A stretch of 64,000 nt of DNA. Source: Aminobacter aminovorans. Lineage in GTDB: Bacteria; Pseudomonadota; Alphaproteobacteria; Rhizobiales; Rhizobiaceae. The stretch covers positions 3,053,501 through 3,117,500 of the forward strand of contig NZ_UFSM01000001.1 of NCBI RefSeq assembly GCF_900445235.1, read 5' to 3'. The notes under the pieces were generated by a model. It was given only the letters and a program-made list of their open reading frames with translations. It searched no databases and was not told the origin of the DNA. Shown one piece after another: positions 1 to 64,000 of the stretch. Both the position numbers and the translations under genes were made by a program. Position 1 is the first letter of the stretch, and every line of letters begins with the position of its first letter.

Positions 1-1
1 G

Positions 2-913
2 CGCAACACGCCCGTCAACGAGTACCGTGTCGACGTGTCGTCGCCCCGGCTCGGCATCGAAAAGATGGTCGATCTCTACGTCGCGCCTGCATCCGAGCTG
101 CCGGGTTCGGTGGTGGTGATGTTCCAGGAGCGCTCGATGGCCGACAAGATCGACCGTCAGATGACGCATCGCGGTGCGGCGCGCTCGGTCACCGGCCTTG
201 CCGCCATGCTCGCCCATGAAATCAAGAACCCGCTGTCGGGCATCAGGGGCGCGGCACAGCTGCTGGAGCTGAATGCTTCCGACGACGATCGTTCGTTGAC
301 CCGGCTGATCATCGACGAGACCGACCGCATCGTTTCGCTTGTCGACCGGATGGAAGTGTTTTCCGACGAGCGGCCGATCGACCGTTATCCCGTCAACATC
401 CACGTCGTGCTTGATCACGTGAAGGCGCTGGCCAGGAACGGCTTTGCCAATGGAATCAAGATCCTGGAGGACTACGATCCGTCGCTGCCGCCGGTTTATG
501 CCAACCGCGACCAGCTGATCCAGGTCTTCCTCAATCTGGTCAAGAACGCCGCCGAGGCGATCGGCCACGACCCGCATGGCGAGATCACGCTGTCCACCGC
601 CTTCAAGCCCGGCATCCGCATGTCGATTCCCGGCACCCAGGATCGCGTCTCGCTGCCGCTGGAATTCTGCGTCCACGACAACGGATCGGGCGTCTCCGAG
701 GACATCCTGCCGATCCTGTTCGACCCTTTCATCACTACCAAGCCCAATGGCTCGGGCCTCGGCCTCGCGCTTGTCGCCAAGATCGTCGGTGACCATGGCG
801 GGGTGATCGAGTGCGATTCGACACCGCGCGGCACCACCTTCCGCATCCTGATGCCCGCCTGGAAGGAACTGCCCGTGCATCTCGACGACGACAGTGAAGG
901 AGCCCATCGATGA
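2..913 (+). CDS. ntrB: NtrB nitrogen sensor histidine kinase (5' truncated by window)
   Basis: Sensor kinase of the nitrogen two-component system; phosphorylates NtrC under nitrogen limitation and is switched to phosphatase by GlnB. The reading frame is open to the left edge, so the N-terminal PAS part is outside the window and no true start is visible. Visible are the phosphoacceptor H-box ([10 protein letters not shown]), the N-box around [11 protein letters not shown] and the G-boxes DNGSGV and GSGLGLALV. The stop codon overlaps the ntrC start in an ATGA arrangement, so the two are translationally coupled. In rhizobia this operon usually begins with a dus (nifR3) gene, which would lie to the left. 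Confidence 0.95.
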
Positions 914-2367
914 GCGTGCGCGGAAACATCCTTGTCGCCGATGACGATGCGGCGATCCGCACGGTGCTCAATCAGGCGCTGTCGCGCATGGGGCATGAGG
1001 TTCGCGTCACCTCCAACGCCGCGACGCTGTGGCGCTGGGTGGCGGCCGGCGAGGGCGATCTTGTCATCACCGACGTGGTGATGCCCGACGAGAACGCCTT
1101 CGACATGCTGCCGCGCATAAAGAAGGCGCGGCCGGAGCTGCCGGTCATCGTCATGAGCGCGCAGAACACCTTCATGACCGCCATCCGCGCTTCGGAAACC
1201 GGTGCCTACGAGTATCTGCCCAAGCCCTTCGATCTCACCGAACTGCTGAGCATCGTCAACCGCGCACTGTCAGAGCCACGGCGGCCGAAGAGCGAACAGC
1301 GCCATGACGAGCAGCCCGACGCCATGCCTCTGGTCGGCCGTTCGGCGGCGATGCAGGACATCTACCGTATGCTCGCCCGCATGATGCAGACGGACCTGAC
1401 CGTCATGATCTCGGGCGAATCGGGCACCGGCAAGGAACTGGTGGCACGCGCGCTCCATGAGTATGGCCGCCGCCGCAACGGGCCGTTCGTTGCCATCAAC
1501 ATGGCCGCCATCCCGCGCGACCTGATCGAATCCGAGCTCTTCGGCCACGAGAAGGGTGCCTTCACCGGGGCGCAGAACCGCTCGACCGGCCGCTTCGAGC
1601 AGGCCGATGGTGGTACGCTGTTCCTCGACGAAATCGGCGACATGCCGATGGAAGCGCAGACCAGGCTGCTCCGCGTGTTGCAGCAGGGCGAGTACACAAC
1701 GGTCGGCGGGCGCACGCCGATCAAGACCGACGTGCGCATCGTTGCGGCCACCAACAAGGACCTGCGTACGCTCATCAATCAGGGTCTGTTCCGCGAGGAT
1801 TTATTCTATCGCCTCAATGTCGTACCGCTTCGTCTTCCAGCGTTGCGCGAACGCTCGGAGGATGTTCCCGACCTTGTCCGCCATTTCTTCAAGCAGGGCG
1901 TCAGCGAAGGCCTTCAGGCCAAGCGCATCTCGGCCGGCGGCGTCGAATTGATGAAGCGCTATCCCTGGCCGGGCAATGTGCGCGAGCTGGAAAATCTGGT
2001 GCGCCGGCTGGCGGCACTCTATCCGCAGGACGAGATTTCGGCCGAAATCATCGAGTCCGAGCTCAAGTCAGGCGAGCAGCCCGTCGTGCCCGGCGGCAAT
2101 CTCATTCCCGACGATCTGTCGGTGGGCCAGGCCGTCGAACACTTCCTTCAGCGCTATTTCGCGATGTTCGCCGGCGACCTGCCGCCGCCTGGGCTCTACC
2201 AGCGCATCCTGGCCGAGGTCGAATACCCGCTGGTGCTGGCTTCGATGACGGCGACGCGCGGCAACCAGATCAAGGCCGCAGAACTTCTGGGCCTCAACCG
2301 CAACACGCTGCGCAAGAAGATCCGTGAACTCGGCGTCAACGTCTACAAATCGTCGCGGCCCGTCTGA
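910..2367 (+). CDS. ntrC: NtrC nitrogen response regulator, sigma-54 activator
   Basis: Enhancer-binding protein that activates sigma-54 promoters of nitrogen assimilation genes. It has 485 residues, the usual family length. The N-terminal receiver domain carries the acidic pocket near residues 11-13 and the phosphoacceptor Asp55 ([10 protein letters not shown]). The central AAA+ domain has Walker A (GESGTGKE) and an intact GAFTGA loop for contact with sigma-54. The C-terminal Fis-type helix-turn-helix contains [16 protein letters not shown]. The start overlaps the ntrB stop by 4 nt. Probable targets inside this window are the sigma-54 promoters in front of glnII and glnB. Confidence 0.97.
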
Positions 2368-2435
2368 CGCGCCCAAGCCCGCGTCCGGCCCCAGGACGCT
2401 TGCTTGAAGACGCTTATCTGTCGATAGCCCGTCTA

Positions 2436-2462
2436 AACATTTTCGCTTCAGGCGAAAATGTT
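2436..2462. repeat. Perfect 11-bp inverted repeat between ntrC and ntrY
   Basis: AACATTTTCGC and GCGAAAATGTT flank a 5-nt loop (ttcag). It lies 68 nt after the ntrC stop and about 14 nt before the first possible ntrY start. No T-run follows, so it is not a classic intrinsic terminator. It may be an attenuating hairpin or an operator that separates ntrBC from ntrYX expression. Confidence 0.6.
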
Positions 2463-2476
2463 GCATAATCGCCACA

Positions 2477-4810
2477 ATGCGTTGCATAGATGCGCCGCAA
2501 TCAATGTCTCTACACGGCAGCATGGCGAGCCAGGCACAACCTCTGAACGACAAGACACCCGTGCAACCCCGGCAGGAAGGTCGCCGCCTTCTCGCGCTTC
2601 CGGGCGTGCTGGCTATTGCCGCGGCGCTGGTTTCGGCGGCGGTGTCGTTCGCTATCCTGATCGGCGTGACGCCGATCACCCCTGATTCGACGACAACGCT
2701 GGCGCTTATCGCCATCAATGCAGTGCTGGTGCTGATCCTCGTCGGGCTGATTGCCTTCGAGATCCAGCGCATCGTCATGGCCCGCAGGCGCGGCAAGGCA
2801 GCGTCGCGGCTGCATGTGCGCATCGTCACAATGTTCGCGCTGGTGGCAGCGCTGCCGGCACTGCTGGTCGCCGTCGTCGCGTCGATCACGCTCGACATCG
2901 GCCTCGACCGCTGGTTCCAGATCCGCACCACGACAATCGTCAACTCGTCGCTGTCGATCGCCGAGGCCTATGTCCAGGAGAACGCGCGCAATCTGCAGAG
3001 CACGACGCTGTCGATGGCCAACGACCTCGACAACAACCGTCCGCTCTACGGTCTCGACCGCAGCGGCTTCCTCGACTTCATGGGCCGGCAGGCGCAACTG
3101 CGCGCGCTCGCCCATGCAGCCCTGATCAGCGCCGACGGCTCTTTCGTCATGAGCGCCAAGACCGGCGCTGATTTCGCCATGCCCGAACCTCCTGCCGTTG
3201 CGGTCCAGACCGCGGCGGACGGCAAGCCGGTGCTGATCGAGCCGAAGACGCGCAACATCGTCGGCGCCATCATCAAGCTGCGTGAGATCGAAGGGCTCTA
3301 TCTCTACACGATCCGCCTGGTCGATCCCGAGGTGATCAAGGCGCGCCAGATCGTCACTGCAAATACCGAAGAGTATCGCGACCTCGGCGCCAACCGGCGC
3401 ACGACGCAGATCGCCTTCGCCCTGCTTTATCTCGGCCTCACGCTGATCGTCGTGCTGTCGGCTATCTGGACCGGCATCGCGGTCGCGGACCGCATCGTCC
3501 GGCCGATCCGCCAGCTGATCGGCGCCGCCGACGAGGTGGCGACGGGCAATCTCGATGTTTCGGTGCCGGTGCGGCAATCGGATGGCGACGTCGGCGCGCT
3601 CAGCGACACGTTCAACAACATGCTGCTCGAGCTCAAGTCGCAGCGTAACGAGATCCTGACCGCCAAGGACGTCATCGACGAACGCCGCCGTTTCTCGGAA
3701 GCCGTGCTTTCCGGCGTCACCGCCGGCGTCATTGGCGTCGACCCCTATGGCAGCATCACCATCGTCAATCCTTCGGCCGAAGCGATGCTGGCGATTTCGG
3801 CGTCCGAGTCGCTTGGCCAGAACCTGTCGATCCTGTTGCCTCACGTCGGCCGCGTCTTTGAGATCGGCCGCAAGTCGGGCCGCGCCGTCTACCGCGAGCA
3901 GGTCACCTTCTACCGCGCAGGCGCCGAGCGCACCTTCAACGTGCAGGTGACGGTCGAGGAGGGTGAAAGCGAGGTCGGCGACAAGTCCTATGTCGTGACC
4001 ATCGACGACATCACCGACCTCGTCACGGCACAGCGCACCTCTGCCTGGGCCGACGTTGCACGGCGCATAGCCCACGAGATCAAGAACCCGCTGACGCCGA
4101 TCCAGCTGTCGGCGGAGCGCATTCGCCGCCGCTATGGCAAGGTCATCACCGAAGACCGCGAGGTCTTCGACCAGTGCACCGAAACCATCATCCGCCAGGT
4201 CGGCGACATAGGCCGTATGGTCGATGAATTCTCGGCCTTCGCGCGTATGCCGAAGCCCGAGATGAAGGTGATCGACATTCGCGAGCCGCTGCGCGAGGCG
4301 TCTTTCCTTGTCGAGGTCAGCCGCGCCGACATCGCCTTCGAGCGCGAGATCACGCCCGGTCCGCTCAAGGGAACCTTCGATAGCCGCCTGATGGCCCAGG
4401 CCTTCGGCAATGTCATCAAGAATGCCGCCGAGGCGATCGAGGCGGCGGAACGCCAGACCGGTGAGGCCGGGGTCATCAAGATCCGGGCGCGGCGGGACGG
4501 CAACTCGATCCGCATCGATGTGATCGACAATGGCAAGGGATTGCCGCGCGAGAATCGCCAGCGGCTGCTCGAGCCCTATATGACGACACGCGAGAAAGGC
4601 ACCGGCCTCGGCCTCGCTATCGTCAAGAAGATTGTCGAGGACCACGGCGGAAGATTGGAACTTCACGACGCACCAGCCGATTTCCATGGCGGGCGCGGCG
4701 CGATGATCAGCATGGTCCTGCCTGCGGCGGCCGAAGAGGCCGCGGCACCCAAGGGTGCCGACGACGCAGTGCAGGGCAGAGAAACCGAAAAGGTCGGAAA
4801 TGGCGTCTGA
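2477..4810 (+). CDS. ntrY: NtrY transmembrane sensor histidine kinase
   Basis: Membrane kinase partner of NtrX, linked to nitrogen, redox and envelope control in alphaproteobacteria. The N-terminus has several hydrophobic segments (about residues 45-100), a periplasmic region, and another membrane segment near residues 315-335, followed by HAMP, PAS, the H-box [13 protein letters not shown] and a GHKL ATPase domain (NVIKNAAEAIE, DNGKGLP, GTGLGLAIV). At 777 residues it matches NtrY. The upstream ATG at 2477 is the longest choice; the ATG at 2522 (MASQAQP) is also plausible. The 3' end overlaps ntrX by 11 nt. Confidence 0.95.
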   Translation: MRCIDAPQSMSLHGSMASQAQPLNDKTPVQPRQEGRRLLALPGVLAIAAALVSAAVSFAILIGVTPITPDSTTTLALIAINAVLVLILVGLIAFEIQRIVMARRRGKAASRLHVRIVTMFALVAALPALLVAVVASITLDIGLDRWFQIRTTTIVNSSLSIAEAYVQENARNLQSTTLSMANDLDNNRPLYGLDRSGFLDFMGRQAQLRALAHAALISADGSFVMSAKTGADFAMPEPPAVAVQTAADGKPVLIEPKTRNIVGAIIKLREIEGLYLYTIRLVDPEVIKARQIVTANTEEYRDLGANRRTTQIAFALLYLGLTLIVVLSAIWTGIAVADRIVRPIRQLIGAADEVATGNLDVSVPVRQSDGDVGALSDTFNNMLLELKSQRNEILTAKDVIDERRRFSEAVLSGVTAGVIGVDPYGSITIVNPSAEAMLAISASESLGQNLSILLPHVGRVFEIGRKSGRAVYREQVTFYRAGAERTFNVQVTVEEGESEVGDKSYVVTIDDITDLVTAQRTSAWADVARRIAHEIKNPLTPIQLSAERIRRRYGKVITEDREVFDQCTETIIRQVGDIGRMVDEFSAFARMPKPEMKVIDIREPLREASFLVEVSRADIAFEREITPGPLKGTFDSRLMAQAFGNVIKNAAEAIEAAERQTGEAGVIKIRARRDGNSIRIDVIDNGKGLPRENRQRLLEPYMTTREKGTGLGLAIVKKIVEDHGGRLELHDAPADFHGGRGAMISMVLPAAAEEAAAPKGADDAVQGRETEKVGNGV

Positions 4811-6161
4811 TATTCTTATCGTTGACGACGAGGAAGACATCCGCGAACTCGTTGCGGGCATCCTGAGCGACGAAGGTCACGAAACCCGCACGGCGTTCGA
4901 CGCCGACAGCGCGCTTGCCGCTATTGCGGACCGAGCGCCGCGCCTTGTCTTCCTCGACATCTGGTTGCAGGGGTCGCGGCTGGACGGTCTGGCCTTGCTC
5001 GACGCGATCAAGACGCTGCATCCCAACCTGCCGGTGGTGATGATCTCCGGCCATGGCAACATTGAAACAGCCGTTTCGGCGATCCGCCGCGGCGCCTATG
5101 ATTTCATCGAGAAGCCGTTCAAGGCCGACCGGCTGATCCTGATCGCCGAGCGCGCGCTCGAAACCTCGAAGCTGAAGCGCGAGGTCTCCGACCTCAAGAT
5201 GCGCAGCGGCGAAACGCACGATCTGATCGGCATGTCGTCTGCGATGAGCCAGCTGCGCCAGACCATCGATCGTGTCGCGCCGACCAACAGCCGCGTCATG
5301 ATCATCGGCCCGTCGGGTTCCGGCAAGGAAATGGCCGCGCGCGCCATCCATGCCCTGTCGTCGCGGAAGAACGGTCCGTTCGTCGCACTCAACGCCGCGA
5401 CGATCACGCCGGAGCGCATGGAGATCGAGCTGTTCGGCACCGAATCGAATGGTGGCGAACGCAAGGTCGGCGCACTTGAAGAGGCGCATCAGGGCATATT
5501 GTACCTCGACGAAATCGCCGACATGCCGCGCGAAACGCAGAACAAGATCCTGCGCGTGCTCGTCGAACAGCAGTTCGAGCGCGTCGGCGGCACCAAGCGG
5601 GTCAAGGTCGATGTCCGCATCATCTCGTCAACGGCGCAGAACCTCGAGGCGATGATCGCCGAGGGGCGCTTCCGCGAGGATCTCTATCACCGCCTTGCCG
5701 TCGTGCCTGTCATGGTGCCGGGGCTTGCCGAGCGTCGCGAGGACATTCCCTACCTTGTCGACAACTTCATGAAACAGATGGCCAAGCAGGCGGGCATCAA
5801 GCCGCGCCGCATCGGTGACGACGCGCTCGCCGTGCTCCAGGCTCACAACTGGCCTGGCAACGTCCGGCAGCTGCGCAACAATGTCGAGCGGTTGCTGATC
5901 CTCGCCCGCAGCGACAATCCCGAGGCGCCGATTACCGCCGACCTGCTGCCGTCCGAAATCGGCGACGTCATGCCGCGTGCGCCGAACCAGTCGGACCAGC
6001 ACATCATGGCGCTGCCGCTTCGCGAGGCGCGGGAGATGTTCGAGAAGGAGTATCTCATCGCCCAGATCAATCGCTTCGGTGGCAACATCTCCAAGACTGC
6101 CGAGTTCATCGGCATGGAGCGCTCGGCACTTCACCGCAAGCTCAAGTCGCTCGGCGTCTAG
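4800..6161 (+). CDS. ntrX: NtrX response regulator
   Basis: Response regulator of the NtrYX system. The ATG at 4800 gives MASDILIVDDEED, a normal receiver start, and a 453-residue protein; a longer in-frame version from 4755 would lie within ntrY and is unlikely. The receiver has Asp53 (VFLDIWLQG) as phosphoacceptor. The AAA+ domain has Walker A (GPSGSGKE) and the C-terminus has a Fis-type helix-turn-helix (ISKTAEFIGMERSALHRKL). The segment where NtrC has GAFTGA reads ESNGGERKVGALEEA here, so the canonical sigma-54 contact loop is missing. NtrX may therefore regulate sigma-70 promoters. Confidence 0.95.
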   Translation: MASDILIVDDEEDIRELVAGILSDEGHETRTAFDADSALAAIADRAPRLVFLDIWLQGSRLDGLALLDAIKTLHPNLPVVMISGHGNIETAVSAIRRGAYDFIEKPFKADRLILIAERALETSKLKREVSDLKMRSGETHDLIGMSSAMSQLRQTIDRVAPTNSRVMIIGPSGSGKEMAARAIHALSSRKNGPFVALNAATITPERMEIELFGTESNGGERKVGALEEAHQGILYLDEIADMPRETQNKILRVLVEQQFERVGGTKRVKVDVRIISSTAQNLEAMIAEGRFREDLYHRLAVVPVMVPGLAERREDIPYLVDNFMKQMAKQAGIKPRRIGDDALAVLQAHNWPGNVRQLRNNVERLLILARSDNPEAPITADLLPSEIGDVMPRAPNQSDQHIMALPLREAREMFEKEYLIAQINRFGGNISKTAEFIGMERSALHRKLKSLGV

Positions 6162-6218
6162 CATGGTGCTCGATGCGGTTTCAGCTGAGATGGCGAACGG
6201 CCAGGATCGATCGATGAC

Positions 6219-7595
6219 ATGCGCGTAATCATCTGCGGGGCGGGACAGGTCGGTTACGGCATCGCGGAAAGGCTGGCGGCGGAAAAGAACGACGTCTCGA
6301 TCATCGACACCGCGCCCGAACTGATCCATGCGGTGCGCGACCAGCTCGACGTGCGTGGTTTCGTCGGCCACGGCTCGCATCCAGAGGTGCTGGAGGCCGC
6401 CGGCGCCCAGAACGCCGACATGATCATCGCGGTGACCTTGTTCGACGAGGTCAACATCGTCGCCTGCGAAGTGGCGCACGCTTTGTTCAACGTGCCGATG
6501 AAGGTCGCCCGCATCCGCTCGCAGGCCTATTTGCAGCCGCACTACCAGGACCTGTTCTCGCGCGACCATCTGCCGATCGACGTGATCATCTCGCCTGAGC
6601 TGGAAGTGGGCGAAATGGTGCTGCGCCGCATCACGCTGCCCGGTGCCGTCGATGTCGTCCGCTTCGCCGAAAACCACATCATCATGGTGGCGATCGAGTG
6701 CCTGGAGGATTGCCCTGTCATCAACACGCCGCTGGCGCAGCTCAGCGAGCTTTTCCCCGACCTGCCGTCGACAGTCGTCGGCGTGACGCGCAATGGCCGC
6801 CTGTTCATCCCGCATTCGGCCGACCAGCTTGTGGCGGGCGATCTTGCCTATGTCGTGACCACCAAGGAACAGGTCCGGCGCACGCTCGGCCTGTTCGGCC
6901 ACGATGAGCAGGAAGCGACCCGCATCGTCATTGCCGGCGGCGGCAATATCGGCCTGTTTGTGGCCCGCACGCTCGAACAGCGCCAGAGCCGCACCAAGAT
7001 CAAGATCATCGAGGCGCACCGGGAGCGCGCGATCAAGGTCGCCGACGAGTTGCGTCGTACCGTGGTGCTCAACGGCAGCGCGCTCGACCAGAAGCTTCTG
7101 ATGGAAGCCGACATTCAGGACGCCGACCTGATGGTGGCGCTGACCAACAACGACCAGGTCAACATCCTTTCCTCCGTCATGGCCAAGCGGCTGGGCTGCA
7201 AGGGCAATCTCGCTCTGATCAACAACCCGGCCTATCACGACCTGACCAAGCCGCTCGGCATCGACGCGCACGTCAATCCGAGTGCCGTCACGATCTCGCG
7301 CGTGCTCCAGCATGTCAGGCGCGGCCGCATCCGCCAGGTGCACTCGATCCAGCGCGGTGCCGCCGAGATCATCGAGGCCGAGGCGCTCGAAACCTCGCCG
7401 CTGGTCGGCACGCTGCTGCGCGACCTGGATCTGCCCGACGGCATGCGTATCGGCGCCATCTACAGGGATGGCCATGTGGTCAAGCCGAGCGGGTCGGTGA
7501 AGGTCAAGCCCAAGGATCGTGTCGTCATTTTCGCGCTCGACAAGGCGGTCAAGCAGGTCGAGCAGATGTTCCGCGTCAGCCTCGAATTCTTCTGA
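6219..7595 (+). CDS. trkA: TrkA, NAD-binding regulatory subunit of Trk potassium uptake
   Basis: Peripheral cytoplasmic subunit that gates TrkH/TrkG potassium channels in response to NAD(H)/ATP. It has 458 residues with two tandem RCK units: a first Rossmann motif at the N-terminus (VIICGAGQVGYGIA) and a second near residue 235 (IVIAGGGNIGLFVA), each followed by a TrkA-C domain. The ATG at 6219 directly precedes the Rossmann motif. It lies 57 nt after ntrX, the conserved alphaproteobacterial order, and may be cotranscribed with ntrYX. No trkH gene is in the window. Confidence 0.95.
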   Translation: MRVIICGAGQVGYGIAERLAAEKNDVSIIDTAPELIHAVRDQLDVRGFVGHGSHPEVLEAAGAQNADMIIAVTLFDEVNIVACEVAHALFNVPMKVARIRSQAYLQPHYQDLFSRDHLPIDVIISPELEVGEMVLRRITLPGAVDVVRFAENHIIMVAIECLEDCPVINTPLAQLSELFPDLPSTVVGVTRNGRLFIPHSADQLVAGDLAYVVTTKEQVRRTLGLFGHDEQEATRIVIAGGGNIGLFVARTLEQRQSRTKIKIIEAHRERAIKVADELRRTVVLNGSALDQKLLMEADIQDADLMVALTNNDQVNILSSVMAKRLGCKGNLALINNPAYHDLTKPLGIDAHVNPSAVTISRVLQHVRRGRIRQVHSIQRGAAEIIEAEALETSPLVGTLLRDLDLPDGMRIGAIYRDGHVVKPSGSVKVKPKDRVVIFALDKAVKQVEQMFRVSLEFF

Positions 7596-7674
7596 TCTGG
7601 ACCAGACGTTTGAGCGTTGCCGCGCGGCGCAAATCGACTAGAACTCCGTCTGAATTTTCGGGGACACGAAAACC

Positions 7675-8538
7675 ATGCCGCGCATAGCCTACGTCAACGG
7701 CCGCTATCTCCCGCATGCCCAGGCAGGCGTGCATATCGAAGACAGGGGCTATCAGTTCGCCGACGGCGTCTATGAGGTCTGCGAGGTGGCGCGCGGCTTC
7801 ATCGTCGACAGCGTCGGCCATCTCAACCGCCTCGACCGCTCGCTTTCCGAACTCAGGATCGCCTGGCCTGTCAATCGCGCCGTGCTGGTCCACATCATGC
7901 GCGAGGTCATTGCCCGCAATCGTGTTCGCAATGGCATGGTCTATCTCCAGGTGACGCGCGGCGTCGCGCCGCGTGACCACGTGTTCCCAGGCGAAACCAC
8001 CCTGTCATCGCTCGTCGTGACCGCCAAGCGCACCGACCCGGTCGCGTCGGCCAAGCGGGCGGCGGCAGGCATCAAGGTGATTACCGTTCCGGAGAATCGC
8101 TGGGAGCGCGTCGACATCAAGTCGGTTGGTCTGCTGCCCAACGTGCTGGCGCGTCAGCAGGCCAAGGAGGCCGGCGCGCAGGAGGCGTGGTTCGTCGACC
8201 CGGATGGGACCGTGAAGGAAGGGGCTGCGACAAACGCCTGGATCGTCACCAAGGACGGCCACCTCGTCACCCGTCCGGCAGACAGCGGCATCCTGCGCGG
8301 TATCACGCGTACGACGCTGATGGATGTCGCCAAGAAGCTTGACCTGAAGGTCGAGGAGCGCGGGTTTACCGTCGAGGAAGCCAAGTCGGCGCGCGAGGCG
8401 TTCATGACCGCGGCAACGACCGTGATCATGCCGATCGTCGCCATTGACGGCCAGCCGGTCGCCAACGGGCATCCCGGATCGGTCGCGCTTTCACTCCGTG
8501 ATGCATTTTTTGACGTTGCGGAAAAAATCCAAGCCTGA
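7675..8538 (+). CDS. dat: D-amino acid aminotransferase (fold type IV PLP enzyme)
   Basis: Class IV aminotransferase predicted to convert D-alanine and 2-oxoglutarate to pyruvate and D-glutamate. It has 287 residues. The N-terminal signature YVNGRYLP...IEDRGYQFADGVYEV is typical of D-amino acid aminotransferases. The PLP-binding lysine is probably Lys149 (DIKSVGLLPN), with the conserved Glu182 in VKEGAATNAW. It sits between trkA and hfq, as in many Rhizobiales. Branched-chain aminotransferase and aminodeoxychorismate lyase share the fold, but the N-terminal signature favours Dat. Confidence 0.88.
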   Translation: MPRIAYVNGRYLPHAQAGVHIEDRGYQFADGVYEVCEVARGFIVDSVGHLNRLDRSLSELRIAWPVNRAVLVHIMREVIARNRVRNGMVYLQVTRGVAPRDHVFPGETTLSSLVVTAKRTDPVASAKRAAAGIKVITVPENRWERVDIKSVGLLPNVLARQQAKEAGAQEAWFVDPDGTVKEGAATNAWIVTKDGHLVTRPADSGILRGITRTTLMDVAKKLDLKVEERGFTVEEAKSAREAFMTAATTVIMPIVAIDGQPVANGHPGSVALSLRDAFFDVAEKIQA

Positions 8539-8677
8539 TAACCGCTTGGGCGTAAATGGTTAAATTCATCTCGTTCAGCTTGCTACGCGTTGTGGCAAGG
8601 GGGTGTTTGCTGGCTTGACATGGGCCCGGTAATTTGGCGCATTGGCAGCAGACAGGGATCGGCGAAAGAAAAAAACA

Positions 8678-8923
8678 ATGGCGGAACGATCGCAGAATCT
8701 TCAGGACCTTTTCCTGAATTCAGTTCGCAAGAGCAAAAACCCACTCACCATTTTCCTGATTAACGGCGTGAAGTTGACCGGAGTAGTTACCTCCTTCGAC
8801 AATTTCTGTGTTTTGTTGCGCCGTGACGGGCACTCGCAGCTCGTCTACAAGCATGCCATCTCCACGATCATGCCGAGCCAGCCGGTTCAGATGTTCGATG
8901 GCGAGGAAAGCCAGGGCGGCTGA
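8678..8923 (+). CDS. hfq: RNA chaperone Hfq
   Basis: Sm-like hexameric RNA chaperone that pairs small RNAs with mRNAs. The ATG at 8678 gives the standard 81-residue protein beginning [10 protein letters not shown]; an in-frame ATG at 8642 would add 12 lysine/arginine-rich residues not found in Hfq. Sm1 ([18 protein letters not shown]) and Sm2 ([12 protein letters not shown]) are intact. A TTGACA at 8615-8620 in the 139-nt upstream gap is a possible -35 box, though its -10 is unclear. hflX begins directly after the stop, so the hfq-hflX unit is conserved. Confidence 0.98.
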
Positions 8924-10315
8924 TTGGCACGCGACAGGACTGCCGGCGCCAAGGCCGGCGACAGCAATGGACCCGAATCGGTAGGGGGCGACAAGGCCCC
9001 CACGCGCGCGGTGGTCATCGTGCCGGTGCTGACGCGCCAGCCCAAGGGTGACGACGACAGTGCGCGTCCGCGTTTGCAGCGTTCGGCCGAGGCCCGCCAC
9101 GACGAGGCGGTCGGCCTGACCCGCGCCATCGATCTCGAACCCGTTCACACCGCGATCGTGACGCTCAACGATCCGCGTCCGGCAACATTGCTGGGCAGCG
9201 GTAAGGTCGAGGAGTTCGCGACGATCGTGAAGGAGCGCGGGGCGGAACTGGTCATCGTTGACCATCCGCTGACGCCGGTGCAGCAGCGCAACCTCGAAAA
9301 AGAGATGAACGCCAAGGTGCTCGACCGCACCGGGCTGATCCTCGAAATCTTCGGCCGGCGCGCCCGTACCAAGGAAGGCACGCTGCAGGTCGAGCTTGCC
9401 CATCTCAACTACCAGAAGGGCCGGCTGGTTCGCAGCTGGACCCACCTCGAGCGTCAGCGCGGCGGTGCCGGCTTCCTCGGCGGCCCCGGCGAGACGCAGA
9501 TCGAATCCGACCGGCGCGCGCTGCAGGAAAAGATCATCAAGCTCAAGCGCGAGCTGGAAACCGTCGTCCGGACCCGCGACCTGCACCGTTCGAAGCGCCG
9601 CAAGGTGCCGTTCCCGGTGGTTGCCATTGTCGGCTATACCAACGCCGGCAAGTCGACGCTGTTCAACCGGCTGACCGGCGCCAGCGTGCTGGCCGAGAAC
9701 ATGCTGTTTGCGACGCTGGATCCGACCTTGCGCCGGGTCCGGTTGCCGCATGGCACGCCGATCATCCTGTCCGACACCGTCGGCTTCATTTCGGACCTGC
9801 CGACGCACCTGATCGCCGCCTTCAGGGCGACGCTGGAGGAGGTCGTCGAAGCCGACCTCGTCATCCACCTGCGCGATATTTCCGATCCGGATACGGCTGC
9901 CCAGGCCGACGATGTCGAGCGCATTCTGTCCGATCTCGGCGTCGATGCTGCCGACACCGACCGCGTCGTCGAGGTCTGGAACAAGATCGACCAGCTCGAC
10001 GAGGGCAACCGCGAGCGCCTGCTTGCCGACAGCAGCGACGGCCGCAAGACGCCGCCGATTGCCATTTCGGCCATTACGGGCGAGGGCATTTCCGCGCTCA
10101 CCGGCCTGATCGAGAAGCGGGTTTCGGGCGAGCTGGAGAGCATCGACGTCACTCTGGAGCCGAGCCAGCTCGGTCAGATCGACTGGCTCTACCGCAATGG
10201 CGACGTCGTTTCGCGTACCGACAATGACGATGGCAGCGTGTCGATGACGCTCAAGGCAACCGCCTCCGCCCGTGACGAGATCGCAGCGAAAATATTGCGC
10301 AAGAACAAGGGCTAA
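8924..10315 (+). CDS. hflX: GTPase HflX (ribosome rescue/splitting)
   Basis: Ribosome-associated GTPase that splits stalled 70S ribosomes during stress. It has 463 residues: an N-terminal HflX domain (LGSGKVEEFA) with the glycine-rich GGAGFLGGPGETQIE segment, a helical linker, and a G domain with Walker A (GYTNAGKST), the switch region DTVGF and the NKID specificity motif. The start is inferred as a TTG immediately after the hfq stop; no in-frame ATG gives a complete N-terminus. This start is less certain than the gene itself. Translational coupling to hfq is likely. Confidence 0.95.
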   Translation: MARDRTAGAKAGDSNGPESVGGDKAPTRAVVIVPVLTRQPKGDDDSARPRLQRSAEARHDEAVGLTRAIDLEPVHTAIVTLNDPRPATLLGSGKVEEFATIVKERGAELVIVDHPLTPVQQRNLEKEMNAKVLDRTGLILEIFGRRARTKEGTLQVELAHLNYQKGRLVRSWTHLERQRGGAGFLGGPGETQIESDRRALQEKIIKLKRELETVVRTRDLHRSKRRKVPFPVVAIVGYTNAGKSTLFNRLTGASVLAENMLFATLDPTLRRVRLPHGTPIILSDTVGFISDLPTHLIAAFRATLEEVVEADLVIHLRDISDPDTAAQADDVERILSDLGVDAADTDRVVEVWNKIDQLDEGNRERLLADSSDGRKTPPIAISAITGEGISALTGLIEKRVSGELESIDVTLEPSQLGQIDWLYRNGDVVSRTDNDDGSVSMTLKATASARDEIAAKILRKNKG

Positions 10316-10336
10316 GACGGCTTACTTCGCCGTCTT
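10314..10336. terminator. Convergent hairpin between hflX and mazG
   Basis: AAGACGGC and GCCGTCTT form an 8-bp perfect stem with a 7-nt loop. It overlaps the hflX stop and the last codons of mazG. The position suggests a shared bidirectional terminator, although the T-tract is weak on both strands. Confidence 0.5.
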
Positions 10337-11146
10337 GGCCTGCTGCCACAGCGTTTCCATCTCGTCGAGCGTTGCCGCCTCCAGGCTATGGCCGGCGTCA
10401 TCGAGCGCCTTTTCGACATAATGGAAACGCTTGCGGAACTTGTCGTTGGTGCCGCCCAGCGCCGCCTCCGAGTCCAGTTCCAGGTGGCGGCCGAGATTGA
10501 CCAGCGCAAACAGCATGTCGCCGAACTCGTCCTTGACGGCCGCCTGGTCGCCCTTGGCCATCGCCTCGCGCAATTCGCCGATCTCTTCCTCGATCTTGTC
10601 GAGGATCGGCGCTGCCTCGCCCCAGTCGAAGCCGACGCGCGCTGCTTTTTCCTGCAGCTTCAGCGCCCGTGTCAGCGCCGGCAACGCCACCGGCACGCTG
10701 TCCAGAAACCCCTTGCCGTGATCCTCGGGGTCGAGCCCGCGGGCAATGCGCGTGGCGCGCTTCTCCGCCTTCTCTTCGGCCTTGATCTTTTCCCACATGC
10801 CCTTGGCCGATCGGGCCTCGCGCGCCTTGGCATCGCCGAATACATGCGGATGTCGGCGGATCATCTTTGTGGTGATGCCTTGCACCACGTCGCCAAAGGC
10901 AAATTCACCGGTCTCTTCAGCCATCCGGGCGTGGTACACCACCTGCAGCAGGAGATCGCCGAGCTCTTCCTTGAGGTGGTCGATGTCGTTGCGGGCAATC
11001 GCGTCGGCGACCTCATAGGCCTCCTCGATCGTATAGGGTGCGATCGTCGCGAAATTCTGCTCGATGTCCCAGGGGCAGCCGGTTTCCGGCTCGCGCAGGG
11101 CGGCCATGATCTCGATCAGGCGGGCGATGTCTTTGGAAGGTTGCAT
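10322..11146 (-). CDS. mazG: Nucleoside triphosphate pyrophosphohydrolase MazG
   Basis: House-cleaning pyrophosphatase that hydrolyses (d)NTPs to monophosphates, limiting aberrant nucleotides. It has 274 residues with two MazG repeats, as in the enterobacterial protein. The N-terminal repeat has GCPWDIEQ and EELGDLLLQVVYHARM; the C-terminal repeat has EEEIGELREA and KDEFGDMLFALVNL, which contain the metal-binding acidic residues. It is convergent with hflX and divergent from crcB. Confidence 0.95.
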   Translation of the reverse strand: MQPSKDIARLIEIMAALREPETGCPWDIEQNFATIAPYTIEEAYEVADAIARNDIDHLKEELGDLLLQVVYHARMAEETGEFAFGDVVQGITTKMIRRHPHVFGDAKAREARSAKGMWEKIKAEEKAEKRATRIARGLDPEDHGKGFLDSVPVALPALTRALKLQEKAARVGFDWGEAAPILDKIEEEIGELREAMAKGDQAAVKDEFGDMLFALVNLGRHLELDSEAALGGTNDKFRKRFHYVEKALDDAGHSLEAATLDEMETLWQQAKTAK

Positions 11147-11303
11147 GGGGCGATGCTATAGCCCCGTTGCCGCCCTCCCAACAATGGCCTGCTGCCGGCT
11201 GGCCTTGTCCACAACCAATTCGGCGGCAGCAGCCGACCATCGCGCGGTCCGCCGGCGGTTCCGTGCTATTGACCGGACATTCGCGCGCAGACAGGGCTTG
11301 TAC

Positions 11304-11681
11304 ATGCTGCACTTGTTACTCGTTGCAATCGGCGGCGCCATTGGAGCTGCGCTGCGTCATCTCGCCAATCTTCTGGCGCTCAGGCTGGTCGGGCCGAACT
11401 TTCCCTGGGGTACGCTGGCAATCAATGTGCTGGGATCGCTGGCGATGGGACTGTTCGTCGGACTGCTGGCCCGCCGGTTCGGCGGCTCGACCGAACTCAG
11501 GCTGTTCGTCGCAACCGGCATTCTCGGCGGCTTCACCACCTTTTCGGCATTTTCGCTCGATTTCGCCACTCTGTGGGAGCGTGGAGCGACGATTTCGGCC
11601 TTCGGCTATGCTTTTGCCAGCGTCATATCAGCCATACTGGCGCTGTTCCTGGGAATGTGGCTCGCAAGAAGCATCGGCTGA
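11304..11681 (+). CDS. crcB: Fluoride efflux channel CrcB (Fluc)
   Basis: Small dual-topology membrane channel that exports fluoride. The ATG at 11304 gives 125 residues, the normal size. Four hydrophobic segments are visible, together with GAALRH near the N-terminus, WGTLAINVLGS and the signature GGFTTFSAFSLD containing pore-lining Phe and Thr/Ser residues. The gene is followed 35 nt later by a pseudouridine synthase. I did not find a recognisable fluoride riboswitch in the 157 nt upstream. Confidence 0.94.
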   Translation: MLHLLLVAIGGAIGAALRHLANLLALRLVGPNFPWGTLAINVLGSLAMGLFVGLLARRFGGSTELRLFVATGILGGFTTFSAFSLDFATLWERGATISAFGYAFASVISAILALFLGMWLARSIG

Positions 11682-11716
11682 TGCTATTGGGCCGCTTCGA
11701 AAAGGACGATTGAACA

Positions 11717-12700
11717 ATGGCAGGCGTTGAACAGATCACGGTGGAAGCCGGCGAAACGGGCATGAGGCTCGATCGCTGGTTCAAGTCCCATTATCCGGGG
11801 CTCGGCTTCGGCCACCTGCAAAAGTTGCTGCGCTCGGGCCAGATCCGTGTCGATGGCGGCCGCGTCAAGGCCGACACGCGCGTCGAGCCTGGCCAGGTCA
11901 TCCGCATCCCGCCACTTGAAGTCGACAAGAAGAACGACGGCCCGTTGACCGCCCGCACCATGCGCGATCAGGACGATGGCGACGTGCTGGCCAGGATGCT
12001 GATCTATGAAGACTCCAAGGTCTTCGTCTTCAACAAACCGGCCGGCCTTGCCGTCCAGGGCGGATCGGGCGTGGTGCGTCATCTCGATGACATGCTCGAA
12101 GCCTGGCGCAACAAGAAGGGCGAGAAGCCGCGTCTGGTGCATCGGCTCGACCGCGACACCTCGGGCGTGCTGGTCGTTGCGCGTACACGCCTGGCAGCAA
12201 TGAAGCTCGCCGAGGCTTTCCGTGCCCGCGAGACCAAGAAGACCTATTGGGCCCTGGTCAAGGGCGCGCCACCCAAGCGCGAAGACAAGATTTCGACCTG
12301 GCTGATCAAGGAGCAGACACCCGACGGCGACCGCATGCGTGTCGCCAAGCATGGCGAAAAGGGTGCCGACCACGCCGTTTCCTATTACCGCGTGCTGGAG
12401 CAGGCCGCCCAGACCATGACCTGGCTGGAAATGGAGCCCTATACCGGCCGTACCCACCAGCTGCGCGTGCACGCCGCCTATATTGGCTGCCCGATCATTG
12501 GTGACCCCAAATATTTCGAGCATGACACCAACTGGGAATTTCCCGGTGGCCTGCAGAACAAGCTGCATCTGCATGCCCGCCGTATCGTCATTCCGCATCC
12601 CGACCAGGGCGTTATCGATGTCACCGCGCCAATGCCGCCGCATATGCGCCAGAGCTGGAACCTGATCGGCTTCGACGACGAGAGCGGGGAGCCGGCGTGA
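11717..12700 (+). CDS. RluC/RluD-family 23S rRNA pseudouridine synthase
   Basis: Converts uridine to pseudouridine in 23S rRNA. It has 327 residues: an N-terminal S4 RNA-binding domain (about residues 16-60, RLDRWFKSHY and LRSGQIRVDGG) and a catalytic PseudoU_synth_2 domain. The catalytic aspartate is Asp145 in HRLDRDTSGVLVV, and GRTHQLRVH is also conserved. A RluC role (positions 955/2504/2580) is likely from rhizobial annotations, but the exact subgroup cannot be fixed by eye. The end overlaps the next gene by 4 nt (GTGA). Confidence 0.9.
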   Translation: MAGVEQITVEAGETGMRLDRWFKSHYPGLGFGHLQKLLRSGQIRVDGGRVKADTRVEPGQVIRIPPLEVDKKNDGPLTARTMRDQDDGDVLARMLIYEDSKVFVFNKPAGLAVQGGSGVVRHLDDMLEAWRNKKGEKPRLVHRLDRDTSGVLVVARTRLAAMKLAEAFRARETKKTYWALVKGAPPKREDKISTWLIKEQTPDGDRMRVAKHGEKGADHAVSYYRVLEQAAQTMTWLEMEPYTGRTHQLRVHAAYIGCPIIGDPKYFEHDTNWEFPGGLQNKLHLHARRIVIPHPDQGVIDVTAPMPPHMRQSWNLIGFDDESGEPA

Positions 12701-13386
12701 CATCTGTTGCATCGTCGGGGCGCGATGCAGGCGCCCTGAAGCTCGTTCTTTTCGATTGCGACGGCACGCTGGTCGACAGCGCCGACATCATTCATGCCTC
12801 GATGGTGGCGACATTTCGTGAGGCGGGTCTGGCGGAGCCCGACAAGGCAGCGACCAAGGGTATCATCGGGCTCACGCTCGACATTGCCATCGCGACCTTG
12901 CTGAAGCGCGCTCCGGATGCCGAAAGCACAAGGCTTGCGGGACGGTACAAGGAACACTTCATCGCCTCGCGGCACCTGCCGAGCTTCAAGGAGCCGCTCT
13001 ATGACGGCATCGCCGAATTGATCGAAGCGCTCGCGCGACGCGATGACGTGTTGATCGGCATGGTCACCGGCAAATCGCGCCGTGGCGTCGAGCGGGTGAT
13101 GGAAACGCACGGCTTTGCTGGCCATTTCGTGACCATCCGTACCGCCGACGACTGCCCGTCCAAGCCGCACCCGGCGATGGTGCTGGAGTGCTGCGCCGAG
13201 ATGGGTGTCGATCCGGCGTCGACCTTCGTCATTGGTGACGCCATCTACGACATGCAGATGGCCCGCAGTGCCGGTGCCCGTGCCATAGGCGTGGCCTGGG
13301 GGTACCACAATCGCGAGGGCCTGTTTGCCACCGGCGCGCACGCTGTCATCGACAGACCTGGCGAATTGCTACCTCTTATCGACTAG
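12697..13386 (+). CDS. HAD-superfamily hydrolase, phosphoglycolate phosphatase-like
   Basis: Cytoplasmic phosphatase of the Gph/PGMB group. It has 229 residues. HAD motif I is LVLFDCDGTLVDS with nucleophile Asp20 and acid/base Asp22; motif II Thr is in MVTGKSRRG; motif III lysine is in SKPHPAMVLE; motif IV is VIGDAIYDMQMA. The helical cap between residues 25 and 95 fits subclass IA. The GTG start overlaps the preceding pseudouridine synthase stop, so the two are coupled. The substrate is not determined. Confidence 0.88.
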   Translation: MTSVASSGRDAGALKLVLFDCDGTLVDSADIIHASMVATFREAGLAEPDKAATKGIIGLTLDIAIATLLKRAPDAESTRLAGRYKEHFIASRHLPSFKEPLYDGIAELIEALARRDDVLIGMVTGKSRRGVERVMETHGFAGHFVTIRTADDCPSKPHPAMVLECCAEMGVDPASTFVIGDAIYDMQMARSAGARAIGVAWGYHNREGLFATGAHAVIDRPGELLPLID

Positions 13387-13538
13387 CTGGCCCAAGTGGC
13401 GGCAAGCGTCGTGCGTTAGGTTGCGGCCCACGCAGCGCGGCCGGGTTCTTGTTCGTGCCGCGTTGCCAGCCTGCCTCGCAATGCGGCCCGGCCAGCCCTT
13501 GTCCATCAGCATCGCGCTCGGTGAGCGTGGAGGAATTC

Positions 13539-14465
13539 ATGACAGCCGTCACACAGCCATTGGAACGTCGCGACGCGATCGATACGGCAGCCGTCGTGTT
13601 CATGCTCATGCTGACCATGTCCTGGGGCATGAACGGTGTGGCGGCCAAGCTGGCGACGTCGGGCTACAACCCGATCTTCCTCAATGTAGCGCGTTCGGGC
13701 ATTGCCTGCGTGCTGGTCTATCTCTGGTGCCTCTACCGCCGGGTTCCGCTGTTTACCCGCGACGGCACCTTGTGGGCCGGCATCCTGGCCGGGCTTCTGT
13801 TCGGTACCGAGTTCATTCTGGTTTTCGTCAGCCTTGAACACACGACGGTTGCGCGCAACTCGCTCCTGGTCAACACGATGCCGTTCTGGGTTCTGATCGG
13901 CGCGCATTTCTGGCTCGGCGAGCGTATGTCGCTGCAAAAGCTGTTCGGCCTGATCCTGGCTTTCGGCGGCGTTGCGGTGGTCTTTGCCGACAAGCTCGGC
14001 GATACCGGCGGTTCGACGCTGTTCGGCGATCTTCTCGCACTCGTCGCCGGACTGCTCTGGGCACTGACCACGCTGGCGATCAAGGGTACCAGGCTGGCCA
14101 GCGCCGGGGCCGAGAAGGTGCTGCTCTACCAGCTTGTCGTCTCAGCGCTCATGGCGATCCCGCTCGTCTGGCTCGCCGGTCCGGCATTCCGCGACGTATC
14201 GACGGTCGCCACCGGAGCGTTGCTGTTTCAGGCTGTATATGTCGTCGCCTTCACCTATATTCTGTGGTTCTGGCTGATGCGGCGCTATCCTGCGGCGGGC
14301 CTCTCCAGCTTTGCCTTCCTGTCGCCGGCATTCAGCGTGATATGCGGCTGGCTGGTGCTTGGCGAAGCCCTGACCTGGAACATTTTTCTGGCGCTCGGTC
14401 TCATCGCGACCGGGCTGATCATTGTAAATCGGCCATCGCGCAGACGTGCGGCCGGAGCGGAGTAA
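13539..14465 (+). CDS. DMT-superfamily (EamA) transporter
   Basis: Inner-membrane exporter with ten predicted helices in two EamA repeats. The ATG at 13539 is chosen because GGAGG lies just upstream (13528-13533); it gives 308 residues. The first repeat begins with a hydrophobic helix containing MSWGMNGVAAKLA; the second starts near residue 155 after LGDTGGSTLFGDLLALVAG. The substrate is unknown; the family includes amino acid and metabolite exporters. The next gene begins 2 nt after the stop. Confidence 0.88.
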   Translation: MTAVTQPLERRDAIDTAAVVFMLMLTMSWGMNGVAAKLATSGYNPIFLNVARSGIACVLVYLWCLYRRVPLFTRDGTLWAGILAGLLFGTEFILVFVSLEHTTVARNSLLVNTMPFWVLIGAHFWLGERMSLQKLFGLILAFGGVAVVFADKLGDTGGSTLFGDLLALVAGLLWALTTLAIKGTRLASAGAEKVLLYQLVVSALMAIPLVWLAGPAFRDVSTVATGALLFQAVYVVAFTYILWFWLMRRYPAAGLSSFAFLSPAFSVICGWLVLGEALTWNIFLALGLIATGLIIVNRPSRRRAAGAE

Positions 14466-14467
14466 AG

Positions 14468-15259
14468 ATGCGAGAAATCCTGAGCGACCTCGAAACCAGC
14501 GACGGCCTGTCCGATCCAGATCCGATCCGTCGCGCGCAAAGCACGCTGCGCAAGCAACTGCCCAAGCGGTTTTACCAAGCTGCAGCGGTCGCTGCGTTCG
14601 AAGAAGGCCACGCCGTTCTGCTCGACGGCAAGTCGGTGCGAACGCCGGGCAGGGCGCTGCTCGCGCTGCCGACGGCTGCTGCGGCACAGCTGGTTGCCGA
14701 CGAGTTCGCAGCCCAGGTCGAAGTCATCGATCCTTTCACCATGCCGGTGCTGCGTCTCGTCAACACGGCAATCGACGGCGTCGCCACCGATCCGCAGGCC
14801 GTTCTCGAGGATATCCTGCGCTTCTCGTCCAGCGACCTGCTCTGCTACCGCGTCGACAGCCCGGAAAAGCTCGTCGAGCGCCAGGCCGAAGCCTGGGATC
14901 CGGTGCTGGACTGGGCACGCGCCTCGCTCGGCGCGCGCTTCGTGCTGGCCGAGGGTGTCATGCATGTCGAACAGCCGCGCGAGGCGATCGCAGCGCTCAG
15001 TGTGCACCTGTCGCAACGCGCCGAGCCGATGAAGCTTGCCGCGCTCCATGTGATGACCACGCTGACCGGTTCGGCGCTTCTGGCCCTCGCCGTCGAGACC
15101 GGCGAAATGTCTGTCGAGGACGCCTGGGCGGCAGCGCATGTCGACGAAGACTGGCAGATCGAGCATTGGGGCCAGGACTCCGAGGCCGTGGCGCGCCGCG
15201 CCGCCCGCAAGCGCGACATGCTTGCCGCGGTGGCTTTGCTTGAGGCGCTCAAGGGCTGA
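14468..15259 (+). CDS. ATP12-family F1-ATPase assembly chaperone
   Basis: Alphaproteobacterial relative of mitochondrial ATP12, which binds the alpha subunit during F1 assembly. The ATG at 14468 gives 263 residues. Typical features are FYQAAAVAAFEEGHAVLLD with GKSVRTPGR near the N-terminus, LPTAAAAQLVADEFAAQ, then LLCYRVDSPEKLVERQAEAWDP, and a C-terminal helical part ending in WGQDSEAVARRAARK. It follows the EamA gene by 2 nt and is probably cotranscribed. The downstream gap holds a tandem repeat array. Confidence 0.9.
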   Translation: MREILSDLETSDGLSDPDPIRRAQSTLRKQLPKRFYQAAAVAAFEEGHAVLLDGKSVRTPGRALLALPTAAAAQLVADEFAAQVEVIDPFTMPVLRLVNTAIDGVATDPQAVLEDILRFSSSDLLCYRVDSPEKLVERQAEAWDPVLDWARASLGARFVLAEGVMHVEQPREAIAALSVHLSQRAEPMKLAALHVMTTLTGSALLALAVETGEMSVEDAWAAAHVDEDWQIEHWGQDSEAVARRAARKRDMLAAVALLEALKG

Positions 15260-15285
15260 GCGATCCGGCAGGCACTTCAGCGCCC

Positions 15286-15462
15286 AGTCTTGGGTGATCC
15301 GAGTCTTGGGTGATCCGAGTCTTGGGTGATCCGAGTCTTGGGTGATCCGAGTCTTGGGTGATCCGAGTCTTGGGTGGTCCGAGACTTGGGTGATCCGAGG
15401 CTTGGGCCGTCCGGTTTCTTGGGCAGCCCGGTTCTGGGGCAGCACGGTTCTTGGGCAAAATG
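15286..15462. repeat. 16-bp tandem repeat array upstream of glnII
   Basis: The unit agtcttgggtgatccg is repeated exactly five times at 15286-15365. Copies 6 to 8 (15366-15413) have one to a few mismatches. Three further degenerate units (one of 17 nt) run to about 15462. Copies decay toward glnII, as expected when expansion occurs at one end. The array lies 90-266 nt upstream of the sigma-54 promoter. No known enhancer consensus is recognised in the unit. Confidence 0.95.
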
Positions 15463-15551
15463 TCAGTCATGCTGCCGCAGTTTGCCTGTTTTTTGAGCAG
15501 TGGCTTTTCCGTGCAACTGCCGCCCCTGTGTAGAAGCTGGGATTTTCGAAT

Positions 15552-15567
15552 TGGCACGGGGCTTGCT
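15552..15567 (+). promoter_or_regulatory. Sigma-54 (-24/-12) promoter of glnII
   Basis: TGGCACG, four bases, then TTGCT, with GG and GC separated by exactly 10 nt: a near-perfect sigma-54 consensus. It lies 61 nt upstream of the glnII start, leaving room for a short leader. GSII genes of rhizobia are known to be NtrC/sigma-54 dependent, and ntrC is encoded about 13 kb to the left. I could not find a convincing NtrC palindrome between 15463 and 15551. Confidence 0.88.
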
Positions 15568-15627
15568 TTCTCTTTTGTGACGCGCCGGCCATCCCAAGGC
15601 CGGCAGGAACGACACTGAGAGGATAGC

Positions 15628-16668
15628 ATGACGAAGTACAAGCTCGAGTACATCTGGCTGGACGGTTACACGCCTTCGGCCAATCTCCGCGGCAAGACCC
15701 AGATCAAGGAATTCGCGGAGTTCCCGAAGCTTGAGCAGCTTCCGCTCTGGGGCTTTGACGGCAGCTCGACCCGCCAGGCCGAAGGCAAGAGCTCCGATTG
15801 CGTGCTGAAGCCGGTCGCCGTCTATCCCGATCCGGCCCGCAAGAACGGCGTTCTGGTGATGTGCGAAGTGATGATGCCCGACGGCGTCACCCCGCATCCG
15901 TCCAACACCCGTGCCACCATCCTCGACGACGAGGGCGCATGGTTCGGGTTCGAGCAGGAGTATTTCTTCTACAAGGACGGCCGTCCGCTCGGCTTCCCGG
16001 AGAGCGGTTTCCCCGAACCTCAGGGCGAATATTACACCGGCGTCGGCTACAAGAACGTCGGCAGCATCGCCCGCCAGATCGTCGAAGAGCATCTCGACCT
16101 GTGCCTCGAGGCCGGCATCAACCATGAAGGCATCAATGCCGAGGTGGCCAAGGGCCAGTGGGAGTTCCAGATTTTCGGCAAGGGCTCGAAGAAGGCTGCC
16201 GACGAGATGTGGCTCGCCCGCTACCTGCTGCAGCGCCTGACCGAGAAGTACGAGATCGACATCGAGTACCACTGCAAGCCGCTTGGTGACACCGACTGGA
16301 ACGGCTCGGGCATGCACGCCAACTTCTCGACCGACTACATGCGCGACGTTGGCGGCAAGGCCTATTTCGAAGCGCTCATGGAAGCGTTCGGCGAGGCCCG
16401 CGAAGAGCACATCGCCGTCTACGGCCCCGACAACCACCTGCGCCTGACCGGCAAGCACGAGACGGCTTCGATCGATGTCTTCACCTGGGGCGTTGCCGAT
16501 CGTGGCGCTTCGGTGCGCGTGCCGCACAGCTTCGTCCGCAACGACTACCGTGGCTATCTCGAAGATCGCCGCCCGAACTCGCAGGGCGACCCCTACCAGA
16601 TCGCCTCGCAGATCCTGAAGACCATCAATTCGGTGCCGACCAGCATCGAGACCAGGGCTGCTGCCTAA
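15628..16668 (+). CDS. glnII: Glutamine synthetase type II (GSII)
   Basis: Eukaryotic-type octameric/decameric glutamine synthetase, ATP + glutamate + ammonia to glutamine. It has 346 residues, the normal GSII size, starting MTKYKLEYIWLDGY. Conserved motifs include WGFDGSST, FGFEQEYFF with metal-binding glutamates, NHEGINAEVAKGQWEFQ, GSGMHANFST and the ATP-site NDYRGYLEDRRP. GSII is not adenylylated, so control is mainly transcriptional, consistent with the sigma-54 promoter and a strong terminator. It complements the GlnA encoded at 20-21.4 kb. Confidence 0.97.
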   Translation: MTKYKLEYIWLDGYTPSANLRGKTQIKEFAEFPKLEQLPLWGFDGSSTRQAEGKSSDCVLKPVAVYPDPARKNGVLVMCEVMMPDGVTPHPSNTRATILDDEGAWFGFEQEYFFYKDGRPLGFPESGFPEPQGEYYTGVGYKNVGSIARQIVEEHLDLCLEAGINHEGINAEVAKGQWEFQIFGKGSKKAADEMWLARYLLQRLTEKYEIDIEYHCKPLGDTDWNGSGMHANFSTDYMRDVGGKAYFEALMEAFGEAREEHIAVYGPDNHLRLTGKHETASIDVFTWGVADRGASVRVPHSFVRNDYRGYLEDRRPNSQGDPYQIASQILKTINSVPTSIETRAAA

Positions 16669-16690
16669 CACTCGGGCAGGTCGTTCCAAC

Positions 16691-16722
16691 AAAAAGCCCC
16701 GGGTCCATTCCCGGGGCTTTTT
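16691..16722 (+). terminator. Rho-independent terminator of glnII
   Basis: AAAAAGCCCCGGG, 6-nt loop (tccatt), CCCGGGGCTTTTT and further Ts. The long GC stem with A- and T-tracts on both sides can stop transcription from either strand, so it may also serve the convergent RHH gene. Confidence 0.92.
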
Positions 16723-16748
16723 TGTTTTCAGCCTGCCGTGATGCTTCG

Positions 16749-17054
16749 CTAGGCTGCCTGGCGCTTCAAGGCGTCGATCTCGTCGGCGCCCGGTTTGTGA
16801 CCACGCAGATAGAGCGCACATGTGGTGCGCAGCATCGAAGCGAAGTTGGGGATCTCGCCGTTGATCTCGATCGCCTCATCATAGAGCTTCGAGATGAATT
16901 TCGGCGTCGTCAGCCCCTGCGAGGACGCGATTTCGTCGAGCAGGTCCCAGAACGTCGCCTCCAGCTGGATACTGGTGGAATGTCCGGCGATCCGGATCGA
17001 CCGGTTGATCTGGCGATAGCCCTTCGGATCCTGTCCGGCAAACACCTTGCACAT
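16749..17054 (-). CDS. Ribbon-helix-helix domain protein
   Basis: Small DNA-binding protein of the RHH_4 type, 101 residues. The core is the beta strand and helices around HSTSIQLEATFWDLLDEIA, then SQGLTTPKFISKLYDEAIE. The motif STSIQLE followed by two helices is the typical RHH fold of this alphaproteobacterial family. The C-terminal tail (LRTTCALYLRG) is also conserved in the family as I know it. Target genes are unknown; there is no toxin gene beside it, so it is not clearly an antitoxin. Confidence 0.8.
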   Translation of the reverse strand: MCKVFAGQDPKGYRQINRSIRIAGHSTSIQLEATFWDLLDEIASSQGLTTPKFISKLYDEAIEINGEIPNFASMLRTTCALYLRGHKPGADEIDALKRQAA

Positions 17055-17256
17055 ATCAATCCTCCCGATGGCTTGCCCCGGCCGATTGCGCCGGTGCTGG
17101 CATCTTGAATGCCATCATCGACCCAACGGCACGCCATCGCAACCATGCATTCGTTCCTGGGTAGAAAACTATGCCTAGGCAAGCGTGGTAACGGGCTGCC
17201 ACCACTTGGCTTTGCACGGATTCATAATCGTCCTGTTCCAACTGCCAGGAGGACGA

Positions 17257-17652
17257 ATGGCCAAGGCAATCCATTCCATGGTGCGTGTGCTCGATGAAGC
17301 GCGCTCGCTGTCATTCTATCGCGCGGCTTTCGGCCTCGAGATCGCCGACAGGCTCGACTTCGAGACCTTCACGCTGATCTATCTCAGCAATCCCGAGACC
17401 GAGTTCGAAGTCGAGCTGACGGTCAACAAGGGCAGGGCCGAGCCCTATGCTCTCGGCGACGGCTACGGCCATCTCGCCGTGTCGGTGGCCGATCTCGACG
17501 CCGAGCGCGCCCGCATGGTTGCCGCCGGGCTCACCCCCAGGGACATCGTCGACTTCGCGCCGGGCGGTACGCCATTGGCCCGCTTCTTCTTCATCGAGGA
17601 TCCCGACGGCTACAAAATCGAGGTTTTGCAGAGGAGCGGCCGTTTCAAGTGA
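17257..17652 (+). CDS. VOC-family protein, lactoylglutathione lyase-like
   Basis: Glyoxalase/bleomycin-resistance fold enzyme, 131 residues. The ATG at 17257 follows AGGAGGACGA and begins MAKAIHSMVRVLD, the usual glyoxalase I start. Metal-site candidates are His6 (IHSMVRV), Glu in LIYLSNPETEFEVEL, His in GYGHLAVSV and Glu in YKIEVLQR, so the fold appears complete. Whether it acts on methylglyoxal-glutathione or another substrate cannot be settled. The Tat-exported protein gene follows 68 nt downstream. Confidence 0.85.
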   Translation: MAKAIHSMVRVLDEARSLSFYRAAFGLEIADRLDFETFTLIYLSNPETEFEVELTVNKGRAEPYALGDGYGHLAVSVADLDAERARMVAAGLTPRDIVDFAPGGTPLARFFFIEDPDGYKIEVLQRSGRFK

Positions 17653-17720
17653 CATGCCGCGGCGGAGGAGCGCCGCGCCAGCCAAGCGCGGAGCGCGCAT
17701 AGCAAGCAAGGGAGGAAATC

Positions 17721-18254
17721 ATGGTGACGATCTATCAAGGCAGGTCCGGCCTGTCGCGGCGTGAGCTGCTCAAGCGCGGCACAGCAGCCGGCGCGCTGCT
17801 CATCATCAGTGGCTCTGCCGTACTCAGCACCGGCGAGGCCTGGGGGCTCGAAAGCACGGCGCTGAAGCCCGAAACCGTGGCGACGCTGATCCAGATGGCG
17901 CGCGATGTCTATCCGCACGACCAGGTACCGGACAAGTTCTACGCCATTGCCATCAAGAGCCATGACGAGCTCGCCGGCAAGGATCCGGCCCACAAGGAGC
18001 TGATCGAGAAAGGCATCGCCGATCTCGACCAGAAGGCCGGCGCCGGCGGCTACACCGGCCTTGGATGGGAAGACCAGCGTGTCGCCGTCCTCCGGCAGAT
18101 CGAAAGCACCCCGTTCTTCCAGGCGGTCCGGGGCGGACTCGTCGTCGGCCTCTACAACCAGAAGGAGCTATGGCCGATCTTTGGCTATGAAGGCGAGTCC
18201 TACTCCAAGGGCGGATACATCGCGCGCGGCTTCGACGACATCGAGTGGCTCTGA
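17721..18254 (+). CDS. Tat-exported gluconate 2-dehydrogenase subunit 3-like protein
   Basis: Small subunit of a periplasmic GMC-type dehydrogenase. It has 177 residues with an N-terminal twin-arginine signal (LSRRELLKRG followed by a hydrophobic stretch ending near GEAWG). The mature part matches the gluconate dehydrogenase subunit 3/sorbitol dehydrogenase small-subunit type, including LIQMARDVYPHD and KELWPIFGYEGES. The signal would carry the folded flavoprotein partner across the membrane. It lies 49 nt upstream of that partner. Confidence 0.85.
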   Translation: MVTIYQGRSGLSRRELLKRGTAAGALLIISGSAVLSTGEAWGLESTALKPETVATLIQMARDVYPHDQVPDKFYAIAIKSHDELAGKDPAHKELIEKGIADLDQKAGAGGYTGLGWEDQRVAVLRQIESTPFFQAVRGGLVVGLYNQKELWPIFGYEGESYSKGGYIARGFDDIEWL

Positions 18255-18303
18255 CTGGCCCCAGTCGCGAACCCAGCCTTTTCAGCATTCCCGGGAGGAA
18301 AAC

Positions 18304-19875
18304 ATGCCTGCACCATATGGTCTCAACGACGACAGCGTCGTCGTCATCATCGGCTCCGGAGCCGGTGGCGGTACGCTCGGCAACGAACTCGCCCAGAAGG
18401 GCATCGACGTCGTCATTCTCGAAGCCGGCCCGCGCATCGAATATGAGGACTTCATCAACGACGAATGGGACTCCTTCGGCCAGCTCGCCTGGCTCGACAA
18501 TCGCACGACAGGCGGCGGATGGCGCGTGCACAAGGACTTTCCCAACCTGCCGGCCTGGATCGTCAAGGCGGTCGGCGGCACAACCACACACTGGGCCGGC
18601 GCATCGCTGCGCTTCCAGGAGCACGAGTTCAAGACGCTGACCAACTACGGCAAGGTCGAAGGCGCCAATCTGCTCGACTGGCCGATCACGCTGGCTGACC
18701 TCGATCCCTATTACGCCAAGGCCGAAGACAAGATGGGCGTGACCCGCACCAACGGCATCGAAGGCCTGCCCGGCAACAACAACTTCAAAGTGTTCAAGGC
18801 CGGCGCCGACAAGCTCGGCTACAAGGAGTGCCACACCGGGCGGATGGCCATCAATTCCGCCGACCGCGACGGCCGCATGGGCTGCCAGCAGACCGGCTTC
18901 TGCTTCCAGGGCTGCAAGTGGGGCGCCAAATGGTCCACGCTCTACACCGAAATCCCCAAGGGCGAGGCGACCGGCAAGCTGGAGGTCAGGCCAAACAGCC
19001 ACGTGCTCAAAATCGAGCACGACGACAGCGGCAAGGTGACGGCAGTGGTCTATGCCGACAAGGATGGCAGGCTGCAGAGCCAGAAGGCGCGCATCGTCTG
19101 CGTCGCCGGCAATTCGATCGAGAGCCCGCGGATCCTGCTCAACTCGGCATCGTCGAAATTCCCTGACGGCTTGGCCAACTCGTCAGGGCAGGTGGGCAAG
19201 AACTACATGCGCCACACTACCGGCTCGGTCTATGCGGTGTTCGACAAGCCGGTGCATTTTTGGCGGGGCACGACCATGGCCGGCATCGTCAGGGACGAGG
19301 CGAAGCACGATCCGTCACGCGGTTTCGTCGGCGGCTACGAGCTCGAAACGCTGGCGCTGGGACTGCCGTTCATGGCGGCGTTCCTCGATCCCGGCGGCTG
19401 GGGCCGTTCTTTCACCACGGCACTCGACCACTACGACAAGATGGCCGGCATGTGGATCGTCGGCGAGGATATGCCGCAGGAGCAGAATGCGGTGAAATTG
19501 CATGGCGAGCTCAAGGACAAACACGGCATGCCGATCCCCGACGTCTGGTTCACCGACCATCCCAACGACGTCGCCATGCGCAACCATGCCTATAAGCAGG
19601 GCATGGCAATGTATGATGCTGTCGGTGCAACCAGGACCTTCCCGACGCCGCCTTATCCCTCGACCCACAATCTCGGCACCAACCGCATGAGCGAGAAGGC
19701 GTCCGACGGCGTGGTCAACAAATGGGGACAGACGCACGACATCAAGAATCTGTTTGTCTCCGACGGCAGCCAGTTCACCACTGGTGCTGCCGAGAACCCG
19801 ACGCTGACGATCGTCACCCTGGCCATCCGCCAGGCCGACTACATCGCCGGACAGATGAGCGCGAAGAGCATCTGA
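18304..19875 (+). CDS. GMC-family FAD oxidoreductase (dehydrogenase large subunit)
   Basis: Flavin-dependent alcohol/polyol/sugar dehydrogenase. The ATG at 18304 follows GGGAGGAAAAC and gives 523 residues. It has the N-terminal FAD Rossmann motif (IIGSGAGGGTLGNELA), Glu at the end of the second strand (VILEAGP), the GMC signature region GGTTTHWAGAS, and the C-terminal FAD/active-site region with HNLGTNRM and NPTLTIVTLAIRQAD. It has no export signal of its own; the Tat subunit probably supplies it. A cytochrome c third subunit, usual in gluconate dehydrogenases, is not adjacent. Confidence 0.9.
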   Translation: MPAPYGLNDDSVVVIIGSGAGGGTLGNELAQKGIDVVILEAGPRIEYEDFINDEWDSFGQLAWLDNRTTGGGWRVHKDFPNLPAWIVKAVGGTTTHWAGASLRFQEHEFKTLTNYGKVEGANLLDWPITLADLDPYYAKAEDKMGVTRTNGIEGLPGNNNFKVFKAGADKLGYKECHTGRMAINSADRDGRMGCQQTGFCFQGCKWGAKWSTLYTEIPKGEATGKLEVRPNSHVLKIEHDDSGKVTAVVYADKDGRLQSQKARIVCVAGNSIESPRILLNSASSKFPDGLANSSGQVGKNYMRHTTGSVYAVFDKPVHFWRGTTMAGIVRDEAKHDPSRGFVGGYELETLALGLPFMAAFLDPGGWGRSFTTALDHYDKMAGMWIVGEDMPQEQNAVKLHGELKDKHGMPIPDVWFTDHPNDVAMRNHAYKQGMAMYDAVGATRTFPTPPYPSTHNLGTNRMSEKASDGVVNKWGQTHDIKNLFVSDGSQFTTGAAENPTLTIVTLAIRQADYIAGQMSAKSI

Positions 19876-19934
19876 CCGTTTGGCGGCATATCCTCCGCAG
19901 TCGTCGTCGATCTGCCGACGGCTGCCCCGCCAAA

Positions 19935-19967
19935 CAAAAAAGCCCCGGAGCGATCCGGGGCTTTTTC
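19935..19967. terminator. Bidirectional terminator between GMC gene and glnA
   Basis: Stem AGCCCCGGA / TCCGGGGCT with a GCGA tetraloop, flanked by six As and five Ts. It sits between convergent genes and can end both transcripts. Confidence 0.92.
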
Positions 19968-19984
19968 TTATTATTTTCCGGTGA

Positions 19985-21394
19985 TTACACCGAGTAATAC
20001 ATGTCGTATTCGACCGGGTGCGGGGTCATATCGTAGCGCATGACCTCGGCCATCTTGAGCTCGATGTACGAGTCGATCTGGTCGTCGTCGAAGACGCCGC
20101 CGGCCTTCAGGAAGCCGCGGTCCTTGTCGAGGCTCTGAAGCGCTTCGCGCAGCGAGCCGCAGACGGTCGGGATCTTCTTGAGCTCCTTGGCCGGCAGGTC
20201 GTAAAGATCCTTATCCATCGGCTGGCCGGGATGGATCTTGTTCTTGATGCCGTCGAGGCCGGCCATCAGCAGGGCCGCGAAAGCGAGATAGGGGTTCGCG
20301 CCCGGATCGGGGAAGCGGACTTCGACGCGCTTGGACTTCGGCGAATTGCCGAACGGAATGCGGCAGGAGGCCGAGCGGTTGCGCGCGGAATAGGCGAGCA
20401 GGACGGGGGCTTCATAGCCGGGGACCAGACGCTTGTAGGAGTTGGTCAGCGGGTTGGTGAAGGCGTTGATCGCCTTGGCGTGCTTGATGACGCCGCCGAT
20501 GAAATAGAGGCAGCTTTCCGACAGGCCGGCATATTCGTTGCCGGCGAAGGTCGGCTTGCCGCCCTTCCAGATCGACAGGTGGACGTGCATGCCCGAGCCG
20601 TTGTCGCCGAAGATCGGCTTCGGCATGAAGGTTGCTGTCTTGCCATAGGCGTTGGCGACCTGGTGCACGACATACTTGTAGATCAGCATCTTGTCGGCGT
20701 TGCGGACCAGCGTGTCGAACTTGACGCCGAGCTCGTGCTGGGCGGCAGCGACTTCGTGGTGGTGCTTTTCGACGCGCACGCCCATTTCGGTCAGCACGGT
20801 CAGCATTTCCGAACGCATGTCCTGGCAGCTGTCGATCGGCGGAACCGGGAAATAGCCGCCCTTGACGCGCGGACGGTGGCCGAGGTTGCCGGTCTCGTAG
20901 TCGGTGTCGTCGTTCGACGGCAGTTCGGTCGAGTCGAGCTTGAAGCCGGTGTTGTAGGGATCGGCCTTGTACTTGACGTCATCGAAGACGAAGAATTCAG
21001 CTTCCGGGCCGACATAGACAGTGTCGCCGATGCCTTCAGCCTTGAGGTAGGCCTCAGCCTTCTTGGCGATGCCGCGCGGGTCGCGGTTGTAGGCTTCGCC
21101 CGAAACCGGATCGAGAATGTCGCACAGGATGACCATGGTCGACTGGGCGAAGAACGGGTCCATGTGGACCGTGTCCAGGTCGGGCATCAGCACCATGTCG
21201 GATTCGTTGATGGCCTTCCAGCCGGCGATCGACGAACCGTCGAACATGACGCCGTCGGCGAACATCTCTTCCTCGACCTCGGCGATGTCCATGGTGACGT
21301 GCTGGAGCTTGCCCTTGGGGTCGGTGAAGCGCAGGTCAACGAACTTAACGTCGTTGTCCTTGATCTGCTTCATTACGTCTTTGGCTGTCGTCAT
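19985..21394 (-). CDS. glnA: Glutamine synthetase type I (GSI)
   Basis: Dodecameric GSI-beta glutamine synthetase. The ATG at 21394 ([10 protein letters not shown]) gives 469 residues, the standard length, after a GGAAAA-type ribosome site. Conserved motifs: [30 protein letters not shown], the ATP site with [10 protein letters not shown], and the adenylylation region DLYDLPAKE containing the modifiable Tyr. Activity is therefore likely controlled by GlnE adenylylation. It lies 49 nt behind glnB and is cotranscribed from the glnB promoter. Confidence 0.97.
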
Positions 21395-21443
21395 GTGGGG
21401 TTTTCCTGTCTTGATGACGTTGAAACGAGAATTCTTTGCGAGG

Positions 21444-22067
<624 letters not shown>

Positions 22068-22094
22068 CTAACTCGGTAGGAGGATTCATCCGGG

Positions 22095-23603
22095 ATGACT
22101 GCCATGGCATTTGAACTGCTGACCCCCAGCGAGATGGCTGAGGCCGACAGGCTGACGATCGCCGCCGGGCCAGTCGACGGCATCGGCCTGATGCGGCGGG
22201 CGGGCGGCAGCGTTGCCGATGTGGTGCTCAAGCGGTTTCCCGGCGCGAAGGCTGTCCATATGCTGTGTGGGCCGGGCAATAATGGCGGCGACGGTTATGT
22301 CGCGGCGCGCCTGCTTGCCGAAAGCGGCGTTGCCGTCAGGCTATTCGCGACCGCTGCGCCGCGCAGCGGAGGCGATGCGGCGCTGGCTGCTGCCGAATGT
22401 TCCGTCATGGTGGAGCCGTTGGCTGCCTTCGCTCCCGAGTCGGGCGTGATTGTCGTCGATGCGCTTTATGGCGCCGGTCTTTCCAAGCCGCTCGACGGTG
22501 AGGTGGTCGAGGCGATAGCACGGACGAATTCGGCCGTTGTTCCGGTGATTGCGGTCGATCTACCCTCCGGCGTGTCGGGTGCTTCCGGCGAGATTATGGG
22601 CAGTGCCTTCCAGGCGACGGTGACCGTGACTTTTGCCCGCAAGAAGCCGGGGCACCTGCTCTATCCCGGGCGCGCACAGTGCGGCGAGGTGGTGGTTGCC
22701 GATATCGGCATTGCCGCGGCCATAGTTGGCGCTACGTCCGTGCGCTGCTTCGAAAACGATCCGGCATGGTGGCGGCCGCGTTTTCCGTCGCCGCCGAACG
22801 ACGCTCACAAATATAGCCGCGGCCATGTCGGTGTCTTTTCCGGTGGTCCGTCGGCCACCGGTGCTGCACGACTGTCGGCGATGGCAGCAGCACGGGCAGG
22901 GGCGGGTGCGGTGACGGTGTTGTCACCTGGAGCGGCACTGGCTGCCAATGCGGCGCACCTGACCTCAATCATCCTGAGGCGTTCCGATACGCTTCAGGAT
23001 GCGCTGGCCTTCCTCGGTGCACGCAAGCCCGAGGTGCTGGTTTATGGCCCGGGCCTTGGATCCGAGCCCGAAATCGGGCGTTTTGCGCTGGAGCTGATGT
23101 CCGTTGCCGAGGGCCGTTTCGGCGCGCTTGTGCTCGATGCCGACGGCATTACCTCGCTTTCGCATCGCCGCGCCGCGTTCTTCGAGGCACGAAAGCGCCC
23201 GAATGCGCCAGCGCTTGTGCTGACACCGCATCATGGCGAGTTCGGCCGGCTGTTTCCCGAGATCGCCGCCGATGCGTCGCTGTCCAAGCTCGAGCGGGCG
23301 CGGGCGGCGGCGGCCAAGGCCAATGCCATCATCATCTACAAGGGCCCCGACACGGTGATTGCAGTGCCCGACGGGCGTGCTGCGATCAATGCCAACGGGA
23401 CGCCGCTTCTGGCCACCGCCGGGTCGGGTGATGTGCTGTCCGGCATCGTTGCCGCCCTTCTGGCGCAACGGATGCCGGCTTTCGAGGCGGCCTGCGCCGC
23501 CGTCTGGATGCACGCCGAGGCGGCACAGCGATTCGGGCCCGGCCTGATCGCCGAGGACCTGCCGCTGGCGCTGAGGGAGGTGGTGGCGCGGTTGAGTGGG
23601 TGA
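22095..23603 (+). CDS. nnr: Bifunctional NAD(P)H-hydrate epimerase/dehydratase
   Basis: Repairs damaged NADHX and NADPHX. It has 502 residues. The N-terminal YjeF_N epimerase domain (about residues 1-215) has the signature GPGNNGGDGYVAARLL; the C-terminal dehydratase, a ribokinase-like fold, has GHVGVFSGGPSATGA, TPHHGEFGRL, YKGPDTV and the anion-hole motif AGSGDVLSGI. The start follows TAGGAGG at 22076-22082; a second ATG at 22104 is possible. It is divergent from glnB and shares its 312-nt upstream region. Confidence 0.94.
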   Translation: MTAMAFELLTPSEMAEADRLTIAAGPVDGIGLMRRAGGSVADVVLKRFPGAKAVHMLCGPGNNGGDGYVAARLLAESGVAVRLFATAAPRSGGDAALAAAECSVMVEPLAAFAPESGVIVVDALYGAGLSKPLDGEVVEAIARTNSAVVPVIAVDLPSGVSGASGEIMGSAFQATVTVTFARKKPGHLLYPGRAQCGEVVVADIGIAAAIVGATSVRCFENDPAWWRPRFPSPPNDAHKYSRGHVGVFSGGPSATGAARLSAMAAARAGAGAVTVLSPGAALAANAAHLTSIILRRSDTLQDALAFLGARKPEVLVYGPGLGSEPEIGRFALELMSVAEGRFGALVLDADGITSLSHRRAAFFEARKRPNAPALVLTPHHGEFGRLFPEIAADASLSKLERARAAAAKANAIIIYKGPDTVIAVPDGRAAINANGTPLLATAGSGDVLSGIVAALLAQRMPAFEAACAAVWMHAEAAQRFGPGLIAEDLPLALREVVARLSG

Positions 23604-23731
23604 GGGTGCGCGCTGCTCCGCGTTGGGCGTGGGCAATCGGGCCGGACCGTCCACGCGGATTGGGTGACGGGTGGTGACAACGGACTAGGTCAGTTTGGCA
23701 GGTGTCGAGCGAAGCAATCCTTTGCTTCACG

Positions 23732-23926
23732 TTCCTTCACACCCCCCTCTGGCCTGCCGGCCATCTCCCCCGCAAGGGTGGAGATCAGTCGCGTCGCCGG
23801 CGGCGCCCATGCTGAGATGTCCCAATGTTCAACCAACTGGCATGGCGATTGACTGCGAGGTCAATGACGGCCTGATCTCCCCTTTGCGGGGGGAGATGGC
23901 CGGCAGGCGAGAGGGCGTGGGAAGGA
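23732..23926. repeat. Large imperfect inverted repeat element
   Basis: Left arm at 23732-23788 and right arm at 23872-23926 are reverse complements with a few mismatches, separated by about 83 nt. The shared core is GCCTGCCGGCCATCTCCCC. Such palindromic intergenic units are dispersed in Mesorhizobium-type genomes; that comparison is from memory. A 7-bp hairpin (GAAGCAA/TTGCTTC, 23711-23728) precedes it. It fills most of the 382-nt gap between nnr and the SDR gene. Confidence 0.85.
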
Positions 23927-23985
23927 TCGCGACAAAGGTGAAATGCTCTCAACGCTCCGTAGGCAGAGTGGTGGAGAGGACGTGC

Positions 23986-24774
23986 TCAGGCGTTGGTGCC
24001 GCCGTCGATGGTCAGCGCTGCACCCGTGACGAAGCGGGATTGCGGGCCGGCGAGCCAGGTTACAAGACCGGCGATGTCGTCGGGCGAGCCGAATTGCGGG
24101 ATGGCCATCAGGCTGCGCTGGTAGTCGGCGACGTCACCCTCGGCGGGGTTCATGTCGGTTTCGGTCGAGCCGGGATGGACGACATTGACGGTGATGCCGC
24201 GCGGGCCGAGGTCGCGCGCGAGGCCCTTGGTCAGGCCGACAAGCGCTGCCTTGCTGGCCGAATAGAGGGCAATGCCTTCGAAGGGCACGCGGTCGGCGAG
24301 GTTGCTGCCGATCGAGATGATACGGCCGCCGTCATGCATGACGCCAGCCGCTGCCTTCGAGGCGATGAAGGGGGCGCGGAAATTGACCGACATCACTTCG
24401 TCGAGCTGTTCCAGCGAGACCGTATCGATGGGGCCGTGGTGCCAGATGCCGGCGCTGTTGACCAGGATGTCGAGACGCCCGAACGCCGCGATGGTGGCAG
24501 TCACCGCTGCTTCGACGGCTGCGGCATCGGCATTGTCGGCCTGGATCGCCAGGCCCCGCCGCCCAACGGCTTCGACCTGCCCGACGACGGCTTCGGCCTT
24601 TTCCGCAGAGCGGACATAGGTCAGGGCGACGTCGGCGCCTGAGGTGGCGAGCTGGACGGCAATGGCAGCACCGATGCCACGGCTGCCGCCGGTCACCAGG
24701 GCGACCTTGCCTGCCAGTTCCAGTCCGGACAATTTGAGCCCGGAGTGTCGTTTCGTACCGCTGGGGGAGGACAT
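23986..24774 (-). CDS. SDR-family oxidoreductase
   Basis: Classical short-chain dehydrogenase/reductase, 262 residues, NAD(P)-dependent. The cofactor motif is TGGSRGIG, followed by NSAG, catalytic Ser in ISIGSN, and the YSASK active-site Tyr/Lys pair. The end has GPQSRFVTGAALTIDGG as in FabG-like enzymes. Substrate unknown. It is divergent from the TetR gene, with 96 nt between starts, and is very likely that regulator's target. Many homologues pair with TetR regulators in this way. Confidence 0.9.
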   Translation of the reverse strand: MSSPSGTKRHSGLKLSGLELAGKVALVTGGSRGIGAAIAVQLATSGADVALTYVRSAEKAEAVVGQVEAVGRRGLAIQADNADAAAVEAAVTATIAAFGRLDILVNSAGIWHHGPIDTVSLEQLDEVMSVNFRAPFIASKAAAGVMHDGGRIISIGSNLADRVPFEGIALYSASKAALVGLTKGLARDLGPRGITVNVVHPGSTETDMNPAEGDVADYQRSLMAIPQFGSPDDIAGLVTWLAGPQSRFVTGAALTIDGGTNA

Positions 24775-24786
24775 GGCTTATCTTTC

Positions 24787-24802
24787 TGTATTGAACGATA
24801 CA
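24787..24802. promoter_or_regulatory. Candidate TetR operator
   Basis: TGTAT, six bases, ATACA: a perfect 5-bp inverted repeat in the gap between the SDR and TetR genes. A similar half (TGTATCGATCATA) lies at 24843-24855, beside the TetR start. Both would block divergent transcription. Inferred from position and symmetry only. Confidence 0.5.
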
Positions 24803-24870
24803 AAATACATGGCAGCCTTGCCTGGGGGCGTCAAGGGCAATATGTATCGATCATAACAGAAGGGTTTCAG

Positions 24871-25497
24871 ATGTCTCGGAAGGGTCGTCCGCGCAGCTTC
24901 GACCGCGATTCCGCCTTGCGGCAGGCGATGCGGGTGTTCTGGAAAAAGGGTTATGACGGGGCGTCGCTGGCGGAGCTGACGACGGCGATGGGCATCAACT
25001 CGCCCAGCCTCTATGCCGCCTTTGGCAGCAAGGAGGCATTGTTTCGCGAGGCAGTCGATCTCTACGGCGCGACCGAAGGTTTCGAGATCTGGGGCGCCTT
25101 CGAGCGACCCGTCAGCGTCAAGGAGGCGATCGCTGGTTTCCTGCGCGCTTCGGCACGCGCTTTCAGCGAACCGGGTGACCCCAGGGGCTGCCTGATCGTG
25201 CTGGGTGCGCTCAATGTCAGCGAAACCAATGTCGAGGTGTTCCGCGATCTCAGTGAACGCCGCATGTCGAGCGCGCGCGATATGGCTGGCCGGTTGAAAC
25301 AGGCCGTCGCCGAGGGGGAGCTGCCTGAATCTGCCGATTGCGACGCCATCGCTGCGTTCTACCTCGCCGTTCAGCAAGGCATGTCGGTGCAGGCACGCGA
25401 CGGTGCCTCGCGTGAGGCGCTGCTGGCGGTAGCCGACGGGGCGATAGCTGCGTGGGGGGCGCTGACGGCAGGCGCCGAACGCGGCGCCCGTACCTGA
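24871..25497 (+). CDS. TetR/AcrR-family transcriptional regulator
   Basis: Repressor of 208 residues. The ATG at 24871 begins MSRKGRPRSFDRD, the usual start before the helix-turn-helix (residues 12-58: ALRQAMRVFWKKGYDGASLAEL... GINSPSLYAAFGSKEALF). The C-terminal part fits the TetR_C ligand domain found in YxaF/LmrA-like regulators. It is divergent from the SDR gene and probably represses it and itself; the inducing ligand is unknown. Confidence 0.9.
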   Translation: MSRKGRPRSFDRDSALRQAMRVFWKKGYDGASLAELTTAMGINSPSLYAAFGSKEALFREAVDLYGATEGFEIWGAFERPVSVKEAIAGFLRASARAFSEPGDPRGCLIVLGALNVSETNVEVFRDLSERRMSSARDMAGRLKQAVAEGELPESADCDAIAAFYLAVQQGMSVQARDGASREALLAVADGAIAAWGALTAGAERGART

Positions 25498-25510
25498 CAG
25501 GCCTTCTTGC

Positions 25511-25554
25511 GCAATTCCGGGCAGAAAACCGCGGCACGGTTTTCCTGAAATTGC
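25511..25554. repeat. Short palindromic intergenic unit, copy 1
   Basis: GCAATTCCGGGCAGAAAACCG, 5-nt loop, CGGTTTTCCTGAAATTGC: an imperfect stem of about 18 bp between convergent TetR and DUF72 genes. A related copy lies at 49691-49736. It could serve as a terminator and looks like a dispersed repeat. Confidence 0.75.
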
Positions 25555-26355
25555 TTACCCGTTGATCCTGTTCATGAAGGCCATGGCGCCGAAGGGCGCG
25601 CGGACCTTGCCCTCGGTGATGAAGTAGACGAACACGTCGCGCGGTTTGGCCGGTGCTTCAGCGGCGGGATCGGCGCGGGGCAGGTCGGCGGGAGTGCCGC
25701 CGGCAGCCCAGACCTTGGCGCGCTCGGCCCACGCATCAAGTGCCTCCGACGTGTAGCAATCGTGATTGTCGTCGCTGCCGGTCTGCAGCCGCGCATAGAC
25801 AAAATCGCCGGTGATGTCGGCGATTGCGGGATATTTGGCGTGGTCGGCATAAACGATGGCGACGTCATGCTTCCGGGCCAGCGCAGCGAACTCGGGCACG
25901 ATGAAGGAATCGTGGCGCACCTCGACCGCGTGGCGCAGTTCCACGCCATCCTGCTTTTCAGGCAAAAGCCTGAGGAAGGCGCCGAAGTCGGCTTCGTCGA
26001 ATTTCTTGGTCGGCGCAAACTGCCACAGGATCGGGCCGAGCTTGTCGCCAAGTGCGGCAACGCCCGAGCCGAGAAACCGCATCATCGATTCGCCGGCCTC
26101 ACCAAGCACGCGGCGGTTGGTGACGAAGCGGTTGCCCTTGAGCGCGTAGACGAAACCATCAGGGGCCTCGCTGGCCCATTTCAGAAAGGTCGGTTCCTTG
26201 AAGGATGAATAATAGGTACCGTTGACCTCGATCGTCGGCACGTGGCTGCTGGCGAATTGCAGCTGCTTCGCCTTGGACAACTTTTCCGGGTAGAACGTGC
26301 CTTCCCAGGGCTCAAACGTCCAGCCGCCCATGCCTGCCCGGATGTTTCCACTCAT
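25555..26355 (-). CDS. DUF72 family protein (YecE-like)
   Basis: Cytoplasmic TIM-barrel-like protein of unknown function, 266 residues. The family signature is visible: the start GNIRAGMGGWTFEPW, YPEKLSK, the central IEVNGTYYSS with FKEPTFLKWASEAP, FVYALKGNR, LGPILWQFAP, EVRHDSF and the C-terminal VYFITEGK. These correspond to the conserved DUF72 blocks. No operon partner is evident; it is convergent with the TetR gene. Confidence 0.9.
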   Translation of the reverse strand: MSGNIRAGMGGWTFEPWEGTFYPEKLSKAKQLQFASSHVPTIEVNGTYYSSFKEPTFLKWASEAPDGFVYALKGNRFVTNRRVLGEAGESMMRFLGSGVAALGDKLGPILWQFAPTKKFDEADFGAFLRLLPEKQDGVELRHAVEVRHDSFIVPEFAALARKHDVAIVYADHAKYPAIADITGDFVYARLQTGSDDNHDCYTSEALDAWAERAKVWAAGGTPADLPRADPAAEAPAKPRDVFVYFITEGKVRAPFGAMAFMNRING

Positions 26356-26572
26356 CGACCTATCCCTTCTCAGTCACTGCGGTCACTTCTAGCCGAAGGT
26401 AGAGGAGCGTCAAAGCCGCGAACGATGTCTTGGGCAAGCATCCTGACAGCAACTTCCGCGAAGGCCGATGCCGGCAGGCAATACATCGCGCGGAGCCGGT
26501 AAGAGATTTTACTGTTTGTTGGAGGATAGCCGCCTGGCGAAGGTCATACAAACACAAACATTCGTGGACTTC

Positions 26573-26850
26573 ATGTCGAAGATCCCAGGGACGCGGGCGG
26601 CTTCGCCCTCCGGGATGGTGCGGATGGGCATGATCGCCCTGGCCGGGGCGACCATCGTTTCGCTCATCGCCTACGATTTCGCCGACAACGACCGAGACCT
26701 GCTGGCAAAGGACCGTGTCGAGTGGACGCTGTTCGGGCTGATCAGGCCAATCGTTGCCCTGATCTCTGCCTGCCTGGTCGCGGTGTCTTCCTGGCCTATG
26801 TGTGGCTGCTGCGCCGGCAGCACGAGGCGAGCTCGGTGGCAGCCACGTAA
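26573..26850 (+). pseudogene. Small two-helix membrane protein with apparent frameshift
   Basis: An unrecognised gene. From ATG 26573 the frame codes MSKIPGTRAASPSGM, a first hydrophobic helix (GMIALAGATIVSLIAYDF), a polar loop, then a second helix beginning LFGLIRPIVALISACLVAV. At about 26780-26785 the hydrophobic sequence continues in another frame (FLAYVWLLRRQHEASS) and ends at TAA 26848-26850. A 1-nt deletion explains this. Without the shift, translation runs to 26974 with non-membrane sequence, antisense to the next gene. The start has no strong ribosome site, so a functional protein is uncertain. Confidence 0.5.
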
Positions 26851-26874
26851 GATAGCCTGCCAATTTGTCGGGCG

Positions 26875-27324
26875 TCAGACTGGATGCGTTGCGGTCAATG
26901 GTGTTCGTTCGACGGGGCATGCTTCGAAATCAAAGCGTACCCTTGCCGCCGCGATGCGGCCGGCCACGCCATAGGATGCGTCCCACTCAACGCGAAACTC
27001 GTCGCCAGACCGCACGACCACGAGATCTCCGATAATGCCCGGCAGATGAAAGTCGGACAGCGAGATTTCGCTGATGGATTCGAGTGTGAGTGTCACGACA
27101 ACATGACGATCAAGGATAAAATAGCCCTGGTCATCAACCTGAGCGGTCATCCGAAACGCTCGGATCTTCAGCTGTCCGGACCGGCTGGAGGACAAGTCGA
27201 TGTCGAACATTTCGGCATCGTGAAAATGTGGCACGAAGCCAAACCAATCGATTAGCTCGCGGGCGCCTGGAATCTCCGCGAATGCCTCGCGTCGCGCGTG
27301 TTCATGTGGCTCGTTCGTTGCCAC
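26875..27324 (-). CDS. Hypothetical protein, Imm50-like
   Basis: 149-residue soluble protein with beta-rich character. It contains WFGFVPHFHDAEMFDIDL near residue 27, reminiscent of the Imm50 immunity family, whose members have a WFG...FHDAE-type motif, followed by alternating strands (VVVTLTLESISEISLSDF). No polymorphic toxin gene is nearby, so an immunity role is not supported by context. The family assignment is from memory. It begins 9 nt downstream of the uvrA stop on the same strand, so it may be read with uvrA. Confidence 0.6.
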   Translation of the reverse strand: MATNEPHEHARREAFAEIPGARELIDWFGFVPHFHDAEMFDIDLSSSRSGQLKIRAFRMTAQVDDQGYFILDRHVVVTLTLESISEISLSDFHLPGIIGDLVVVRSGDEFRVEWDASYGVAGRIAAARVRFDFEACPVERTPLTATHPV

Positions 27325-27333
27325 GGCGGCGGA

Positions 27334-30255
<2,922 letters not shown>

Positions 30256-30400
30256 TGCCGCGCCGCCGCCTCAAATCTGGAATTGCTTGGAGTGGCGGGT
30301 GAACCCGGCCATCCCTCATGTAGGTACTTTCGCCGCCCGGTCGAGAGGCGCCGCAACCAAATGCGTTTAAGCGCCTTTGGCGCGCAGGGGCAAGTGGAAA

Positions 30401-30415
30401 GAACAAAGGCCGAAC
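30401..30415. promoter_or_regulatory. LexA (SOS) box candidate upstream of uvrA
   Basis: GAAC, 7 nt (aaaggcc), GAAC: the direct-repeat SOS box of alphaproteobacteria. It lies 146 nt upstream of uvrA, a known SOS gene. The spacer is less AT-rich than in the ssb and dinB boxes, so this is the weakest of the three. Confidence 0.6.
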
Positions 30416-30906
30416 GCGCTCCTGACAACGTTATGGCAGGAGCCTCACGCGAATCCGGGGCCACGAAAGCCGCCTTCGATCACATTTTTCCCGACTAACA
30501 ATGTTGTGGTTGACGCCGCCGAATCAGGGATGCAGACTGCGTATGTCGCCTGAGGCCGAGCCTCGTTGAGGGCTCCTCACCATGCTACGGTCGGTCTGCG
30601 AGACGCCGCAGACACGCGAGTTGAGCAGCAGGCGAACACATGGCGCAACTGACGTAGGAGCAGAGCATGACTCCACCGGACAGTCCCAAAGGGTTCCGCT
30701 AACAGGACGGAACCACAGCAGGCGCAGGTGCCTGGCTTTCCCTAGCGAAAAGCCTCACGCAAACCCCGACCTGTTGTTCCCCCAGACAATTTGAAACCAT
30801 TGTCGGATCGTTGGCTGTGAGCCACGAAGCATCCGAGAGAGCAAAGCCGGTAAACCATTCCCGGCAGGCAAGGGTATAACCCGACAACAGGCCCCGTGCG
30901 CTCCTG

Positions 30907-30987
30907 GTAGCGGCGGGGCCAACTTGTAGCGGCGGGGCCAACTTTTTTGGGCCCGCCTGTCCCTGGGCTGCGGCTGTCCCTGGGCTG
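30907..30987. repeat. Two short tandem duplications
   Basis: GTAGCGGCGGGGCCAACTT is duplicated exactly (30907-30925 and 30926-30944). Then CTGTCCCTGGGCTG occurs twice with a 17-nt period (30957-30970, 30974-30987). The second copy of the first repeat is followed by a T-run and GGGCCCGCC, forming a hairpin with GGCGGGGCC. Confidence 0.85.
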
Positions 30988-31125
30988 TTTGTCGCTGCCG
31001 ATTCCGGGCTCGAGTTTCCAAAGCATGCGAGGTGCTGAAACTCCGCTACAACCCTTGTACAATCGCCTGATCGTTCCGACCTAGCATCGAGAGGCCGCCA
31101 ACACGGCCGAGCGGGGGGAACAATC

Positions 31126-31836
31126 GTGACTGTTGACCGGACCGGGCTGATCGGACTTTTGGGCGGGATGAGCTGGGAGTCCAGCGCGCTCTATTACCGG
31201 CTGATCAATCAGGCGGCACATGCCAGGATGGGCGGGCATCACAATGCGCGCTCGCTGATGTTCACGCTCGATTTCGATGAGCTCAACCGGCTGGCTGCCG
31301 AAGGCGACTGGATGCGGGTCGCGGCGGTGATCTCGGAGGCGGCGCGCAGCCTTGAAAAGGCGGGAGCCGCCTTCGCCATGCTGACAGCGGTGACGCCGCA
31401 CACGATTGCCGATCAGGTGGCCGGCGCGATCGGCATTCCGCTGCTGCACATCGCCGACCCAACCGGCGAAGCGATCCGTGCCGCCGGCATCAAGCGCGTC
31501 GGGCTGCTCGGCACGCGCTACACGATGGAACTTGGGTTCTTCGCCGAGCGGCTTCAGCAGCGTTTCGGCATCGAGGTTATCGTGCCGTCGGAGGATCAGC
31601 GCACGGCACTGCATCGCATCATCATCGACGAACTGACGCTCGGCTTGGTGAAGCCGGTGTCGGCCGCGGTGCTGCAGCAACTGGCCGGCGATCTCGGCGC
31701 GCGCGGGGCAGAAGCCGCCGTCGTCGCCTGCACCGAACTGCCGCTGCTGCTCGGTATGGATGCCTATCCGATGCCGGCATTCGACGTGGTCAAGCTGCAT
31801 GCCGAGGCGGCGGTGGAGCTGGCACTGGCGGGGTGA
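31126..31836 (+). CDS. Aspartate/glutamate racemase family protein
   Basis: PLP-independent racemase of the Asp/Glu/hydantoin family, 236 residues, GTG start at 31126 (MTVDRTGLIGLLGGMSWES, the normal YgeA-type N-terminus). The second catalytic site is intact (VVACTELPLLL, Cys). The first site reads MLTAVTPHTIAD where most homologues have a (C/S/T)NTxH motif, so the Asn is replaced by Val; activity or specificity may differ. It faces a degenerate PAS gene on the opposite strand and has no operon partner. Confidence 0.85.
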   Translation: MTVDRTGLIGLLGGMSWESSALYYRLINQAAHARMGGHHNARSLMFTLDFDELNRLAAEGDWMRVAAVISEAARSLEKAGAAFAMLTAVTPHTIADQVAGAIGIPLLHIADPTGEAIRAAGIKRVGLLGTRYTMELGFFAERLQQRFGIEVIVPSEDQRTALHRIIIDELTLGLVKPVSAAVLQQLAGDLGARGAEAAVVACTELPLLLGMDAYPMPAFDVVKLHAEAAVELALAG

Positions 31837-32221
31837 GGACGGTTTCAACGGAGTGGTATTCGATCCAGCTTGATGCGAGCAGCGCCATCCGCTCGCGGCG
31901 TGCCCGATCGTCGATCGAATAGGGCAGGTCGACCTCGAGAGGCTGGCTCTCGATCTCGCTCCATGAGCGCCCGATCATGCGGAGATAGGCCCGTTTTACC
32001 TTGATGTAGCGGGAGTTGTGGTCGATCTTTGAAATCGAGCACGGCACCGGCGAAAGTTCGAACAGGTCTCGCAAGGCTGCGTCAAGAACATGTTCCGAAA
32101 TCACCGCGCAACTATCACCCGTTCCCAGATGATCTGAACGGGTAGTGGCAGCCTGTTGAGGTTCGCTGAACGGCGCGGCAACTAAACCGAGAGAGCTTGA
32201 TTCCGCGCCCGGCTGATGCAA
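31790..32221 (-). pseudogene. Truncated PAS-domain protein remnant
   Basis: 143-residue frame. Residues about 50-115 resemble the first half of a PAS domain (LFELSPVPCSISKIDH, then YIKVKRAYLRMIGRSW and EIESQPLEVDLPYSIDD). After RERMALLAS the expected remaining PAS strands are missing and the sequence becomes a proline-rich tail that is antisense to the end of the racemase gene. This looks like the 5' part of a larger sensor or GGDEF protein cut by a deletion, but a short functional protein cannot be excluded. Confidence 0.45.
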
Positions 32222-32231
32222 TGCGCAAGTG

Positions 32232-32426
32232 CTAGGCCGGTGCGGCGACGGCGAGGATGATGGCGATCAACATCAGCAGCGGGCCCATCCACTTGAACTG
32301 GCGCACGAGGTTGCCGAGCCAGGGCTGGTTGGGCGGCATCGGCAGGTCGACATAGCCGTAAGCGACAGCCGCCAATCATACGCCGGCACAGAGCATGATG
32401 AACTCGTCGATGTAGGCTGCGATCAC
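32232..32426 (-). pseudogene. Small membrane protein gene with in-frame stop
   Basis: A GTG at 32426 follows GGAGGATCAG, a good ribosome site. The frame codes IAAYIDEFIMLCAGV, then TGA (32376-32378, codon 17), then LAAVAYGYVDLPMPPNQPW, GNLVRQFKWMGPLLM and the hydrophobic end LIAIILAVAAPA with a stop at 32232. The sequence reads smoothly across the TGA; TGG (Trp) to TGA is the simplest change. The intact product would be 64 residues with a C-terminal membrane helix. I do not recognise the family. Confidence 0.6.
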
Positions 32427-32644
32427 CTGATCCTCCAAAACGCTTGCCGTTGCCGAGGGCAGCTGTCGCAGACGGCGTCTGGCACTGCAAGCCGGTACGG
32501 CCGGTCTCCTGACAACGCTCCACTGGAGGCCGTCACACTCATGTCCGGGAAATCGAATTGCCTGCTTGACAGGTCAGTATGACGTTATAACCTCTTGGTG
32601 CGGGTCAGGCCTGGAATATGGCCCCGCATGTGGAGGACGAATTC

Positions 32645-33931
32645 ATGAAACTCGCGTGGATCAAGGGCGCGCTGGCCGCCGGCATCGCCCTGTTGCCGAG
32701 CGCCGTCTGGGCGCAGTCAGTCAATATTTCCTACCTGACCCACTGGGCGCCGGAGACAGTGGCGCTGCTGGAGCAGGCGGCCAAGGATTTTTCCAAGGAC
32801 CATCCCGAAGTGGCGGTGACGGTGCGAGCCGTGCCGTTCGGCGACCTGTTGACGACACTGCGTTCGCAGGGCGGCGGGCAGGGTGCCACCATTGCCGGCA
32901 TCTACGATCTGTGGTTGCCGGAACTGGCGCGCGACAAGCTCGTTGCCCCCGCGCCCGAGCCGGTTGCCGGCGAGGTCAAGGGTGCCTGGCCCGCTGGCGT
33001 GGTGACGGCGGCGAGCGTCGGCGGCACACTCTACGGCATCCCTAACGAGATCGACGTCTATGCGCTGAACTACAACAAGGCGCTGTTCAAGGAAGCCGGC
33101 ATCGAGGCGGCCCCAAAAACCTGGGACGAGTTCAAGGACGCGGCGGCGAAACTGACCAAGAAGGACGCCGGCCAGCAGGGCTTTGGCATGATCAACAGCT
33201 GGGCGGCGGGCGTGGTGCATCCGTTTTCATCGCTGCTGGTGTCCAACGGCGGCGAGCTTGTAAGCGACGGCAAGCCCGTGCTGGACAGCAAGAACGCAGG
33301 CGAGACCTTCGAGCTCTACGAGGACCTGATCAAGGCGGGCTCCAGCGACCCGGCGATGGGCACGGCCGATGCCAACACGACTGGACCGTTCCTCGACAAT
33401 TTCGTCTCCGGCAAGACGGGTATGATCATCATGGCCAACTGGTGGGAGAGTGCGGTCAAGGCAGGTATGGGCGACAAGTTCGCCAATATCGCCACGGCGC
33501 CGATCCCTGTCGGGCCTTCAGGCGACAAGCCGCGCTCGATCTCCTATTCGTGGATGACCGTGGTGAATGCTGGCGCGGCGGAGGCCGAGCAGGAGGCGGC
33601 GTGGGATTTCCTCGCCTGGCTGAACAGCCCGAAGTCGGGCCCGAACGGCGCTTCGGCCATGGCCGATATCCTGATGTCGATGGGCATCCTGCCGTCGCGC
33701 AGTTCCGACGTCGAAGCCTTCAAGGACAAGCTCGGCTCGGAATTCCTGTCTGGCTATGTCAGCGTGCTGGCCGATGCCAAACCATTCCCGGTCGTTCTCG
33801 GCGGCCAGGAGTTCTCGGAGTCGCTGCAGCAGACCATCGAGGCGCTGCAATACGGCAAGGTTTCAGCCACCGAGGCGCAGACGAATGCGCAGGCCGACGC
33901 GACTGCGATCCTGGAGAAGGATGCGAAGTAG
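32645..33931 (+). CDS. Sugar ABC transporter substrate-binding protein
   Basis: Periplasmic binding protein of the extracellular solute-binding family 1 (carbohydrate uptake CUT1 type), 428 residues. The ATG at 32645 follows GGAGGACGAATTC. The signal peptide is MKLAWIKGALAAGIALLPSA with likely cleavage after AWA. Typical blocks include YGIPNEIDVYALNYNKALF, KTWDEFKDAA and the C-terminal hinge region. Upstream are TTGACA (32566-32571) and the 8-bp palindrome GTTATAAC (32584-32591), a possible operator for the GntR protein of this operon. The exact sugar is unknown. Confidence 0.92.
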   Translation: MKLAWIKGALAAGIALLPSAVWAQSVNISYLTHWAPETVALLEQAAKDFSKDHPEVAVTVRAVPFGDLLTTLRSQGGGQGATIAGIYDLWLPELARDKLVAPAPEPVAGEVKGAWPAGVVTAASVGGTLYGIPNEIDVYALNYNKALFKEAGIEAAPKTWDEFKDAAAKLTKKDAGQQGFGMINSWAAGVVHPFSSLLVSNGGELVSDGKPVLDSKNAGETFELYEDLIKAGSSDPAMGTADANTTGPFLDNFVSGKTGMIIMANWWESAVKAGMGDKFANIATAPIPVGPSGDKPRSISYSWMTVVNAGAAEAEQEAAWDFLAWLNSPKSGPNGASAMADILMSMGILPSRSSDVEAFKDKLGSEFLSGYVSVLADAKPFPVVLGGQEFSESLQQTIEALQYGKVSATEAQTNAQADATAILEKDAK

Positions 33932-34168
33932 GCTTTTTCCTTCTCCCCGCCTGCGGGGAGAAGGTGGCCAACGCGTCGGATGAGGGGCGGCACTACGTCT
34001 GGACAACTTGGCGCTGCCCCTCATCTGCCTGCCGGCGTTCGATACTCGAAAAGCCAGGCAATTGGCCTTTCGTCCGCTGCGCTGGCCGCCTCTCACCTCC
34101 CCGTGACGGGGAGAAGCACGCAGCGGCGCCGTCTCGCCCACTCTCGCTCACCCTTGGCCGTTCATTTA
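33932..34168. repeat. Palindrome-rich intergenic element inside the ABC operon
   Basis: Three inverted repeats are stacked in 237 nt: CCTTCTCCCC/GGGGAGAAGG (33939-33964, 6-nt loop), GATGAGGGGC/GCCCCTCATC (33979-33988 and 34016-34025) and CTCCCC/GGGGAG (34097-34113). It resembles dispersed Mesorhizobium intergenic units. Placed between the binding protein and permease, it could stabilise or attenuate the mRNA and so set a higher level of binding protein. Confidence 0.8.
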
Positions 34169-35059
34169 ATGACCAGAACCCACCAACATTCCGTCTGGAT
34201 GATGCTGACGCCGGCCGTCTCGCTGATCGGCGCCTTCATCTTCGTGCCAATGGTTCTGACGGTGTGGCTGTCGCTGCAGGACTGGTCGACCCAGACCGGA
34301 TTCCAGACGGCTCAGTTCGTCGGATTCGACAATTTCCGTGAGATCTTCGGCGCGACCTCGGTGGGCCGCGACTTCAAGGGCGCGCTGGTCAACACGGCGC
34401 TCTACACGCTGATGTCGGTGGCGCTGATCCTGCCTGCTTCGGTGGGGTTCGGATTGCTGGTCTACCAACGCAATGTCGCTGGCGGCAATGCACTGCGGAC
34501 GATCCTGTTTTCGACATACATGGTGCCGATGATCGCAGTGGCGCTGGTGTGGTCGAAGCTCTATTCACCGAGCGAGGGGCCGATAAACCAGATGCTCGGC
34601 TGGGTGGGCATCGGGCCACAGCCCTGGCTGTCGTCCCCTGATACGGCCCTAGTTTCCATCGTCGTCCTGAACGTCTGGCAGCAGGTCGGCTATTTTACCG
34701 TGCTTGTCGTGGCCGGGCTGACGCAGATCCCGGCCAGTCTCTACGAGGCGGCGACCATCGACGGCGCCAACGGGCGCCAGCAGTTCACGGCGATCACCCT
34801 GCCGCTGCTGAAGCGGACGCTACTGTTCAGCGCCGTCATTGCCATCATCAATGCCGTGCAGGTGTTCGAGCCGGTGGCGCTGATCACGCAGGGCGGGCCG
34901 GTGGGCTCGACCAACGTATTGACCTATCACATCAGGCGTGTCGGCATCGAACGCGCCCAGGGTGGCCTGGGCTCCGCCATGGCGGTGACGCTGATGTTGT
35001 CGCTGATCGTGGTGATCTTCGCTTTGTTCTCTTTCGCTCGCAAGGGAGACGACGAATGA
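34169..35059 (+). CDS. Sugar ABC transporter permease (MalF-type)
   Basis: Inner-membrane permease of a CUT1 transporter, 296 residues with six predicted helices. The ATG at 34169 (MTRTHQHSVWMM) is placed just before the first helix; a longer in-frame reading from 33980 would translate the repeat element and is rejected. There is no clear ribosome site. The cytoplasmic EAA loop that docks the ATPase is present (YEAATIDGANGRQQFTAITLP). It overlaps the next permease by 4 nt (ATGA). Confidence 0.93.
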   Translation: MTRTHQHSVWMMLTPAVSLIGAFIFVPMVLTVWLSLQDWSTQTGFQTAQFVGFDNFREIFGATSVGRDFKGALVNTALYTLMSVALILPASVGFGLLVYQRNVAGGNALRTILFSTYMVPMIAVALVWSKLYSPSEGPINQMLGWVGIGPQPWLSSPDTALVSIVVLNVWQQVGYFTVLVVAGLTQIPASLYEAATIDGANGRQQFTAITLPLLKRTLLFSAVIAIINAVQVFEPVALITQGGPVGSTNVLTYHIRRVGIERAQGGLGSAMAVTLMLSLIVVIFALFSFARKGDDE

Positions 35060-35937
35060 GCGCGGCTGGCGAATGGCGTCCGCGCCGCGGTCTGTTCTTC
35101 TTCAGGTCACGCCCAACCAGCGGCGACTATGTCGTGGCAACGCTGATGCTAGTGGTCGCCGTGGCCTCGGCCTTTCCGCTGGTGTGGATGGTGCTGTCCA
35201 GCCTGAAGACGCCGGCCGAAACCATGCAGGTGCCGCCGGTGTGGGTGCCCGAGAGCCCGAGCCTGGAGGCCTTCGGCAAGGTGTCTGGCGTCATCAATGT
35301 CGGCCGCTCGATGCTGAGCTCGGCCGTCATCGCCACCATCACCACGGCGGGAATCATCGTCACCAGCCTGATGGCAGGCTACGCTTTTGCCAAGCACCGC
35401 TTCCATGGTCGCAACGCGCTGTTTGCGCTGCTGATCGCAACCATGTTCCTGCCACCGATCGTGACGTTGATCCCGCTCTACCGGATGATCGGTACCATCG
35501 GGCTCGACGGCAGCCTTGCCGGCGTGATCCTGCCCAATCTGGCCAATGCCTTCGGCATCTTCCTGATGCGGCAGTTCATTGCTGGCGTACCTGACGACTT
35601 GATCGATGCGGCGCGCATGGACGGCGCTTCGGAGATGCGCATCCTGTTTGCGATCGTAGCACCCCTGGTGACGCCGGCGGTTGCGGCACTGGCGCTGTTT
35701 GCATTCGTCTATCACTGGAACAGCTACCTCTGGCCGCTGACGGTGCTGCAGGGAAATGCCGAACAGTATCCCATCGTCATCAGCCTCAGCCGGCTGCTCA
35801 GCTACAACCGGGGCGCGATCAACACAAATCTGGTCATGGCCGGTGCGACGCTGGCCGTGCTGCCGCCGCTGGTGCTGTTCGTGTTCCTGCAGCGCTTCTT
35901 CGTCGACTCCATCATAAGCTCCGGAGTGAAGGGATGA
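35056..35937 (+). CDS. Sugar ABC transporter permease (MalG-type)
   Basis: Second CUT1 permease, 293 residues with six predicted helices. The EAA loop is DLIDAARMDGASEMRILFAI, and the N-terminal block FPLVWMVLSSLKTPAE is typical of MalG-like subunits. Start and stop overlap both neighbours by 4 nt, so translation is coupled through the operon. No ATP-binding subunit is encoded here; a shared MsmX/UgpC-type ATPase elsewhere in the genome is expected. Confidence 0.93.
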   Translation: MSAAGEWRPRRGLFFFRSRPTSGDYVVATLMLVVAVASAFPLVWMVLSSLKTPAETMQVPPVWVPESPSLEAFGKVSGVINVGRSMLSSAVIATITTAGIIVTSLMAGYAFAKHRFHGRNALFALLIATMFLPPIVTLIPLYRMIGTIGLDGSLAGVILPNLANAFGIFLMRQFIAGVPDDLIDAARMDGASEMRILFAIVAPLVTPAVAALALFAFVYHWNSYLWPLTVLQGNAEQYPIVISLSRLLSYNRGAINTNLVMAGATLAVLPPLVLFVFLQRFFVDSIISSGVKG

Positions 35938-36809
35938 GCAAGGTTCTGGCCATCGATCTCGGCGGCACGCAGCTCAGGGCTGGGATTTGCGACGATGCTG
36001 CGCCTGCAGCCGTTCGACATATCGGCGCGTGGCCGGCGCCCAAGGGGCTCGACGGCCTGTGCGAGACGATTGCCTGGCTGGCCAAGGAACATAGCGCGGA
36101 ACGGCTCGGCGTTTCGGTGCCGGGGACGGCACGCGGCGCGCGCTGCCTGTGGATCCCCAATCTGCCTTGGCTTGATGGTGTCGACCTCTCAGGTCAATTC
36201 CCCGATCTCGTGATCGGTCTGGGACAAGATGCGCAACTGGCGTTGCTTGCCGAAGCTTCGGCGGGCGCGGCAAAGACGCTTTCGGATGCGATCCTGGTGG
36301 CGATCGGCACCGGCATCGGCTCGGCGGTGCTCTCAGGCTCGAGAATCGTACGCGGCGGGCATGGTGCTGCCTGCTCCTTCGGCTGGGCCTGTGCCGATCT
36401 CGACGATGACGGAGACGACCGCGACGGCTGGCTGGAGCGGCAGGCAGCGGGCAGGGCGTTCGATGCCATCGGGCGGCAGGCCGGCTTCAGTGACGGACGC
36501 GGTGTGGTGGCGGCCGCGCGTGCGGGAAACACGGATGCAATTGATGCATTGGCGCGGCCGGCGAAGGCGCTGGGCGTGAGCTTGGCAACCGCCGTGGCGC
36601 TGCTCGACCCGCAATCAGTGATCCTGGCCGGCGGCGTTGCCGAGGCGGCCGACGTGCTGGTGCCGATGGTGCAAGCCGCGATGAAGAAGCAATTGCCGCC
36701 GCATCTGAGATGCGTGCGCATCGAGGCCGGCAGCTTCGGCAAGGATGCCAGCCTTGTGGGGGCGGCATTCGCAGGCGTCCGCGGCCAACAATGGGACGAA
36801 ATCCGATGA
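35934..36809 (+). CDS. ROK-family sugar kinase-like protein
   Basis: 291-residue member of the ROK family, probably a sugar or amino sugar kinase acting on the transported substrate. The ATP-phosphate motif IDLGGTQLRAG is at the N-terminus, the catalytic aspartate is in LGQDAQLALLAE, and AIGTGIGSAVLSG and LAGGV are also present. The ROK zinc motif (CxCGxxGC) is altered to CSFGWAC, retaining two of three cysteines. Activity as a kinase is likely but not certain. ATGA overlaps on both sides. Confidence 0.85.
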   Translation: MSKVLAIDLGGTQLRAGICDDAAPAAVRHIGAWPAPKGLDGLCETIAWLAKEHSAERLGVSVPGTARGARCLWIPNLPWLDGVDLSGQFPDLVIGLGQDAQLALLAEASAGAAKTLSDAILVAIGTGIGSAVLSGSRIVRGGHGAACSFGWACADLDDDGDDRDGWLERQAAGRAFDAIGRQAGFSDGRGVVAAARAGNTDAIDALARPAKALGVSLATAVALLDPQSVILAGGVAEAADVLVPMVQAAMKKQLPPHLRCVRIEAGSFGKDASLVGAAFAGVRGQQWDEIR

Positions 36810-37546
36810 GCGGAATGTTTGCAAAACCCAACCGCAGCCGGCCGGAGCCGCTGTGGCACCAGGCCGAGCAGGCGATGCGGACGCTGATTTCGTCCGGCGA
36901 GTGGTCCACGGGCGCGCAGATCCCAAATGAGGAGCGCCTGTGCGACCTGTTGGGGGTCAGCCGCATCACCGTGCGCCATGCCCTGCGCAACCTCGAGGAT
37001 TCCGGCCTGCTCAGCCGTGAGCACGGGCGCGGCACCTTCGTGCGCAGCCCGACCGTCATTGCCGGCGTGCGCGGCCTGACCAGCTTCACCCAGGAGATGG
37101 CCAATCTCGGGCTCAATTTGGGCACAAGGCTGCTCGACGCCCGGATCATTGCCGCCGACGTCCAGGTGGCCGGCGCGCTGGAGATCGAGGAAGGCACGCC
37201 GGTGCTCCGGTTGCGCCGCCTTCGGCTTGGCAACGACCAGCCGATCGGTATCCAGACAGCGCATCTGCCGGCGGCGCGCGTGCCAGGCCTGCTGGAAACG
37301 GCGGGAACCGTCTCCTCGCTCTATGAGACGCTGAAGGCGAGCTACGGCATCGTGCCCCAGGAGGCGCGCGAAATCTACCGCATCGGCGAGGTCAAGCCGG
37401 AGGATGCCGAGCTGATCCAGCTTAAGGCCGGCAGCTCCGCCTTCATGGTCGAACGCATCGCCTTCGACCGCTCCGGCCCGTTCGAATTCACCGTCTCGAC
37501 CATGCGCGGCGACCGCTACGAAATCCGTTCCGTTCTCCATCTCTGA
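36806..37546 (+). CDS. GntR-family (HutC-type) transcriptional regulator
   Basis: 246 residues. The winged helix-turn-helix (residues about 12-80) has PNEERLCDLLGVSRITVRHAL and the wing LLSREHGRGTFV. The C-terminal UTRA ligand domain includes LRLRRLRLGNDQPIGIQTAHLP, as in HutC-type GntR regulators that sense amino sugar phosphates and related ligands. The start ATG 36806 overlaps the ROK stop. It probably controls its own operon. Confidence 0.93.
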   Translation: MSGMFAKPNRSRPEPLWHQAEQAMRTLISSGEWSTGAQIPNEERLCDLLGVSRITVRHALRNLEDSGLLSREHGRGTFVRSPTVIAGVRGLTSFTQEMANLGLNLGTRLLDARIIAADVQVAGALEIEEGTPVLRLRRLRLGNDQPIGIQTAHLPAARVPGLLETAGTVSSLYETLKASYGIVPQEAREIYRIGEVKPEDAELIQLKAGSSAFMVERIAFDRSGPFEFTVSTMRGDRYEIRSVLHL

Positions 37547-37565
37547 CCATCTGAAAGGTTCTTCA

Positions 37566-38360
37566 ATGAAAACTTCTTACATCAGCCGGCTGGCCAAGCT
37601 CATCGACGGGGCGGCGAGCGCCAACGAGGCGGCGTTCGAGACCGTATCAGTCCGGCTTGCTGAGACGCTTGCCAACAAGGGACTGGTGCATCTCTATGGC
37701 TCGGGCCATTCGGTGTTGCCGTGCCAGGAGGCGTTTCCGCGCTACGGTTCTTATGTCGGCTTCAACCCGCTGACCGACCCGCGCGTCATGTGGCACAACG
37801 TGCTCGGCTCGGGCGGCGTGCGCGAGCTTCTGTGGCTCGAGCGCACGGAGAACTATGCGGAAAAATTCCTCGACCACCAGCCGCTCAACCCTGGCGATTC
37901 CATCATCATCTATGGTCATAGCGGCCGCAACGCCTCCGGCATCGACACCGCGCTCTATGCCAAGAAGCGCGGCCTGTTTGTCGTCGCCATCACCAGCAAG
38001 AACAATCTCGATAAGCCGGCGAGCCATTCCTCGGGCAAGCGCCTGGCTGACGCCGCCGACGTCGTCATCGACACGACCTCACCGATCGAGGACGCGATCG
38101 TGCCGGTGAAAGGCTGGAGCCGCCCGGTAGCCGGCTCGTCGACGGTGCTCGCCATGATCATGACGCATGAGCTGATCGCGCGCACGGCGCAAAAGCTTGC
38201 CGACCGCGGCATCGAGCTGCCGACATTTGCCTCGCCGACAATCGAGGGTGTGACGCTGCACGACACCGACGTGATCTACGGCATCTACCGCGAGAAGATG
38301 ATCGAGGCGCAGCGCAAGCATCTCGACTTCTTCAAGGAACGGATGCAGGGCGAAGCGTAA
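37566..38360 (+). CDS. SIS-domain sugar isomerase/etherase-like protein
   Basis: 264-residue protein of the SIS-domain type annotated as UPF0309/sugar isomerase domain proteins. SIS motifs: HLYGSGHSVLPCQEAFPRYG for the phosphosugar pocket, DSIIIYGHSGRNASGIDTA and VVAITSKN. A catalytic role on an N-acetylated amino sugar phosphate is suggested by the fold and by its place behind ROK and GntR genes; the reaction is not proven. It is the last gene of the ABC operon, 19 nt behind the GntR gene. Confidence 0.87.
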   Translation: MKTSYISRLAKLIDGAASANEAAFETVSVRLAETLANKGLVHLYGSGHSVLPCQEAFPRYGSYVGFNPLTDPRVMWHNVLGSGGVRELLWLERTENYAEKFLDHQPLNPGDSIIIYGHSGRNASGIDTALYAKKRGLFVVAITSKNNLDKPASHSSGKRLADAADVVIDTTSPIEDAIVPVKGWSRPVAGSSTVLAMIMTHELIARTAQKLADRGIELPTFASPTIEGVTLHDTDVIYGIYREKMIEAQRKHLDFFKERMQGEA

Positions 38361-38458
38361 CCCCTGTTCCTGACATCGAAAAGCTGGCTTGGCGTCCGGA
38401 AGGGCGGCCCGCTGGCATTTGGCATGACGCCTCTTGCCATTTCCAATCATTAGCGATA

Positions 38459-38473
38459 GAACAAAATGAGAAC
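38459..38473. promoter_or_regulatory. LexA (SOS) box upstream of ssb
   Basis: GAAC, 7 nt (aaaatga), GAAC: a direct-repeat SOS box with an AT-rich spacer, 124 nt upstream of ssb. It closely resembles the dinB box at 51010-51024. Confidence 0.75.
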
Positions 38474-38597
38474 ATAAATGACTTGTGGACGGCACGAGGT
38501 TTTCCGCCGGCAGGGGGCGCGGGCGGAGGGTGCGATGGGCTAGTGTGCGCCCTCACATTTTCTTGGAATTGGTTTAGGACTAGCGCGGAGCGGTGTC

Positions 38598-39173
38598 ATG
38601 GCAGGTAGCGTCAATAAGGTCATTCTGGTCGGCAATCTGGGCGCTGACCCCGAGATCCGCCGGCTCAACTCGGGCGAGCCGGTCGTCAACCTGAGGATCG
38701 CGACTTCGGAAAGCTGGCGCGACAAGAATTCGGGCGAGCGCAAGGAAAAGACCGAATGGCACCAGGTCGTCATCTTCAATGACAACCTCGCCAAGGTCGC
38801 CGAGCAGTACCTGAAGAAGGGCATGAAGGTTTACATCGAAGGCCAGCTCCAGACCCGCAAATGGGAGAAGGACGGCATCGAGCGCTACACCACCGAAATC
38901 GTGCTGCAGAAATTCCGCGGCGAACTGCAGATGCTCGACGCGCGCGGCCAGGGCGGTGACGCAGGCTATAGCGGCGGTGGCGGCCAGGTCGGTTATGGCG
39001 GCGGTCAGGGTGGTGGTTATGGCGGCGGCCGTTCTGATTTTGGCCAATCGAGCCCGACCGACAGCTATGGCGGCGGTAACCGCGGCGGCGGTGGCAATCG
39101 TGGCGGCCAGGGCGGCGGTGGCGGCATGGGCGGTGGCGGTTCGCGCGACCTCGACGACGAAATCCCGTTCTGA
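38598..39173 (+). CDS. ssb: Single-stranded DNA-binding protein SSB
   Basis: Tetrameric ssDNA-binding protein of replication, recombination and repair, 191 residues. The OB fold spans about residues 1-115 ([21 protein letters not shown]). A glycine-rich linker (about residues 125-180) leads to the acidic C-terminal tip DLDDEIPF, which recruits partner proteins. A LexA-type box is upstream, so it is probably SOS-inducible. Confidence 0.97.
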
Positions 39174-39425
39174 GCGTAGCCAAGGCGGCGGGCGATCGAG
39201 GTCGTCTACCATCTGACGGGGCGGCGTTGGACCTGATGCGAGAGTTTTGTGCGTCGGGTCCATCTGCAAAGTTGCTGCGCCAAAGCCGTCTTAAGGCTAT
39301 GTGCAGTGTCGGTCGCGCCATATTGTACTCTCGCAGCATTGATGTCGCGCAGCAGTACAAGTCGGTCGCTGGATTTCGTGAATGACTGTTCTCGCGAATC
39401 TTCCTGCTTCGCGTTACTGGGGAGA

Positions 39426-40325
39426 ATGGGGTACGGGGTCTTCATTCACCGGTCGGATTCGATCTACGACGACAGTCCTGCCGAACGGTATCAGTTTCCG
39501 CCGCAATATTTCGGCCGGGTGCAGGCCTGTGTCGGCGATTGGATCGTCTATTACGAGCCACGTAAGGTAGCCGACACCAAGGGATACTTCGCTGTTGCCA
39601 AGGTGCAGCAGGTCATCCCGGATCCCGGCGCGAAGGGCATGTTTCTCGCGCTTGTCGAACCAGGCAGCTATCTCGATTTTGCCAATCCGGTTCCCTTCAG
39701 CGACGCTGACGGTGTGATCGAGCGCGGGCTCCTCAACGACGACGGGCGAATTTCTGGGCGCGCGCAGGCGGCGGTAAGGCCGCTTTCTCCAGCCGATTTC
39801 AGTCGCATCGTCACGCTGGGGCTGGATCAGGCAGAATCTACGCTTCCAAGGGTCGATCCGGTAGCGCCGGCCAGCGGCTTCTTCGAAGACCAGGCGCCCT
39901 TCGTGTTTGCGGAGAGCCGCGAGCGTACGCAGTTCCTGACATCCCGCATCGTGCGTGACCGCGTCTTCCGAAGGATCGTTCTGCGTGCCTATGACGAGCG
40001 CTGCGCGATCACCGGATTGAAGCTCATCAATGGTGGCGGAAGGGCGGAAGTTGCGGCGGCCCATATTCGCCCTGTCGAGGCCGACGGACCGGACGTCGTC
40101 AGCAACGGCATCGCGTTATCGGGAACAGCCCATTGGATGTTCGATCGTGGCCTTATCAGCCTGTCGGACGATCTCGAAATCCTGATTTCCCGCCAGGCAA
40201 ACGATCCCGATGGTACAAAGGGCATCGTCAATCGCAGCGGCCGAGCAATCGGCCCCCGGCGCCTGTCCGATCGTCCTCATCCACACTTCCTGCTCTGGCA
40301 TCGCGAGCATTGCTTCAAGCAATAG
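39426..40325 (+). CDS. HNH endonuclease family protein
   Basis: 299-residue putative restriction-type endonuclease. The ATG at 39426 (MGYGVFIHRSDSIYDD) fits homologues as I remember them; an in-frame reading from 39249 adds a non-conserved leader. The nuclease module is near residues 195-265: YDERCAITGL (zinc/first Cys), EVAAAHIRPVE with the conserved His and GIALSGTAHWMFDRGLISL. This matches HNH_2-type nucleases found alone in alphaproteobacteria. No methyltransferase is adjacent, so it is not an obvious restriction-modification system. Confidence 0.88.
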   Translation: MGYGVFIHRSDSIYDDSPAERYQFPPQYFGRVQACVGDWIVYYEPRKVADTKGYFAVAKVQQVIPDPGAKGMFLALVEPGSYLDFANPVPFSDADGVIERGLLNDDGRISGRAQAAVRPLSPADFSRIVTLGLDQAESTLPRVDPVAPASGFFEDQAPFVFAESRERTQFLTSRIVRDRVFRRIVLRAYDERCAITGLKLINGGGRAEVAAAHIRPVEADGPDVVSNGIALSGTAHWMFDRGLISLSDDLEILISRQANDPDGTKGIVNRSGRAIGPRRLSDRPHPHFLLWHREHCFKQ

Positions 40326-40361
40326 GTCGGGCGTGCTGATCAAAACTAGTGATGGACGAGG

Positions 40362-40967
40362 TTACAGCCTTTCCGCCCATCGATGTCCCTGATGGCATAG
40401 GTCGAGGCAGTTCTTCAGCCAGCTGCGTTCCGACTGCTGCAGCTTCGGCAGGGCATTGACGAAATCTACTTCGTCCTTGGGGCGCCCGTATTTGGCCTTG
40501 AACAGCAGGACGGCTGCCGGCTTGAGGTAGGGGATGCCGGCCGGCGTCGTGGCGACAATGTCAGTGCGCGGCACTGCTACGGCCGGGTTCCGCTTGTAAA
40601 CCCACAGATCCGGCGAACCTTCCTCGATCATCATGTCGACGCGCCAGCAGTGCCGCACGACGTCCAGGCACCAGATCTGGGAGATTTCGGCAGACGGGGC
40701 GCTTTGCGCGGGCAGGTGCTTGACGATGCCATCTCCGGCAGTGTGGCATTCCATGCCGGCGAGTGCGCGGCGGAAGACGGGCACGTCGCTGCGCAGGACC
40801 GTGAATTAGAGGTCTTCGTGCTCGCGTGTCTGATGGCCGTGCCAGAGGTCGAGCGCCCAGCCGCCGACGACGCACCAGGGCAGGGAGACGCCGGTCAGGT
40901 GGCGCGCCAACTCGGTTGGATGCCAGGCGCACCATGCGTCATGGTCCGGCGTATCGGGCTGATTCAT
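40362..40967 (-). pseudogene. Nucleotidyltransferase-like gene with in-frame stop
   Basis: The frame from ATG 40967 codes MNQPDTPDHDAWCAWHP, then WCVVGGWALDLWHG and QTREHEDL, followed by TAA (40806-40808). The same frame continues FTVLRSDVPVFRRALAGMEC and ends in KYGRPKDEVDFVNALPKLQ. This is a nucleotidyltransferase fold of the ANT(2'')-like/DUF type; GGWALDLWxGxxTREHEDLE is its active-site region, and the TAA replaces the conserved Glu codon (GAA to TAA). Without this acidic residue even a read-through product would be suspect. The intact protein would have about 201 residues. Confidence 0.75.
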
Positions 40968-41132
40968 GCCAGGGGCTGTTCTTTTGCGCTGCTTTAGCCG
41001 TATCGAGGCCCGGATCAAGGCTGCTTCGTTCGACGAACGGCCTGACTTCCGGCCCCGCAGCCGGCTGCGCAGCTGACGAATGCCGGTGGCCTGGATCGAC
41101 GGGGGCAGAGCGGTCTTGTGGCCTGTCGCGCC

Positions 41133-41762
41133 CTAGCTCGCCATCAGCGCCTTGATACCATCGGCAACGAATTGCACAGCGAGGGCTGCCAGGATCACAC
41201 CGAGGAGGCGAGTCAGGATCGAGCGGCCGGTCTGGCCGAGGAACTGGTCGATGCGTTCGGCGAGAACGAACACCAGATAGGTGGCGGCGAGGCAGGCGAG
41301 GATGATCAGGACCAGTGCCAACTGGCCGGCCCAACCCTGAAACGAGCCGGAGAGCAGCACCGTCGCCGAGATCGCGCCGGGACCGGCGATCAGCGGAATA
41401 GCGAGCGGGAAGGCGGCGATGTTGTGGATGTGGTCGCGGGTGATCGCGACATCCGAAATCTTCTCCTTGCGGTCCTGGCGCTTCTCGAAAACCATCTCGA
41501 AGGCGATGAAGAACAGCAGGAAGCCACCGGCGACGCGGAAGGCGGGCAAGGTGATGCCGAACACGGTGAGGATGGCGGCGCCGGCAACGGCAAAGACCGC
41601 CAGCACGACAAAGGCGATGACACTCGCACGTACCGAAACCTGCAGGCGCTGCTCGCGATTCATGCCGCGTGTCACCGCGAGGAACAGCGGCGCCAGGCCG
41701 GGCGGGTCGATAGTCACGAGGATGGTGACGAAGGCATTGAAAACAGTGTCGAAAAGCGGCAT
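41133..41762 (-). CDS. MarC-family integral membrane protein
   Basis: 209 residues with six predicted membrane helices. Family signature: the N-terminus FVTILVTIDPPGLAPLFLAVT, then GGFLLFFIAFEMVF, and FPLAIPLIAGPGAISATVLL. MarC proteins are membrane proteins of unknown transport role; they are not established antibiotic exporters. No operon partner is visible; the upstream 294-nt gap is shared with gyrA on the other strand. Confidence 0.92.
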   Translation of the reverse strand: MPLFDTVFNAFVTILVTIDPPGLAPLFLAVTRGMNREQRLQVSVRASVIAFVVLAVFAVAGAAILTVFGITLPAFRVAGGFLLFFIAFEMVFEKRQDRKEKISDVAITRDHIHNIAAFPLAIPLIAGPGAISATVLLSGSFQGWAGQLALVLIILACLAATYLVFVLAERIDQFLGQTGRSILTRLLGVILAALAVQFVADGIKALMAS

Positions 41763-42056
41763 CAGGCATCTCCCCGGCGCGTGCAGGCTAACCCGGCGAC
41801 CGTTGCCGCGCCAGTGGCAAATTCGGCCGTACGGAAGTCATTTTGCCCTTGCCGGCAGATTCTGCTGCGGCATCCGGCCGTTGCCGGCGCAATGGCGGTG
41901 GGGACAGACAGGGACATCTCGACGCAATGTTGGAAGCGCAAGCTATCCTTTTGAAATCGCGTCCCAAATCAGCATTGGAAAAGCGCCGCCGGAATTGGTC
42001 ATTCAACGACCGTTCCTATATATAAGGTAAATGATTCCCAACATGCGTGATCCGAG

Positions 42057-44846
42057 TTGACCGACCAGAAATCACCGCGTGGACCTGACGGTCCCTCCGG
42101 CATCGAGCCGATTTCCATCATCGAGGAGATGCAGCGCTCCTACCTCGATTACGCGATGAGCGTGATCGTGAGCCGCGCGCTGCCCGACGTGCGCGACGGC
42201 ATGAAGCCGGTGCACCGCCGCATTCTCTTCGCCTCGCATGAGAGCGGCTACCACTGGAACCGCAAATATGTGAAGTCGGCGCGTCCGGTCGCCGACGTGA
42301 TGGGTAAATATCACCCGCACGGCGATGCGTCGATCTATGACGCCTTGGTGCGCATGGCGCAGGACTGGTCGATGAGCGTGCCGCTGATCGACGGGCAGGG
42401 CAATTTCGGCTCGATCGACGGCGATCCGCCCGCTGCGATGCGCTACACCGAAGCGCGCCTGACCAAGGTTGCGCATGAACTGCTCGAGGACATCGACAAG
42501 GACACCGTCGACTTCCAGGATACCTACGACGCGTCGGGCCAGGAGCCGCGCGTGCTGCCGGCGCGTTTCCCGGCGCTGCTGGTCAATGGTGCCGGCGGCA
42601 TCGCCGTCGGCATGGCGACCAACATTCCGCCGCACAATCTGGTCGAAGTCTGCAATGGCGCCATCGCCGTCATGGAAAATCCCGGTATCGACCTGCCCGA
42701 CCTGATGGAAATCATTCCAGGCCCAGATTTTCCCACCGGCGGCCTGATCCTCGGGCGCTCGGGCATCTACAACGCCTATTCGACCGGCCGCGGCTCGGTC
42801 ATGATGCGCGGCAGGGTCAATATCGAGCAAAGCCGCGGCGACCGCGAGGCGATCATCATCACCGAAGTTCCCTTCCAGGTGAACAAGGCGACGATGATCG
42901 AGAAGATGGCCGAACTGGTGCGCGACAAGCGCATCGAGGGCATCTCCGACATCCGCGACGAGTCTGATCGCCAGGGCTACCGCGTCGTCATCGAGCTCAA
43001 GCGCGATGCCAACGCCGAGGTGATCCTCAACCAGCTCTATCGCTTTACGCCGCTGCAGACCTCGTTCGGCGCCAACATGGTGGCGCTCAATGGCGGCAAG
43101 CCGGAAGTGCTGACGCTGCTCGACATGCTGAAGGCATTCGTCGCCTTCCGTGAAGAGGTGATCAGCCGCCGTACCAAGTACCTGCTCAAGAAGGTGCGCG
43201 ACCGCGCCCACATCTTGGTCGGCCTGGCGATTGCGGTTGCCAATATCGACGAGGTCATCAAGCTGATCCGTACCGCGCCCGATCCGCAGACGGCGCGCGA
43301 CCAGTTGATGACGCGGCGCTGGCCGGCATCCGACGTCGAGTCGCTGATCCGCCTGATCGACGATCCGCGCCACCGCATCAACGATGACGGCACCTACAAC
43401 CTGTCGGAAGAACAGGCGCGCGCCATTCTCGAGCTGCGCCTGCAGCGCTTGACGGCACTGGGTCGCGATGAAATCGCCGACGAACTCAACAAGATCGGCA
43501 CGGAGATCACCGACTATCTCGACATCTTGTCGTCGCGGGCCCGCATCCAGCAGATCGTCAAGGACGAACTGGTTGCCGTGCGAGACGAATTCGGGGTGCC
43601 GCGCCGGACCGAGATCACCGACGGTGGCGCCGACATGGAAGACGAGGACCTGATCCCGCGCGAGGATATGGTCGTCACCGTCAGCCACTCCGGCTACATC
43701 AAGCGCGTCCCACTGTCGCTCTACCGGGCACAGCGCCGCGGCGGCAAGGGCCGCTCGGGTATGTCGACGAAGGACGAGGATTTCGTCACCCGGCTGTTCG
43801 TGGTCAACACGCACACGCCGGTGCTGTTCTTCTCGTCGCGCGGCATCGTCTACAAGGAAAAGGTCTGGCGCCTGCCGATCGGCAATCCACAGTCGCGCGG
43901 CAAGGCGCTGATCAACCTGTTGCCGCTGCAACAGGGCGAGCGCATCACCACGATCATGCCGCTGCCCGAGGACGAGGCAAGCTGGGCCGAACTCGATGTG
44001 ATGTTCGCCACCACGCGCGGCACCGTGCGCCGCAACAAGCTGAGCGACTTTGTCGACGTCAAGCGCAATGGCAAGATCGCCATGAAGCTGGAGGAAGAAG
44101 GCGACGAGATTCTCGGCGTCGAGACCTGCACCGACAATGACGACGTGCTTTTGACCGCCGATTCCGGCCAGTGCATACGCTTCCGCGTCGACGACGTGCG
44201 CGTGTTCCAGAGCCGCAACTCCGTCGGCGTGCGCGGCATCAGCATGGCCGAAGGCGACCGCGTCATCTCGATGGCGGTCATCGAGCATGTCGAGGCAAGC
44301 CCGGCGGAACGTGCGGCCTATCTCAAGCGCTCCGTCGCCGAACGGCGGTTGGCTGCGGGCATCGCTGCCGGCGACGACGAGGATATCGCGCTGACCAATG
44401 AGGACGTCGGCGAGGAAACCGACATCACCGAGGAGCGTTACCAGTTCCTGGGCGAGCACGAGCAGTTCGTGCTCACGGTCACCGAATATGGCTATGGCAA
44501 GCGTTCTTCGTCTTATGATTTCCGCCTGACAAACCGTGGCGGCAAGGGCATCCGGGCCACCGATGTGTCCAAGGTGGCGGAAATCGGCAAGCTGGTGGCG
44601 ACGTTCCCGGTCGGCAATGACGACCAGATCATGCTCGTCTCCGACGGCGGCCAGGTCATCCGTGTGCCAGTCGACGGCATCCGCACGGCAAGCCGCGCCA
44701 CCAAGGGCGTCACCATCTTCAATACCGCCGATGGCGAGAAGGTGGTGTCCGTGGAGCGGATTTCCGAGCCGCAGGGCGAGGATGAGACCGACGAGGCGTC
44801 AGGCGAGGACGCTGCGGCCGGAGAAGCTCCGGCAAGCGAGAGCTGA
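42057..44846 (+). CDS. gyrA: DNA gyrase subunit A
   Basis: Type II topoisomerase subunit that introduces negative supercoils with GyrB. It has 929 residues, with the first conserved residues [14 protein letters not shown] then [20 protein letters not shown]. The catalytic Tyr is Tyr130 ([10 protein letters not shown]). Residue 91 in [14 protein letters not shown] is Ala where E. coli has Ser83. The C-terminal six-bladed domain contains the GyrA box RRGGKGRSG. The start is inferred as TTG at 42057; upstream ATGs are out of frame. A TATAAGGTAA at about 42020 may be part of the promoter. Confidence 0.97.
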
Positions 44847-44914
44847 CAAAACGTCCTGACGCCGAACGGCTTTGCTGTTCAGGCGTTAGGTGCGGGTCAT
44901 AAAAAAAGAGAAAG

Positions 44915-44938
44915 AAGCGGCGCCGTGGCGCCGCTTTT
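44915..44938. terminator. Terminator between gyrA and a small membrane gene
   Basis: GCGGCGCC/GGCGCCGC stem (44917-44934) with a TTTT run to the right and, on the minus strand, a long TTTCTTTCTCTTTTTTT tail. Usable by both convergent transcripts, best suited to the minus strand. Confidence 0.85.
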
Positions 44939-44959
44939 GCCTGGAGGGGCAGAAACTGT

Positions 44960-45112
44960 TCAGCGCGGGGCGCGCGGATTGCGCCAGCCCGGAAGCTGCA
45001 CGCGGGCGGTCTGCACCTTGGTGCGGACGCGGTGAGCCTCTTGGTGGAGGCTGAAGGCGGTGGCGACAAGCATGGCCAGAGTCATGGCCGCGGCGAGCAT
45101 GTAGATCATCAT
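44960..45112 (-). CDS. Small single-helix membrane protein
   Basis: 50-residue protein starting MMIYMLAAAMTLAMLVATAF after a CAGGAG ribosome site. One N-terminal hydrophobic helix is followed by a basic, amphipathic tail (HRVRTKVQTARVQLPGWRNPR). I do not recognise a family. The good start, dedicated terminator and isolation between gyrA and coaD support a real gene. Confidence 0.65.
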   Translation of the reverse strand: MMIYMLAAAMTLAMLVATAFSLHQEAHRVRTKVQTARVQLPGWRNPRAPR

Positions 45113-45318
45113 GGCGCTGTTCTCCTGCTGGAAACAACGGACGAGACGCTGTTTGGTTTCACGCACTATAATGACGTTCTATTCACATCCGCTTGAACTG
45201 ATCATGAGATTGCCGTTCATCTCGCATTCATCTCGTAAACCAATTTCCGGTCGGACACGGGGCAGGTTGGCGGCAATGCGCGCTTCCACCTTTGGCGCCG
45301 ATGTTCTAGAAGCAGCCC

Positions 45319-45819
45319 ATGACTGATCGCATTGCCATCTATGCCGGGTCGTTCGACCCGCTCACAAACGGCCATCTCGACGTGCTCAAGGCGTCGCTGG
45401 CCGTTGCCGACGTCGTCTATGCCGCAATTGGCATTCATCCCGGTAAGAAGCCGCTGTTTTCCTTCGAAGAGCGTGTGGCGCTGATCGAGGAAGCGACGAA
45501 GGCGGAATTCGGCGCGGATGGCGGACGCATCAAGGTGGTGGCCTTTGACGGGCTGGTGATCGACGCGGCGCGCAAGGAAGGCGCTTCGATCATGATCCGC
45601 GGCCTGCGCGACGGCACCGACCTCGACTATGAGATGCAGATGGCCGGCATGAACGAAACCATGGCACCGGAACTGCAGACCGTTTTCCTGCCGGCGAGTC
45701 CCTCGGTTCGCACCATTACCGCCACACTTGTCCGCCAGATAGCCTCGATGGGCGGCGACATCCGTCCGTTCGTGCCGGCGGCGGTTGCCGGCGCGCTCAA
45801 CGCCAAATTCGCGAAATAA
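45319..45819 (+). CDS. coaD: Phosphopantetheine adenylyltransferase
   Basis: Transfers AMP to 4'-phosphopantetheine in coenzyme A synthesis. It has 166 residues with the nucleotidyltransferase motif [14 protein letters not shown] (TxGH equivalent) at residues 8-21, [13 protein letters not shown] and the C-terminal [21 protein letters not shown]. It is followed 19 nt later by a cyclophilin gene, a common Rhizobiales order. Confidence 0.97.
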
Positions 45820-45838
45820 TTCTCCGGAGTATCGAAAC

Positions 45839-46426
45839 ATGCAGCTCAGGAAGCTTGCCTCGTCCGTCGTCGTCCTTGCCGGCCTTTTGGCCGGATCGGC
45901 CGCAGCCATCGCCGCCGAACCCGAGAACACGATGATCATCACGCTGAAGGGCGGCGACGTGACGGTGGCGCTGCGCCCCGACCTCGCGCCCAAGCACGTC
46001 GCCCAGATCAAGACGCTGGTGCGCGAAGGCGCCTATGACAACGTCGCCTTCCACCGTGTCATCGGCGGCTTTATGGCTCAGACCGGCGACGTCGAGTTCG
46101 GCGACATGAAGGACGGCTACGATGCCAACCGTGCCGGCATGGGCGGCTCGAAGCTGCCCGACATCCAGGCGGAGTTCTCCAACGAGAATTTCAAGCGCGG
46201 CGTCGTCGGTATGGCGCGCTCGCAGGACCCGAATTCGGCGAATTCGCAGTTCTTCATCATGTTCGACACCGCGTCCTCGCTCGACGGCCAGTACACCGTC
46301 GTTGGCGATGTCGAGAGCGGCATGGAACTGGTCGATGCCATCAAGAAGGGTGACGCGGCCAATAACGGGTCGGTCAGCGACCCCGACCGCATGATCAAGG
46401 TCCGCATCGCCGCGGACGCCAAGTAA
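45839..46426 (+). CDS. ppiA: Periplasmic peptidyl-prolyl cis-trans isomerase (cyclophilin)
   Basis: Cyclophilin with an export signal, 195 residues. The ATG at 45839 gives MQLRKLASSVVVLAGLLAGSA, a typical signal peptide ending near AIAAEP. The catalytic cyclophilin blocks are [34 protein letters not shown] and TVVGDVESGM. It acts in periplasmic protein folding. A cytoplasmic paralogue (46454-46969) lies 27 nt downstream; the pair is conserved in Rhizobiales. Confidence 0.93.
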   Translation: MQLRKLASSVVVLAGLLAGSAAAIAAEPENTMIITLKGGDVTVALRPDLAPKHVAQIKTLVREGAYDNVAFHRVIGGFMAQTGDVEFGDMKDGYDANRAGMGGSKLPDIQAEFSNENFKRGVVGMARSQDPNSANSQFFIMFDTASSLDGQYTVVGDVESGMELVDAIKKGDAANNGSVSDPDRMIKVRIAADAK

Positions 46427-46453
46427 ACGAAAACGAAGAGAAGGAATTTCATC

Positions 46454-46969
46454 ATGGCCGAGATCAAGGATCGCGAAAACGCGCTGATCATGGAAACGAC
46501 CAAGGGCAATGTGGTCATCGAGCTGTTCCCGGACCTGGCCCCCGGCCATGTCGGCCGCATCAAGGAACTGGCACGCGAAGGCGCCTATGACGGCGTGGTG
46601 TTCCACCGCGTCATTGAAGGTTTCATGGCCCAGACCGGCGACGTCAAGTTCGGCAAGTCGGGCGGCAAGGACTTCAACCCGGGCCGTGCCGGCATGGGCG
46701 GTTCGGACAAGCCGGACCTGAAGGCCGAATTCTCGAACATGAATCACGGCCGCGGCACCTGCTCGATGGCCCGTTCGCAGAACCCGAACTCGGCCAACTC
46801 GCAGTTCTTCATCTGCTTCGAGGACGCCGGCTTCCTAAACCGCCAGTACACCGTGTGGGGTCAGGTCATCGAAGGCATGGATAATGTCGACAAGATCAAG
46901 CGCGGCGAGCCGGTGCAGGATCCCGACAAGATCGTGTCACTGAAGGTTGCGGCCGACGTTGCGGAATAA
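46454..46969 (+). CDS. ppiB: Cytoplasmic peptidyl-prolyl cis-trans isomerase (cyclophilin)
   Basis: 171-residue cyclophilin without signal peptide. Motifs: [36 protein letters not shown] and [16 protein letters not shown]. It catalyses proline isomerisation in the cytoplasm. It follows its exported paralogue and precedes a membrane protein gene by 6 nt, so the coaD-to-tgt genes may form one transcription unit. Confidence 0.94.
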
Positions 46970-46975
46970 CTGACA

Positions 46976-47425
46976 ATGGCTGGCGCTCTCTGGTCGCTTC
47001 TCGGCGTTCTGGCGGGCGCCTTCATTGCCATTCAGGCTCCTATCAATGCGCAACTGGCGCGCGGGCTCGGTGTGCCCGTCGCGGCGGCTGCTATTTCGTT
47101 TCTGTCTGGCGCGATCGTGCTCGGCGTGATCACCTTTCTAGCCACCCGCACGCAAGGGCTGGTCATCGACTGGAAGGCGCCGGCGCCGTGGTTGTTCGTG
47201 GCCGGTGGCGTGCTGGGAGCGGTCTATGTCACCTCCACGGTGCTGCTGACCCCACGCATCGGTGCCGCCGCCTTGATGGCCTTCCTGGTGGCGGGTCAGC
47301 TTCTGGCCGGCATGCTTGTCGACAAGGCCGGCATTTTGGGTGTTGCCGTGCGCGAGATCTCCATGGGCCGTATCGTCGGCGCCTTGCTGCTGCTCGCCGG
47401 CGCGCTGATGATCCGTATCTACTGA
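46976..47425 (+). CDS. DMT-family YdcZ-like membrane protein
   Basis: 149 residues with five predicted helices, DUF606/YdcZ type. It begins [20 protein letters not shown], typical of this small transporter family, and ends in a hydrophobic helix. Substrate unknown. Its stop shares bases with the queA start (TGATG), so translation is coupled. Confidence 0.88.
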
Positions 47426-48501
47426 TGCGTGTAGACCTTTTCGATTTCGACCTGCCGGAGGCGAACATTGCGCTGCGTCCGGCTCAGCCGCGCGACACGG
47501 CGCGGCTGCTGACCGTTCGCCCGGGCGCGGAATTGGCCGATCTGTCGGTGCGTGACCTGCCGACGCTGCTTGAGCCCGGCGATGTGCTGGTGCTCAACGA
47601 CACGCGTGTCATTCCGGCCCAGCTCAAGGGGGTTCGCGTCCGTGGCGAAGCGGTGGCCCATGTCGATGCGACGCTGCACATGCGCACCGCACCCGACCGC
47701 TGGCTTGCCTTCATGCGGCCGGGCAAGCGTGTTGCTGTTGGCGACCGCATCCAGTTCGGCCATGATGCCGAGGCCTGCATGCTTGGCCAGCTCGACGCCA
47801 CGGTGCTGGAGAAGGGCGAGGGTGGCGAGGCGCTTTTGGCATTCGACCTCGCCGGGCCGGCGCTGGACGAGGCGCTGCATGACGTCGGTCACATTCCGCT
47901 GCCGCCCTATATTGCCTCCAAGCGCGCCGATGACGAGCGCGACCGCAAGGACTACCAGACCGTCTATGCACGGGAGGAGGGGGCTGTCGCGGCGCCAACC
48001 GCAGGCCTGCATTTCACGCCGGAGCTGTTTGCGGCACTCGAGGCCAAAGGCGTCGAAAAGCAGTTCGTGACGCTGCATGTCGGGGCTGGCACCTTTTTGC
48101 CGGTCAAGGCCGATGACACCGCCGACCATAAGATGCATTCGGAGATCGGGCACGTTTCGGCAGAGACGGCAACCGTGCTGAATGCGGCGCGGGCGCGGGG
48201 CAACAAGGTGGTTGCGGTCGGCACCACGTCGCTGCGCCTGATGGAGAGTGCCGCGCGCCAAGACGGTACCTTGGCCGCCTGGTCAGGCCCGACCGACATC
48301 TTCATCACGCCCGGCTATCGCTTCAAATTCGTCGATGCGCTGATGACCAATTTCCATCTGCCGCGCTCGACGCTGTTCATGCTGGTGTCGGCCTTTGCCG
48401 GACTGGAGCGCATGCACGATGTCTATGCGCATGCCATTTCGAGTGGCTACCGCTTCTATTCCTACGGCGATTCAAGCCTGCTGTTCAGGGACGACCGATG
48501 A
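47425..48501 (+). CDS. queA: S-adenosylmethionine:tRNA ribosyltransferase-isomerase QueA
   Basis: Converts preQ1-modified tRNA to epoxyqueuosine using SAM. The ATG at 47425 overlaps the preceding stop and gives 358 residues starting [19 protein letters not shown]. Family blocks: [43 protein letters not shown] and [19 protein letters not shown]. tgt follows with a 4-nt overlap, the classical queuosine pair. Confidence 0.96.
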
Positions 48502-49634
48502 GTTCAGAGTTCACCTTCAAGCTGCTCGCGACCGACGGCAAGGCGCGGCGCGGCGAAATCACCATGCCGCGCGGCACCATCCGCACGCCGGCCTTCATGC
48601 CTGTCGGCACCGGCGGCACGGTGAAGGCGATGTATATGGACCAGGTGCGCGGCGTCGGCGCCGACATCATCCTGGGCAACACCTATCATCTGATGCTGCG
48701 TCCCGGCGCGGAACGGGTGGCCAAGCTCGGCGGTCTGCACGACTTCGCGCGCTGGCCGCATCCGATCCTGACCGATTCCGGCGGCTTCCAGGTGATGTCG
48801 CTGTCGAAGCTGCGCAAGATCAGCGAAAAGGGTGTGACCTTCCGCTCGCATATCGATGGCGCGCCCTACGAGATGTCGCCGGAGCGCTCGATCGAGATCC
48901 AGGGGCTGCTTGATTCCGACATACAGATGCAGCTCGACGAATGCACGGCGCTGCCGTCGACGCCGAAGGAAATCCAGCGCGCCATGGAAATGTCGCTGCG
49001 CTGGGCCGAGCGCTGCAAGACCGCGTTCGGCGACCAGCCGGGCAAGGCAATGTTCGGCATCGTGCAGGGCGGCGATATCCCTGACATGCGCGTGCGCTCG
49101 GCGCAGGCGCTGAAGGCGCTGGAGCTCAAGGGCTATGCCGTCGGCGGCCTCGCCGTCGGCGAGCCGCAGGAGGTGATGCTCGACATGCTCGACATCACCT
49201 GTCCGGAACTGCCTCAGGAGAAGCCGCGCTACCTGATGGGCGTCGGTACGCCCGACGACATCATCAAGTCGGTGGCGCGTGGCATCGACATGTTCGATTG
49301 CGTGATGCCGACGCGGGCGGGCCGCCACGGCCTTGCCTATACACGCCGCGGCAAGGTGAACCTGCGCAATGCGCGCCACGCCGACGATCCGCGGCCGCTG
49401 GACGAGGAAAGCGATTGCCCGGCCGCGCGCGACTATTCGCGCGCCTACCTGCATCATCTGGTGCGATCGGGCGAGGCGCTGGGTGCCATGCTGCTCACCT
49501 GGAACAATTTGTCTTATTACCAGCACCTGATGAGCGAAATCCGTGCCTCGATCGAGGTGGGGCGCTTTGCTGACCAGACCGCCGAGATCAGCGAAGGATG
49601 GGCGCGCGGCGACATCCCGCTGCACAACGGCTGA
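48498..49634 (+). CDS. tgt: Queuine/preQ1 tRNA-ribosyltransferase Tgt
   Basis: Exchanges guanine 34 of tRNAs for preQ1 in queuosine synthesis. It has 378 residues, and starts [19 protein letters not shown]. The nucleophile/general base region is [21 protein letters not shown] and [12 protein letters not shown] are conserved. The zinc site C-terminal cysteines are not obvious in a CxCxxC arrangement: the segment [20 protein letters not shown] has one Cys, as in a variant zinc site. The function is otherwise clear. Confidence 0.95.
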
Positions 49635-49690
49635 GCCTGGAGGGTCTCCGCTTTTCTTCCTATCGCGGAAGCACTCTATCTCCTTGTTTT

Positions 49691-49736
49691 GCGCAATTCC
49701 TGGCGGAAAACCGCTGCGCGCATTTACTGGAGGTTC
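49691..49736. repeat. Short palindromic intergenic unit, copy 2
   Basis: GCGCAATTCCTGGCGGAAAACCG followed by a degenerate right arm (CATTTACTGGAGGTTC). The left arm matches the unit at 25511-25531 with few changes. It sits between convergent tgt and dinB, as copy 1 sits between convergent TetR and DUF72 genes. Confidence 0.6.
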
Positions 49737-49737
49737 T

Positions 49738-50984
49738 TTAGAGCTCCTTCTCGGCAAGCTGGCGGAAGGCATCGGGCACGGAACCTGCGCGGCCCAGAGC
49801 CACCGAGGCGTAACCGACCGCCTCCCAGCCGAAACGCTCGCGGATGGCATCCATGGCGCAGTCGGCGCTCCATCGCGCCTGGCCTTTTCGCGTGCCCGGC
49901 CGGCGCTTCTCGTCGGCAAGGTCCAGTGGCAATTCGAGCTGTAGGACGGAATGTTCATCGAGATGCGAGACCGAGATCGCCAGCAGCGAGATCGTGCGCT
50001 CGCCGGGATACTGGGCAAGTACGCCGCGTACCAGTTCTTCGCCGACTTCGGCGATCATTGCGGTGGCCGAAACTGGCGCGTCCAAGGTGATCGACCGCGT
50101 CACCGAACGCAGGTCGGCAAAGCGAACGCGGGCGGTGACGGTGCGTCCTGGACGCGACTTGGCCCTAAGACGCGAGGCGACCCGGTCAGCGAGATGGCGC
50201 AGCGCCGGCACGTAGACATCAGGCCGTGCCGGTTTCATGCCCAGCGCCGACTGCGCGCCGGCGGAATGGGCGCGGCGATGCGGCTGGAGGCTGCGTGGAT
50301 CGCGGTTCCAGGCAAGGGCCGCCAGCTTTTCGCCTGATGCGTGACCGAGCAGGCGTTCGAGCACATGCCGGTTGGCGTTGGCCAGTTGGCCGATGGTGGT
50401 GATGCCGGCGTCCGCCAGTCGCATTTCTGTGGCTGGGCCGACACCCCACATCAGGCCGACGGGCAAGCCGTGCAGGAATCCGATTTCCGCACCGTCATCG
50501 ACCACGACGATGCCGTCGGGCTTGGCGACCTGCGATGCGATCTTGGCGAGGTGCTTGGTGCGGGCGACGCCGACCGATATCGGCAGTCCGAGTTCGGCGC
50601 GGACCTGTTCCTGATCTTTTGGGCGATCTCCTCGGGCGAACCGAACAGGTGGGTGCAGCCGGCGACGTCGGCAAAAGCCTCGTCGATGGAGATGCGCTCG
50701 ACCAGCGGCGTGAAATCGCCGAGCACCGCGATCGCTGCGTCGCCCAGACGCTGGTACTCCCTGAAATTGCCGCCGACGAAGATGACGCCGGGGCATAGTT
50801 CGCGGGCGCGCCGGCCCGGCATGCCGCCATGGACGCCGAACGCCTTGGCTTCGTAGGAGGCGGCGAGCACCACCCCGCCGCCGACGGCGATTGGCTGTCC
50901 GCGCAGGCTCGGGTCGAGCAACTGTTCGACCGACGCATAGAAGGCGTCGAGGTCGGCATGCAGGATGGTGGCTGCGCTTTCCAT
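49738..50984 (-). pseudogene. dinB: DNA polymerase IV (DinB), frameshifted
   Basis: Y-family translesion polymerase. From ATG 50984 the frame has LHADLDAFYASVEQ, the catalytic SIDEAF (Asp101, Glu102) and SPEEIAQKI (to Ile124). Then homology moves to another frame: EQVRAELGLPISVGVARTKH, LAKIASQVAKPDG and on to the C-terminal little-finger domain, ending at 49738. One missing A near 50612 (ATCAAGGAACAG read as ATCAGGAACAG) explains the shift. The restored protein would have about 415 residues. As sequenced, translation ends at 50451 and loses the little finger. A LexA box lies 26 nt upstream. Confidence 0.85.
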
Positions 50985-51009
50985 GGAAGCGATCTGTTGA
51001 GCATGTTAG

Positions 51010-51024
51010 GAACATAAAGGGAAC
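51010..51024. promoter_or_regulatory. LexA (SOS) box upstream of dinB
   Basis: GAAC, 7 nt (ataaagg), GAAC: a direct-repeat SOS box 26 nt upstream of the dinB start. Its position so close to the start suggests it overlaps the dinB promoter. Confidence 0.8.
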
Positions 51025-51128
51025 ATACATGCGAAAAGTCAAGCGCGCTGGCGCAAGCGGTGGCGTCCGGTGCGGGCTTATGGAAATCGCTGGCGTCGAC
51101 TATGGTGCCGCAATCCAAGGAGAATCCC

Positions 51129-52103
51129 ATGACTGTTTCGCTGCGCGTTCCAACATTTGAAGACGTCAAGGTGGCGGCTTCGCGCATCGTAGGCGAGGCG
51201 CATCGAACCCCGGTGCTGTCCTCGCGCACTGTCAATGCCAAGATTGGCGGTGCGCTGTTCTTCAAGGCCGAGAATTTGCAGCGCGCCGGTGCTTTCAAGT
51301 TCCGCGGCGCCTACAACGCCGTTTCCGCGCTGTCGCCGGAAGCCAGGCAGAAGGGCGTCGTCGCCTTTTCCTCCGGCAACCACGCCCAGGCGCTCGCCTA
51401 TGCGGCGACGCTGCTCGGCGCGCCGTCTGTCATCGTGATGCCCAAGGACGCTCCCGAGATCAAGGTTGCGGCGACCCGGGGCTATGGCGCTGAGGTGGTG
51501 TTCTTCGACCGCTACAAGGATGATCGCGAGGCGATGGCGCGCGGGATTTCCGAGGAACGCGGTATGACGATGATTCCGCCCTTTGATCACCCCGACATCA
51601 TTGCCGGCCAGGGCACGGCGGCACTTGAACTGATCGACGAGGTTGGACAGCTCGACATCCTCATCGCGCCGCTCGGAGGCGGCGGGTTGCTTGCCGGCTG
51701 TGCGCTCAGCGCCAAGGCGCTGGCGCCTGGCTGTCGCGTCATCGGCGTCGAACCGGAGGCCGGCAATGACGGGCAGCAGTCGCTGCTGAAGGGTGAAGTG
51801 GTTCGCATCGCGCCGCCGCAGTCGATCGCCGATGGGGCGCTGACCACCTTTGTCGGCGACCACAATTTTCCGATCCTGCAAGCCAAGGTTGACGGCATCG
51901 TCACGGTCAGCGATGCGCAACTGGTGTCGACGATGCGCTTCTTTGCCGAACGCATGAAACTGATCGTCGAACCGACCGGTTGCCTGGCGGCGGCGGCAGC
52001 GCTCAACGGCGTCGTCGACTGCGCGGGCAAACGCGTCGGTATCGTGCTCAGCGGCGGCAATGTCGACTTGAAGGCATTGAGCGGGTTCTTCGCCGACGCC
52101 TGA
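51129..52103 (+). CDS. Threonine dehydratase/serine racemase-like PLP enzyme
   Basis: Fold-type II PLP enzyme, 324 residues. The ATG at 51129 follows AAGGAGAA. The PLP lysine is in NLQRAGAFKFRGAYN, the substrate loop is SSGNHAQALA, and the phosphate-binding glycine loop is GGGGLLAG. There is no C-terminal ACT domain, so it is of the catabolic threonine dehydratase or serine racemase type and not feedback-regulated IlvA. Which of the two cannot be decided by eye. It is divergent from dinB and unrelated to SOS repair in function. Confidence 0.88.
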   Translation: MTVSLRVPTFEDVKVAASRIVGEAHRTPVLSSRTVNAKIGGALFFKAENLQRAGAFKFRGAYNAVSALSPEARQKGVVAFSSGNHAQALAYAATLLGAPSVIVMPKDAPEIKVAATRGYGAEVVFFDRYKDDREAMARGISEERGMTMIPPFDHPDIIAGQGTAALELIDEVGQLDILIAPLGGGGLLAGCALSAKALAPGCRVIGVEPEAGNDGQQSLLKGEVVRIAPPQSIADGALTTFVGDHNFPILQAKVDGIVTVSDAQLVSTMRFFAERMKLIVEPTGCLAAAAALNGVVDCAGKRVGIVLSGGNVDLKALSGFFADA

Positions 52104-52292
52104 CTTCTGGCCTGAGTCTTTGGCGCAACTCCCCGCCCGAAGGCGTTGTGTCCGCGCCACAGGGACAATGCAAAGCTCGGTCCCAAAGACTTGGTGGCTG
52201 GACGTAGCAAGCAAGTCCGTCCTATGGCGTGGACATGCTTGGCCGCGCGAAGGTCAGCAAGAATTGCTGTAGATCAGACGGGGCAAGCGCGC

Positions 52293-53054
52293 ATGAACAA
52301 CAGATACGGAACGCTCGCCTCCTGGGTCTACAATCTCGACAAGCCGGTTGGGCGCTCGTTCGGAGACATCGAATATTATCGCGGGCGTCTTGCCGATTGT
52401 GCCGGCTCCATCCTGGAGCCTGCTGTCGGCAATGGTCGCTTTTTCGTGCCGATGCTGGAAGCCGGTTTCGACATCAGCGGCTTCGACCCCTCGAACGAGA
52501 TGCTTGGCTTTTGCCGCAGGGCCTGTGCGGAGCGCTCGCTCGACGGGGGGCGGGTCAGCCATGGGACGTTCGAGACATTCGCTTGCGATCGCCGCTTTGC
52601 GGCAATCGTCGTGCCGCTTGGCTCGTTCCAGCTGATCACCGACATGGCTGTGGCGAAGGCCGTTCTGCGGCGATTCTTCGATCATCTGGCGCCGGACGGG
52701 CGGCTGATGATCGACCTGGACGCCATCGGCGGCTTCCTGGGTGAGGGTGGCCGGGTGCGGAGTTGGACCACCGAGCACGGCGATCTGATGACGCTGACCG
52801 ATGCGCGCGGTTCAACCGACTACGTCGCGCAGACCACCGTGACGCATCTGCGCTACGAACTGTGGAAGGACACCAAGCTCGTCGACACCGAACTGGAGCT
52901 GTTCAGCCTGCGTTGGTGGGGCGTCGAGGAGTTTGCCATGGCGCTGCGCGAAGCGGGTTTCGTCGACGTCGTCGCCTCTGGTGACTATCGCTACGGCCAG
53001 GCGCCGGCCACTGGCTGCGAGACGATCAGCGTCGAGGCGCGCCGGCCAGAATGA
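52293..53054 (+). CDS. Class I SAM-dependent methyltransferase
   Basis: 253 residues. The SAM motif is ILEPAVGNGRFFVPMLEAG, followed by the acidic residue at the end of strand 2 (ISGFDPSNEML) and motif III-like DGRLMIDLDAIG. The ATG at 52293 begins MNNRYGTLASWVYNLDKPVG, the common start in this family. Substrate unknown. It stands alone between the threonine dehydratase-like gene and the ABC-F gene. Confidence 0.85.
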   Translation: MNNRYGTLASWVYNLDKPVGRSFGDIEYYRGRLADCAGSILEPAVGNGRFFVPMLEAGFDISGFDPSNEMLGFCRRACAERSLDGGRVSHGTFETFACDRRFAAIVVPLGSFQLITDMAVAKAVLRRFFDHLAPDGRLMIDLDAIGGFLGEGGRVRSWTTEHGDLMTLTDARGSTDYVAQTTVTHLRYELWKDTKLVDTELELFSLRWWGVEEFAMALREAGFVDVVASGDYRYGQAPATGCETISVEARRPE

Positions 53055-53181
53055 AATCGATGGCTTGAACCAAGGCGGCAGCTCGACTATCTAGCGGCCA
53101 TCAGCAATTTGAACAGGATGTGTGCCTCAATGGATTTTTGCCCGACAGCAACGCCGAACCGCTTTGCCATTGGGGAATTCC

Positions 53182-54780
53182 ATGCCTGCATCCATCTCTC
53201 TGTCGAATATTGCCTGGTCCACGCCTGAAGGCCGGACGCTCTTTGCCAATCTATCGCTGAACTTCGAAACCGGCCGCTCGGGGCTTGTCGGACGCAATGG
53301 CGTCGGCAAGTCGACGCTTCTGCATCTGATATCGGGTTTGCTAAAGCCGCAGGCCGGCAAGGTATCCGTCGTTGGCACGCTCGGGCTGCTGCGCCAGGCC
53401 GCGCAGGTCTCGCCTGGTGAAACCGTGGCCGACCTGTTCGGGGCATCTGAGAGGCTCGACCTGCTGCGCCGTGCTGAGGCCGGACTTGCCAGTGTCGAGG
53501 AATTGGCCAGTGCCGACTGGACGCTGGAGGCACGCATCGAGGCTGCGCTCGCCCGCGTCGGGTTGAGCGCGGAGCCTGCGACGGCGCTCAAGGCCCTGTC
53601 CGGCGGCCAGCGTACGCGTGCGGGGCTGGCCGCACTGGTCTTCGGCGCGCCCGATTTCATCCTGCTCGACGAGCCGACCAACAATCTCGACCGGAATGGG
53701 CGGGGGGCGGTAATCGACTTGCTGGCCGGCTGGCGATCAGGGGCCATCGTCATAAGCCACGACCGCGAGTTGCTGGACACGATGGACGCCATCGTTGAGC
53801 TGACGTCGCTGGGAGCCACGCGTTATGGCGGCAACTGGAGTCTCTATCGCGAGCGCAAGGTGACCGAACTGGCTGCCGCCCGGCACGATTTGCTCGACGC
53901 CGAAAGGCGCGTGTTGGACATTGCGCAGAAGGCCCAGGCGACAGCCGAGCGCAAGGCGCGCAAGGACGGTGCCGGCAAAAGCAAGGCCGCCAAAGGCGAC
54001 ATGCCGCGCATCTTGATAGGCGGGCTGAAGAACCGCGCCGAGAACACGTCAGGCGAGAACATCCGGCTGGCCGAGCGCCGGCGCGCCCAGGCGGAAGCGG
54101 ATGCCGCCGCCGCTCACGAGCGGATCGAGGTGCTGCAGCCCATCTCGCTGAAACTGCCGTCGACCGGATTGCCGCCCGGAAAGGCCGTGCTGCGTATCTA
54201 CCGGTTAACGGCGGGCTATGAAGCGGGCAAGCCGATCATTGCCGATTTCTCACTCGATCTCACCGGCGCCGAGCGGGTTACCATAAGCGGCGGCAATGGC
54301 ACGGGGAAAACCACGCTGCTCAAGGCAATCTCGGGCAAGCTCAAGCCGTGGCTAGGCAACGTCTCGGTGCTGACCGCCTATGCCATGCTCGACCAGCAGG
54401 TCGGCCTGCTCGACGCCGAGGCGTCGATCCGTGACAATTTCCGCCGCATCAATCCCGAGGCGGACGAGAATGCCTGTCGTGCGGCGCTGGCGCGCTTCAT
54501 GTTCCGCGCCGATGCGGCCTTGCAGGTCGTGGGCAGCCTGAGCGGCGGCCAGTTGCTGCGGGCGGGGCTCGCATGCGTGCTCGGCGGCAAGGTGCCGCCA
54601 GCGTTGCTGATCCTCGACGAGCCGACCAATCATCTTGATATCGACGCCATCGAGGCAGTGGAGGCCGGATTGCGTGCCTATGACGGAGCGTTGCTGGTGG
54701 TCAGCCACGACCAGGCCTTCCTCGAAGCCATCGGCATCACCAGGCGGGTGGAGATGGCGGCCTGCACCAACATCAGATGA
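53182..54780 (+). CDS. ABC-F family ATP-binding protein
   Basis: Soluble duplicated ATPase without membrane segments, 532 residues. Walker A motifs GRNGVGKST and GGNGTGKTT, signature motifs LSGGQRTRAG and LSGGQLLRAG, and Walker B segments LLDEPTNNLD and ILDEPTNHLD, each with downstream SHD histidine. The linker between domains (about residues 230-320) is Lys/Arg/Ala-rich. ABC-F proteins act on the ribosome in translation or antibiotic protection; the subgroup is not clear. The ATG at 53182 is chosen since MPASISLSNIAW begins the first domain. Confidence 0.9.
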   Translation: MPASISLSNIAWSTPEGRTLFANLSLNFETGRSGLVGRNGVGKSTLLHLISGLLKPQAGKVSVVGTLGLLRQAAQVSPGETVADLFGASERLDLLRRAEAGLASVEELASADWTLEARIEAALARVGLSAEPATALKALSGGQRTRAGLAALVFGAPDFILLDEPTNNLDRNGRGAVIDLLAGWRSGAIVISHDRELLDTMDAIVELTSLGATRYGGNWSLYRERKVTELAAARHDLLDAERRVLDIAQKAQATAERKARKDGAGKSKAAKGDMPRILIGGLKNRAENTSGENIRLAERRRAQAEADAAAAHERIEVLQPISLKLPSTGLPPGKAVLRIYRLTAGYEAGKPIIADFSLDLTGAERVTISGGNGTGKTTLLKAISGKLKPWLGNVSVLTAYAMLDQQVGLLDAEASIRDNFRRINPEADENACRAALARFMFRADAALQVVGSLSGGQLLRAGLACVLGGKVPPALLILDEPTNHLDIDAIEAVEAGLRAYDGALLVVSHDQAFLEAIGITRRVEMAACTNIR

Positions 54781-54845
54781 GTTGAGCCTGATTGTGCCAT
54801 ACCGGTATCTGGCCAAGATGGCTGCGGAACACTGGAGATGGGACG

Positions 54846-56429
54846 ATGAGCGAAGCCGGCCGAACGACGCACGGGAACGGGGCCGACGTGCTGACGGACG
54901 TGCTTCTGGTCAATGGCGTCGATGTCTGCTTCGCGAATCCCGGCACGTCGGAGATGCATTTCGTGGCTGCGCTCGACCGCAAGCCGCAACTGCGCTGCAT
55001 TCTCGGGCTGCACGAGAATGTCGTTACCGGTGCCGCCGACGGCTATGCGAGGATGACGGGCAGGCCGGCGGCCACGCTGCTGCATACCGGGCCGGGACTG
55101 GCCAATGGCCTTGCCAACATGCACAACGCGAGGCGAGCCCGTACGCCGATGGTCAACATCGTCGGCGACCATGCCTCGTATCACCTGCCGCTCGATGCGC
55201 CGCTGACCAGCGACATTGACGGGCTGGCGCGGCCGATGTCGAACTGGGTGCGGCGGGTGACCGGCCCCGATGATGTCGGACCGGCGGCGGAGGCCGCCTG
55301 TCGCGCTTCTTTGACGCCGCCGGGCGTGGCAACGCTGATCCTGCCGGCAGATTCTGCCTGGGGCCATCCGGCTGCTGGGCAAAGACCGCTCCAGAAGGTC
55401 GTCCTCGATCCGCCACGTGCGCCCGATCCCGATGCCGTTCGTGATGTTGCCAAGGCCATCCGCGCCAATCCCGGCAGGACCGGCATGGTGTTGAGCGGCG
55501 CTGCGGCGCTGGCCGAGGGGCTCGAACTTGCCGGGCGGATCGCCAGCGGCTGCGACGTGACGCTGTTCAACGAGGTGCTGGTTGCTCATACTCAGCGCGG
55601 GCGAGGGCGGATGGCGCCGGCGCGCATTCCCTATCCGATCGACATGGCGCTGGAGTTCATGCGCGACATCGACGTTCTGGTGCTGGTCGGTGCGCCGGAA
55701 CCGGTCGCCTTCTTCGCCTATCCCGGCAAGCCGGGCAAGCTGGTGCGCGCAGATTGCAGCGTGCTGACGCTTGCCCGGCATGGCGACGACCTGCTGGCTG
55801 CGCTCGACGCGCTGCGCGAGGAGCTGGGCGTGACGCGCGGCGGGATCGTGCCGCTGGCGCTGCCGATGGACGAAGGCGTGCCGTCAGGCCCGCTGACCGA
55901 CGATGCGGTGGCCGTCACCGTCGCGGCGAGGTTGCCGGAGAACGCGATCGTCGTCGAGGAGTCAGTCACCTCCGGCCGGCGCTTCTTTCCGTTGTCGGCC
56001 TTTTCGGCACCGCACGACTTCATCATGACCACTGGCGGCTCCATCGGCGAGGGTATCCCGCTGGCGACGGGAGCGGCAGTGGCCTGCCCGGAGCGCAAGG
56101 TGATCAATCTCCAGGCGGACGGCAGCGCCATGTACACGCTGCAGGGGCTGTGGACGCAGGCGCGCGAAAATCTCGACGTGGTCACGATCATCTTTTCGAA
56201 CCGTACCTATGCCATCCTGCATGCCGAAATGCGCAATGTCGGCGTGGCGACGGTGGGCCGGAATGCGACGCGCATGCTCGACCTCGACAGCCCGGCGCTC
56301 GACTGGGCATCGCTGGCGCGCGGCATGGGCGTGGAAGCGGCAGTCGCCACGACATGCGAGCAGTTTGCGGATCTGTTCGAAGCGGCGCTCAGGCGGCGCG
56401 GGCCGTTTCTGATTGAGGCGCGGCTCTGA
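54846..56429 (+). CDS. Thiamine diphosphate-dependent enzyme, acetolactate synthase/benzoylformate decarboxylase type
   Basis: 527 residues with three ThDP-enzyme domains. The N-terminal Pyr domain has the catalytic Glu in LGLHENVVTGAADGYARM; the C-terminal PP domain has the ThDP motif ADGSAMYTLQ ending in FSNRTYAIL. The middle domain lacks an evident complete FAD site. In homologues this family is annotated as acetolactate synthase large subunit, but no small subunit is adjacent. True substrate unknown. Convergent with the DUF4864 gene with no gap. Confidence 0.85.
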   Translation: MSEAGRTTHGNGADVLTDVLLVNGVDVCFANPGTSEMHFVAALDRKPQLRCILGLHENVVTGAADGYARMTGRPAATLLHTGPGLANGLANMHNARRARTPMVNIVGDHASYHLPLDAPLTSDIDGLARPMSNWVRRVTGPDDVGPAAEAACRASLTPPGVATLILPADSAWGHPAAGQRPLQKVVLDPPRAPDPDAVRDVAKAIRANPGRTGMVLSGAAALAEGLELAGRIASGCDVTLFNEVLVAHTQRGRGRMAPARIPYPIDMALEFMRDIDVLVLVGAPEPVAFFAYPGKPGKLVRADCSVLTLARHGDDLLAALDALREELGVTRGGIVPLALPMDEGVPSGPLTDDAVAVTVAARLPENAIVVEESVTSGRRFFPLSAFSAPHDFIMTTGGSIGEGIPLATGAAVACPERKVINLQADGSAMYTLQGLWTQARENLDVVTIIFSNRTYAILHAEMRNVGVATVGRNATRMLDLDSPALDWASLARGMGVEAAVATTCEQFADLFEAALRRRGPFLIEARL

Positions 56430-56840
56430 TCAGGTGCTGAGCGAATTCGAGGCGCGCAGGCTGACGCCGGTGATGCGCCAGATGCCGTCGGGCTGAAGCT
56501 CGAGCGTGTAGACGGCTTCGTAGTCCTTGCCGTCGGCCCCGACGATGATGACCTGCTGGATGATCGACGTCGGGTTCATTTCCTGGAATTTTCCGAATGA
56601 AAAGCTCTGTGGCTTGTGCACCGGCTTGTAGGCGCCTGCCACCATGCTCATGAAGGTGTCGACGGTCGGGAAGATCCGCCTCACATTGGGTGCGGCGTAG
56701 CTGTAGGCGGTGGCATTGTCGTCGGCGCGGAAGGCATGCAACTGGCCGGCAATGCTGTCTTGGGCGGCCTTGATTTCGGCCTCGCCGGCAAATGCCGGAA
56801 GCGACATGAGCAGGCAGGCAAGCAGGGCGGCACGGCGCAT
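56430..56840 (-). CDS. DUF4864 protein with signal peptide
   Basis: 136-residue exported protein. The ATG at 56840 gives MRRAALLACLLMSLPAFAGE, a clear signal peptide. The mature part has DSIAGQLHAFRADDNATAY, then VRRIFPTVDTFMSMVAGAY and KPVHKPQSFSFGKF, the recognisable DUF4864 core, which resembles a SnoaL/NTF2-like cone fold. Function unknown. A longer frame reaching 57098 would run antisense to the next gene and is not accepted. Its stop directly adjoins the stop of the convergent ThDP gene. Confidence 0.85.
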   Translation of the reverse strand: MRRAALLACLLMSLPAFAGEAEIKAAQDSIAGQLHAFRADDNATAYSYAAPNVRRIFPTVDTFMSMVAGAYKPVHKPQSFSFGKFQEMNPTSIIQQVIIVGADGKDYEAVYTLELQPDGIWRITGVSLRASNSLST

Positions 56841-57057
56841 GGCGTTCTCCGGTCGCCAACCATTGGCGTTGCCAGCAGACACGCTGGATGTCGCGAAATG
56901 GTTGCATCTGGAAACGAGATTATCAGATCGGTGTGCAGGCTCGTGACGATTGTTGCGCCGGGAGGGAGATTTCTTTGCCCTGCCGACAACGAAGCTGTCG
57001 CTTGAAAGGGCTGGCCCGTTCTGCGACAAGACGGGCAAAGATGGAATGGACGAAGCG

Positions 57058-57294
57058 ATGAAGACCTTTTTCGTGCAGATCAAATGCGAGCTCGGCAAGG
57101 CCTATGAGGTGGCGAGTGCATTGGCGGACGCCGAAATCGCTTCGGAAATCTATTCGACGGCCGGCAATTTCGACCTGCTGGCAAAGTTCTATGTCGATGA
57201 CGAGGAAGACATCGGCCATTTCGTCAACGAGAAGGTCCATGCCATAGGCAACATCAAGGACACCTTCACCACGGTGACGTTCCGCGCGTTCTGA
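57058..57294 (+). CDS. Stand-alone Lrp/AsnC ligand-binding domain protein
   Basis: 78 residues consisting only of the AsnC-type ligand (RAM) domain, MKTFFVQIKCELGKAYEVAS to IKDTFTTVTFRAF. There is no helix-turn-helix. Such SMLRP proteins form ligand-binding oligomers and may modulate full-length Lrp regulators. The ATG at 57058 follows a GGA-rich site; an in-frame ATG at 57046 would add four residues. Confidence 0.88.
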   Translation: MKTFFVQIKCELGKAYEVASALADAEIASEIYSTAGNFDLLAKFYVDDEEDIGHFVNEKVHAIGNIKDTFTTVTFRAF

Positions 57295-57441
57295 GCGCTG
57301 AAACGGCAGGTATCTGCCCATGTCGCCTGCATGCTGCCAAAAAGACGGGCAATTTCCTGATAAATAAGCCGGCTGGCATCGAAACCGGCGATTGCGCTTG
57401 ATTTTCTCTCACGAGGTCATTTCACTGGCCATGAGGGGAGT

Positions 57442-58860
57442 TTGCCATTGGTTGCGTTCGACGAAATGCTGCCGGCAGAAGCCGGACTGAGAAGACCCTA
57501 CGAAGCCTATGACGGCTGGCTGAAAAATCAGGATCCTGCCCGACTTACAGAGAAGATGCGCGATGCCGAGCGGGTGTTCCGCAAGACCGGCATCACCTTT
57601 GCCGTCTATGGCGAGCAGGAAGCATCGGAACGGCTGATCCCGTTCGACATCGTCCCCCGCATCATATCAGGCAATGAGTGGCGCCGGCTGACACAAGGCA
57701 TAGAGCAGCGCGTGCAGGCGCTGAACGCTTTCCTAGACGACATCTACCACCGTCAGGAGATACTCCGCGCTGGACGTGTGCCGCGGGAGCTGATCGCTGC
57801 CAACGAGGCCTTCCTGCCTGAAATGATCGGGGTCCGGCCGCCGGCGGGCGTCTACACCCACATCATCGGCGTCGACGTCGTGCGCATCTCCGAGAACGAG
57901 TTCTACGTGCTTGAGGACAATGCGCGCACGCCCTCCGGCGTGTCCTATATGCTCGAGAACCGCGAAACGATGCTGCAGCTCTTCCCCGAGCTGTTCCAGC
58001 GCATCAAGGTGCATCCGGTCGAGAACTATCCGCAACTGCTCAGGCAGTCGCTGGCCGCGGTGCGGCCCAACGGGGTGAGTGGCGCCCCGACGATTGCGGT
58101 GCTGACGCCGGGCAGCTTCAACTCGGCCTACTTCGAGCATGCATTCCTGGCCGACCAGATGGGCGTGCAACTGGTGGAGGGGCAGGATTTGCGCGTCGTC
58201 GACGGCCATGTGGCGATGCGCACGACCGAAGGCTACAAGCGGATCGACGTGCTCTACCGCCGCGTCGACGACGCTTATCTCGACCCGTTGACCTTCAATC
58301 CGGATTCAGCGCTTGGCGTGCCCGGCATCATGGACGTCTACCGCGCCGGCAACATCACCATCGCCAACGCTCCCGGCACTGGCATCGCTGACGACAAAGC
58401 GATCTACTCCTATATGCCCGAGATCGTCGAGTTCTATACCGGACGCAAGCCGATCCTCGGCAACATCCCGACCTGGCGCTGCTCGGAACCCGACAGCCTG
58501 AAGTATGTCCAGGAGCACCTGGCCGAACTGGTGGTCAAGGAAGTGCACGGTTCGGGCGGCTATGGCATGCTGGTCGGGCCGGCCGCGTCCAGGAAAGAGC
58601 GCGAGGAGTTTTCGAAGAAACTCGCAGCACGCCCGTCGAACTACATCGCCCAGCCCACGCTGTCGCTGTCGACCTGCCCGATCCTGACCGAGAAGGGCCT
58701 GGCCCCGCGCCACGTTGACCTCAGGCCGTTCGTGCTGGTCTCTGATCGCATCCGCATCGTGCCCGGCGGGTTGACGCGGGTAGCGCTCAAGGAAGGTTCG
58801 CTTGTGGTGAACTCGTCTCAAGGTGGCGGGACAAAAGACACGTGGGTTTTGGACGACTGA
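57442..58860 (+). CDS. Circularly permuted ATP-grasp family protein
   Basis: 472-residue protein of the CP_ATPgrasp_2/COG2308 family, a predicted ATP-dependent carboxylate-amine ligase. Conserved segments include GITFAVYG, FDIVPRIISGNEW, VLEDNARTPSGVSYMLENR, VLYRRVDDAYLDP, IANAPGTGIADDK and KEVHGSGGYGMLVGPAA, which supply ATP and metal ligands. The start is TTG at 57442 after GGGGAG; the TTG at 57448 is an alternative. It leads the four-gene Anbu cluster, 17 nt before the alpha-E gene. Confidence 0.9.
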   Translation: MPLVAFDEMLPAEAGLRRPYEAYDGWLKNQDPARLTEKMRDAERVFRKTGITFAVYGEQEASERLIPFDIVPRIISGNEWRRLTQGIEQRVQALNAFLDDIYHRQEILRAGRVPRELIAANEAFLPEMIGVRPPAGVYTHIIGVDVVRISENEFYVLEDNARTPSGVSYMLENRETMLQLFPELFQRIKVHPVENYPQLLRQSLAAVRPNGVSGAPTIAVLTPGSFNSAYFEHAFLADQMGVQLVEGQDLRVVDGHVAMRTTEGYKRIDVLYRRVDDAYLDPLTFNPDSALGVPGIMDVYRAGNITIANAPGTGIADDKAIYSYMPEIVEFYTGRKPILGNIPTWRCSEPDSLKYVQEHLAELVVKEVHGSGGYGMLVGPAASRKEREEFSKKLAARPSNYIAQPTLSLSTCPILTEKGLAPRHVDLRPFVLVSDRIRIVPGGLTRVALKEGSLVVNSSQGGGTKDTWVLDD

Positions 58861-58877
58861 GGGGACGCTGAGACTTC

Positions 58878-59819
58878 ATGCTTCTGGGACGCACAGCCAA
58901 CGGCCTTTACTGGATGAACCGCTATATCGAGCGGACCGAGAACATGGCGAGGCTGATCGATGCCGGCCTTCGCATCGCGCTGACCCGCAGCCAGGATGCC
59001 TCGGAGGAATGGAAATCGGTGCTGCTGTCGGCGGGAGCGGCAACGTCTTTCGCCGCCAAGCACAGCGACTACACGGCCGAAAACGTCGCCGACTTCCTGC
59101 TGCGCGACATGTCGAACCCGTCGAGCGCTGTGGCGGCGATCGAAACCGCGCGCAACAATGCGCGGATGGTGCGCACCGCGCTGACGCGGGAAACCTGGGA
59201 GAGCATCAACGAAGCCTGGATGTCGCTGAAGCGCGTTCTGGCGAGCCCGATCGACCAGCGCGAACTGCCCGGCGTGCTGGACGCCATCAAGCGCGAGACG
59301 GCGCTGATCCGAGGCTCGTTCTATGGCACCATGCTGCGCAACGAGATCTTCGACTTCGCCCAGCTCGGCACCTATGTCGAGCGCGCCGACAACACCGCGC
59401 GCATTCTCGACGTCAAATATTACGTGCTGCTGCCCTCGGTCTCCTGGGTCGGCTCGTCGCTCGACAACTACCAGTGGGAATCGATCCTGCGCTCGGTGGC
59501 GGCGCACCGATCCTATCGCTGGGTCTACGAGGCCGAATACAAGCCGACCAACATCGCGGAATATCTGATCCTCAATGCGCGCATGCCGCGTTCGCTGTCG
59601 TTCAGCTATCGCTTCCTTGCCGAGCATCTGAAGTTCCTCGGCGAAGATTATGGCGCCCGGCATCCGGCGCAGGAGATCGCCGAGCGGATCTATGCCCGTC
59701 TGCGTGGCACCGAGATCAAGGACATCTTCGAAACCGGTCTGCACGAGTTCCTGGCCGACTTCATCAGGGAAAATAATCGGCTGGGCGATCAGGTCGCCCA
59801 GGATTTCGGCTTTTATTGA
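58878..59819 (+). CDS. Alpha-E domain protein
   Basis: 313-residue all-helical protein of the COG2307 (alpha-E) family. It begins MLLGRTANGLYWMNRYIERTEN, with charged helices throughout and a conserved FLAEHLKFLGEDYG near the end. Its activity is unknown; it almost always accompanies the ATP-grasp protein, sometimes as a fusion. It lies between the ligase and the transglutaminase-like gene with 17-nt and 9-nt gaps. Confidence 0.92.
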   Translation: MLLGRTANGLYWMNRYIERTENMARLIDAGLRIALTRSQDASEEWKSVLLSAGAATSFAAKHSDYTAENVADFLLRDMSNPSSAVAAIETARNNARMVRTALTRETWESINEAWMSLKRVLASPIDQRELPGVLDAIKRETALIRGSFYGTMLRNEIFDFAQLGTYVERADNTARILDVKYYVLLPSVSWVGSSLDNYQWESILRSVAAHRSYRWVYEAEYKPTNIAEYLILNARMPRSLSFSYRFLAEHLKFLGEDYGARHPAQEIAERIYARLRGTEIKDIFETGLHEFLADFIRENNRLGDQVAQDFGFY

Positions 59820-59828
59820 TCGGATAGG

Positions 59829-60626
59829 ATGATGCGGCTCAAGGTCAGCCACCGCACAGAATACAGCTATGACGAGCCGATCCGCTACGGCCTGCAGCGG
59901 CTCAGGCTGTGGCCCGCGAGCGGACCGGCGCAGACGATGCTGACCTGGGCGCTGCACATCGAAGGCGCGCGGGAGGAGGTGCGTTTCCTCGATCAGTTCG
60001 GCAACGACACGCGGCTTCTGTCCATCGATGGCGATCCGCATACGATCAGCGTGGTGGCTGAGGGCGAGATAGAGACCAACGATACGGCTGGTGTTTCGGG
60101 ACCACATCGCGGTTTTGCGCCGCTCTGGCTGTTCGAACACCAGACGCCGCTGACGGCGCCCGGCACAGCGATCCGCGATCTGGCGGCAAGTGTGGGCGAT
60201 GGCGGCGATCTGCAGCGGCTGCACGGGTTGATGGCGCTCATCCAGCAGCGGATAGCTTATGTCACCGGCACGACGGACTCGCGCACGACCGCCGAGGAAG
60301 CACTGGTGAAAGGGACCGGCGTCTGCCAGGACCACTCACATGTATTTGCCGCTTCGGCCCGGCTGCTTGGATTTCCCGCGCGCTATGTCAGCGGCTACCT
60401 GATGATGAACGACCGGGTCGACCAGGTTGCCACGCACGCCTGGGCGGAGGCCTATGTCAGCGACCTCGGCTGGGTCGGGTTCGATGCAGCCAACGGCATG
60501 TCGCCCGACGAACGCTATGTGCGCGTGGCTGTCGGCCGCGACTATCGCGAGGCGATGCCGATAGCCGGCATTCTGATCGGGCATGCGCAGGAACGGCTTG
60601 CAGTCCACATCACGGTAGAGCAGTAA
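59829..60626 (+). CDS. Transglutaminase-like cysteine protease family protein
   Basis: 265 residues, COG1305 type, with an N-terminal bacterial transglutaminase-like domain (MRLKVSHRTEYSYDEP) and a catalytic core. The Cys-His-Asp triad is visible: Cys in GTGVCQDHSHVF, His in ATHAWAEAYV and Asp in WVGFDAANG. It probably acts as a peptidase or amide-bond enzyme on a peptide substrate made by the neighbouring ligase. No signal peptide is present. Confidence 0.93.
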   Translation: MMRLKVSHRTEYSYDEPIRYGLQRLRLWPASGPAQTMLTWALHIEGAREEVRFLDQFGNDTRLLSIDGDPHTISVVAEGEIETNDTAGVSGPHRGFAPLWLFEHQTPLTAPGTAIRDLAASVGDGGDLQRLHGLMALIQQRIAYVTGTTDSRTTAEEALVKGTGVCQDHSHVFAASARLLGFPARYVSGYLMMNDRVDQVATHAWAEAYVSDLGWVGFDAANGMSPDERYVRVAVGRDYREAMPIAGILIGHAQERLAVHITVEQ

Positions 60627-60660
60627 TCCGGCATAAGAACATTCGCCGGAACTGGAATCG

Positions 60661-61392
60661 ATGACCTATTGCGTCGGCATGAAAATTGACCGTGGCCTGG
60701 TGTTCATGTCGGACACGCGGACCAATGCCGGGGTCGACAATATCTCTACCTTTCGCAAGATGCGCATCTGGGAGCAGCCAGGCGAGCGCGTGGTCGTCTT
60801 GATGTCGGCCGGTAATCTGGCCACCACGCAGGCCGTGGTCAGCCTGCTCGACGAGCGCACCAAGGCTGCCGCCGAGCGGGCGCCGACGCTGCTCGAAGCG
60901 CCTTCGATGTTCCAGATCGCACGCATCGTCGGCGACACGGTCAAGGAAGTGATCGCCCAGTCGGCCCCGGCCGGCCAGACGGCGGATGCGGCCTTCAACG
61001 CCTCCTTCATTCTCGGCGGCCAGGTCAAGGGCAGCGAACCCCGGCTGTTCATGATCTATCCCGAAGGCAATTTCGTCGAATGCAGTGACGACACGCCGTT
61101 CTTCCAGATCGGAGAGACCAAATATGGCAAGCCGATCATCGTGCGCGCCTATGACCGTGCAATGAGCTTCGCCGAAACCGTGAAGCTCTTGATGGTGTCG
61201 TTCGATTCGACGCTGAAGTCGAACCTGTCGGTCGGCCTGCCGCTCGATCTGGCCTTCTACGAGAAGGACAGTTTCAAGATCGGGCTGAAGAGGCGCATCG
61301 GCGCCGACGATCCCTATTACCGGAGTGTGTCCGAAGGCTGGTCGGATGCCTTGAAGGCCGCGTTCCAGAGCTTGCCCGATTTCATCGAATAA
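60661..61392 (+). CDS. Anbu proteasome-type protease
   Basis: Ancestral beta-subunit-type protease (COG3484), 243 residues. After Met removal the N-terminal Thr (MTYCVGMKIDRGLVF) is the nucleophile; Asp18 and Lys33 (SDTRTN, STFRKMR) complete the triad in the same spacing as proteasome T1, D17 and K33. SAGNLATTQAVV is the other expected pocket segment. Anbu forms helical lock-washer assemblies rather than closed barrels. Last gene of the ATP-grasp cluster. Confidence 0.94.
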   Translation: MTYCVGMKIDRGLVFMSDTRTNAGVDNISTFRKMRIWEQPGERVVVLMSAGNLATTQAVVSLLDERTKAAAERAPTLLEAPSMFQIARIVGDTVKEVIAQSAPAGQTADAAFNASFILGGQVKGSEPRLFMIYPEGNFVECSDDTPFFQIGETKYGKPIIVRAYDRAMSFAETVKLLMVSFDSTLKSNLSVGLPLDLAFYEKDSFKIGLKRRIGADDPYYRSVSEGWSDALKAAFQSLPDFIE

Positions 61393-61440
61393 TCGAATGC
61401 CTTGGCCGGCCCTGAGGCCGATGGCGGAGAGAGAATTGCC

Positions 61441-62853
61441 ATGGATAGCGAGGCGTTTCGCCATTGGTCGCAGAAGGCCGCCGAATGGGGAGCCGACTAC
61501 CGCGTCGGCCTGCGCGACCTGCCGGTGCGACCGCGCCTCGAGCCGGGTCAGGTGTTAGCCTCGATTGAGGCCAGCCCGCCCGAAACCGCCGAGCCGATGG
61601 AGGCGATCTTCGCTGACTTTGAGGCCAAGATCGTGCCGGGCATGACGCATTGGCAGCATCCGCGCTTTTTCGCCTATTTTCCGGCCAATGCGGCACCGGT
61701 GTCGGTGGTGGCCGAATATCTGGTCAGCGCCATGGCGGCGCAATGTATGCTGTGGCAGACCTCGCCGGCGGCGACCGAACTCGAGACCCGCGTCGTCGAC
61801 TGGATGCGCCAGGCCCTCGGGCTGCCTGAAAGCTTTACCGGTGTGATCCAGGATTCGGCTTCGTCGGCAACGCTCGCCGCCGTTCTGACCATGCGCGAAC
61901 GCGCACTCGACTGGCAGGGCAACAAATCGGGCCTGTCGGCTGCGCCTGGGATTCGCGTCTATTGCTCGGAGCACGTGCACACGTCGATCGATCGCGCCAT
62001 CTGGATATCAGGCATTGGCGAAGACAATCTCGTGCGCATTCCGAGCGAGGGGCGCTTTCGCGCCATGTCGCCCGAGGCACTGGATGCGGCAATCGTAGAG
62101 GACCGCAAGAATGGCCTGCTGCCGGCCGGCATCATTGCCTGTGTCGGCGGCACCAGCGTGGGCGGCACCGACGACGTGGCGGCGGTCGTGGAGGTGGCCA
62201 TGCGCCACGGCCTCTATGTCCATGTCGACGCGGCCTGGGCCGGCTCGGCGATGATCTGTCCGGAGTTTCGCCACTTCTGGGCAGGTGTCGAGGGCGCGGA
62301 TTCCATTGTCTTCAATCCGCATAAGTGGCTGGGGGCGCAGTTCGACTGTTCGATCCAGTTCATCCGCGATCCCGAAAGCCTCGTACGCACGCTGGCGATC
62401 CGGCCGGAGTTCCTGAAGACGCATGGCCGCGACGGCATCACGAATTATTCCGAGTGGTCGGTACCGCTCGGTCGACGCTTCCGGGCGCTGAAACTGTGGT
62501 TTCTGCTGCGTGCGCATGGGCTGGATGGCTTGCGCGGGATGATCCGCAATCATGTCAGATGGAGCGAGGGGCTGGCTCAGCGACTGGGTCGTGAGGTCGA
62601 TTTCGAGATCACCAGCGAGCCTATGCTGTCGCTGTTTTCGTTCCGTCATGCGCCGCCGGGCGTTGACGATCTCGACGACCACAATCTGGCGCTGGTCGAG
62701 GCGATCAATCGGGATGGACGGATCTATCTGACGCAGACGCGGCTCGACGGGCGCGCCGTGATCCGCTTCCAGGCCGGGGAGTTCGAAGCGACCGAGGCCG
62801 ATGTCGACAAGGCGTTCGACGTAATCGTCGAGCTTGCCCGAACCGCGGGATGA
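61441..62853 (+). CDS. Group II PLP-dependent decarboxylase (aromatic amino acid type)
   Basis: 470-residue fold-type I decarboxylase. The N-terminal block GMTHWQHPRFFAYFPAN is the aromatic L-amino acid decarboxylase signature, with VHVDAAWAGSAM for cofactor binding and the PLP lysine in FNPHKWLGAQFD. The substrate could be Trp, Tyr, Phe, DOPA or another aromatic amino acid. The ATG at 61441 is 48 nt after the Anbu stop; cotranscription is possible but a functional link is not evident. Confidence 0.9.
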   Translation: MDSEAFRHWSQKAAEWGADYRVGLRDLPVRPRLEPGQVLASIEASPPETAEPMEAIFADFEAKIVPGMTHWQHPRFFAYFPANAAPVSVVAEYLVSAMAAQCMLWQTSPAATELETRVVDWMRQALGLPESFTGVIQDSASSATLAAVLTMRERALDWQGNKSGLSAAPGIRVYCSEHVHTSIDRAIWISGIGEDNLVRIPSEGRFRAMSPEALDAAIVEDRKNGLLPAGIIACVGGTSVGGTDDVAAVVEVAMRHGLYVHVDAAWAGSAMICPEFRHFWAGVEGADSIVFNPHKWLGAQFDCSIQFIRDPESLVRTLAIRPEFLKTHGRDGITNYSEWSVPLGRRFRALKLWFLLRAHGLDGLRGMIRNHVRWSEGLAQRLGREVDFEITSEPMLSLFSFRHAPPGVDDLDDHNLALVEAINRDGRIYLTQTRLDGRAVIRFQAGEFEATEADVDKAFDVIVELARTAG

Positions 62854-62871
62854 TCATCCGGTAGTGGCATT

Positions 62872-62907
62872 AAAGCCGGCCGGAACATGACGTCCCGGCC
62901 GGCTTTT
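62872..62907. terminator. Bidirectional terminator between decarboxylase and terC
   Basis: GCCGGCCGG and CCGGCCGGC form a 9-bp stem with an 11-nt loop, flanked by AAA on the left and TTTT on the right. It lies between convergent genes. Confidence 0.9.
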
Positions 62908-62918
62908 GTTTAAGCGTG

Positions 62919-63575
62919 TCAGGCGCCCCGGATGTAAGGCAGCACCTCGATCGTGCCGCGATAGATCATTTCGCCCGCGACATAGAGAATGATGACCAGG
63001 CCGACATAGGCGATCCAACGGTACTTCTGCAGCAGGTTGGCGATGAAGCTCGCTGCAACGCCCATCAGCGCGATCGACAGCACGAGGCCGAAGATCAGAA
63101 CGTTGGGATGGTCGCGCGCGGCACCGGCGACGGCCAGCACATTGTCGAGAGACATCGAGACGTCGGCGATGAGGATCTGCCAGGCGGCCTGGGCAAAGGT
63201 CTTGCGCGGCGCGGTACCCGCGACCTTGCCGTCCTTGTCGATATCCCGGTCGGACAGGGCTTCGACGGCCTGGGTTTCCTCGGCATGGCTGTGGCGGAGT
63301 TCACGCCACATCTTCCAGCACACCCACAAAAGCAGCACGCCACCGGCGAGCAGCAGGCCGACGATCTGGAGAAGCTGGGTCGTTGCAGCGGCAAAGCCGA
63401 TACGGAGCACCGTTGCGGCGATGATACCGACCAAGATCGCCTTGGCGCGCTGGTCCTTGGGCAGGCCCGCGGCGGCGAGGCCGATGACGATGGCATTGTC
63501 ACCGGCCAGAACCAGATCGATCATGATGACCTGGAAGAGGGCGGTCAGGGCCTCGGGGGTAAAGAATTCTGTCAT
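62919..63575 (-). CDS. TerC-family membrane protein
   Basis: 218 residues with about seven membrane helices. Characteristic blocks: DLVLAGDNAIVIGLAAAGLP (conserved acidic residues in membrane) and its repeat DVSMSLDNVLAVAGAA. TerC/Alx-type proteins have been linked to manganese export and metal loading of exported enzymes; direct tellurite resistance is not implied. The ATG at 63575 (MTEFFTPEALTALF) is used; an in-frame upstream ATG at 63632 adds a non-conserved leader. I could not recognise a yybP-ykoY manganese riboswitch upstream. Confidence 0.92.
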   Translation of the reverse strand: MTEFFTPEALTALFQVIMIDLVLAGDNAIVIGLAAAGLPKDQRAKAILVGIIAATVLRIGFAAATTQLLQIVGLLLAGGVLLLWVCWKMWRELRHSHAEETQAVEALSDRDIDKDGKVAGTAPRKTFAQAAWQILIADVSMSLDNVLAVAGAARDHPNVLIFGLVLSIALMGVAASFIANLLQKYRWIAYVGLVIILYVAGEMIYRGTIEVLPYIRGA

Positions 63576-63937
63576 ATGGCACCCTTTGCTTTCAGCAAGG
63601 GCGGCGTGGCTTGCAGACATGATCTGCCGCACCGGGATGGCTCCGGTCTAGCAAGAATCAGGACGTGCTGAGTGGTGAATGCATGTTGAGCCAGGCCGCC
63701 GGATTGGAAACTCCAGTCCGACATCGCAGCCATGGTGACTGCCAGAGGGGCCCGGCCTGGGTGGCAGGTTGGTAATCGATCGCTGCGCGGATTTCAAGGC
63801 CGAAACCGCATTTGTTCCACATCCCGCGGAGGCGGGATATTCGACCAATGCGGCTTCGATGTGACTTTCGAAGTGCCTTTTCACTGCTTTCGTTCTGGCC
63901 TATCGTTGCTCAAAACGAAATTCAGGGAACGCTCATC
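63576..63937. other. 362-nt divergent spacer between terC and a DeoR-type gene
   Basis: No gene is seen. The left part is the terC leader. The right part contains TTTCGAA (63867-63873), TTTCGTT (63889-63895) and AACGAAA (63914-63920), repeated TTTCG-type elements known from DeoR/GlpR-family operators. Confidence 0.55.
63889..63920. promoter_or_regulatory. Candidate DeoR/GlpR operator
   Basis: TTTCGTT and AACGAAA form an inverted repeat with an 18-nt spacer, 18 nt upstream of the regulator start; a further TTTCGAA is at 63867. The pattern suggests autoregulation. Inferred from motif resemblance only. Confidence 0.45.
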
Positions 63938-64000
63938 ATGTATCTGTCGCCACGCCAGTCCGAGATCATCCAACTGGCCAAGGACAATGGGCGTGTGCTG
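63938..64000 (+). CDS. DeoR/GlpR-family regulator (3' truncated by window)
   Basis: Only the first 21 residues are present: MYLSPRQSEIIQLAKDNGRV and Leu. This is the usual start of a DeoR-type helix-turn-helix, in particular of glycerol-3-phosphate regulator GlpR homologues in Rhizobiales. The frame is open at the window edge. The upstream TTTCG-type inverted repeat is consistent with this family. Confidence 0.7.
   Translation, partial: MYLSPRQSEIIQLAKDNGRVL

Follow-up and report, generated by a model that had tools for sequence, protein, structure and literature searches.

Does a gene cluster that combines an ATP-grasp ligase with two hydrolases, one of them a relative of the proteasome, encode a line of protein tagging and degradation, or do its parts serve a different chemistry? 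This question is raised by a locus in the window, i.e. the stretch of 64,000 nucleotides of Aminobacter aminovorans DNA analysed here, in which four plus-strand genes, separated by only 17, 9 and 34 nt as the initial annotation had stated, span positions 57448-61392 in the order ATP-grasp ligase, alpha-E protein, transglutaminase-like hydrolase and Anbu. The gene for the circularly permuted ligase lies next upstream of the alpha-E gene, the transglutaminase-like gene encodes a Cys-His-Asp set, Anbu belongs to the same-strand run 34 nt downstream of the preceding gene, and alignments of relatives show the catalytic residues to be present in the enzymes of the cluster. What is seen here is the Anbu operon known from the literature, in an Aminobacter: in Pseudomonas and Yersinia bercovieri it is made up of these four genes, arranged alike, and the motifs and the Anbu-1 pocket agree. 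The family assignments made initially for all four genes are borne out by Pfam matches and, except for alpha-E, by PDB sequence matches, and comparative genomics had, as stated initially, noticed this neighbourhood before; in line with the initial annotation, we found no report of the operon's substrate in the literature.

The first gene (57448..58860, plus strand) encodes a circularly permuted ATP-grasp type 2 ligase of the COG2308 type with 470 amino acids and a TTG start. The protein matches CP_ATPgrasp_2 (PF14403; 554 bits, E 2.1e-166) as well as PF04174, and no other PF14403 match is found in the genome. Its nearest solved structure, 3n6x (E 2.8e-198), carries only a putative annotation, and a PDB profile search with the ligase returned only this entry and one ribosomal protein at chance level. 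Residues D143, E156, N158, K364 and the Gly-rich stretch 368-373, which we take to be Mg and ATP ligands, are invariant in 22 sequences, and mean column identity is highest for the ligase (84%, as compared to 71% for alpha-E, 67% for the hydrolase and 71% for Anbu, the alignment sets being different). The ligase has its ATP-grasp fold class in common with glutathionylspermidine and glutathione synthetases, but the Pfam families of these synthetases do not match it up to E 10, the sole matches being PF14403, PF04174 and a PF14397 match below threshold. From an ATP-grasp enzyme the formation of an acyl phosphate and then of an amide is expected. This course of reaction is described in published accounts (PMC6376114, PMC10979984), and phosphate release from ATP has been reported for the Yersinia ligase (PMC6376114). 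The cluster had initially been taken to begin at 57442, a start just 1 nt past a Shine-Dalgarno-like GAGGGGAG (57433-57440), whereas the next in-frame TTG, at 57448, lies 7 nt past it; among the 48 distinct loci with the upstream box described below (window included), 32 have TTG and 15 have GTG as the homologous start codon. Judged by this spacing and by the homologous codons, the predicted start is 57448.

The alpha-E protein (COG2307 type, 313 amino acids; 58878..59819, plus strand) matches PF04168 (309 bits, E 5.4e-92) and is composed of two homologous halves, residues 15-97 aligning with 165-253 (hhalign, E 2e-12, score 77.2; 40 column shuffles scored at most 21.0), and sequence searches returned no solved relative for it. 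The transglutaminase-fold cysteine hydrolase (59829..60626, plus strand; a start 3 nt later, at the second ATG, is possible) matches Transglut_core (PF01841, 81 bits) and Bact_transglu_N (PF08379, 71 bits) and has a solved relative in 3isr (E 2.2e-14). Its C166, H203 and D219, noted at the outset as Cys-His-Asp, are invariant in 21 sequences. Anbu (60661..61392, plus strand) is a proteasome-like Ntn-hydrolase with Thr2 as nucleophile after Met removal; the Pfam Proteasome family gives 29.5 bits (cut-off 22.4), and five PDB sequences match (best E 1.4e-96), with 5loy, 5nyj and 5nyf named Anbu or designed Anbu and 5nyw and 5lox named Peptidase. The residues initially described as intact, T2, D18 and K33, are indeed so and, together with T21, F31, L53 and T56 of the pocket, invariant in 12 sequences. 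Anbu is of the Anbu-1 type, with Thr1, Asp17 and Lys32 in mature numbering and an S1 pocket of T20, F30, T/S48, L52 and S/T55, as defined in the published descriptions (PMC5666114, PMC6376114); the pocket given for P. aeruginosa is the same except that Aminobacter has Ser for Thr at position 48 and Thr for Ser at position 55 (PMC5666114), and Ser and Thr are likewise reported at these positions in Yersinia (PMC6376114). The genome holds no second match to Anbu, the ligase, alpha-E (PF04168) or PF08379, in contrast to many relatives, in which alpha-E is encoded twice.

Upstream of the ligase start by 58 nt lies a conserved box, GATTGCGCTTGATTTTC (57390..57406, plus strand), with 17/17 bases in 20 of 113 distinct loci and at least 15/17 in 31 of them (window included), in the latter case without exception at -57 to -62 relative to the ligase start. 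The genome contains the first 16 bases of the box once in exact form and at two places with 2 mismatches, as against 0 in the control, and a sigma-70 scan found nothing. The box may act as a promoter, and together with the gaps of 17, 9 and 34 nt it suggests that the four genes may be cotranscribed; the gap before Anbu contains a moderate hairpin without a U tail (RNA fold -13.6 kcal/mol, z -2.6). Further upstream, a stand-alone Lrp/AsnC ligand-binding domain (57058..57294, plus strand; 78 amino acids from this ATG; PF01037 E 3.7e-12, scored on the frame read from 57055) is encoded at a place where many Mesorhizobium/Aminobacter loci have it too; its start is unsettled, as the open frame extends back to 56950. 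We regard this gene as a conserved upstream neighbour that probably forms a separate transcript.

In relatives, published work links the operon to nitrogen limitation. PP_2685 and PP_2688 of P. putida are reported to rise by 4.44 and 3.99 log2 on nitrate as compared to ammonium (PMC8050072), PP_2686 to PP_2688 by 11 to 37 fold under nitrogen limitation in three strains (PMC7801951), and PP_2685, PP_2686 and PP_2687 (the last being alpha-E if gene order is followed) by 11.1, 6.6 and 7.1 fold under nitrogen as compared to carbon limitation (PMC3325844). In one of these studies induction of the Anbu gene PP_2685 was only 1.12 fold in the wild type and 1.45 fold in an rpoN mutant, that of the other three genes being 11 to 20 fold there, and the P. 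putida genes were induced in the rpoN mutant too (PMC7801951). The Burkholderia cluster is described as dependent on NtrC and sigma-54 (PMC5491218), and a -24/-12 site is present in 4 of 5 Burkholderia loci; upstream of the Aminobacter operon and its kin, none of 32 loci (29 distinct) reaches 9 of 12 positions of such a site. As induction in P. putida persists in the rpoN mutant, a putative nitrogen control in Aminobacter would not require the missing sigma-54 site.

Which parts belong together can be read from other genomes. A ligase gene lies upstream of alpha-E, on the same strand and at most 697 nt away, in 79 of 79 named alpha-E loci with enough sequence (80 in total), an adjacency that exceeds chance, and downstream of alpha-E the hydrolase is found in 77 and Anbu in 42 of the 80. 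Of the genomes with Anbu, 188 of 190 in the order sample and 101 of 102 in the phylum sample also have alpha-E, as compared to 145 and 53 expected, with kinship ignored, if the two were independent; one genome, G582, has Anbu without alpha-E. Anbu is missing in 9 of 13 genomes searched, all nine keeping ligase, alpha-E and hydrolase, and in the whole genomes G528 and G751 ligase, alpha-E and Anbu are retained while PF08379 finds no match. Thus, neither hydrolase needs the other. In a tree of 68 alpha-E proteins, in which Burkholderiales proteins nest among alphaproteobacterial ones, the Anbu label needs two changes and the hydrolase label one, Anbu being absent in two clades; the absences are small in number and confined to certain lineages, and other hydrolases could be standing in; Aureimonas has PF08379 proteins encoded elsewhere. 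Related ligase, alpha-E and hydrolase genes also occur in the same order in a trio of Rhizobium and Burkholderia that, unlike the Aminobacter cluster, contains no Anbu; from its gene content B. cenocepacia I35_5080-5083 appears to be this trio, followed by a further transglutaminase-like gene (also PMC5491218). This pattern suggests that the ligase/alpha-E pair may be the core, with each hydrolase separately losable, and speaks against an obligate tag-and-degrade line. The joint pathway proposed initially is therefore supported as one conserved functional unit by locus counts, co-occurrence and the alpha-E tree, and its relatives are induced under nitrogen limitation (PMC7801951, PMC3325844, PMC8050072); the idea that the two peptidases act in one line, trimming or degrading the same tagged product, is not, each hydrolase being absent independently.

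With somewhat less than even confidence, we favour a cycle of amide or peptide bonds in nitrogen economy: the ligase, acting with alpha-E, would phosphorylate a carboxylate and join it to an amine, as its fold implies, the product being a small amide of an amino acid or peptide that may be attached to a protein, and the cysteine hydrolase and Anbu would each cut this product, as alternatives or at different bonds, rather than as two obligate steps of one line. That they may be independent cutters follows from their separate absences, and the link to nitrogen from the induction published for other species. We consider it rather unlikely that the ligase adds an amino acid or peptide to proteins which Anbu degrades or untags, with the cysteine hydrolase as second trimmer, as the initial annotation and one of the published hypotheses have it. 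Anbu is related to the proteasome and has its Thr, Asp and Lys intact, and a ligase with a proteasome-fold hydrolase in one system does recall Pup and the proteasome; however, within the cluster the gaps of 17, 9, 34 and 48 nt leave no room for a Pup or other tag gene, and no AAA+ unfoldase is found by Pfam among the ten genes from 53 to 63.6 kb, operon included, the AAA matches belonging to an ABC-F protein. Moreover, the Pup ligase has a glutamine-synthetase fold, and the operon ligase is of the PF14403/PF04174 type. The proposed parallel to Pup-proteasome logic thus lacks support. Many sites in one ring and the binding of epoxomicin and MG132 to Thr1 have been interpreted as protease function (PMC5666114), and higher protein turnover would fit induction by nitrogen limitation, but the ring is open and split, unlike the Pup-proteasome system, and in the published tests Anbu neither acted on standard proteasome substrates nor formed a stable complex with other operon proteins (PMC5666114, PMC6376114, PMC8665760); the mutual dispensability of the two hydrolases argues in the same direction. 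It is very unlikely that no bond is made at all, i.e. that the ligase activates or senses in an ATP-dependent manner while the hydrolases, when nitrogen is scarce, recover amide nitrogen from proteins or peptides. Induction alongside urea and nitrate uptake genes (PMC5491218, PMC8050072, PMC7801951) and the proposal that the operon's transglutaminase releases ammonia (PMC6376114) would suit this, yet the ligase retains intact ATP-grasp residues and the highest column identity of the four proteins (across differing sets), and Anbu seldom occurs without alpha-E.

A fifth same-strand gene, absent from the initial annotation and from the Pseudomonas/Yersinia bercovieri operon, follows 48 nt past Anbu and is, for this lineage, a candidate fifth member of the unit. 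It encodes a group II PLP decarboxylase of the aromatic-amino-acid type (61441..62853, plus strand; PF00282 E 1.8e-92; best solved relative 7xin, a DOPA decarboxylase, E 1.1e-118) with the group II PLP fold, an NPHK lysine, presumably the PLP lysine, and a VDAA motif and loop tyrosine that we take to be functional residues of aromatic-L-amino-acid decarboxylases. We think it unlikely that the operon makes a small peptide or amide metabolite for secretion or storage which the hydrolases mature and for which, in this lineage, the decarboxylase supplies an aromatic amine. The decarboxylase directly follows Anbu in 26 of 42 genomes holding both (16 genus groups) and is present in 14 of 80 named alpha-E loci. 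Furthermore, the window has no terminator-like hairpin between the two genes and one with a U-rich tail after the decarboxylase (62872..62906, plus strand; RNA fold -25.5 kcal/mol, z -4.9; not listed by a simple terminator scan), which could also serve the convergent gene 62919-63632; across loci such hairpins lie in 5 of 31 Anbu-decarboxylase gaps versus 22 of 46 post-Anbu stretches without the decarboxylase (Fisher p 0.007, the gaps being shorter). However, a hairpin 3' of the decarboxylase is found in only 9 of 31 distinct loci, and of 70 decarboxylase genomes 28 lack Anbu and 16 have it elsewhere; in the 20 of these 44 that were looked at (14 + 6), the decarboxylase has neither ligase nor alpha-E nor hydrolase in its vicinity. 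As DUF4864 on the other side is conserved too, inherited gene order explains much of the adjacency. Glutathionylspermidine synthetase couples a carboxylate to spermidine. It is conceivable, though very doubtful, that the Mesorhizobium/Aminobacter operon took in the decarboxylase and that ligase and alpha-E couple an amino-acid or peptide carboxylate to its aromatic amine, with Anbu and the cysteine hydrolase as two separate amidases of the conjugate; if true, Anbu would act not as a protease but as an amidase on a small metabolite.

As each of the four proteins has one match in the genome, single deletions in Aminobacter should not be masked by a second alpha-E set. Anbu is a widespread relative of the proteasome, present in 102 of the 299 genomes that make up the phylum sample, and several of its structures have been solved. 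What constantly accompanies it is the pair of ligase and alpha-E rather than the cysteine hydrolase, and the modules lend themselves to being tested one by one.

The four genes are located on the plus strand with spacings of 17, 9 and 34 nt in the window and belong to the Pfam families CP_ATPgrasp_2 (ligase), Alpha-E, Bact_transglu_N plus Transglut_core (transglutaminase-fold hydrolase) and Proteasome (Anbu), i.e. gene coordinates and Pfam matches bear out the tight four-gene run proposed in the initial annotation. The four-gene Anbu operon and its order have been described before, with peptide synthesis, tagging or degradation as proposed functions (available sections of PMC5666114 and PMC6376114), which agrees with the earlier remark that the neighborhood had been noticed and linked to peptide synthesis or protein modification. 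According to the same sections, Anbu structures have been solved, standard substrates are not cleaved, proteasome inhibitors bind to Thr1, Anbu forms no stable complexes with its operon partners, and the Yersinia ligase releases phosphate from ATP. The open-licence literature yielded no later report on the substrate, in line with the earlier statement that it is unknown. A paper on competitiveness (PMC8407117, available in part) provides context for the operon.

The ligase start, previously placed at 57442, is better assigned to 57448, based on a Shine-Dalgarno-like stretch 7 nt away and on codon conservation: of the 48 distinct loci (window counted) that carry a conserved, promoter-like 17-nt box upstream of the ligase gene (57390-57406), 47 have TTG or GTG as the homologous start codon. 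The ligase is 98% identical to that of A. niigataensis, and alpha-E shares 98% identity with its counterparts in A. aganoensis and A. carboxidus, which assigns the window to Aminobacter or a near relative. In an alignment of 22 ligase sequences (mean column identity 84%) D143, E156, N158, K364 and a glycine-rich loop are invariant, residues which we take to bind Mg and ATP. T2, D18 and K33 of Anbu do not vary in 12 aligned sequences, nor does the hydrolase triad C166, H203 and D219 in 21, so that both sets of catalytic residues are indeed intact, as had been read from the sequence. Sequence searches gave no solved relative of alpha-E, and a scan of viral contigs gave no relative. The two halves of alpha-E are homologous to each other: hhalign aligns them with E 2e-12 and a score of 77.2, compared with at most 21.0 for 40 column shuffles and 13.5 for a reversed half. 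An ER motif near residue 18 recurs near residue 168. The Pfam entry already describes Alpha-E as a tandem duplication. A ligase/alpha-E gene fusion, sought as evidence for a complex, was found in 0 of 10 loci, several of which had been picked for large open frames. The pocket residues of Anbu are of the Anbu-1 kind when aligned with the published pocket (available part of PMC5666114).

Anbu hardly ever occurs without alpha-E. In the order sample 190 of 297 genomes gave an Anbu match and 227 of 295 an alpha-E match, the sample size differing by query; 188 have both and two have Anbu alone, namely G240, where the cluster is broken and the alpha-E region gone, and G296, which may lie outside the alpha-E search set. 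In the phylum sample (299 genomes) Anbu occurs in 102, alpha-E in 156 and both in 101, the exception being G582, with no ligase, alpha-E or hydrolase within 11.5 kb around its Anbu; hypergeometric values for this co-occurrence ignore kinship and are not to be taken at face value. The G582 gene (L251, 4557-5276) is thus an orphan in a genome without alpha-E match. The best 80 of 590 alpha-E loci comprise 38 with ligase, alpha-E and hydrolase (including L179, L185 and L200 with short downstream flanks), 24 with Anbu in addition, 14 with Anbu and a decarboxylase in addition, three with ligase, alpha-E and Anbu, and one that is incomplete at the sequence end. When mapped onto a quick-method tree built from 68 alpha-E proteins, Anbu absence amounts to two changes, one in Rhizobium, Agrobacterium, Sinorhizobium and kin and one in Burkholderiales, and hydrolase absence to a single change in Aureimonas (the three short-flank loci being excluded from the change count and included in the group table).

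Searches of complete genomes point the same way. Anbu had no match in nine of 13 genomes (seven with Rhizobium-type loci, two Burkholderia), a search that a distant Anbu could escape; the remaining four are a Caballeronia with Anbu elsewhere and three Aureimonas with their Anbu. Aureimonas has PF08379 proteins at other loci, G664 has a single weak PF08379 match under the cut-off, and G528 and G751, with ligase, alpha-E and Anbu all present, have zero matches genome-wide. As Anbu and hydrolase are each absent separately, ligase and alpha-E are, judged from gene content, the core, which the two hydrolases would join independently. The lack of a PF08379 match in G528 and G751 and of an Anbu match in the nine genomes argues against the suggestion that both peptidases act on one product line.

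The arrangement of the genes varies as well. In G570 Anbu precedes the hydrolase gene (ligase, alpha-E, Anbu, hydrolase). In L245 (2259-2990), L253 (4762-5472) and L254 (4601-5320) Anbu is encoded divergently from, or convergently with, ligase and alpha-E on the opposite strand, i.e. Anbu is not always part of the same transcript. In L257 (G683:C7:212650-213372) an Anbu match contains one internal TAA, and the same stretch also reads as Anbu over profile positions 1-240. On the alpha-E tree the Burkholderiales proteins share a starred group with those of Phyllobacterium and Brucellaceae, and their ligase/alpha-E/hydrolase clusters (L168, L172, L174-L177, L188) nest among alphaproteobacterial ones, which suggests horizontal transfer.

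A candidate fifth gene that the initial annotation does not mention, 48 nt 3' of Anbu on the plus strand (61441-62853), encodes a PLP decarboxylase of the aromatic-amino-acid type, which among solved structures is closest to DOPA, tyrosine and aromatic-L-amino-acid decarboxylases. In the family sample of 199 genomes the decarboxylase (E up to 1e-80) occurs in 70, Anbu (E up to 1e-20) in 120 and both in 42; in 26 of these 42, from 16 genus groups, the decarboxylase gene lies downstream of Anbu in the same orientation, with 26 to 654 nt between them (all decarboxylase matches compared with the Anbu matches of all decarboxylase genomes and part of the others). In the window the Anbu-decarboxylase gap contains no terminator-like fold, the decarboxylase is followed by a strong hairpin (-25.5 kcal/mol, z -4.9) with a U-rich tail, and a moderate hairpin (z -2.6) that lacks a U tail is located 5' of Anbu. 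Among relatives, 5 of 31 gaps between Anbu and decarboxylase contain a terminator-like hairpin, and 9 of 31 decarboxylase genes are followed by one; of 46 loci that lack the decarboxylase, 22 have such a hairpin behind Anbu, a comparison weakened by the shortness of the Anbu-decarboxylase gaps. A general promoter/terminator scan stayed at chance level (0 promoters, 4 terminators vs. 4.0 expected), one listed terminator lying on the plus strand within the decarboxylase gene. All 20 genomes inspected of the 44 other decarboxylase genomes lack ligase, alpha-E and hydrolase around the gene. Since the decarboxylase is frequently found elsewhere or in genomes without Anbu, a role as core member was rejected, and inherited gene order explains part of its adjacency, as the DUF4864 and Lrp-like neighbors of the operon are also conserved in many loci.

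The DUF4864 protein (56430-56840, minus strand) has a signal-like N-terminus, and its gene adjoins the operon in many Mesorhizobium-type loci. A stand-alone Lrp/AsnC ligand-binding domain (57058-57294), for which Pfam gave no DNA-binding part, is likewise conserved ahead of the operon across many relatives and could, judging from its domain, serve in amino-acid sensing.

In P. putida PP_2685 (Anbu) and PP_2688 (ligase) change by +4.44 and +3.99 log2 on nitrate vs. ammonium (excerpts of PMC8050072). Under nitrogen limitation hydrolase, PP_2687 (alpha-E by gene order) and ligase rise 11- to 37-fold in wild type, relA/spoT and rpoN strains, the Anbu values being 1.12-, 4.81- and 1.45-fold, respectively (excerpts of PMC7801951), and a further study gives 11.1-fold for Anbu (excerpts of PMC3325844). 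A Burkholderia cluster without Anbu is NtrC- and sigma-54-dependent (PMC5491218, in part), and metagenome correlations place these domains near urea metabolism (PMC3597751, in part). In our sigma-54 scan the Burkholderiales loci, a literature-based positive control, matched 10 or 11 of 12 positions at -76 to -81 in four of seven cases (four of five for Burkholderia). Rhizobium-type loci reached at least 9 of 12 in 7 of 32, where the sites do not all fall at one position and the shared element has no conserved GG, and Mesorhizobium/Aminobacter-type loci in 0 of 32 (29 distinct; L142, L150, L155 and L156 are duplicate records that enter the raw box, sigma-54 and hairpin counts). A sigma-54 site was therefore dropped as an argument for nitrogen control in Aminobacter. 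As the P. putida genes are induced even in an rpoN mutant, sigma-54 is probably not strictly required in that species, and the missing site thus settles nothing for Aminobacter. Loci of the Mesorhizobium/Aminobacter type have the upstream box instead, located 57 to 62 nt before the ligase start codon; it matches at least 15 of 17 positions in 31 of 113 distinct loci examined, and its single exact copy genome-wide lends no support to a regulon.

Taken together, one bond-making core with two independent bond-cutting enzymes is the most economical account. Ligase and alpha-E would make a bond, the chemistry being that expected from the ATP-grasp fold, hydrolase and Anbu would each cut bonds independently of one another, and the system would be active under nitrogen shortage, as measurements in other species indicate. 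The proposed parallel to Pup-proteasome logic holds as a loose analogy only, its closer form not being upheld. As this genome has single matches for each module, the modules may be tested one at a time.
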